A stretch of DNA of 33,257 bases from an uncultured Clostridia bacterium (lineage in GTDB: Bacteria > Bacillota > Clostridia > Oscillospirales > Acutalibacteraceae). Positions 1 through 33,257 of this stretch are shown here, one piece after another. The translations under genes and the position numbers were made by a program. The stretch spans positions 1 through 33,257 of the forward strand of contig CAMMRL010000030.1 in assembly GCA_946499275.1 (NCBI GenBank). The letters run 5' to 3'. Under the pieces are notes generated by a model. It had not been told where the DNA came from, searched no databases, and saw only the letters and a program-made list of their open reading frames with translations. The stretch's first letter is position 1. Every line of letters starts with the position of its first letter.

Positions 1-47
1 CACCCACCCCGGCATCGACGCCGGGCTGGCGGCCCCCTTCTTCCCCA

Positions 48-76
48 CCCCCCGATTGAGCGGGGGTTTTTTTTTT
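48..76 (+). terminator. Rho-independent terminator of an upstream gene
   Basis: CCCCCG (49-54) pairs with CGGGGG (61-66) around an ATTGAG loop and is followed by ten T residues (67-76). The T-run lies on the + strand, so a rightward gene to the left of the window most likely ends here. Confidence 0.75.
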
Positions 77-100
77 GCCTTTCGGGAATTATTAAACCCG

Positions 101-140
101 GGCGTCGTGTGTTTTGGGGCCCACGACGCCGGTTCTTTTT
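101..140 (+). terminator. Second tandem terminator-like hairpin
   Basis: GGCGTCGTG (101-109) pairs perfectly with CACGACGCC (122-130) over 9 bp around a 12-nt loop, and TTCTTTTT follows shortly after. It may act as a back-up for the terminator at 48-76, insulating the regulator promoter downstream. Confidence 0.5.
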
Positions 141-272
141 CATCCCGATTCGTTGGCGGAGCGCCGGCCCGGTTTCCTGCATCCTGTCCGCTTAATTTTC
201 CAATCGCCGCAGCAATGGCCCGCTCTTGGGACAAACAATATCCTCCACCCCCTTCCCCGCGATAATACCCCC

Positions 273-301
273 TTGACAAAGCAGGAAACCGACGATACAA
301 T
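273..301 (+). promoter_or_regulatory. Sigma-A promoter of the GntR-ABC operon
   Basis: A consensus TTGACA (273-278) and TACAAT (296-301) are separated by exactly 17 bp. The start codon at 348 is about 46 bp from the -10 box. The promoter sits directly before the dyad at 304-330, which is the usual layout for a self-repressing YtrA-type regulator. Confidence 0.85.
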
Positions 302-303
302 AT

Positions 304-330
304 AACTGTGATATCACTAGTAGCACAGTT
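304..330. promoter_or_regulatory. Dyad operator, likely bound by the GntR regulator
   Basis: AACTGTG (304-310) and CACAGTT (324-330) are perfect inverted arms. Ten of the thirteen paired positions in the 27-bp dyad match. It covers the expected transcription start just downstream of the -10 box, so binding would block transcription. Assignment to the adjacent GntR protein is an inference from position. Confidence 0.6.
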
Positions 331-347
331 TGGAAGGAGGGACGCCT

Positions 348-737
348 ATGCTGGTCATTGACCCGCGCAGCGGGGTGGCCATTTACGAGCAAATTAAGAA
401 CCAGATTATGGAACTAATTGCCGTAGGGGCGCTGAAGCCGCACACCCAGCTTCCTTCTATCCGGGCATTGGCAAGCGATCTTTCGCTCAATTTCAATACG
501 GTGAAAAAGGCGTTTGGGGAGTTGGAAAGCGCCGGGGTCATCTACACCCTGGCCGGGCGCGGCTGCTTCGTCGCCGACCGGGCGCTGGAAAGCCCCGCCC
601 TACGGGAAAAGGCAGAACAGGCGCTTCGCAACGGCGTACAAGCGGCGCGTGCCGCCGGAATGAGTGCGGAGGAAGCCAAACAGATAGTCGACGACATCTT
701 TACCCAGCTGGTTCCCGCCCCTGGGGAAAAAGCATAA
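348..737 (+). CDS. GntR-family transcriptional regulator, YtrA subfamily
   Basis: A 129-aa DNA-binding repressor. The N-terminal winged helix shows the family pattern: YEQIKNQI, then LPSIRALASDLSLNFNTVKK, then a wing with LAGRGCFVA. A short helical C-terminal tail (about residues 75-129) replaces the large ligand domain of other GntR proteins, and both length and layout match YtrA. The ATG at 348 is chosen because AAGGAGG lies 7 bases upstream; a TTG at 330 has no ribosome site and falls inside the operator. It is the first gene of an operon with an ABC ATPase and permease, the usual YtrA context. Relatives are commonly induced by cell-wall-active or membrane-active compounds, but the inducer here is unknown. 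Confidence 0.88.
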   Translation: MLVIDPRSGVAIYEQIKNQIMELIAVGALKPHTQLPSIRALASDLSLNFNTVKKAFGELESAGVIYTLAGRGCFVADRALESPALREKAEQALRNGVQAARAAGMSAEEAKQIVDDIFTQLVPAPGEKA

Positions 738-799
738 CGCCGCCGCATTTTACAGCATTCGCGCACTGTGAATTCAGTAGTGGAAAGGAAGGATCCCTT

Positions 800-1699
800 A
801 TGATGGAGATACGCGGCTTGTCCAAATCCTTCGGCGGCCGCAAGGTGCTGGACAATATCTCGTTCACGGTCGGGGAAGGTTCCCTGTGTGGCCTGGTCGG
901 CCCCAACGGCGCTGGGAAAACCACCTTGCTGCGGACCGCCGCCGATATCCTACGCGCTGACAGCGGCCGAATCGAGTACGACGGCCAGGATCACCGGGAT
1001 AACCCGGCCATCCGGCAATCCCTGTTTTTCCTGCCGGACGAATATTACCGGCTTCCCCAGGCCAGCCCGCGCACAATGGCGCGTTTTTACGCAGGCTTCT
1101 ACCCCTCCTGGAGGAGCGATACCTTCGAACGGCTGATTTCCCTATTTGAGCTGAACCCCCGCAAGCGCCTGCAGGGCTATTCCAAAGGGATGCAGCGGCA
1201 GGCGTATATCGCGATCGCGCTGGCCTGCCGCCCCCGGTACCTGCTGCTAGATGAAACCTTTGACGGGCTGGATCCGGCCAAGCGCAACCTGGTACGCCGG
1301 CTTCTAATGGAATACATTGCGGAAACCGGCGCCTGCGTCCTGATCTCGTCCCACAACCTGCTGGAACTGGAAAACCTCTGCGACCAGTTTGTCCTTCTCC
1401 ACCACAGCGAAGTGCTCTTTGCCGGGGACGAAGGGGCGCTGCACGATTCCATGACCCGGTACCGCCTGGTGTTCGACCAGGAGATTGGCCGCGCGGCGTT
1501 CGACGGGCTGGACTGCCGCCAGTTTACCCAAATGGGCAACGTGGTTACCGTGACCGTCCGCGGGGATGCCGCATCGACCGAAGCCGCCCTGCGCTCCCTG
1601 CAGCCGTCGATGATGGAGAGCTTCCCACTCTCGCTGGAGGAAATATTCTTGAATGAAACGGAGGCGAAAGGCGATGACCTCACCGGCCTGTTCGGGTAA
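800..1699 (+). CDS. ABC transporter ATP-binding protein
   Basis: A 299-aa cytoplasmic ATPase that would power the permease encoded next. Walker A is GPNGAGKTT (residues 34-42). The signature region reads YSKGMQRQ rather than LSGGQ, a variant common in YtrB/BcrA-like ATPases. Walker B is YLLLDETFDGLD and the H-loop is SSHN. The last roughly 80 residues form a regulatory tail typical of export-type systems. The first of two adjacent ATGs is chosen because GGAAGG lies 7 bases upstream. It follows the GntR gene by 62 bp and overlaps the permease gene by 26 bp, consistent with translational coupling. No binding protein is linked, which favours export or resistance over uptake. Confidence 0.9.
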   Translation: MMEIRGLSKSFGGRKVLDNISFTVGEGSLCGLVGPNGAGKTTLLRTAADILRADSGRIEYDGQDHRDNPAIRQSLFFLPDEYYRLPQASPRTMARFYAGFYPSWRSDTFERLISLFELNPRKRLQGYSKGMQRQAYIAIALACRPRYLLLDETFDGLDPAKRNLVRRLLMEYIAETGACVLISSHNLLELENLCDQFVLLHHSEVLFAGDEGALHDSMTRYRLVFDQEIGRAAFDGLDCRQFTQMGNVVTVTVRGDAASTEAALRSLQPSMMESFPLSLEEIFLNETEAKGDDLTGLFG

Positions 1700-3989
1700 G
1701 CGGGTGCTTGCCCACGAAATCCGTTTGACCCTCTGCCAGTTCTGGCCCCTGCCCGTGCTGGAGTTGGTTTACTTTTTCCTGTTTATCAATCTGAGCGACA
1801 TTATCACCATGGTGCGTACCATAGGGTCTCCTCCAGATGAAACCATGGTTGGCTTCCATATGTTCAACCAAGGGTTTACCCACGCGATCATGGCCGGGAT
1901 CCCGCTGTTCGGCTTCCTGGTCGCCCTCTGCCTGTTTTTCTTTCTTTTCCAGCCGCGCGCCTGCGACACCTATTTTTCGCTGGGCGTCCGGCGGGGGACA
2001 CTGTTCCGCATCCGGTATTTCACCGGCGCGGCCTTTCTCGTGGTTCCCCTGCTTCTGGTCTGCCTGTGTACTTTGATCCTGCAGCGGATCCAGATCCCGC
2101 AGTTTTACGGGATTTTCTGGCGGATGTGGATTTACGTGACCCTGCTGCTCTGCGTGGGGGCGCTGGCGGTCTACACCCTGACGGTGCTGGTGTTCACCCT
2201 CTGCGGCACCATGCTGGAGGGCGCCCTGTACACCCTCCTGGCGGCCGCGGCGCCCTGCCTGGTCGCCTGGGCGGTCGGCTCCCTTCTTTACGCGCTGCTG
2301 CCCGGCTCGCCCTACAACGCCGGTTTCGCCGGATTCCTAGAGCCGCCGTTCGGCAGCCGGGTGATACAAGACGGCAGCCCGATCAGCCTGCTGGTTCCCT
2401 CCCGCCTGTTCAGCCCGGCCACCTTCTTTTTCCACGACCTGTTCTATTTCCAGCACGTTTATGTGGAAAACGGTTCGGAAGACCAGCTCCGCAACGTCAG
2501 CTATCCCAGTGACCTGAACCCCCACTGGGGATTGCTGATCGGCTGGGCAGCGTTTATCGTCGGGGCCGCGCTGCTCGCCGGCTTCCTCTTCCGCCGGCGA
2601 AAGGCGGAGATGGCCGGTTTTGCCGGAAGCAGCCGGATTTTCGGGATCGGCGCGTCCGTGCTGATTGCCCTGTGCGTTTTCGCCGGGCTGCAGTATCTGC
2701 CGCTGGCGGTTCCGCTGCGGGTCTTCCTCGGCCTGCTGGGGTTTGCCGCCGCGCTGTTCCTGATCGGGACACTGGCCTTCCGCGGGCTGCGGTGGCTGAA
2801 GAAAACCTGGGTGCTTCTGCCATCCGCTTCCGCCGCGATGCTCGCCGCCGCGGTCATTCTGGCCACCGGGGGGTTCGGGTATTCCTCCCGCGTGCCAGCT
2901 GTGGGCTCTATCCAGCAGGCATCCATTACCTATCGGGGCGACCCGGCATGGATTTTCCCCATCGAGGCTTTTGGGGCGCTAACCAGTAGTTTTTACGCCG
3001 AAACCGGCCCCTTCACGACGGAGGACAACCTGGAACTGGTCACCTCGCTGCACAGGGAACTCGCCGCGCTCCCCAGAGTACAGGAAGATGAAACGGCTCG
3101 CCCAGCTTACGGCGATACGGTGATGAAAGGCCCGGTTTTCGTGAAATACACCCTGAAAAACGGTTCCACCCTCACCCGGCGGTATGAATCGCTGCCGGTC
3201 CGGGTCATGGAGGATTTTCTGCAGCTCGACGCCACGCTGACGGTTCCTCAGACGCTGATTGACCGTCTGAACAGGGCGCTGCTGGAATATAATCTGCCTC
3301 TGATTGCGACCGACCCCTATCTTCAGCAGAACGTCACTTTGGAATTGAGCCTGGAAGAGCGAAAGGAGCTGCTGGCCTGCCTGGCCGCCGACCTGAAGGG
3401 CCTGACGGTGGAGGAACATTATTTCCCCCAAAACGACGCCAAGCTCCTGCTCTCGGTGAACAATCGTGAAAACGACCTTTTTTACTCGAATGGACTGGGA
3501 GAGGAATATGCCCCCTATACGCTGCCGCTTACCCCTTCCTTTCCCCGTACGCTCACCTTTTTACAGCAGGAGGGGCGGTATACCGTCCCTGACGTGCCGG
3601 AAATCGGGGAGGTACGGATCTACCCGTTCAATCCCGCTTTCACCACAGCTGGCACTGTCATTGGGCAGGATCTGTTCCTGCGCGCCACGGATTTTGAGCC
3701 CGTCCCGGGTTATGCGGTATGCGGCCCCGATGGCTGGGATAAGCTCGATATGGACCCTATCCCGCAGGAACTGGTGGACGACCTGCTTCCCTGCCTGCGT
3801 TCTAACTACTACGCTTCCCGGGAGGTTTACTTTGTCGAACTGACGGTACCGAATACTATTCCCAACGGCGAAGCAATCGGGATAATGGGCGATTACAACC
3901 CCACCCTGGATGCAGAAACCAAAGTCATTTACAAGTACTTGCCGGCCGACGCCGTGCCGGACTCCCTGAAAGCCTACCTGCCGGATTAA
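1674..3989 (+). CDS. ABC transporter permease with large C-terminal domain
   Basis: A 771-aa membrane protein and partner of the preceding ATPase. Hydrophobic segments can be seen at about residues 25-45, 70-92, 115-136, 152-178, 185-208, 286-306, 322-340, 347-368 and 378-400. A largely hydrophilic region of about 370 residues follows and is probably outside the membrane on the surface side. The ATG at 1674 is preferred over the in-frame ATG at 1653 because GGAGG lies 9 bases before it and the MTSPACSGKRVLAHEI start is typical. The long soluble tail resembles clostridial permeases of YtrA-type operons, but I cannot name its domain. The substrate is unknown; peptide antibiotic or lipid handling is only a guess from context. 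Confidence 0.8.
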   Translation: MTSPACSGKRVLAHEIRLTLCQFWPLPVLELVYFFLFINLSDIITMVRTIGSPPDETMVGFHMFNQGFTHAIMAGIPLFGFLVALCLFFFLFQPRACDTYFSLGVRRGTLFRIRYFTGAAFLVVPLLLVCLCTLILQRIQIPQFYGIFWRMWIYVTLLLCVGALAVYTLTVLVFTLCGTMLEGALYTLLAAAAPCLVAWAVGSLLYALLPGSPYNAGFAGFLEPPFGSRVIQDGSPISLLVPSRLFSPATFFFHDLFYFQHVYVENGSEDQLRNVSYPSDLNPHWGLLIGWAAFIVGAALLAGFLFRRRKAEMAGFAGSSRIFGIGASVLIALCVFAGLQYLPLAVPLRVFLGLLGFAAALFLIGTLAFRGLRWLKKTWVLLPSASAAMLAAAVILATGGFGYSSRVPAVGSIQQASITYRGDPAWIFPIEAFGALTSSFYAETGPFTTEDNLELVTSLHRELAALPRVQEDETARPAYGDTVMKGPVFVKYTLKNGSTLTRRYESLPVRVMEDFLQLDATLTVPQTLIDRLNRALLEYNLPLIATDPYLQQNVTLELSLEERKELLACLAADLKGLTVEEHYFPQNDAKLLLSVNNRENDLFYSNGLGEEYAPYTLPLTPSFPRTLTFLQQEGRYTVPDVPEIGEVRIYPFNPAFTTAGTVIGQDLFLRATDFEPVPGYAVCGPDGWDKLDMDPIPQELVDDLLPCLRSNYYASREVYFVELTVPNTIPNGEAIGIMGDYNPTLDAETKVIYKYLPADAVPDSLKAYLPD

Positions 3990-3994
3990 ATGGC

Positions 3995-4036
3995 AAATCC
4001 CCCAACCGGAATAAACCATCCGGTTGGGGGATTTTT
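3995..4036 (+). terminator. Terminator of the GntR-ABC operon
   Basis: A perfect 15-bp stem (3995-4009 with 4020-4034) with a 10-nt loop runs into an ATTTTT tract on the + strand. It begins six bases after the permease stop codon. The opposite strand has only TTT then GCC, so it probably also ends the convergent leftward operon, but less efficiently. Confidence 0.88.
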
Positions 4037-4077
4037 CTGTATACGTTTCCCTACGGGAAGCAAGCGCCGCTTTCCGC

Positions 4078-5322
4078 TCAATATCCTTTCCAGCGGTTCT
4101 CGATTTCTTCCCGCACGATTTCCACAGCCCGGCGCGGCTTGCCAAGCTCCCCTTCCAGGGTATATACGTCGCGGAAAGTGAATTCCAGGCGGCACCCCTG
4201 CGCACAATCGATGGTATGGTCGATATATTGCCGGAACGCGTCCTCGTCCAGCGTTTTCCCCACCCCGACAAAATTGGGGCTGGGCTTGCGCTGATAAATC
4301 ACCGGTTTCCCGCGCAGCCGTTCGCCTATAAACTCTTCATCGCACCAGGGGGAGATGGACACCTTCCGCAGGTTGGATAGGGTGCTGATATATTTGTCCC
4401 AGAACGGATGGACCGGTTCGCAGCAGCCATACACCGTCAGACCGTACCGCTCCGTCACCTTTTTGTAGTAGGGGAAGATAAATTCCCCGAACATCTCCGG
4501 GGAGACCCCGACCGTTTCCTGAGAATCGGCGTATCCCCACAAATCCGATATCCGGATATTTTCCGTTTTCTCCGGGAGCTGCTCCGTATAGCCGAAAGTC
4601 CCCTGGCACACCCAATCGTTGGCATGGTTCAGGGACAGCATCTGCCGTTTCTCCAGCTCGTCGAACAAGGCAAGGTACCCGTCGGTCAGCAGGGACATGA
4701 GGGTGTGGAACTCATCCGGTGTCTCCATCATGGCGATGAACATATTCTCCATCCCCATGATGTTCACCACATCCTGTGTCAACGACGCATTGAGCGCGGT
4801 GCTCATCCGCACCTGCAAGATATCCCCCAGCACCTCGCGGGCAGTCTCCGCGTACCGGAGAGAATCCTCCCGATAAAAGGACAGGATAGAAGGTCTCAGT
4901 TTATCCATGTCCTCCGACAAATCCTGAATCTGTTCCTTGATATGGAACCCGATGCCGCCGTCGCTGCTGTGGACCCGGGTCACCAGGAGACCGAATGCCG
5001 TTATTTCATACCGCCATGGGCACAGGAATTCGGCAGTCACCACCCGGTCGTCCCCGATCAGTTCATGGTTGAGCATCGCCCATTTGAGCTGGAGCTCCAT
5101 CCGGCGGCCCAGCTCCGTTTCACAGGTCGCTACGGGCACAAAGCCTTTGTCCTCAACCGTGTTCCCCTCGAAAAAAACCATGGGTCTCTCGCCGCGCAGG
5201 TCGTTATGGGCTGTCCACAGCCGCGCCCGCTCCGCCATGACGGGAAGGGCGGCGATCTCCGCCTGACGCTTGGCAAGTTCACGGAGCGTTTCGCGGTCCC
5301 GGGTAGTGATCTGGTCCTCCAT
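4078..5322 (-). CDS. UroD/MtaA-superfamily protein A
   Basis: A 414-aa soluble barrel protein related to uroporphyrinogen decarboxylase and methylcobamide methyltransferases. The heme-pathway UroD N-terminal signature (GRPVWLMRQAGR type) is absent, so it is not a heme enzyme. MtaA-type proteins bind zinc with His-x-Cys plus a later Cys. Here the matching segment reads VYGCCEP (Cys300, Cys301), with Tyr in place of His, and a later Cys377 lies in QGCRLEF. It shares AHNDLRGERPMVF, VSPEMFGEF and YGCC with the protein at 30742-31986, which has exactly the same length, so the two are paralogues. A GGGGG site lies 7 bases before the ATG, and only 15 bp separate it from the upstream gene. Last gene of the long leftward operon. 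The reaction is unknown; methyl transfer is a family-based guess. Confidence 0.72.
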   Translation of the reverse strand: MEDQITTRDRETLRELAKRQAEIAALPVMAERARLWTAHNDLRGERPMVFFEGNTVEDKGFVPVATCETELGRRMELQLKWAMLNHELIGDDRVVTAEFLCPWRYEITAFGLLVTRVHSSDGGIGFHIKEQIQDLSEDMDKLRPSILSFYREDSLRYAETAREVLGDILQVRMSTALNASLTQDVVNIMGMENMFIAMMETPDEFHTLMSLLTDGYLALFDELEKRQMLSLNHANDWVCQGTFGYTEQLPEKTENIRISDLWGYADSQETVGVSPEMFGEFIFPYYKKVTERYGLTVYGCCEPVHPFWDKYISTLSNLRKVSISPWCDEEFIGERLRGKPVIYQRKPSPNFVGVGKTLDEDAFRQYIDHTIDCAQGCRLEFTFRDVYTLEGELGKPRRAVEIVREEIENRWKGY

Positions 5323-5337
5323 CGGTATTCCCCCTTA

Positions 5338-6399
5338 CTATCTGCGGAACAGCCGTTCAAACTCCTTTACAATCGCGTCGGCTTCCTCCGGCGAATCGGC
5401 AAAAGTGAGGATATGCACGCCTTCCGGCTCAATAAACTCGCAGGCTTTCAGCATATCCTCGGCTTTTCCGTAAAACTGCAACAGTTTTTTGCTACTTTGG
5501 ATCTTCCGCATCTCTTCCACGCATTCGTAAATGGGTTTCTCCGCGTCGCCTGGCACAAGCTGCACGCCCTTGAGTCCTTCGATTGCTAGCAGCCGGTCGA
5601 GATGGCGGAAAGCGCCCACGCCGTCCAAGTGGAAAATGCTGTTTTTGAAAAAGCGAATCTCGTCTTCCAACTCCGGAACCACAAAACGCTCGAACTGTTC
5701 CCCCGAAATCATGGTGCAGAAATCGCAGGAGGTGACGTACCACGGTTCGTTGCAGTAGGTGGTCATCCAGTTCGATGTGCCGCCCCCGTTGTTCTCCCAG
5801 GTGATATCGTACAACTCATTGAAAATGGACTTTAAAGGCGCAGCCAGCTTTCGGGATATTTCCGCCGTCTGTTCCGGCTCGTCCATCAGGTCCAGGCACA
5901 GGTTTTCCGGCCCGCGCAGCGCCACCATAGCGTCGGCACCGGGATGGAGGTCGGTAAGCCCGACTATATAATCCCCTTTGGCGTCATCCACCGCCATTTT
6001 CGTCAGTTCCACCAGTTTCTGATACCAGGGATTGGCCGGGTCGATCGCAAAGGTGCCGAACTCCGCCCAATCGTCCACAATCGGGTGGGACCAGGAGGTA
6101 TCGGCAGAAAACTCCAGCGGGCAGCCGAGCATCGCCGCGAAAATATCCGGGCCGAAATTCGGCCAGTACGCCGGCACCGTTTCCGCTGTATAATACGCGT
6201 TCTCCGCCTGATACCGCGCCTTTTTAATCAAATAATCGAAGTCCAGCCATCGGCTCTCCACGCCCCGCGGCGGCTCCGGCGGAGACGGCGCATTCCGGCG
6301 GGGCGCCTGGATGGTCAGGATCGGCCGGTCATGGTTTTCCCGGTTCCATAATTCGTCATAACGCCGCCGGACATAATCGGGATTCTTCAGCAGATTCAT
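5338..6399 (-). CDS. UroD-superfamily protein B
   Basis: A 353-aa soluble protein of the uroporphyrinogen decarboxylase-like fold, from a different branch than its two neighbours. In place of the Cys-containing segment it has FHLDGVG (His257, Asp259), and the C-terminus has GVHILTFADSPEEADAIV, a typical UroD-like closing strand and helix. The ATG at 6399 is chosen because GGAGGG lies about six bases before it; an open frame continues upstream to 6528 but lacks a ribosome site. It is followed by protein A after 15 bp and preceded by a 309-bp gap with its own possible control sequence. The His-x-Asp pattern could still bind a metal. The substrate is unknown. It could be a structural homologue without methyltransferase activity. 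Confidence 0.7.
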   Translation of the reverse strand: MNLLKNPDYVRRRYDELWNRENHDRPILTIQAPRRNAPSPPEPPRGVESRWLDFDYLIKKARYQAENAYYTAETVPAYWPNFGPDIFAAMLGCPLEFSADTSWSHPIVDDWAEFGTFAIDPANPWYQKLVELTKMAVDDAKGDYIVGLTDLHPGADAMVALRGPENLCLDLMDEPEQTAEISRKLAAPLKSIFNELYDITWENNGGGTSNWMTTYCNEPWYVTSCDFCTMISGEQFERFVVPELEDEIRFFKNSIFHLDGVGAFRHLDRLLAIEGLKGVQLVPGDAEKPIYECVEEMRKIQSSKKLLQFYGKAEDMLKACEFIEPEGVHILTFADSPEEADAIVKEFERLFRR

Positions 6400-6708
6400 T
6401 GTTTCCCTCCATCCGTATACGCCGGGACGAACCGCTCCGTAAAAAGGCGGGCCGCCGGCTATCAAACAGGGCGGATGAAAGCATAAAAAATATAAGTAAA
6501 ATAATTTCGGTTTGCTATATTCTTCCATGCTTTGTAAGCCCTATTTATACAGTGTATAAGGATTTCAAGCACCCAGAACAATCGGAAAATTTTTTATTAA
6601 ACAAAACGGATTCAAAAGGGGATACCGCTCTCCGGGAAATGATCCCACCGCTTTTCCAGGATACCTACGGCCTTTCATCGGAAAACGTCTCAGCCATCCC
6701 CTCTCCTA
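6400..6708. other. 309-bp gap inside the leftward operon
   Basis: No gene is seen. The gap separates the oxidoreductase-like gene from the two UroD-like genes. It holds a perfect 7-1-7 palindrome (6545-6559) and next to it TGTAAGCCCTATT (6533-6545), which resembles the TGTAACCTATT element of the two main promoters with a two-base insertion. AT-rich DNA around 6480-6530 could hold a promoter (TATATT on the - strand), but I see no good -35 box and no terminator for the preceding gene. Confidence 0.45.
6545..6559. promoter_or_regulatory. Perfect palindrome TTATACA-G-TGTATAA
   Basis: A 15-bp perfect inverted repeat upstream of the UroD-like gene pair. It lies about 145 bp before the start codon at 6399. 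On the - strand TTGAAA precedes it and TATAAA overlaps it, but their 13-bp spacing is too short for a normal promoter, so an operator is the better reading. The binding protein is unknown. Confidence 0.45.
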
Positions 6709-7542
6709 CTATACGGGGATCCATTCGCCGGGATGATTTTGCGCCTTCAGTCCCGCTTCACGCACCGCCATGATGGCGATGGTTTCCGAGTGGGGCACCT
6801 TCTCCTCTTTGGTGTTAAAGAAATCCACCATTTCCTTGATAAAGGCGGCGAAAAAATCGGATTCCACCGTCACCAGCTTGTTATCCTCCGGACGGCAGAC
6901 GGTAGTGACAAACGGGGAACCATCCTCGAACTGGGTGATTGTCCCCTTACGGCCGTCCTCGAATTCGACGGCCAGGGTCAGCCAGCGCTCGCCGTCCAAA
7001 TACAGCACCCGTTTGGCCGGCGCTTTCATCAGCATCATCAACGGCTCGAGCTGGTGGATGGAATAGGTTTCAAACCCGAAAGGCCCCCAGCAGCTTACTG
7101 CCGTGACGGTGGAGGGGTTGATTCCTCTGTACTCCTCAGCAAAGCGGAGTGCCGAAGAGGAATAACACGGCGTTCCATGTTCCTCCGCAATCGCGAAAAT
7201 CCGTTTCGCCGTCGCCGCGTCGGGCGCGAAGGTTTTATCCACATAGGTCGGTTTCCCCGAACGCAGGGGGATTTGGCAAAGCTGCTCGTGCATCTCGCAG
7301 TTGTCCGGTGAAAGCACCACCAACGCATCGCTTTTTTCCACCACTTCTTCGATGGTGTCACAGCACTCTACCCCGAATTTCTCGCACCACTGTGCCGCGG
7401 TCATCCCGCTCAGCGGGCTGTCGATCAAGGCGTAGGCATAGGCCACTTCGGCCTGCCCGCCCGAGGCTTCCCGGATCCAGGCGGGGTAGTTGTTGGCGTG
7501 CCATTCATCCAAGTAGTAGTCAATAAAGCCGATTTTCATCAT
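6709..7542 (-). CDS. Gfo/Idh/MocA-like protein with an altered N-terminus
   Basis: A 277-aa protein resembling NAD(P)-dependent sugar oxidoreductases but shorter than the usual 330-400 residues. The nucleotide-binding start reads MKIGFIDYYLDEWHAN, without the normal GxGxxG loop, so cofactor binding is doubtful. The family's EKP segment appears as YVDKTFAPD (Lys103), and LVVLSPDNCEMHEQLC matches the strand and helix around the usual NH(x)H/xPxxxH region. The first ATG overlaps the stop of the upstream gene as ATGA, with AAGGAGAGG just before, showing translational coupling. Its place after two glycan-degrading genes suggests it acts on a released sugar or derivative. Activity loss or a changed reaction is equally possible. 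Confidence 0.68.
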   Translation of the reverse strand: MMKIGFIDYYLDEWHANNYPAWIREASGGQAEVAYAYALIDSPLSGMTAAQWCEKFGVECCDTIEEVVEKSDALVVLSPDNCEMHEQLCQIPLRSGKPTYVDKTFAPDAATAKRIFAIAEEHGTPCYSSSALRFAEEYRGINPSTVTAVSCWGPFGFETYSIHQLEPLMMLMKAPAKRVLYLDGERWLTLAVEFEDGRKGTITQFEDGSPFVTTVCRPEDNKLVTVESDFFAAFIKEMVDFFNTKEEKVPHSETIAIMAVREAGLKAQNHPGEWIPV

Positions 7543-9758
7543 TTTTCCCTCTCCTTTTCCAAAAGTTCGATCAAACGGTCCAGCGCCCGGTTTTTCAATG
7601 ATTCAAAGTCCCGCTCCCCTTCCAAATACGCCTGCTGAAGACATGTATACAGGACGGGGTCCACCCTTTTGAGTTTTTTCATAATCCGGAAGTCCTGCAC
7701 CCCTTCCCGGATCAGTTCGGAGGCGCGGGTGGGTACAGGCCCATTCACGCCGGAATAAACGCACTGGTAGTTGATTGTCGCGTCCTCATTTACGCCCGGG
7801 CACAGGGTGTTGTCCCAACTGTTCAGCCGCGGCTCATGGTACGAATAGAATCCCCACCAGTTCATGCCCCTAGCCAGGGAGTCCCAGGCGGCAATCCGCG
7901 GCAGATGGAGTAACCCCGCCCGGTCCGCTCCCATGTGCTGGCTGCTGACGTTGTACTGCCCGTTGAACAAGCGGTCGTGCGTAAAATACGTCAGCGCTTC
8001 CGGCCGGTTGTCGAGATTCAGCACCAGCGGCATGGATACGTCCACCAGAGTGTACCAATCCTTCAGGCAGTCGACGATCACCTCGTCCGGCGCCACGGCG
8101 TCCTTATCAAAGCCCGCCCAGAAGGAGGGGTTCACATAAATCCGGATTTCGGGATGCAGCCGTTTGCACAGCCGGACCATCACCCCCATGGCTTTGGCGT
8201 TGTGAGCGCCGGGTTCATCGGGCATTTCCAAAAACCAGTGGTCGAAATCCACGCCGTATTCCCGGGCTTTCCGGATGTGCTCCTCCAGAACGGCTTCCAC
8301 TTCCTTTTCCACCTGGGGGGTGATATCCTCCGGCTTGAGATCGCCGGTGTACAGACGATGCTCGTACCCGCCCAACCCGTGGATCATGAAATAGGTATCT
8401 GGATTCTGCCGGCGGGCCCAGTCCGCCACTGTGCCTTCCGCCGGCCAATCCCAGTAAACATTGGTTCCCACTTCGTTGCGGTAGGCCGCCTCCTGCTCGG
8501 CTCGATCCTCATAAACAAAGGGGAGCATCCCGGCGTAGGGGGTGTGGCCGGTTTCGTTCGCCCACAGCCAAACGCCCATATCTTCCGGCTCCAGGCGGAC
8601 GGGCAGCACTTCAGCAAAGACGGATATCGCCGATTCCCCGGCCCGCAGCCGGATTTCGTAGTGTCCGGTCCGGTCCGGTTCCCCATACACTTTCAGCCAG
8701 AATACACAGCTTCCCCCGGCAGGCAGATGGATCATCGGATAATCGCAAAGCACGGAACCGTTGGTCAGATACCGGCGTAAAAGCGATTTATCAATAGTCG
8801 CCTTTTCATTGAGCAGGGGGCCGATATTGGTTCCATACCACCGCGTTGGGATAACCCCGCCCGCGTAGAGTTCCGCGCGCAGCGGTGTTTCGTTTTCCAG
8901 TATCACTTTCACGTCGAGGGGGGCGCTGGTATCGGTATTGGTCAACGCAAGGCACACCGTCTCCACGCCGCCCCGGCACACGCGCACCGCAACTGGTTGA
9001 TTTACCTCCGCCGGATCGGGCAGGATCGGCTGCGCCGATAAGCTGCCGTAAGCCGGGAGCCGCGACCAGATCGCCGGAAGCGCGATTCCCGCATCCCGCA
9101 GCCGTCGGCTCCAGCGGAACCCCTCCATATCGGAAAAGGCGGTCTGGGGAATGCCTGGCAAGGATTCCATCGAAATGGAATTCGCCCAGACGAAGTCAGC
9201 TTTTCCATCTTCCGCCGTTTCGGCATTCTCCTGCAGCGTGTCGCCCCACACCCAAACCTGCCAGAGGGTGAGCGGTGCATCTCCCTTCAGGGTTAGGCGG
9301 AGGAAGCGGCCGGCCGGCTGACTATCCAGACGGCAACGTTGCAGTTCTGCAGTCGCCGGTACAGCCTGGTCGTACACCTCTTCAAAGTGCTGTCCATCAC
9401 CATACACTTCAATTTTTACCGTTTCTACCGGGCAGCGGCTGATATAATCCAGTTCCGCAAACCGGCATGGATTCTGAAAATCGAACAGCACAACCATCCG
9501 GTTTCCATCGGCCTGGGGTACCAGTTTACGATACCTTCCGTGCAGGTTCCCATCTACCAGACGCCGGCCAGCCAATTCCGGGATGTCCCGCTCGGTATCC
9601 CCGTTCCCGGCGAGCGGGGTAAGGTATTCATAAGTCATACCGGTAGGTACGAAATCCCCATAAAAACCGATATTCTCAGAAAGCAGTTTCCCAGGGGTTT
9701 TTTCCTCGATTGTTCCGTCCATCCAAAGGATCTTCCGGCAGGCGTTTGCTTCTTTCAT
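7539..9758 (-). CDS. DUF4091-type glycosidase-like protein
   Basis: A 739-aa protein without a signal peptide, so probably cytoplasmic. Residues about 60-175 look like a discoidin (F5/8 type C) sandwich, ending RFLRLTLKGDAPLTLWQVWVWG. A beta-rich linker follows, and residues about 390-720 form a barrel of the DUF4091 kind. Within it HWFLEMPDEPG (Asp514, Glu515) sits where retaining glycosidases place acidic catalytic residues, preceded by YFMIHGLGGYEHRLY. The ATG at 9758 follows GAGGAGG by about nine bases; an upstream in-frame TTG is unlikely. Only four bases separate it from the GH36 stop, and its own stop overlaps the next start. It probably works with the alpha-galactosidase on imported sugars. 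DUF4091 proteins lack a well-defined substrate, so this remains inference. Confidence 0.72.
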   Translation of the reverse strand: MKEANACRKILWMDGTIEEKTPGKLLSENIGFYGDFVPTGMTYEYLTPLAGNGDTERDIPELAGRRLVDGNLHGRYRKLVPQADGNRMVVLFDFQNPCRFAELDYISRCPVETVKIEVYGDGQHFEEVYDQAVPATAELQRCRLDSQPAGRFLRLTLKGDAPLTLWQVWVWGDTLQENAETAEDGKADFVWANSISMESLPGIPQTAFSDMEGFRWSRRLRDAGIALPAIWSRLPAYGSLSAQPILPDPAEVNQPVAVRVCRGGVETVCLALTNTDTSAPLDVKVILENETPLRAELYAGGVIPTRWYGTNIGPLLNEKATIDKSLLRRYLTNGSVLCDYPMIHLPAGGSCVFWLKVYGEPDRTGHYEIRLRAGESAISVFAEVLPVRLEPEDMGVWLWANETGHTPYAGMLPFVYEDRAEQEAAYRNEVGTNVYWDWPAEGTVADWARRQNPDTYFMIHGLGGYEHRLYTGDLKPEDITPQVEKEVEAVLEEHIRKAREYGVDFDHWFLEMPDEPGAHNAKAMGVMVRLCKRLHPEIRIYVNPSFWAGFDKDAVAPDEVIVDCLKDWYTLVDVSMPLVLNLDNRPEALTYFTHDRLFNGQYNVSSQHMGADRAGLLHLPRIAAWDSLARGMNWWGFYSYHEPRLNSWDNTLCPGVNEDATINYQCVYSGVNGPVPTRASELIREGVQDFRIMKKLKRVDPVLYTCLQQAYLEGERDFESLKNRALDRLIELLEKEREK

Positions 9759-9762
9759 CCGC

Positions 9763-11865
9763 TCAGTCCTCCTCTTGCTGCAAAACAAAATGGAACAGCC
9801 GGGCCGTATAGGGCGTATCCAGCGTCACGGCGAATTCGCCCGTTTCCTCCTTCCAGTTAAACGATACCGGAAGCCCCTGCGGGTACAGGCATGTCACCGC
9901 AGCCGCCTTCCCCTTCAGGCATTCCAGCGGCATGCGCACCGTGCTTTCCGGCGAATGGATCCGCCAGACGGACAGATACAGATCCCTCCCATATCGGACG
10001 CCGTATGCCGCCCAAGGGGCATGCAGAGGAAGCTGACCCAGCGGGAAAACCGGAAGCCCTTCCCTGACCGCGTTCCGGATCCGTTTATAGCACGCCAGCC
10101 CTTCCTTCACCTGCCGGAAAGAGCTTTCCGGCAGACGGTTTAGGAAGCCGCTCTGGTGTACCCGGAAGAGCATGGCGTTCACCATGTTGAATACCGTTTC
10201 CTCCTCGTCCCCTTCCACACGAGGATAGGACCAGATCGCCTGTTGCTCTGGGGCGGCCGCTGTCGCCGCCATGGCAGCGATGCAGGCGTATTGCCTGTAA
10301 TCGGTTTGATCGCTGGTGGACTGGACGCTCAGCCGCTGCAGCATGGCATAGTCCATCCGCATGCCGCCCGACGCACAATTTTCAATCACCAACTGCGGGT
10401 ACTTTTCCAGCACTTCGTCCAGCCAGCACAGGAAGGCTCGGTTATGTTCCAGCAGCCCGTCTCCCACGCTGTCCGCCTGGTAATCGGTTCCGGCCCCCGC
10501 GGTAATGTTGTAATCCATCTTCAGGTAGCCCACATTGTACAGCTTTACCAGCTCGTCGACGGTTTGATGGGCAAAAGCGCGCACTCCCGGATGGCGGAAA
10601 TCGAGCTGATACCGGCCGTGCTCCTGCACCCGCACCCCGTGCCGTTGGAAAAACCAGTCGTCCGGCATGGAAGCCAGCGCTTCGCATTCCTTGCCGATAT
10701 CCTCCAGTTCGATCCAAAGCCCCGGAACCATGCCCTTTTCCCGGATATAATCCATCAGGAAACGCAGGCCGCGCGGGAACCGCTTTTTTGCTTCTTTCCA
10801 CACTCCGAGGGACGACCACCAGTCGTCGTCCCCTCCGTCCCGCTGGGAAAACCACCCCGCGTCGATCACAAAATACTCGCAGCCCGCTTCGGCCGCGGCG
10901 TCGATCAGCGGCAGTTCCCGTTCTTCGGTCGGGTCGCCCATCAGGCAGTTCATATAATCGTTGAAAATCACCGGCAGGTCCCGGTTATCCGCATTCGGCC
11001 GCCGGAGCTTGCGCCGGTACGCGGTCAGCGCCCCCACCACCCCTTCGAAACCGTCCGGGCGGACCCCCACAGCGACCGGAACGGAGGTGAATGTCTTCCC
11101 CTTTTGCAGCACCTTTTCAAAATGGTGCTGGCTGAAATTCGGACCGTACAATTGAAGATACAGCCCGCCGCCCGGCACGTCGCTGCATTCCCATCCCCAA
11201 GAACCGTTATGCTCGATCTGCCAAAAAAGACAGGAATGGTCCTCCAGGTTTTCAAAAACGCCCATCGGCAGATACTCGTAGGAAGACCAGGATCCCAGCT
11301 GCGAAATCGTCAGCCGCTTGAGAGAAGAACGGTTCACCTTGGTCAGCCCCAGCTCAAACGGCGTGTTCTTACGCCACTGGAGCTCGCCGTGCCAGGTGTT
11401 GTGCGCGATGTAAAAAGCGGTATTGTTCTCCCAGCCGCCGCACACTTCATCGGTCAGCCCGTAATACGCGAAGGAGGTGACATAGTCCAGCGTCACCGGT
11501 TTGTCGGCACGGTTGATAACCTTGTTCCAGCAGCGTACCACCGGCGCGCCGGCATAAAATTCGTAGAATACCGTCGCATCCAGCCGCCCGTCGGAAAGCA
11601 CAATTTCCAGCCGGGTATTCTCCCCGGAAGGCTGGAAACGATGGGACACATACCGCATATCCGCCGCCGGGTAGGTATGGGTATGCCGCAGCCCATGGTG
11701 GCCGTCCGTATCCTCCCCCAGGCAGTGCAGTTCGATCAGTGGGTAGTACCCGGCGTGCTCCTCCCCCCTGTACGGCCGGGATGAAAAATGCACCAGCCGC
11801 GCTTTTTGGTCCCCATCCACCTCAATGGCGAAAAACAAGCCGTAATGTTCATACACAATTTTCAT
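9763..11865 (-). CDS. GH36 alpha-galactosidase
   Basis: A 700-aa cytoplasmic retaining glycosidase, full length for family GH36. The N-terminal beta-supersandwich spans about residues 1-290. The barrel contains YFVIDAGWF, the nucleophile segment YLKMDYN (Asp451), ENCASGGMRMD, and the acid/base segment STSDQTDY (Asp519), all characteristic of GH36. A beta-sandwich closes the C-terminus. There is no signal peptide, so it would act on oligosaccharides after import. The ATG at 11865 is listed, but a GTG at 11871 sits six bases after AAGG and is also plausible, adding two residues. It follows the permease pair by about 27 bp. Alpha-galactosidase is the main activity of the family, although some members act as alpha-N-acetylgalactosaminidases or transfer galactose to make raffinose-type sugars. 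Confidence 0.92.
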   Translation of the reverse strand: MKIVYEHYGLFFAIEVDGDQKARLVHFSSRPYRGEEHAGYYPLIELHCLGEDTDGHHGLRHTHTYPAADMRYVSHRFQPSGENTRLEIVLSDGRLDATVFYEFYAGAPVVRCWNKVINRADKPVTLDYVTSFAYYGLTDEVCGGWENNTAFYIAHNTWHGELQWRKNTPFELGLTKVNRSSLKRLTISQLGSWSSYEYLPMGVFENLEDHSCLFWQIEHNGSWGWECSDVPGGGLYLQLYGPNFSQHHFEKVLQKGKTFTSVPVAVGVRPDGFEGVVGALTAYRRKLRRPNADNRDLPVIFNDYMNCLMGDPTEERELPLIDAAAEAGCEYFVIDAGWFSQRDGGDDDWWSSLGVWKEAKKRFPRGLRFLMDYIREKGMVPGLWIELEDIGKECEALASMPDDWFFQRHGVRVQEHGRYQLDFRHPGVRAFAHQTVDELVKLYNVGYLKMDYNITAGAGTDYQADSVGDGLLEHNRAFLCWLDEVLEKYPQLVIENCASGGMRMDYAMLQRLSVQSTSDQTDYRQYACIAAMAATAAAPEQQAIWSYPRVEGDEEETVFNMVNAMLFRVHQSGFLNRLPESSFRQVKEGLACYKRIRNAVREGLPVFPLGQLPLHAPWAAYGVRYGRDLYLSVWRIHSPESTVRMPLECLKGKAAAVTCLYPQGLPVSFNWKEETGEFAVTLDTPYTARLFHFVLQQEED

Positions 11866-11892
11866 TTTCACACGCAACCTTCATTGTAGTAA

Positions 11893-12831
11893 TTATCCGA
11901 CCAGGCCGCTGCGCTCCACGCTTTGCATGAACTTTTTCTGCAGGAAGGCGTAGGCAATCAGCAAGGGGGCGATCGCAATCGCGGTGGCCGCCATTACAAC
12001 GCCTTCGTGGTAAATCAACTCCAGGTCCCTGGATGAGCCCGTCACGTCCACCGGCATATTGGAAATCCAGTTATACAGGTTTGGCAGCATCTGCGGCACC
12101 ATGGCCGATTTCTCCGTAACCGACATATAAACCGACGGCTCGTAATAATCGTTCCAATGCCATACCATGGACAGCACCAGGCACACGATAACGGAAGGGC
12201 CGGCCGAGGGCAGGGCGATCCGGAAAAAGCTTCGGATACGGCCGCAGCCGTCGATCAGCGCCGCTTCCTCCAACGATTTGGGGAAGCCGAGGAAATACTG
12301 GCGGAAAAGAAAGATGAAAATCCCCCCACGCAGCCCGAAGCCCAGATACGTCGGGATGATCAGAGGCAGATAGGTATCGATCATTCCCAGGTTGGTATAG
12401 GTGATATAAAAGGGGACGATCATGGTCTGGATCGGGATGGTGGCGGAGAGGATCACACCGAAAAACAGCATCCGTTTAAAGGGAAAATCGAACCGGGCGA
12501 ACCCGTAGCCGATAAAGGTGCAGGAGAGGAGATGGCCCAATGTAGCAAGCCCTGTCACGATTACCGAATTCAAGATACTGTACTGGATCTTCATCGTCTC
12601 CCCGGCGATCACATAATTCTCCCAATGAAAGGAAGTCGGGATCCAGTTTACCGACAGGTTGTTGATATCCCCATAGGTCTTGATGGAGGTTACCACCATG
12701 TACAGAAAGGGATACAGGAATACAAACGCCAAGTCAATCAGGAGCAGATAGCATAGAATCCGGAAAATCCCCGTGCTCACGCGTTTCACCTGAACGCGGG
12801 CGCGCGCCGGATCCACCTTGGTTTTCGTCAT
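11893..12831 (-). CDS. Carbohydrate ABC permease, MalG-like (system 2)
   Basis: A 312-aa inner-membrane subunit of a sugar importer. Six hydrophobic segments are visible, beginning at about residues 25-47. The EAA loop that docks the ATPase is well kept: EEAALIDGCG followed by IALP, about 90 residues from the C-terminus. It begins three bases after the upstream permease stop, with GAAGGGGG as the ribosome site, so the two are co-translated partners. The start MTKTKVDPARARVQVKRV is short and basic, typical of MalG-type proteins. No ATPase or binding protein lies immediately beside this pair; the candidates are the binding proteins encoded at 26087-27931 and 19964-22909. Confidence 0.9.
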   Translation of the reverse strand: MTKTKVDPARARVQVKRVSTGIFRILCYLLLIDLAFVFLYPFLYMVVTSIKTYGDINNLSVNWIPTSFHWENYVIAGETMKIQYSILNSVIVTGLATLGHLLSCTFIGYGFARFDFPFKRMLFFGVILSATIPIQTMIVPFYITYTNLGMIDTYLPLIIPTYLGFGLRGGIFIFLFRQYFLGFPKSLEEAALIDGCGRIRSFFRIALPSAGPSVIVCLVLSMVWHWNDYYEPSVYMSVTEKSAMVPQMLPNLYNWISNMPVDVTGSSRDLELIYHEGVVMAATAIAIAPLLIAYAFLQKKFMQSVERSGLVG

Positions 12832-12834
12832 GGT

Positions 12835-13749
12835 TCAACCCCCTTCCTTTGCGTTTTCCACAAACCGTTTGGTCAGCAGCACGATGATGCCGATCACCAA
12901 CAGCACAAACACGCAGTAAATCAACCCGATGGCGCAGGAATATTCGTAGGCGTTGGCCTCCGCCGTCTCGAATGCAAGCCACTGGATAAACTCCAGCACG
13001 GTATTGTCCGCCATCGAAAACGTGGCGATCACGGTATATACCAGGTTGAGCTGGATCATCGGGGCCAGCATGGGCAGGGTGATCAGCCAAAAGCTCTCCC
13101 ACTCGGAGGCGGAATCCACCCGCGCCGCCTCATACAGCGCGGGGGAAATGGTCTGCAGCGCCGACAGGTAAATCAGGATCTGTACGCCGGAGTTCCACAT
13201 CACGATGGTCAGCCGGTCCAGGAAGCTCTGGATCATATTCACGCCGGACTGCCCGATATAGGCGGCCAATTGGTCGGGAATCAAGAGCCCTCTGGCAAAC
13301 CCGACTGCCTCGGCATTCACGTTCTGGCCCAAAAGCTGCTGCATGATGAAGCCGGTACCCAGCAAGACCGGAAGAAAAAAGATGGAGCGGAACAACCCGC
13401 GCGCCTTGATCTTCCGGTTGAGCAGGAGGGCGACAATCAGGGCAAAGATATTGATCAGGGGCAGATTGATCAGGTTGTCGATGGAAACCGACAACAGGGA
13501 CGGCACAAATTCAATGTCGGCAAAAAATGCCTCATGATACCATTTGAGACCGACAAAGTTCAGTTCGAAAGTCCGTAGATTCTCGATTTCGGATACGCTG
13601 AGAATGATCGACCTGGCCAGCGGATACACAAAAAACAGGGCGGCCCCCACGATCCACGGCGCGACAAACAGCAGCCCCGTCCACGCGATCTTTCCCTGCA
13701 ACGTCCTTCGTCGCATCTCCCTCCACATATATCTACCGGAACGAGCCAT
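12835..13749 (-). CDS. Carbohydrate ABC permease, MalF-like (system 2)
   Basis: A 304-aa inner-membrane sugar permease. It starts with a basic cytoplasmic stretch, then WTGLLFVAPWIVGAALFF as the first membrane segment, and has six segments in all. The EAA loop reads LYEAARVDSASEWESF, then LITLP, a normal form. It follows the DUF5696 gene by 16 bp with GGGGGAG upstream of the ATG and runs into its MalG-like partner with a 3-bp gap. In several bacilli and clostridia such a pair follows a DUF5696 gene, which supports a single functional block from 22909 down to 11893. Confidence 0.9.
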   Translation of the reverse strand: MARSGRYMWREMRRRTLQGKIAWTGLLFVAPWIVGAALFFVYPLARSIILSVSEIENLRTFELNFVGLKWYHEAFFADIEFVPSLLSVSIDNLINLPLINIFALIVALLLNRKIKARGLFRSIFFLPVLLGTGFIMQQLLGQNVNAEAVGFARGLLIPDQLAAYIGQSGVNMIQSFLDRLTIVMWNSGVQILIYLSALQTISPALYEAARVDSASEWESFWLITLPMLAPMIQLNLVYTVIATFSMADNTVLEFIQWLAFETAEANAYEYSCAIGLIYCVFVLLVIGIIVLLTKRFVENAKEGG

Positions 13750-13765
13750 TCCTCTTCACTCCCCC

Positions 13766-16015
13766 CTAAGGATTGATCACTGTGTAATCGTTTGCCGGTA
13801 CCGTTGTCCCATCAATGGTTACATCCTCATCCGAGTAGTTGACCACCACCCGGTGCCCTTCGGCGTAGGTAACGCATACCACGTCATCCTGCACATATTT
13901 ATGGGAAACCATCGTCTGCCGGTATACGTCGGACAAGCGGGACGCAAATTCCGTGTACGTCTGTGTAATCACGGTTTCCCAATCCGCAAAGCGGGAGGAG
14001 AAGATATCCGTCACCTGGGATTTGGACAGAGCGGCCGCCGACTGGTAGGATACTAAGAAGTACGGCATGCTGCCGTATTCCACCCATTTCAGTTTCGTGC
14101 GGGTGAAGTCGCTGGACATATTGCCCGGCGTCGCGCAGGAATAGGGCAGGATCCCGTGGACCACCATCGAATAAAACGGGATCTCCCGGGAAAAGGCGAA
14201 CAGGCCGGAACCGCCGTCATACACGTCGTAGAGATAATCCGCGCCGTGCAGCAGATAATCGTTGCCCACCTGCACGGCGGCGGACAGCTGGCGGTCCTTG
14301 GCAAGATCGATCATCGCGGCATAAATCGCCTTGGAATCGGCGGCGGTCAGCGCCCGGTTTTTGGAAGAATCCGCCGGCAGCCAGCTGCTCAGCCCATCGA
14401 ACGCCAAACCGGAAGCCCCCAGCTTCTGATACTTTTTCAAATCCTTGTCCCGCAGTTTTTCGTACTGCCGGTAAGGATTGAGCAGGAACCGGAATTCGTT
14501 GGCGTCGGTCACCGCCTGGTCGAAAAAGTTGTAAACAATGTCTTTCTGCATACTGAAACGGCCGCCGTCGTAGGCGTTCAGATAGTCCGTCTGCAGATAC
14601 AGGTTGGCCTTTTTCTCCTGAAACGCCTTTTGCAGATCTTTCAGGAAGCCGGCTCCTCCCGCGCTTTCCGCGGACAACAGTCCCGAGCCGTATCCTTCCT
14701 TCTGCCAGCCGAGCAGCACCGTATACAAGGATTCCACCCCGCCGTCGCTCAACGTGTCCAGCATTTCCTCGGCCTGCGTATAGGTGGTCATATGCCGGTA
14801 CGATTTCCCCAGCAAGTCCTCCTGCTGCACACCCATCAGGATATCCAGCGCCAGTGGCATTGTCTCCGGGGAAGCTGTTTCCTTCGGGAGGGCACCGGTT
14901 TCCTGCAAATAGCCCCGCAGCGCCCCGGCCATCCCGGAGTAATCGGCCTTCTCCCCCTCCAGGAGCAGGTATTTGACGCACAGGTCCGCGTCCGCCCGCT
15001 CGGGGCTGATGACCTCCATTTCCTCATTCTGCGAGTTGAGCACCGTTAGGGAATTCCGGTATTCGAGGGAACCGTAAACACGATTCAGCCCGAAAATCGT
15101 ATTTCCCGGGGAGAGGGTGATACGCGCATATTCCGCGCCGTCCACAATATAGGCGGCGAAACCGGTCCCATCTCCCGCCGAACCGTAGTAGGGAAGCGGT
15201 ATGCTCTTATGCCCCTCCTGCCCCACCGTTTCCTGCTGGAGGGTCAGGGCCGGGGGCGCGTATACATAGCCCGAATACATCGACTCGCTACCCGTGGCGG
15301 TTTTGCAGTCGAAAAGCACACCGCTGCCGTCCGGATACACGATATAAGCGTCCGTCCCCGTCATCACCGAGCCGAAGGCCGGCAAAATATCGACACCGGC
15401 CACCTGGTAACCCCCGTTTTCTTCAATCCCATCGTTCGGGACGCGGGCGTAAAAACCGGTGTCGTCAAGATAAACCTGCATGGTGATGTTGATGGCCGGT
15501 TCCGTAAAGTTAAACCGGATCTCCACACCGTCCTCCATCGTGTGAAAGGACGTGGAAACGTCGTCGGCGGAGCTGTTCAAGGAAGAAACGTTGTTATCCG
15601 CGTCGATATAGGATACCGAAAGCAGGTTCTTCATAATCCTGGCGTTACGTGGGATGATGTCTTCCGGGTTTTCATCGGTGTGGTATCCGCCGTACCAAGC
15701 CGTACCGGTTGTGTTTTCCACGATGCGGAACATTGTTTCTTCCGTACTTACTTCCAAGCGGTAATGCCCGTTGCGCGCGGCTTCCTGATAGCCGGAAGTT
15801 GCCGCTATCGGTGTATCGGTAGCGGCTCCCGGCCGCTTCCAGGCCAGTCCCCGCCCATCGGCAAAGGACAGATCCAGCGCCTTTTCCGGCAGTACCCAGG
15901 AAAGCACGATGGATCCAAGCAGCGCGGCGGCGGCCAGGGCGGCGACGCAGGCGGCGATGAGCTTTCCCCTATGGATTTTTCGTTTGGCCTGAACGGCCGG
16001 ATCCTTTTTATCCAT
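13766..16015 (-). CDS. DUF5696-type membrane-anchored protein
   Basis: A 749-aa protein with a basic start (residues 1-18) and one strongly hydrophobic segment (about 19-41) that lacks a clear cleavage site, so it is probably anchored with the rest outside the cell. Residues about 85-380 are beta-rich, with YPDGSGVLFD and LPYYGSAGDGTGFAAYIV. Residues about 385-640 look like a barrel, including LQTDYLNAY, GLAFDGLSSW (Asp540), LHGADYLYDVY and FYSMVVHGILPY. This matches my recollection of DUF5696 proteins, which sit next to Yip1-like proteins and sugar permeases in Paenibacillus-type loci. I infer a surface glycan-binding or glycosidase role by its barrel and acidic residues; no enzyme activity can be read directly. 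AGGAGGG precedes the ATG. Confidence 0.75.
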   Translation of the reverse strand: MDKKDPAVQAKRKIHRGKLIAACVAALAAAALLGSIVLSWVLPEKALDLSFADGRGLAWKRPGAATDTPIAATSGYQEAARNGHYRLEVSTEETMFRIVENTTGTAWYGGYHTDENPEDIIPRNARIMKNLLSVSYIDADNNVSSLNSSADDVSTSFHTMEDGVEIRFNFTEPAINITMQVYLDDTGFYARVPNDGIEENGGYQVAGVDILPAFGSVMTGTDAYIVYPDGSGVLFDCKTATGSESMYSGYVYAPPALTLQQETVGQEGHKSIPLPYYGSAGDGTGFAAYIVDGAEYARITLSPGNTIFGLNRVYGSLEYRNSLTVLNSQNEEMEVISPERADADLCVKYLLLEGEKADYSGMAGALRGYLQETGALPKETASPETMPLALDILMGVQQEDLLGKSYRHMTTYTQAEEMLDTLSDGGVESLYTVLLGWQKEGYGSGLLSAESAGGAGFLKDLQKAFQEKKANLYLQTDYLNAYDGGRFSMQKDIVYNFFDQAVTDANEFRFLLNPYRQYEKLRDKDLKKYQKLGASGLAFDGLSSWLPADSSKNRALTAADSKAIYAAMIDLAKDRQLSAAVQVGNDYLLHGADYLYDVYDGGSGLFAFSREIPFYSMVVHGILPYSCATPGNMSSDFTRTKLKWVEYGSMPYFLVSYQSAAALSKSQVTDIFSSRFADWETVITQTYTEFASRLSDVYRQTMVSHKYVQDDVVCVTYAEGHRVVVNYSDEDVTIDGTTVPANDYTVINP

Positions 16016-16033
16016 GTTTCATCCCTCCTGCGT

Positions 16034-18112
16034 CTATTGGAATCGGCTGCTGATCTCCTGGAATACCTCGGAAATAAAGTGCCCGAGCTGTGCGCTGAAG
16101 GTAAAAATCAGCATGCACAACACCCATACAACCCCTACTCCGAAAAGCACCAACAGGAAAATACCCACTGTCTTTTTCGCGGAATAATCGTTGAGCCTTC
16201 CCAGCGAGAGAATAAGGTTCCAGACAAGCCAAGCGTAAACAAAACCCTGGACGGCCAGGAATACGGATGCCTCCTGAGAAGCCACCACCTGGGAAACCAG
16301 CGTCAGCGCAGGCCATAGGACGATCATCGGCACCATCGAATACGCGTAGGCGGCGAAGGTTTCATACAGGGTCATCTCGCCGGAAAATACGCTGGTGACG
16401 GCGTAGGTACAGAGGACCATCGAGATATACGGAACCAGCACCATCGTTGCTTCATAAAAGACTGACACGTCCTCTTTTTCCATCGAGGATACCGTGTAGC
16501 CGGTGAAGTAGGAAGCGATAAACCGCACGACAATCAACGCGGCGGGCAGGATAATAACCGGCAGAAGGTTCACCCTTTGCCGCCGCCATTTGAGCAAATC
16601 CAGCATACGGATAGGGTGATAGAAGGAAAGCAGGCACAATCCCCCGAACTCCCGTCCCCTGGATACGCCGTGGTCATACAGCCCGTCTTCCACGGCATAA
16701 CACTTCTTGTGCAGGAACAGCAGCAGCCAGACCACCCCGACGGCAACCACTAGAACCACGCCGACCACCAGGCCAAAATGTTCTGTATAGAAAATGCTGC
16801 GCAGCGCGCCCAGCGTTTTCCCGTAATTGGCCTTATCCCCGATCTCGTAATATTCCTGTAAGGCCCCGCTGTAATCCTGTTGCTTGTAAAGGATGCTGGC
16901 GATATACTTCTGCGCCACCGGATAGCTGCTCATAAGCTGGCGCATCTCGTTCCACTGGGATAGCGATTCGTCATATTTCCCCTGCAGGTACAGCGAGGTA
17001 GCGGAATGCACCTGCTGCAAAAAGGCGGTGGGTGCCATCACCTGCAGGTTATTGCGGGAGCTGTCCAGTACGAACAGCCGGTCCTTCGTATCGTAACAGA
17101 TGGAGGTAATGGTTTCAAAGCTTCCTTTATTGCTGCCTTTTCCCCCAAATACCGCCAGCAGCTCCCCCACGTCGTTGTAATGGTACAGCTTGGAATTGTG
17201 CTGGTCGGCAACGGTGATCATGTCGTAGGAATCCACCGCGATATCCACGAAAAAGGGATATACCGTCTCGCCGTTTTCGTCGTACGTCAGCTCGCCGTAG
17301 AACCCCGCGGGGTAGGTGCTGTCCCCAATGGAATTGATCTTTTTGATCTGGTTGGCGTTGGCCATGGAGACCGCGTAAATCTTGTTGTCCGGCGTGATGC
17401 AGAAATTGTTGTACGACACTGGCTCCCGCTTTTCCAGCTTTTCCTTCTGCACGTCGGTAGCGAACAGGCGGACGAGGTAGTCGATCAGGTCGAAGCCGAC
17501 CGGCTCGGTCCCCACCAGGCCCTGGAACCGGTTGAGCGCGTCCAGGGTCAGGAACTGCTTGCCGATGAGCATGTAAATATACCCGTTATAGGAATTGATC
17601 CCGATTTTCGCGGGGTCGAAAGTCGCCAGGTTCTGGCTGAGCAGTTCAGATTCGGGCGCAACGAACTCTTCGATGTAAACGCCGTCCTTGTCCAGATGGA
17701 GGATCCGGGCGTTGCCGTTGTCTGCAATAAAGATATCCCCAGCTTCGTCCACATACAACCCCAGCGGGTACTGGAGGGGCACGCCGTTCGCTTCAGTGAT
17801 CACCTGGAGCAAGTTCCCCTCGCTGTCCAGCTTCAGCACAGCGTTGTTCCCCGTGTCGGCAATATAAATGCAGTCGTTCTGGTCGATAAAGACGTCTTGC
17901 GGGTTGTTCAGTTTGCCCTCGTCCCCGCTTTCGGGCATATAGCCCTGGATAAAGTCGATTACCTGCACGCATTCGTAGGTCACGGGGATGGCGATTTCTT
18001 CCCCCGGCTTGTCGCCCAGAACCACGTCGTGCCCGATCGTAGATTTCGCCTGCGCCGCAAATCCCGCTAACAAAACGAACAGCAGCACAAAAATGGAGCA
18101 TTTTTTCAGCAC
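16034..18112 (-). CDS. NHL-propeller and Yip1-domain membrane protein
   Basis: A 692-aa multi-part protein. The start is taken as the GTG at 18112, seven bases after AGGAGG; a GTG at 18118 is too close to it. A signal peptide covers about residues 1-22. NHL-type propeller repeats follow (about 65-360), with NPQDVFIDQNDCIYIADTGN and YPLGLYVDEAGDIFIADNGN as the clearest copies. A helical TPR-like stretch (about 365-430, YLQGKYDESLSQWNEM) leads to a membrane segment near 445-467 and then a Yip1-like bundle of about five membrane helices to the C-terminus. The propeller should be outside the cell. Together with DUF5696 and the permeases it looks like part of a cell-surface capture or sensing complex. 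That role is inferred from neighbours. Confidence 0.75.
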   Translation of the reverse strand: MLKKCSIFVLLFVLLAGFAAQAKSTIGHDVVLGDKPGEEIAIPVTYECVQVIDFIQGYMPESGDEGKLNNPQDVFIDQNDCIYIADTGNNAVLKLDSEGNLLQVITEANGVPLQYPLGLYVDEAGDIFIADNGNARILHLDKDGVYIEEFVAPESELLSQNLATFDPAKIGINSYNGYIYMLIGKQFLTLDALNRFQGLVGTEPVGFDLIDYLVRLFATDVQKEKLEKREPVSYNNFCITPDNKIYAVSMANANQIKKINSIGDSTYPAGFYGELTYDENGETVYPFFVDIAVDSYDMITVADQHNSKLYHYNDVGELLAVFGGKGSNKGSFETITSICYDTKDRLFVLDSSRNNLQVMAPTAFLQQVHSATSLYLQGKYDESLSQWNEMRQLMSSYPVAQKYIASILYKQQDYSGALQEYYEIGDKANYGKTLGALRSIFYTEHFGLVVGVVLVVAVGVVWLLLFLHKKCYAVEDGLYDHGVSRGREFGGLCLLSFYHPIRMLDLLKWRRQRVNLLPVIILPAALIVVRFIASYFTGYTVSSMEKEDVSVFYEATMVLVPYISMVLCTYAVTSVFSGEMTLYETFAAYAYSMVPMIVLWPALTLVSQVVASQEASVFLAVQGFVYAWLVWNLILSLGRLNDYSAKKTVGIFLLVLFGVGVVWVLCMLIFTFSAQLGHFISEVFQEISSRFQ

Positions 18113-18123
18113 GCCCACCCCTC

Positions 18124-19005
18124 CTATTTGATTCCAGAATGGGCCATCGTGGCCATTACGCGTCTTTGCTGCAGGATAAAGATGATCAGCGACGGGGCCA
18201 TGATGATGAAGCTGGCGGCCGCCAGGGCCCCCGCCCTGGCCAGGTTGGTATTTTCCGAGATGGCCGTAAGCATAACCGGGAGAAGCCGCAGAGACTGATC
18301 GGATATGTAGATAAGCGACGCGGCGCCGTCATTCCAGCAGGCGGTAAAGGTAAACACCAGCAGCGTCGCCCACGCAGGCCGCAGGAACGGCAGCGCGATT
18401 TTCATGTAAATGCTGAATTCCCCCGCGCCGTCGATCCGCGCGGCCTCCAGCAGCGGTTTAGGGAGCTGGTCGCAGAACTGCTTCATCAGGAACATGCCGT
18501 ACGCCCCGGCGATTTTCGGAACAATCAGCGCCGCATAGGTGTTGTACAGCCCCAGCCATTTGATAATCATGTACAACGGGATCTGGATGACGTTCCCAGG
18601 GAAGGTCATCGCAATGATCACCAGCGTAAAAAGCACCTTGGAGAACGGGACAGTCAGCTTGGACATGGCGTAGCCGCCCATCGTCGCCACCACGATGGTG
18701 CCAAGCACGGCCAGCGCGGTGACCAGCACGCTGTTGAACAGGTACCGCAGAAACGGGACGGTGGAAGAATCCAGCGCCAGAAAAAGCTGGGAAAAATTGC
18801 TGAGGGTCGGTTTTTTTACAAAAAAGACAGGCGGGAATTTCAACAGCTCGTCGATCGGCTTGAAGGCGGTGCCCAGCACATAAACCAGCGGCAGCGCCAT
18901 GATACACGCCAGCCCGATCATCGCCGCGTAAAGGAGGATCTTGCTGAAGTTCAGCCGGACCGCGTCGCGGTGGCGGATTTTGATTTTGATGCCCTTTTCA
19001 ACCAT
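18124..19005 (-). CDS. Carbohydrate ABC permease, MalG-like (system 1)
   Basis: A 293-aa inner-membrane sugar permease with six hydrophobic segments. The EAA loop is normal: LLEAARIDGAGEFSIYMK followed by IALP. The ending MATMAHSGIK is typical of MalG-type subunits. Its start codon shares one base with the stop of the upstream permease (TAATG), so translation is coupled. The stop lies within the ribosome site of the NHL-Yip1 gene. It pairs with the permease at 19005-19967 and most likely takes substrate from the 981-aa binding protein just upstream. Confidence 0.9.
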   Translation of the reverse strand: MVEKGIKIKIRHRDAVRLNFSKILLYAAMIGLACIMALPLVYVLGTAFKPIDELLKFPPVFFVKKPTLSNFSQLFLALDSSTVPFLRYLFNSVLVTALAVLGTIVVATMGGYAMSKLTVPFSKVLFTLVIIAMTFPGNVIQIPLYMIIKWLGLYNTYAALIVPKIAGAYGMFLMKQFCDQLPKPLLEAARIDGAGEFSIYMKIALPFLRPAWATLLVFTFTACWNDGAASLIYISDQSLRLLPVMLTAISENTNLARAGALAAASFIIMAPSLIIFILQQRRVMATMAHSGIK

Positions 19006-19967
19006 TATCCCCGCGCCCTCCTTTTCCTCACCGGTTTTTCCTCCCGTTCGCTGAGCAGCCGGATCACCACCTGGCCCAAGCCGAAGGAGAGGAAGAACAG
19101 CACCATGCTGACAGCGGAGGCGTATCCCATCTCAAACCGCAGGAACCCATAGTCCTGGATATGGGCGGCCAGCGTGTGGGCCACATAGTTCGGGCTGGGG
19201 AAACCGCCGAAGCTCGGGAACACGCCGAGCGACACCACGATGGTGTTGATCGCGCCGTACAAAAGCTGGGGCTTTACCTGCGGCAGGGTAATAAACCAGA
19301 GTTCCTGAAAAACATTGCGGATCCCGTCGATCCGCCCGGACTCCGAAAGTTGGGGGTCCAGGTTCTGGAGCCCCGCCATGAACACCAGGAAGCCGGTGCC
19401 CATGCTTCCCCATACCAGAATCAGGATATTGATCGGTACGATGAAATCCGTATCCGCATTCCAGATGATGGGCGACTGGATCAAGCCGGCGTTGATCAGC
19501 AGGTTGTTGATAAAGCCGTACCGGTCCCCGCTGAACAGGTAATCCCAGATCACCACCATGCCGCTCCCGGCGATGGAGGGAGCGTAGAAGATCACGGTGA
19601 ACAGCTTCTTCATCTTCATATTGTTGATGATCCAGGCGAACAAGAAGGACGCCAGGTACCCCACCGGCCCGGCGATGCCGCCGATAATGAAGGTGTTCTG
19701 CAACGCTTTGGCGAAGTTCTCGTCAAAAATAAAGAGGTTCTTATAGTTGTCCAGTCCGATGAACTTCGGCGTCATCAGCATATCGTAATTGGTAAAGCTC
19801 ATCGCCATACCAATCAGTACCGGAACGATCGTGAATAATACAAACAGTATAAAGAATGGCATAAAAAACAAAGAGCCCATTCCATACTTTTGTATCCACC
19901 GCTTTATCCAGGATTTTTTAGGGCTCGAAGCCTTGGTGGCCGGCGCCTTGATTGTCGAGGTTTTCAT
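19005..19967 (-). CDS. Carbohydrate ABC permease, MalF-like (system 1), altered EAA loop
   Basis: A 320-aa inner-membrane sugar permease with a 35-residue Lys/Ser-rich cytoplasmic start, six hydrophobic segments (the first at about residues 31-55) and a basic tail (VRKRRARG). The ATPase-docking loop is degenerate: LSESGRIDGIRNVFQ in place of LYEAAxIDGA, keeping the Gly-Arg-Ile-Asp-Gly core and the LITLP-like ITLP. This form is seen in permeases that work with large binding proteins. AAAGGAG lies seven bases before the ATG, which overlaps the previous stop as ATGA. It is co-translated with both its binding protein and its MalG-like partner. Confidence 0.88.
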   Translation of the reverse strand: MKTSTIKAPATKASSPKKSWIKRWIQKYGMGSLFFMPFFILFVLFTIVPVLIGMAMSFTNYDMLMTPKFIGLDNYKNLFIFDENFAKALQNTFIIGGIAGPVGYLASFLFAWIINNMKMKKLFTVIFYAPSIAGSGMVVIWDYLFSGDRYGFINNLLINAGLIQSPIIWNADTDFIVPINILILVWGSMGTGFLVFMAGLQNLDPQLSESGRIDGIRNVFQELWFITLPQVKPQLLYGAINTIVVSLGVFPSFGGFPSPNYVAHTLAAHIQDYGFLRFEMGYASAVSMVLFFLSFGLGQVVIRLLSEREEKPVRKRRARG

Positions 19968-22909
19968 CGGCCCGCTCCTTTACTCTCCGAAGGCTGGATA
20001 TTGTACATATCCTGCTTGCGTTCCAGTTCCTTATTGATGGTCAGTATCGCTTTTTCGAGCGCTTCCCGGGGTGAAAAATCGTTATACAGTGCGTCGTTGG
20101 TGGCGTTGGAAATGGCGCGGGTGGTGATCACGCCGCCCAGGACGCTGGGCACCGCCGTCGCCCACTCGAAGGAATCGACAATTTTCGCCAGATGCTGCTG
20201 GTCCCACGGCAGGGATTGGAAAGCTTCGATGTTGGCGGAGTTCCAGCGCGCGCTGGCGCCGATCTTTCCTTCCACCTGAACACCGAAGGACTGCTGGATT
20301 TCCGCGCTGGTCCACCATTTCAGAAATTCCCAGCATTCCTCTTCCTTGTCCGTCTGGGACAGGATGATGTCGGCAAGCCCCGTCAGGCCGGTGGTGGAAC
20401 GGTCGATCGTGCCGTCTTCCTTCCGGATCCCCGGCACAAGCTCCAGATCCCATTTCCCGGCCAGTTCCGGCGCGGCGGTCAGTATCTGCATATAAGCGGT
20501 ATAATCCACAATGCCGATCGGCATTTCTCCGGTACGGAAACGGTTGTAAAAGTTGGAGGTGATCGGGTAGCCCAGATCCAGGAACAGGGAAATATACTGC
20601 TCAAACGCGGCGTACGCCTCCGGCTGGTCAAGTGCGGTCCGCAAGCCGTCCTCGGTATAATACGCGCCGCCCATCTGGTACAACAGCAGGTCAAAAGTCG
20701 GAGCCGCCATCTGCATATTATTCTGGTACAGCACCGGCAACGTCTGATAGAACACCTGATCCCATGTCTGCGGCAGGGGGAGGTTCAGATTGCTGAGGAT
20801 ATCCTTACGGTAAAGCATCACATTAAAATTGATCGTTTCCGGAAGAGCGAATACCCCGCCGCTATAACGGAAAGGAATCAGGCTGTTTTCCAGGAACCGC
20901 TTGGAAACCTCCGCATAATCGGGGAACTGGGTGAGATCTAGGCTCACGCCGCGGATGGCGTATTCCACCGGGGTGTCCACCGAAACGCTCAGCGCGACAT
21001 CCGGGGCGGTCCCGCTGGTGATAGCAAGCAGCATCGCGTTGACCGTCCCCCCCATCAGGCTGTTGCTGGGCAGCACGTTGAGATTGACGCCGATCCCGTT
21101 TTTGCCGGTAAACTCGCTGTCGATCAGCCCTTTGAGGATTTCCGCCCACTCCGTCCCGCGGCTGATCCAAACGTCGATGGTTTCCGTGACTGTCTGATCG
21201 GACACGGTCATGCCCACCCGATTGTAGTCTTTGCGGAAAGAAGCGGCGAAGTTCTCCAGCGTACCCCATATCCGGGACCATACGCTGGACTCGCGAACAG
21301 TAAACTCCCCGCCCGTAGGCACCAGCTCGATGCTGTCGATCCCGAGGGGAGATACCTGCACGTCGGTCAAAAAGTTTCCCAGCACCGTCAAGCTGTTCAC
21401 CATATCGTCCAGCCGTTTGGGGATCACGTCCGGATCCTCAACCATCTCCCGGAGCTGCTGCTCCACCATTTTCAGGTTGTTGACCACCGATGCCCGGCTG
21501 CTGGACGCCTGGACGACCAAATCGCTGATCTCTTTAATTTCGTCCGCCAGCCCCTGGAAGGTTCCCAATAGGTTGGGGACGGACTTATCCAAGTCGTAAT
21601 CGTAATTCGGGTCGGGGCTGGCGCTGGTGATCATCAAAATTTTCCGGTAGGCTTCCGACAATCCGTCGATCACCGTCTGCGCCTTGTTGTACGCCTGTGT
21701 TACATATTGGCTGATTTTCACCGATAGGGTGAGGGTGTGCTCCCCCTCGGACAGATAGAAACGGTAAGGGTTCCCCTGCGGGTCCTCCAGCGGCCGGGTA
21801 TACCAGTTGCTGTCGGAAGGGAACGCATATTCCAGCAGTTCCTGAAAAGGCACCTCCCCATCGATGCGGATCTGCCGGTAAGAAGAGGATCCTTCGTTCC
21901 ACGTCTGCTGGGCGCGGAAAGCGATGCTGTACAGCCCCGCCTTTTCCACGGTGAACCGATAGGTGATTTCCTGGTTGCCGGTACGCCAGGAGTAGCCCCC
22001 CATGGCGTTCAGCCGGCGGTGGGCGGTCCCTTTCGGCACCGTCATCGGGTCGCCGTCGTTGTAAGAACTCACCGTACTGTCCGATTTATGGACAATATGC
22101 TCGCGATCCTCCGCCTGGAAGGCGATCGTCCCCGCCGCCGGCTGATAGCCCTGTTGTTCGTATTCCGTCTCTACCTCTGCATAACTCGGGATTTCGGCGG
22201 GAGCGGTAAAACGGATTTCGGAAAGGAGCACCGGCTGGTCCACATAGCTCAGCCGCAGGGTGTGCGTCCCCGCTTCCAGCTTCCACAGCAGCGGCTCGGA
22301 ATACCGTCCCGCCATATCGCCGACCGCGCGGGTGGTCCATTCCCGCACTTCTTCCTGCAGCGCCCCGACCTCGTCGCCGACGCTGTTGATGACCGTGTCC
22401 GCCGCATCCACATAAAACCGGGGCAGCACCAATACATCCGTCTCCGCGTAAGGCTTTTCGCCGTCCAGCATTGCCGCCCGCTGGATCGGCAGCCCGGTTC
22501 CGCCGATTGCATAATACTTGATCTGCATTTGGTACAGTCCGGTTTCCGGGACGGTAAAGGTCCATTCCACATAATCCGTTTCCGTATCGTACAACAGGCC
22601 GGCAACGCCGTCCTGCGTCTGGGTGACGGGCGTCTCCCCCTCAAATGCGGCGTAATCGGCGGCGGGTAGGACGATATCCGGAACGCCCGCCGCCCTTTTA
22701 TAGCCCGCTTCTTCCCAAGAGGACAATACCTCCGCGTAACCCGGGTCGCTTTCGTAGGCCACGGCCTCCCCCTCAAACAAGATCGAGTATTTATCGATCA
22801 GTTTTTCGGCGGAAGCTAGGATACCGGCCTGAGCGGCCACCACGCCGGCCAGCGCTGCGGCAAGAAGACATTTCGCCCATGTGCGGAGCCGATGTTTTTT
22901 GTTACGCAT
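19964..22909 (-). CDS. 981-aa sugar-binding protein with N-terminal CBM-like modules
   Basis: A secreted binding protein far larger than the usual 400-550 residues. The ATG at 22909 has a perfect AGGAGG eight bases upstream, and the reading frame further upstream lacks one. A Sec signal ends near ILASAEK (about residue 34), with no lipobox Cys. Residues about 43-236 and 261-400 look like two beta-sandwich carbohydrate-binding modules: FEGEAVAYES, WTFTVPETGLYQMQIKYY, and FQAEDREHIVHK, YRFTVEKAGLYSIAFRAQ. A helical spacer (about 403-520) follows. Residues about 570-981 are a family 1 solute-binding fold: NVLPSNSLMGGTVNAML, TSGTAPDVAL, ALPETINFNVMLYRKDIL. It is coupled by overlap to the system 1 permeases, so it is probably their receptor. 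How a soluble protein stays at the surface is unclear; the modules may hold it on glycan. Confidence 0.85.
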   Translation of the reverse strand: MRNKKHRLRTWAKCLLAAALAGVVAAQAGILASAEKLIDKYSILFEGEAVAYESDPGYAEVLSSWEEAGYKRAAGVPDIVLPAADYAAFEGETPVTQTQDGVAGLLYDTETDYVEWTFTVPETGLYQMQIKYYAIGGTGLPIQRAAMLDGEKPYAETDVLVLPRFYVDAADTVINSVGDEVGALQEEVREWTTRAVGDMAGRYSEPLLWKLEAGTHTLRLSYVDQPVLLSEIRFTAPAEIPSYAEVETEYEQQGYQPAAGTIAFQAEDREHIVHKSDSTVSSYNDGDPMTVPKGTAHRRLNAMGGYSWRTGNQEITYRFTVEKAGLYSIAFRAQQTWNEGSSSYRQIRIDGEVPFQELLEYAFPSDSNWYTRPLEDPQGNPYRFYLSEGEHTLTLSVKISQYVTQAYNKAQTVIDGLSEAYRKILMITSASPDPNYDYDLDKSVPNLLGTFQGLADEIKEISDLVVQASSSRASVVNNLKMVEQQLREMVEDPDVIPKRLDDMVNSLTVLGNFLTDVQVSPLGIDSIELVPTGGEFTVRESSVWSRIWGTLENFAASFRKDYNRVGMTVSDQTVTETIDVWISRGTEWAEILKGLIDSEFTGKNGIGVNLNVLPSNSLMGGTVNAMLLAITSGTAPDVALSVSVDTPVEYAIRGVSLDLTQFPDYAEVSKRFLENSLIPFRYSGGVFALPETINFNVMLYRKDILSNLNLPLPQTWDQVFYQTLPVLYQNNMQMAAPTFDLLLYQMGGAYYTEDGLRTALDQPEAYAAFEQYISLFLDLGYPITSNFYNRFRTGEMPIGIVDYTAYMQILTAAPELAGKWDLELVPGIRKEDGTIDRSTTGLTGLADIILSQTDKEEECWEFLKWWTSAEIQQSFGVQVEGKIGASARWNSANIEAFQSLPWDQQHLAKIVDSFEWATAVPSVLGGVITTRAISNATNDALYNDFSPREALEKAILTINKELERKQDMYNIQPSESKGAGR

Positions 22910-22933
22910 AAGGGGTTCCTCCTTTAATAAACA

Positions 22934-22960
22934 GGCAACCACTCGTAACGAATGGCTGCC
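22934..22960 (-). other. Intercistronic 12-bp hairpin
   Basis: In the RNA, positions 22960-22949 pair with 22945-22934 over 12 bp (two G-U wobbles) around a UUA loop. It sits between the surface-protein stop codon and the AGGAGG of the 981-aa binding-protein gene. No T-run follows, so it is more likely to stabilise or process the message than to end it. Confidence 0.55.
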
Positions 22961-22982
22961 CATTTATTCTCACTCAATGACG

Positions 22983-25900
22983 TTATGCTTTCCGCTTGCG
23001 TGTGGCCACTGCCACCGCCGCCGCGCCGGCGGCCAGCAGCAGGATGCTGACCGGCATGGCATAACCGGTGTCCACCGGATCCTTCGGCGTTGTTCCGCCG
23101 TTGTTATCCGTGAGATTGAACTCCATCGGAACATACGCAAAAATGATGGATTCGGATATGTCGTACGCCACAACCTGCGCGAGATACTTTTTCGACACAT
23201 CCAGCCCCAGGAAAGTAACAGAACCGTCCTCAAAGTCCGCTGTCTCCTTGGTTACATACACGTTTTTGCCGTCTTCCACGCTGTAGAGATATACCGTGTA
23301 GCTGTAAACGCCGTCAACCCAATCCCAATGAATGGTAGCGTTGTCACCGTTCACCGTCACGTTGTTGGCCGTCATGGTCTCGTCAAAGGGTAGCGGGCCG
23401 CTCATGTACTCCGGTACGTCCTCGGCAAGGGTAGTGAATTCCACCAGGTTGGACGCGCTGAGGATCTTCTCGTTCGTGTCCAACGCCAGAACCTGCACCG
23501 CGTATTTCGTGGAAGCGGTCAAGCCGCTGATGGTGCTTTCCAGCTGACGGGTGCTGTCGGTTTTCACAAAGGTATACGCGTCGCCGTCCACCGTGTACAG
23601 GTTGACGTAGTACTGGTACGCGCCTTCCATGGCGTTCCATTTCGCATCCACAAAAGTGCTTTCAAAGGAAGCTTCCAGCGTGATGTCCTCGCCGGGCGTC
23701 AGCGGCTGCACCATGTAGGATGGATTGATCAGGGTGCGTACCTTCTCTTTAAACGCTTCCAGATCCTTGACAACGCCCAAGTCGTCGATGTACAGCGTCT
23801 TTCCGGCAACGTTCACAGCGGAACCCGCCGCCTGGAAGTCGATGTTCACGATATCCGAAACATCAAACGGGGCCGTTCCTTCCGGGGAACCGTCAGGGAT
23901 CAGGTCTTTGGCATCGATGATCGCGTAGCCCCAGGTGTTCAGCGTGAAGTCCTGCGTACCGGCGGCTCCCACCGTTTCGGAACCGGTGCGGATAAAGGTG
24001 ATCGGCGTCCAGTTATGGGATTTGCCGTCCTTGGTGGTGATGTTCACATACACATTGTAATAGCCCGTACCCGTTTCATCGGTCCGGTTGTACGGCAGGG
24101 AATACCAGAAGGCAAGCCCCTCCGCGCCTTTTTCTGCCGAAGCGAAATCCCCTTTGATATGGTAGGAGTTGTTGGCGTTGTCGTTGAGCGGCAGGGCGGC
24201 CGCGCTCCCGTCGGGAGACGGGGTGCCGGACTCTTTGGATAGCGTGCTGTTCAGAGCATCGAAGCCCCAACCTTCGGGGAGCTGCTCTTCCTTGGTGAAG
24301 TCGTTAATAATGTCGTAGTTGTCGTCATACAGGTCCGCAAGCTCCGAATCGCCGGGCTGCCCCGGGTTATCCGGCTCCTCGGGGGTGCCGGGATCAGCGG
24401 ATTCCTTGCAGTTAAGCAGTTCCATCGACATTTCGACAAACGCATCCTTATCCTTGACCGCGCCGATATCGTCGATATACATTGTGCGGCCTTCAATGTT
24501 CCAGCCGCTCGAAAGCTGCAGGTCGATGCTCCGGATATCGGCAATGTCAAATTTCGTCCCCGAAGTGTCGTCCACCAGCAGCGCGGTGTCGATTACCACA
24601 AAGCCGGAGGTGCCCAGTTTGAACTCCTGCGCCCCCGCATTGGTGTTGACCACCTTGGTGGAATCCTTGCGGATAAAGGTGGCCGGCGTCCAGGCATGGA
24701 CCCAGTCTCCATTCTCGCCATCCGCATAGATATTGATGTTTGCCGTGTAGTGGCCCGAGCCTGAATCCTCGTCCCCGGAATAGGGGAGGGAATACCAGAA
24801 CACCAGGGCCTCCGCGTCCTGCGTCACCACCCCGTAATTGCCATAGAGGTTGAAACAGTTCTTGCCCTCTTCACCGAAAGGCAGGGCGGCCGCGCTTCCG
24901 TCCAGGGAGGGGGTACCCGATTTGGTGGTCAGGGAACACAGCGGCTCCGGAGGATAGCCCCAGCTGGTGGGAAGATTATCATCGGTTGTGTAATCGTTAA
25001 TCATGATATAATTGTCGCCGAACAGCTCGGCAAACGGATCTTCCGGTTCTGGTTCCGGGTCGGTCCCGGGATCCACCTTGACCAGTTCGTCCTTTTTCTT
25101 TTCCAGAGCAGCCAGCACGCGAGCCATATCCGGCGTACCGGTCAAGGCTTTGTACAGCACCGTTTTGCCATTCAGGTCGTTCAACACCGCCTTCGCGTCC
25201 TGCAGGGCTGCCGCGAACGGCTTCCAGGTTTCGGGGGTGTAAGCGGCTTCCTGCTCCGCTTCCGCCGCAGTGACGGCGGACTGCAGTGCGGTTACATCAT
25301 ATTTGGCGGTAATGGCAGTCTCAAAGGCTTCCACGTCCTTAACATAGCCAATATCGTCGATATACAGGGTTTCGTTTGCGGTATTTACGCCGCCGCCGGG
25401 CCTGTCAAAGTGTAAAACCAGGCGGGTAATTTCCGAGATCGGGAATGTCTCCGCCGTGTTGGCGTCGTTCGTCAGATCTTCCGCCTTGATAATCGCATAG
25501 CCGCTGGTATTCAGCGTGAAGTCCTGCGGATAGCCGGCTGCCCCGTCTCTGCTGGTGCCGTCTGCAAAAACGAAATCCACCCCCACATAGTTATGGGCCT
25601 TTGCCCCGGCAATGACATGGACAGAGGGATTATAATATCCCGCCGGGACGGTTTCGGCATCGCCGGTATACGGCAGAGAGTACCAGAACACTACTGCTTC
25701 CGCGTCCTCCGGCGCATCGGTAAACGCGTTGTCAATATAGAAGCAGCTGTTGGCATTCTCGTTCAGCGGCAAAGCCGCTGCGCTGCCGTCCGGGGACGGG
25801 CCACCGGAATCGGTAGACAACGCCGGCGTTGTGAACGGTTCGTGTCCCCAAACCGTCGGCAGTGTGTCGGCCGACGTGTAGTTATTCACCACCACATAGT

Positions 25901-26033
25901 TGTCGTTATAAAACGGCGGGGTATATACTGGGGGTTCCTCCGGTTCCGCCGCGACCGTCAAGCCGGTCGCCATGAGGGAAACGAGCAGAGCGCCGACCGC
26001 TCCCAAGGAGAGTACGCGTTTCGATCGCTTCAT
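22983..26033 (-). CDS. Surface protein with triple 194-aa module, FIVAR and FN3-like domains
   Basis: A 1016-aa secreted protein with a signal peptide (about residues 1-29). Three related modules at 44-237, 340-533 and 571-763 each carry DNYxxxNDYT, WG, a PSPDGSAAALPL motif, FWYSLPY, DFTLNTSGYAII and TLYIDDIGxVKD. The closing TLYIDD strand is typical of jelly-roll carbohydrate-binding domains. A FIVAR-like helical domain (about 245-318, YTPETWKPFAAALQDAKAVL) separates modules 1 and 2, and Pro/Asp/Glu linkers follow. Two FN3-like domains (about 778-868 and 878-975) lead to PVDTG, a hydrophobic helix and RKRKA, a sortase-like tail without a standard LPXTG. AAAGGG precedes the ATG. It lies between two binding-protein genes, so I infer glycan capture at the wall; no enzyme site is visible. 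Confidence 0.8.
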   Translation of the reverse strand: MKRSKRVLSLGAVGALLVSLMATGLTVAAEPEEPPVYTPPFYNDNYVVVNNYTSADTLPTVWGHEPFTTPALSTDSGGPSPDGSAAALPLNENANSCFYIDNAFTDAPEDAEAVVFWYSLPYTGDAETVPAGYYNPSVHVIAGAKAHNYVGVDFVFADGTSRDGAAGYPQDFTLNTSGYAIIKAEDLTNDANTAETFPISEITRLVLHFDRPGGGVNTANETLYIDDIGYVKDVEAFETAITAKYDVTALQSAVTAAEAEQEAAYTPETWKPFAAALQDAKAVLNDLNGKTVLYKALTGTPDMARVLAALEKKKDELVKVDPGTDPEPEPEDPFAELFGDNYIMINDYTTDDNLPTSWGYPPEPLCSLTTKSGTPSLDGSAAALPFGEEGKNCFNLYGNYGVVTQDAEALVFWYSLPYSGDEDSGSGHYTANINIYADGENGDWVHAWTPATFIRKDSTKVVNTNAGAQEFKLGTSGFVVIDTALLVDDTSGTKFDIADIRSIDLQLSSGWNIEGRTMYIDDIGAVKDKDAFVEMSMELLNCKESADPGTPEEPDNPGQPGDSELADLYDDNYDIINDFTKEEQLPEGWGFDALNSTLSKESGTPSPDGSAAALPLNDNANNSYHIKGDFASAEKGAEGLAFWYSLPYNRTDETGTGYYNVYVNITTKDGKSHNWTPITFIRTGSETVGAAGTQDFTLNTWGYAIIDAKDLIPDGSPEGTAPFDVSDIVNIDFQAAGSAVNVAGKTLYIDDLGVVKDLEAFKEKVRTLINPSYMVQPLTPGEDITLEASFESTFVDAKWNAMEGAYQYYVNLYTVDGDAYTFVKTDSTRQLESTISGLTASTKYAVQVLALDTNEKILSASNLVEFTTLAEDVPEYMSGPLPFDETMTANNVTVNGDNATIHWDWVDGVYSYTVYLYSVEDGKNVYVTKETADFEDGSVTFLGLDVSKKYLAQVVAYDISESIIFAYVPMEFNLTDNNGGTTPKDPVDTGYAMPVSILLLAAGAAAVAVATRKRKA
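23745..24323 (-). repeat. Module copy 3 of the surface protein
   Basis: Encodes residues about 571-763, from DNYDIINDFT to TLYIDDLGVVKDLEAF. It keeps GTPSPDGSAAALPLND and FWYSLPYN almost unchanged from copy 1. Confidence 0.75.
24435..25016 (-). repeat. Module copy 2 of the surface protein
   Basis: Encodes residues about 340-533, from DNYIMINDYT to MYIDDIGAVKDKDAF. The shared motif reads GTPSLDGSAAALPFGE, and FWYSLPYSGDED is kept. It is the most diverged of the three copies. Confidence 0.75.
25323..25904 (-). repeat. Module copy 1 of the surface protein
   Basis: Encodes residues about 44-237, from DNYVVVNNYT to LYIDDIGYVKDVEAF. The shared motifs are GGPSPDGSAAALPLNE and FWYSLPYTGD. A FIVAR-like region follows directly. 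Confidence 0.75.
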
Positions 26034-26086
26034 TGCATGACACCCTTTCTTTTCTCCGTTATAATCCGACTATCGGGGATTCCTGT

Positions 26087-27931
26087 TTAACCATATACAC
26101 GGTCAAAAGCTTTTTGATAAACGCTCTTCCACTGGGCATAATCGGCCGAGTATTTGTTGATGTAGGCGTTCCAGTCGGTTTCCACATTAACCTTGCCCTG
26201 GATTGCGTCCACGCCCCATTGCAGGTCGCCCACCGTCAACTTATCAATCGTCGCCCGTTCGCTCTTGTTAAGCATCTGGTCGAGGGTGTAGAAGGAATAC
26301 TGCGGGGTGACCTCCGCCTTTTTGGCCTGAGCATACATACCGTTGTAGAATTTTTCCTGGCTGCTCATTTCCGAGGTGTTTCTGGCAATCAGCTTGTTGG
26401 TGGTGTAAAGGCCGAAATTCACGCCGGAATAGTTCGCAAGCTTTAAGTTATCCGCATTTTTTACCAGCTTGTACTTGCCACCGATCTTGGTGTAGGTGGT
26501 GCCGGCCGGGCCATAGTTCCACAGCATGGAGCCGTCGTCGGTATAGAAGTAATCCAGCCAACGCAGCGCCGCTTCGGGAGCTTTACAAGATTTGAAAATA
26601 AAGGCCAGGTTGGCATGGGACGTTGTGCCGTCCGCCTTTGCTCCGCTGTTTGTCTCGCTTACACCCGCAACATAATTGCCCGCTTCGGGAGCCTTTGGCC
26701 AGCCAATCGGAACCCAGTTCTCCCACTCGCTTTCACTGGCGAATTCGGTGATATACGGATACGCTACAATACCGCATTTCTTGAGCTGGGTTTTCAGCGC
26801 CGCGCTGGAAGCGCCGATCGCGTTTTTATTGATCAGCCCTTCGTCGTACAGCTTTTTCCAGTACCGGATGCCTTCGCGGAACTGGGTGGTCATCGTGCCG
26901 TTTTCCACGTTGCCCTTCTCATCAATGGAGCCACGGATGTACCAGCTCATATTGAGACCCCACGGGTTCCACATCTGCGCAGCCCACAGGGGAATGCCGA
27001 AACCTTCCTCGTCTTTTTTGCCGTTACCGTTGGGATCCTGGTTCTTGAAGGCTTTCAGCACCTTGTAAAACTCATCGGTCGTGGTAGGAATCTCCAGTCC
27101 CAGCTCATGCAGCCATTCCTGATTGATCATGAGCTGATATTCCTCTACCTGCGAATCCAGTTCCGGATAAATGCCCGGCAGTGCATATACCTTGCCGTTG
27201 GGCTGATAGGCGAAATTTTTGGAAGCAGGATACGAATTCACCATTTTGGCAATATTCCGCCCCCATGTGTCCATATACGGAGCCAGGTCCAGCACAATGC
27301 CCTGCTTTTCATAATCTTCCATTTCCGCGGTAGTGAAAATCAGGGAAGGCGAAATGAAAATATCCGGCTGGTTGCCGCTCTGCATGACCGACGCTTTGAC
27401 AACAAAGGAATCAAAGCTGTTATACGCTTTGTAGTTCACCTTGATCCCCGTCATCTTTTCATATTCCGTGGCAAACGCCTGCTTGCTAAAATCCATGAGT
27501 TCATCGCCCGGCACCATAACCGTCAGCGTCAACGAACCGTTGGTGACAATCGGGAAGCCGACGGAGTTCACCTTGTACCCGCCTTTGTCCAGTACAACGT
27601 TCTTATCCGGTCCGACGGTGGGGGTGGAACTGTCAATGTCACCGTCATCATTGCCGTCATTGCTACTGTCGGAATTGGGGGATGTCGGCCCACCTTCTTC
27701 CGGTGTGGTAGTCGCCCCCTCTTCGGTTGTCCCGCCGCTCGGGTCGGTGGCATCGCCACCCGTCGTTTCTCCGGTTCCCCCCGTTGTCGAGCCTGTGCCG
27801 CCCGACGTGGTGGAGCCGAGGTTCGAAGATTCCACCGGCTTTTGGCCGCCGCACGAGGTCAGCCCAATCAACATGACCAACGCCGCCAGAAGCGAGAACA
27901 GCCGGACACTGAACCGTTTGCCCTTACGCAT
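26087..27931 (-). CDS. Lipoprotein sugar-binding protein (family 1)
   Basis: A 614-aa lipid-anchored receptor of an ABC sugar importer. The lipobox is LTSC with Cys27 as the modified residue. A flexible Thr/Ser/Gly/Asp-rich linker spans about residues 30-110, lifting the binding fold through the wall. The mature domain shows LTLTVMVPGDELMDF, QSGNQPDIFISPSLIF, YALPGIYPELDSQVEEYQLMINQEWLHELGL in successive strands, and GLNMSWYIRG, all typical of family 1 (MalE-like) proteins. The start codon follows AGGAG by ten bases. It is 53 bp ahead of the surface-protein gene and 58 bp behind the barrel lipoprotein gene. It may serve permease pair 2 at 11893-13749, which has no receptor beside it, or feed both pairs. 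Confidence 0.88.
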   Translation of the reverse strand: MRKGKRFSVRLFSLLAALVMLIGLTSCGGQKPVESSNLGSTTSGGTGSTTGGTGETTGGDATDPSGGTTEEGATTTPEEGGPTSPNSDSSNDGNDDGDIDSSTPTVGPDKNVVLDKGGYKVNSVGFPIVTNGSLTLTVMVPGDELMDFSKQAFATEYEKMTGIKVNYKAYNSFDSFVVKASVMQSGNQPDIFISPSLIFTTAEMEDYEKQGIVLDLAPYMDTWGRNIAKMVNSYPASKNFAYQPNGKVYALPGIYPELDSQVEEYQLMINQEWLHELGLEIPTTTDEFYKVLKAFKNQDPNGNGKKDEEGFGIPLWAAQMWNPWGLNMSWYIRGSIDEKGNVENGTMTTQFREGIRYWKKLYDEGLINKNAIGASSAALKTQLKKCGIVAYPYITEFASESEWENWVPIGWPKAPEAGNYVAGVSETNSGAKADGTTSHANLAFIFKSCKAPEAALRWLDYFYTDDGSMLWNYGPAGTTYTKIGGKYKLVKNADNLKLANYSGVNFGLYTTNKLIARNTSEMSSQEKFYNGMYAQAKKAEVTPQYSFYTLDQMLNKSERATIDKLTVGDLQWGVDAIQGKVNVETDWNAYINKYSADYAQWKSVYQKAFDRVYG

Positions 27932-27989
27932 ACCTCTTCATCTCCTAATAATTTTTGTTATACCGTCATGCCATTCTGCCGTCGCCGTA

Positions 27990-29186
27990 TCATTTCATTT
28001 TGCCTGTACAGATTTCCCGTCCAACCTTGATTTGTTCCGCCATCAGCGCATTCCAGGCGCCGCCGGTACCTTCGTTGATCTGCTTGAGTCCATACAGATC
28101 CTCAACCGAGGAGTCCGGGTTGAAATTGTATGCAAAACACATCAGCCCACCCGGCTTCTTTTCGGCCTTCAGCATATCGTACAGCATGTTGAGCTGCTGT
28201 ATCCAGCCGTCCATCTCCGCGGCGGCCGCATCGGGGTCGGACGCCAGGCTCTTGCTTCCGTAGCAGCCGGGTATGAACCAGATATATACATCGTCCCGTG
28301 CAACGCGCTGCTTCATGCTGGCGAGAACCGCGTCGAACCGCGCCTGATCGCCCCAATACATGTCGAACGCAATGTCCGTCAAATACTGCGCCTGGTCCGC
28401 CGTAACCGGTTCACGGATGCCGTCGCTGTAAATCTGAGGCGCCACGGTGGAAACCGTATAGCAGACGAAGAATCGTTTGCCATATTTTTGCGCGTATTTG
28501 CTCAGTGTCTTTACCGCTTCCTGGTCAACTGGTTCGTCCAGATACCAGCCCAGCAACGCGTCGTATGCGCCGGTAGCCTTAGCGTTGCTTACCAATTCGT
28601 CGAACTCCTCTTCCCAGCCTTGATAGCCGTTTACGATCATGTCGTACAAGGTATGTACCGAACACCACACGCGGGTATTATGCTCCTTGCAAAAGTTCAG
28701 CGTATAGTTGTCCGCTTCCGCGATAATCGTGTTGACATAATCGCCCTGAATAATGGAGGAGGCGCTGATGTCCAGTTCCAGCCTGTCCGGCGCCAACCCG
28801 TAGTAGCCAAAGCCGATGTCGCTGGTTTTCCGGGAGGACAGCGATGCAGGCGGCTTCTTGGTGGGCGAAGTGGTGGGAAGGGAAGTCGTCTCTTTCGTGG
28901 TGGTAGTCTGCGGCTTATCGGTTTCCACCTGCGTTGTGGTCGTACTTTCAGCGGATGTCTCCTGACTATTCCCCGTAGTGGAGGTAGTGCCGGTAGAGCC
29001 ACGTGCGGTACTGTTGTCCGTTGTCCCTCCGGATTTGGTAGTAGTTCCGCTGGGTGTACTGGACGCCCCGTTTCCACCGCAGCCGGTCAACAGCAGGACG
29101 GCAACCGTCAATAGGCACAGTACTTTCCCCGGAATGCCTATCCATGCCGATCGTCCGGGACGTCTTGCCGCCTGTTTTCTTTTCAT
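27990..29186 (-). CDS. Lipoprotein with a glycosidase-like barrel
   Basis: A 398-aa lipid-anchored surface protein and the first gene of the long leftward operon. The ATG at 29186 is chosen because AGGAG lies eight bases before it; the ATG at 29192 is only two bases from it. The lipobox LLTGC makes Cys36 the lipid site. Residues about 40-120 are a Ser/Thr-rich linker like that of the next lipoprotein. The C-terminal domain (about 121-398) looks like a TIM barrel: GFGYYGLAPDRLELDI, FCKEHNTRVWCSVHTL, GWYLDEP (Asp217, Glu218), FDMYWGD and YIWFIPGCYG. The DEP end of a strand is where clan-A-like glycosidases keep acid residues, so I infer a surface glycan hydrolase related to the DUF4434 type. 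The substrate is unknown. Confidence 0.72.
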   Translation of the reverse strand: MKRKQAARRPGRSAWIGIPGKVLCLLTVAVLLLTGCGGNGASSTPSGTTTKSGGTTDNSTARGSTGTTSTTGNSQETSAESTTTTQVETDKPQTTTTKETTSLPTTSPTKKPPASLSSRKTSDIGFGYYGLAPDRLELDISASSIIQGDYVNTIIAEADNYTLNFCKEHNTRVWCSVHTLYDMIVNGYQGWEEEFDELVSNAKATGAYDALLGWYLDEPVDQEAVKTLSKYAQKYGKRFFVCYTVSTVAPQIYSDGIREPVTADQAQYLTDIAFDMYWGDQARFDAVLASMKQRVARDDVYIWFIPGCYGSKSLASDPDAAAAEMDGWIQQLNMLYDMLKAEKKPGGLMCFAYNFNPDSSVEDLYGLKQINEGTGGAWNALMAEQIKVGREICTGKMK

Positions 29187-29329
29187 CGTCATCTCTCCTT
29201 TATGCGTACATTTGCGATGCACCCTTCGTACACCAAAGCCTTATAAGGGGACGAGCGGAATATTTCGGTCATTTTGTTTTGTTTTTCGCCAATCATCATT
29301 CTTTAATTATTCATTTTCACAGCATCTCT

Positions 29330-29338
29330 ATCATAGCA
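29330..29338 (-). promoter_or_regulatory. Extended -10 promoter of the leftward operon
   Basis: On the - strand TGCTATGAT forms an extended -10 box (TGN plus TATGAT), and no good TTGACA lies 16-18 bp upstream. Weak -35 plus extended -10 fits a promoter that needs an activator. The expected start is near 29323, about 137 nt before the first gene. Confidence 0.6.
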
Positions 29339-29348
29339 GAGTCGTTAT

Positions 29349-29397
29349 TGAAATGTGTAACAAATCCTTTATACTTCTGAATGGAATGTAACCTATT
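29349..29397 (-). promoter_or_regulatory. Bipartite regulatory element, copy A
   Basis: The + strand shows TGAAATGTGTAACA (29349-29362) and TGTAACCTATT (29387-29397). Their starts are 38 bp apart, and the proximal part begins 14 bp from the -10 box. The same arrangement occurs at 32084-32132 before the third UroD-like gene. Read on the - strand, both parts contain GTTACA. The adjacent AraC-type protein is the natural candidate binder. The proximal part also resembles a CcpA cre site without its central CG, so catabolite control cannot be excluded. Confidence 0.6.
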
Positions 29398-29589
29398 CTT
29401 TGATGTTTCTAAAATTTCAAAGTAAGCGAAAAATATATCTTTATTGCTGATACAAAAAAATTGCAGATATTTCCTTCTATAATCGCAAAATTTATTCTTA
29501 AACTGTTTATTTTTACCTGCTTGTGTGTCAACAGAGCCCCCCTTCACCTGGCCAACGCTTTAATAGTTAACAATGAGTGGCATCTCTTT

Positions 29590-29603
29590 TTTGTTACAGA
29601 TTC
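29590..29603 (+). promoter_or_regulatory. Possible self-regulatory site of the AraC-type gene
   Basis: TTTGTTACAGATTC lies directly against the -35 box of the regulator promoter. It matches the proximal site of element A read on the other strand (TTTGTTACACATTT) at 12 of 14 positions. Binding here would interfere with RNA polymerase, suggesting autoregulation. Confidence 0.45.
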
Positions 29604-29632
29604 TTGTATTTTCATCCGGCATACCCTATAAT
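29604..29632 (+). promoter_or_regulatory. Promoter of the AraC-type regulator gene
   Basis: TTGTAT (29604-29609) and a perfect TATAAT (29627-29632) are separated by 17 bp. Transcription would start near 29639, leaving a 25-nt leader, which supports the ATG at 29664 as the start. Confidence 0.75.
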
Positions 29633-29663
29633 GAAGACGTGGAATGGAGATAGGAAGATCGAT

Positions 29664-30635
29664 ATGCCGGTCTTTGATTATCGTTTATGCAAAGCCTGCA
29701 CACAAAGCTGCGGTATTCAGCCGGTTTTGTTTTATCAGCGTACTTTTCAGCCCAAATTCCCCATGCAGATGCATCGGCATATTACCATTGAAGGGATGTA
29801 CGCAGAAAGCAATACCTTTTTTGTGGAGTTCGTTTCACCGGATGGATCACAAGACAGCATAATCCGTGTTAAGCAGGGGGAACTCATCCTCATCAACAGC
29901 TTTGTCTATCATCGCCTGCTGTTTGACGATAATCCCGCCCGTATTTTTAATGTAGAATTTAAGGTGGTGCCTTTGGATGCCGTGCTTCCCTACAGCGCCG
30001 ACCTGAACAGCCTGTATACCTACTCAAAAAGCTTCGCGGATTTTGTGGACGAGGATTGGGATTATGTCATCATAAGCGACAGCGGCGATTCGATCCGCCA
30101 TCTTATCCTGGACATCCAGTCCTATTGCGACCGGGAAAAAGGTGCTGACAACCAGGATCTTACGAATCGCCTTTCCCTACAGCTGCTCACAGCCCAATTC
30201 TTTCTGAAATGCAGCAGCGCTTATTACGACAACCTCAGGGATACTTCTTCCGATTTTATAAGCAGGATTAAAAAGTTTATCAGCCAAAATCTTGACCAGG
30301 ATATCCGGATATCGGATATCTCCGTAGAAGTGAATATGAACCCTAGTTATTTGGAAACCCTGTTCAAAAAACAAACCGGTATGACTGTAGTGGAATATAT
30401 CAATCAACAAAGAATACTCAAAGCCGTTTCCTATCTGAGTTCCACCGACCAGTCGATCACCGATATCGGTTATTTGATCGGATATAACAACCGCCAGCAT
30501 TTTTCCCGGGTTTTTCGGAAGATGATGGGGGTATCTCCCGGCCAGTATCGGAAAAATGTGCGGCTGACTAAAATCCAGAATTATGAGGATAACAACGACC
30601 CGATCGTGGAAGGGTACTACGATAACCCGCAATAG
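29664..30635 (+). CDS. AraC/XylS-family transcriptional regulator
   Basis: A 323-aa regulator. The N-terminal half is a cupin-like sensor domain (about residues 20-105, FPMQMHRHITIEGMY and GELILINSFVYHRL), where the His residues commonly line a sugar pocket. A Cys-rich start (LCKACTQSCG) is unusual and could bind metal or sense redox state. The C-terminal double helix-turn-helix spans about 200-298, with ISDISVEVNMNPSYLETLFK and the family signature DIGYLIGYNNRQHFSRVF, then FRKMMGVSPGQYRK. The ATG at 29664 has AGGA eight bases upstream and fits the promoter; earlier in-frame starts lie in or before the promoter. It lies between the start of the long leftward operon and the third UroD-like gene, whose promoters share an element. 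It is probably their activator. Confidence 0.9.
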   Translation: MPVFDYRLCKACTQSCGIQPVLFYQRTFQPKFPMQMHRHITIEGMYAESNTFFVEFVSPDGSQDSIIRVKQGELILINSFVYHRLLFDDNPARIFNVEFKVVPLDAVLPYSADLNSLYTYSKSFADFVDEDWDYVIISDSGDSIRHLILDIQSYCDREKGADNQDLTNRLSLQLLTAQFFLKCSSAYYDNLRDTSSDFISRIKKFISQNLDQDIRISDISVEVNMNPSYLETLFKKQTGMTVVEYINQQRILKAVSYLSSTDQSITDIGYLIGYNNRQHFSRVFRKMMGVSPGQYRKNVRLTKIQNYEDNNDPIVEGYYDNPQ

Positions 30636-30670
30636 CCCCGTCACCAGCGTTTGGATGGGACAGCGGCGCC

Positions 30671-30714
30671 AAAAACACCCCGGAACCGGCAAATCCGGTC
30701 CCGGGGTGTTTTTT
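30671..30714. terminator. Bidirectional terminator between convergent genes
   Basis: A long stem (A-run plus CACCCCGG and ACCGG, pairing with CCGGT and CCGGGGTG plus a T-run, with one mismatch) closes on a CAAAT loop. TTTTTT follows on the + strand (30709-30714), and AAAAA (30671-30675) gives TTTTT on the - strand. It ends both the AraC-type gene and the leftward UroD-like gene. Confidence 0.9.
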
Positions 30715-30741
30715 ACACCAATTCCCTTAATATCGACGGGA

Positions 30742-31986
30742 TTACTCCCAAACGTCGTCAATGGCTTTCCGGGCGATTTCCACCCACTTGCCGAAACGGG
30801 TAGGATCGTTCCGGCAGGTGTGCGTATCCCGCAGAATTAGTTCGATGATCCCGCCCCGTGCCTTTTGCAGCCCCTGTTCCAGTTCTCCCTTCACTTCGGT
30901 GGGATTCCATTCCTCTAGCGCCAGCGGCATAGGCTTGGGCTTCCAGGTCATGATATAGCCCTTTTTGAGTACCGGCGTAAATTTGGCGATATCGGCCCAG
31001 GGGCAGACGGCAACCCGGCGCAGGTTCTTAATCTTCAGCACGTTGTCCAGCTTGGCCGACAAATCGTCACAGCAGCCGTAACCATTCAGCCCGAACGGTT
31101 CCAGCAATTCCCGTTCATACTGCAGGACAAACTCCTCGTGCATTTCCGGGGAGACCTGAGCGAACTCCTGCGCTTCCGCCGCACCCCAAACGTCGCAAAG
31201 CCGGACGCGATCTGGCCGGAAACCGGGAGCCGGCAATTCGTCCGTATACCCCACGCCGCCCGTGTAATGGAACGTCCGGTCGTTGTTCAGCGAGATCAAG
31301 TTCTGTTCTTCATACTGCCGGAGCATCGATTTCACGCCATCCGTAAAAAAGCGCATGACTTCATGGACCATTTCCGGCTCGTCGTATAGGTCGAACAGAA
31401 GGTTATCTAGCCCACGGTAATCGCAATACCAATGCATCAGATGAAAATCGAAGTCCTTCACGCCGACCAGGCTGACCGGCACCAGATCCCCGATGGCGTC
31501 GGCAATAAAATCGAAATCGCTTTGGGAACGTTTTTCGTCGTGTGTCACCACAGGCATGGACAGTTTTTTCCAGTCGGACGGTTCCTCGATAATCGGCAGC
31601 ATCCGATATGCCCCGCGCTCCCCCGTCCTCTCCCGCAGGGGTTCCACTCCCCACATGGTGTTGGTAATCGCTTTTTTTACTTCGATTTCCGCGGTAATCG
31701 GCACATCGTCGCGGATATACTGATGCCGGATTAGCCGTCTACGGAGTTCCCGTTCCGTCGCTCTGGCCACCGGCGTCTCACATTCCAAGGAGGATTCCGG
31801 GAGCAGTTCAGTCCATGCGCCGTCCGGGAACACAAACACCATAGGCTTATCGCCCCGCAAACTATTATGCCGTTTCCACCGTTCGATCTTCTTCTCGTTG
31901 TTTTCCGGGTCGGCGGCTATTTCCCGGATCGCAGCGGCAAGCGGCCGCAGGATTTTCTTATCATTCTGGCAATCGTACCGGTACAT
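30742..31986 (-). CDS. UroD/MtaA-superfamily protein C
   Basis: A 414-aa soluble protein and a clear paralogue of the protein at 4078-5322, with the same length and shared RHNSLRGDKPMVF, VSPEMHEEF, YGCC (Cys305, Cys306) and a matching CPWAD segment. The late Cys of protein A is shifted here: ELILRDTHTCRND (Cys391). The heme-pathway UroD signature is absent. The ATG at 31986 is preferred to that at 32004 because GAGGGA lies about seven bases before it. It stands alone, but its promoter carries the same bipartite element as the long operon, so it is probably co-induced. A methyl-transfer or related C-C or C-O cleavage reaction on a sugar-derived compound is possible, but no corrinoid protein is encoded nearby. 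Confidence 0.74.
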   Translation of the reverse strand: MYRYDCQNDKKILRPLAAAIREIAADPENNEKKIERWKRHNSLRGDKPMVFVFPDGAWTELLPESSLECETPVARATERELRRRLIRHQYIRDDVPITAEIEVKKAITNTMWGVEPLRERTGERGAYRMLPIIEEPSDWKKLSMPVVTHDEKRSQSDFDFIADAIGDLVPVSLVGVKDFDFHLMHWYCDYRGLDNLLFDLYDEPEMVHEVMRFFTDGVKSMLRQYEEQNLISLNNDRTFHYTGGVGYTDELPAPGFRPDRVRLCDVWGAAEAQEFAQVSPEMHEEFVLQYERELLEPFGLNGYGCCDDLSAKLDNVLKIKNLRRVAVCPWADIAKFTPVLKKGYIMTWKPKPMPLALEEWNPTEVKGELEQGLQKARGGIIELILRDTHTCRNDPTRFGKWVEIARKAIDDVWE

Positions 31987-32063
31987 GGCTTTCCCTCTTT
32001 CCATTCCACTGTTACTCTTTATGCAAGCGACAGGAAATCTCCCGCCACTGCTTTTCTCTCGTC

Positions 32064-32072
32064 AGTATACCA
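32064..32072 (-). promoter_or_regulatory. Extended -10 promoter of UroD-like gene C
   Basis: On the - strand TGGTATACT is an extended -10 box, again without a usable -35 hexamer at 16-18 bp. This is the same promoter style as that of the long operon. The start would lie near 32057, about 70 nt before the ATG. Confidence 0.6.
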
Positions 32073-32083
32073 CAGCGAATTGC

Positions 32084-32132
32084 TGAAAGATGGAACATAT
32101 TTATTTTATTTTTTGCACATTTGTAACCTATT
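32084..32132 (-). promoter_or_regulatory. Bipartite regulatory element, copy B
   Basis: The + strand shows TGAAAGATGGAACA (32084-32097) and TGTAACCTATT (32122-32132). The second part is identical to that of copy A over 11 bases, and the first matches at 11 of 14. Spacing between parts is 38 bp in both copies, and the distance to the -10 box is 15 bp against 14 bp. Confidence 0.6.
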
Positions 32133-32347
32133 ATCTGCTTTTCGATTCTCCCCCGCAGGGCAACGCAATCCCCTTTCGATAAAGAACCTTAGGATAACCC
32201 CCGGAAATTTCTCGACAACTGCTATTGGGATAAGGCACGCCGATTCCAAAATTAGGCGGCTGGTAGACACGGCGGATTTCTTTGTTCAGCATCTGTTCGA
32301 AATACAATAAAACGCGGCGTTGTGGGGATAGCTTTCATAGGCCATCC

Positions 32348-32389
32348 CCGGTTCGGATCGTTCCGGATATGCGGACCGGCCAATTTTTT
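32348..32389 (+). terminator. Terminator-like hairpin of unknown gene
   Basis: CCGGTTCG (32348-32355) pairs with CGGACCGG (32372-32379) with one wobble, and CCAATTTTTT follows. No rightward gene ends here, so it may be a remnant or close an unrecognised small transcript. Confidence 0.35.
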
Positions 32390-32490
32390 CGGCAGACAAA
32401 GGTGCGGTAATACGGATCGACCGTCTTCATAGAATACTGGGTATAAGAAAATGCTTAGGCTTCCATGTTCAATAATCCCAAGTATTATAA

Positions 32491-32525
32491 AAAAGATCCT
32501 AGAAATCTACTTTCTAGGATCTTTT
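32491..32525 (-). terminator. Terminator of the 5S-tRNA cluster
   Basis: A perfect 15-bp stem (32491-32505 with 32511-32525) closes on a 5-nt loop. On the - strand it runs into a T-tract (the A-run at 32489-32494). It begins two bases after the last 5S gene. Confidence 0.88.
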
Positions 32526-32527
32526 AT

Positions 32528-32643
32528 GTTGGCATCTGCTTATCTTCCCAGGCCGCTTCCAGCCAAGTATTGTCAGCGCAAGTGAGCTTAACTACCGTGT
32601 TCGGGATGGGAACGGGTGTACCCTCACCGCCATCGACACCAAC
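32528..32643 (-). rRNA. rrf: 5S ribosomal RNA, distal copy
   Basis: The - strand carries the universal 5S core CCCGTTCCCATCCCGAACAC. The ends pair as helix I (GUUGGUGUC with GAUGCCAAC), giving 116 nt. It differs from the proximal copy by a compensated U-A pair in helix I and by one internal base (CGGTAGT against CGGCAGT). Confidence 0.93.
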
Positions 32644-32672
32644 TATACAGGATGTTATAATCCATCCTGATT

Positions 32673-32748
32673 TGGCTCCCCCTGTTGGGCTCGAACCAAC
32701 GACCCTGCGGTTAACAGCCGCATGCTCTACCGACTGAGCTAAGGAGGA
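32673..32748 (-). tRNA. tRNA-Asn (GTT)
   Basis: A 76-nt tRNA with encoded CCA. The acceptor stem is UCCUCCU with AGGGGGA, the D-arm is AGCTCAGTCGGTAGAGC, the anticodon loop is CTGTTAA with GTT, and the T-arm is TGGTTCGAGCCCA. It lies between the two 5S copies. Confidence 0.95.
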
Positions 32749-32756
32749 ATATTTGT

Positions 32757-32872
32757 GTCGGCATCTGCTTATCTTCCCAGGCCGCTTCCAGCCAAGTATT
32801 GTCAGCGCAAGTGAGCTTAACTGCCGTGTTCGGGATGGGAACGGGTGTACCCTCACCGCCATCGACACCGAC
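32757..32872 (-). rRNA. rrf: 5S ribosomal RNA, proximal copy
   Basis: 116 nt, with the same core as the distal copy. Helix I is GUCGGUGUC with GAUGCCGAC, so a C-G pair replaces the U-A pair of the other copy. It is 8 nt ahead of tRNA-Asn in transcription order. Confidence 0.93.
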
Positions 32873-32891
32873 TATATGCAAAACCCAGAGG

Positions 32892-32908
32892 AAAAACCTC
32901 CAGAGGTT
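32892..32908 (-). terminator. Weak terminator-like hairpin between tRNA-Glu and 5S
   Basis: On the - strand AACCT-CTGG-AGGTT is followed by TTT. The stem is only 5 bp, so it may be a processing or attenuation element in the 80-nt spacer rather than a full stop. Confidence 0.3.
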
Positions 32909-32952
32909 TTGTGATGGAAATCCGTAGAAAAATTCCACGGATGCCTTTGGTA

Positions 32953-33028
32953 TGGTGACCCGTACGAGATTCGAACTCGTGTTGCCGGCGTGAGAGGCCG
33001 GAGTCTTAGGCCACTTGACCAACGGGCC
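32953..33028 (-). tRNA. tRNA-Glu (CTC)
   Basis: A 76-nt tRNA with encoded CCA. The acceptor stem is GGCCCGU with ACGGGUC, the anticodon stem is CCGGC/GCCGG and the loop is CTCTCAC, giving CTC. The T-arm reads CGAGTTCGAATCTCG. Confidence 0.94.
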
Positions 33029-33031
33029 ATA

Positions 33032-33107
33032 TGGTGCACCATCAGGGACTCGAACCCGGGACACCCTGATTAAGAGTCAGGTGCTCTACCAACTGAGCTA
33101 ATGGTGC
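33032..33107 (-). tRNA. tRNA-Lys (CTT)
   Basis: A 76-nt tRNA with encoded CCA. The acceptor stem is GCACCAU with AUGGUGC, the anticodon loop is CTCTTAA with CTT, and the T-arm reads CGGGTTCGAGTCCCT-like. It is the first gene of the cluster, 3 nt ahead of tRNA-Glu. Confidence 0.95.
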
Positions 33108-33133
33108 ATGTAACTCCCAAAAAATACAACATT

Positions 33134-33162
33134 ATTGTAGCAAATCTATTTTCTTTTGTCAA
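33134..33162 (-). promoter_or_regulatory. Strong promoter of the tRNA-5S cluster
   Basis: On the - strand TTGACA (33162-33157) and TACAAT (33139-33134) are separated by 17 bp, a near-consensus sigma-A promoter. The first tRNA starts about 27 bp beyond the -10 box. It shows that the cluster has its own promoter rather than depending on an upstream 23S gene. Confidence 0.88.
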
Positions 33163-33257
33163 CTATCCTTAACAAAAAAACAGCATCTTCTAGGAGAAAG
33201 GCTATACCCTGAGAACTGAATAAAGAAGGAGAAAGAAGGGACCCGTGGCGGTAAAAC
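33163..33257. other. Right-edge spacer, possible rRNA leader
   Basis: No gene is visible. The + strand CTGAGAACTGAATAAAGAAG resembles the GAAAACTGAATA-type sequence common in the leader and spacer of Firmicutes rRNA operons, so a rightward 16S or 23S gene may begin just beyond the window. Confidence 0.3.

Follow-up and report, generated by a model that had tools for sequence, protein, structure and literature searches.

The stretch of DNA considered here, referred to as the window, comprises 33,257 nucleotides from an uncultured Clostridia bacterium of the Acutalibacteraceae (GCA_946499275.1, contig CAMMRL010000030.1). It harbors an AraC-type gene flanked by two transcription units of the minus strand, a 15-gene operon (4078-29186) and a separate gene for a UroD-like protein of 420 amino acids (30742-32004). 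An initial annotation had noted a bipartite element shared by the promoters of these two units and had proposed that a single activator controls both, with the product of the intervening AraC-type gene as the obvious candidate. The question raised by the locus is whether this protein is that activator, and how it might act upon the two promoters.

The genes of the operon all run in one direction, with gaps of no more than 60 bp except for one of 180 bp. They encode a 999-amino acid solute-binding protein, a lipoprotein (26087-27931) whose relatives adjoin permease genes, and four permeases, one of which is matched weakly. The operon also includes genes for an NHL/Yip1 protein, a DUF5696 protein (a domain on which the literature searched yielded no paper), a melibiase-like GH36 protein, and a GFO/IDH/MocA-like protein, and it ends with a second UroD-like protein (4078-5322, minus strand). 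The two UroD-like paralogues are about 28% identical and belong to one putative regulon.

The term UroD-like, as applied earlier to the gene at 30742-32004, is borne out by the fold but not by Pfam, where the match to PF01208 reaches 12.7 bits against a cut-off of 23.9. The AlphaFold2 model of this protein (pLDDT 86.8, pTM 0.86) has the UROD-type barrel of the URO-D fold superfamily, and its top PDB matches are all either UROD or a Methanosarcina mazei methyltransferase, with E-values from 5e-7 and TM-scores, by target, of at most 0.59. The relatives within this UroD-like family contain an invariant YGCC motif; most of them also fail to match Pfam URO-D, which is matched at 0.01 by 3 of the 11. 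Directly upstream of the promoter of the UroD-like gene are two genes for 5S rRNA, interspersed with those for tRNA-Asn, tRNA-Glu, and tRNA-Lys (32527-33107, minus strand). An rRNA/tRNA cluster ends at this locus, and such a position is a common place for insertion.

The two-part promoter element

Read in the orientation of the genes, both promoters contain AATAGGTTACA-N24-TGTT(A/C)CA-NN-TTTCA, and the hexamer of a TGn-extended -10 begins after a further 13 or 14 bp. The arrangement is AATAGGTTACA-N24-TGTTACACATTTCA-N13-TATGAT at the operon promoter, where the ATG of the first gene is at 29186, and AATAGGTTACA-N24-TGTTCCATCTTTCA-N14-TATACT at the promoter of the UroD-like gene, where the ATG is at 32004; both copies serve genes on the minus strand. 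The hexamers, TATGAT (29330-29335, minus strand) after TGC and TATACT (32064-32069, minus strand) after TGG, match the consensus, and transcription would be expected to start 7 nt beyond them, near 29323 and 32057, respectively. With these predicted starts the element spans -26 to -74 at the operon and -27 to -75 at the UroD-like gene.

The distal half-site, which is the exact 11-mer AATAGGTTACA, occupies 29387-29397 (about -64 to -74) at the operon promoter and 32122-32132 (about -65 to -75) at that of the UroD-like gene, both on the minus strand. The proximal half-site is found at 29349-29362 as TGTTACACATTTCA (about -26 to -39, across the -35 position) and at 32084-32097 as TGTTCCATCTTTCA (about -27 to -40), again on the minus strand. 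These are the positions at which the two parts of the element had been reported as TGTAACCTATT and TGAAANNTGNAACA, and both parts are indeed present there, with the same 38-bp offset in each copy.

At the core of the element, GTTACA is followed by GTT(A/C)CA as a direct repeat, with the two boxes exactly 31 bp apart at both promoters. This distance corresponds to three helical turns, so that the half-sites have the layout of an AraC-type operator, namely a direct repeat with an integral number of turns between its boxes. Agreement between the distal and proximal boxes is limited to GTTACA. AraC-type activators bind direct-repeat half-sites with one monomer on each, and in class II activation the proximal monomer lies over the -35 position.

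The placement of the element with respect to the promoters conforms to this class II arrangement, in that the proximal half-site lies over the -35 position of promoters with a poor -35 of their own, as judged with inferred starts. Between the end of the proximal TGTT(A/C)CA and the -10 hexamer there are 20 or 21 bp. The extended -10 that had been placed after the proximal part is found at both promoters, with TGn before each hexamer, but the distance of 14 or 15 bp given for it has to be corrected to 13 or 14 intervening bp between TTTCA and the hexamer. Similarly, the description of these promoters as lacking a -35 holds insofar as there is no good one, but the operon promoter does have a poor TACACA, with an 18-bp spacer, which sits within the proximal box.

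The AraC-type protein and its promoter

The gene between the two promoters (29664-30635, plus strand) encodes a protein of 323 amino acids with a cupin sensor and an AraC DNA-binding domain. Its listed reading frame is open from a GTG at 29577; from a reading of the sequence, we place the start at the ATG at 29664, behind an AGGA and 37 nt from a TATAAT at 29627. The C-terminal part contains the two helix-turn-helix motifs of the AraC/XylS family, with matches to PF12833 (86.4 bits, cut-off 33.6, 1.7e-24) and PF00165 (83.4 bits, cut-off 26.6). The best NCBIfam profile is AraC (1e-29, residues 188-329), at a score below its equivalog cut-off, and the relatives in the PDB are AraC, SoxS, and RamA.

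For the N-terminal half, the Pfam search returned no cupin or AraC_binding match and no other family covering it. The AlphaFold2 model, built on a 12-sequence alignment, has a mean pLDDT of 77.9 with uncertain orientation of the domains, and pLDDT values mostly of 84-91 in the beta-barrel region. The predicted N-terminal fold matches the lactose sensor BgaR (6nwh, TM-score by target 0.67) and the arabinose domain of AraC (2arc, 0.64), and corresponds to a ligand-binding domain of the cupin type. A cysteine cluster, CKACTQSC, at residues 9-16 (29688-29711, plus strand) is not common as a set to the aligned homologues and is a possible metal or redox site.

The putative promoter of the araC gene (29604-29632, plus strand), as read from the sequence, consists of a TTGTAT -35, a 17-bp spacer, and the TATAAT -10 (29627-29632). 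Directly upstream of its -35, and in the direction of araC, lies a candidate third half-site, TTTGTTACAGATT (29590-29602, plus strand), which was absent from the initial annotation. The pattern TTTGTTACANATT, chosen after the site had been seen, occurs three times in the genome, two of them beside araC. The score of the third half-site was reached by 32 of 5000 shuffles, and two sites in coding regions of the window score higher. This single, weaker half-site tentatively suggests autoregulation. The remaining genomic match to TTTGTTACANATT (C61) is directed into the 3'-terminal part of a neighboring gene and not at a promoter, and was rejected. A 31-bp repeat was likewise not counted at the araC promoter, where an AATAG-like box is present at 29562-29572 but the spacing from GTTA to GTTACA is 27 bp.

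Candidate regulators of the element

A motif search of the genome, which the initial annotation had suggested as a check, was carried out by pattern searches of the 2.5 Mb assembly (90 contigs, 94% complete). Allowing up to three mismatches, the element is found at two sites, both at this locus, and the same is true of the exact distal 11-mer and of the proximal box combined with a TGn-extended -10. The minimal repeat GTTACA-N25-GTTNCA occurs three times, the third being GC-rich and apparently part of a coding sequence for a desulfoferrodoxin-like protein. The proposal would have been refuted had the element turned up at many unrelated promoters; the copies of the element are instead confined to this locus. 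Although the genome has about 20 AraC-domain matches, this uniqueness is what would be expected of a local regulator dedicated to a single locus.

Comparison with relatives bears on how the regulator can be assigned. The element was not found above the reversed-pattern control in 397 other genomes of the family, nor was it found in nine genomes with UroD-like relatives. No orthologue of the regulator was found: in searches of genome contigs and of the order (394 genomes) and the class (391 genomes), matches are confined to the DNA-binding domain or have a sensor domain of no more than 32% identity. The assignment to the local AraC protein therefore rests on neighborhood and architecture.

Two related loci were followed further. 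A genome from another family of the order (G057) contains a copy of the UroD-like protein with 76% identity, 11 bp behind a serine recombinase gene (L131:1859-4665, contig 61), in a locus that has neither the operon nor araC nor the element, and therefore offers no promoter for comparison. The proximity of this copy to a recombinase gene suggests horizontal transfer. In a genome of the same genus (G004; L149/L150, contig 71), a homologous transport operon is associated with a different, in-line AraC gene, and its promoter contains a run of N; for these reasons it is of no use for the comparison. The pairing of regulator and operon thus differs between the two species, and the G004 operon also contains three tandem copies related to the first operon gene.

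From the three-turn repeat, its class II position, its uniqueness to the locus, and the presence of a complete AraC-type protein, we consider it likely that this protein, whose gene lies between the two promoters, has the element as its operator, which supports the earlier proposal of one shared activator. An improbable alternative is that the element is a genuine shared operator of a regulator encoded elsewhere in the genome, be it a second protein of the AraC type or a two-component response regulator containing an AraC domain. The number of AraC-domain matches in the genome leaves room for such a regulator, and response regulators of this type in Clostridia use the same tandem-repeat layout (PMC8579813). 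Against it, all of the genomic copies of the site flank this araC gene and a further half-site is found at the promoter of araC itself. Moreover, local regulators usually adjoin their targets.

It is less probable still that the element represents a sigma-factor or basal promoter signal, in which TGTAAC and TGAAA on the plus strand would act as -35-like motifs. TGTAAC resembles the -35 motifs of some ECF sigma factors, and a plus-strand TTGAAA-16-TATACT overlaps the operon proximal box; however, the second copy of the element lacks this plus-strand -10 partner and does not face any nearby gene on the plus strand. What is conserved is the distance to the extended -10 boxes of the minus strand, and a promoter signal would be expected at other promoters, yet the pattern occurs only here.

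A chance resemblance or the remnant of a promoter duplication is equally remote. When the two upstream regions were dinucleotide-shuffled to give 8000 pairs, 590 of the pairs had some exact 11-mer in common, so that such a match alone is not rare for regions of this size. Only 2 pairs had, in addition, an 11/14 block on that diagonal no more than 60 bp away, a figure that leaves out the matching position relative to the TGn-extended -10 at both promoters. Identity aligned on the element is at chance level upstream (17/60), in the spacer (9/24), and downstream (12/60), in keeping with the earlier view that the match is not a simple duplication.

On the evidence of the sequence, the AraC-type protein very probably switches on the operon and the UroD-like gene together. 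We infer that it would act as a dimer with ligand bound in the cupin sensor, with one of its monomers at the distal box AATAGGTTACA and the other at the proximal TGTT(A/C)CA-NN-TTTCA. The proximal monomer would stand in for the -35 through contact with sigma region 4, such that the 15-gene sugar or oligosaccharide uptake operon and the separate UroD-like gene would be induced together, and the regulator may also control its own gene through the weaker single half-site upstream of the araC -35. The ligand is most likely a sugar or oligosaccharide derived from the substrate of the GH36/ABC-importer operon.

These predictions provide a concrete and testable candidate operator for an uncharacterized AraC-type regulator, and tie a URO-D-fold enzyme without placement to a sugar-import operon. 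A possible, though on balance doubtful, extension is that the two divergent URO-D-fold proteins, co-induced with oligosaccharide import and GH36 under an AraC-type activator with a three-turn operator, belong to a branch that acts in the breakdown of a modified (e.g., O-methylated) sugar. The wider use of the findings is limited, in that this layout is already an established one among AraC-type regulators, and the relatives searched show no conservation of either the regulator or the element.

Comparison with known systems

In its overall organization the locus resembles E. coli AraC at araBAD (araI1-I2) and XylS at Pm, where direct-repeat half-sites lie on one face of the helix with the proximal one at the -35 position, and where the protein has an N-terminal ligand-binding domain and a C-terminal double helix-turn-helix. 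The sensor is about 9% identical in the fold alignment of this comparison. The araI half-sites are 21 bp apart, as against 31 bp here. The half-sites of XylS at Pm (TGCA-N6-GGNTA-N6 repeated) also differ in being 21 bp apart (PMC4514859), and the likeness of the proximal box, TGTT-N6-TTCA, to the box-N6-box monomer site TGCA-N6-GGNTA is suggestive only.

Widely spaced half-sites are known from RhaR and RhaS of E. coli, with RhaR recognizing two 17-bp half-sites across a 17-bp spacer, but those are inverted rather than direct repeats; the AraC-family rhamnose regulators of Bacillales and Enterococcus have a 21-bp period (PMC3870299). AggR, an activator of the AraC family, has its sites 21-22 bp before the -10, and the bound protein overlaps the -35 (PMC6392122). 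In the promoters described here, the putative activator site likewise takes the place of a -35, at a distance of about 21 bp from the -10, but whereas AggR needs a single site, a second, distal box is conserved 31 bp upstream.

Carbohydrate regulons of Caldicellulosiruptor provide a further parallel. The search for operators there was directed at tandem repeats whose period was 21 or 32 bp, described as two or three DNA turns, and the AraC-domain regulators, inferred to be activators, use widely spaced tandem repeats that precede promoters (PMC8579813). As with PecR, PecR2, HemR, and AxuRS in that genus, a local AraC-type regulator is found beside an ABC importer and glycan genes, and the sites, compared by layout, are likewise direct repeats with a large nonconserved spacer upstream of a promoter (PMC8579813). 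The present locus differs in its period of 31 bp and in the use of two separate promoters, possibly together with that of araC itself. The kind of control is therefore well known, and this locus represents a further example of it.
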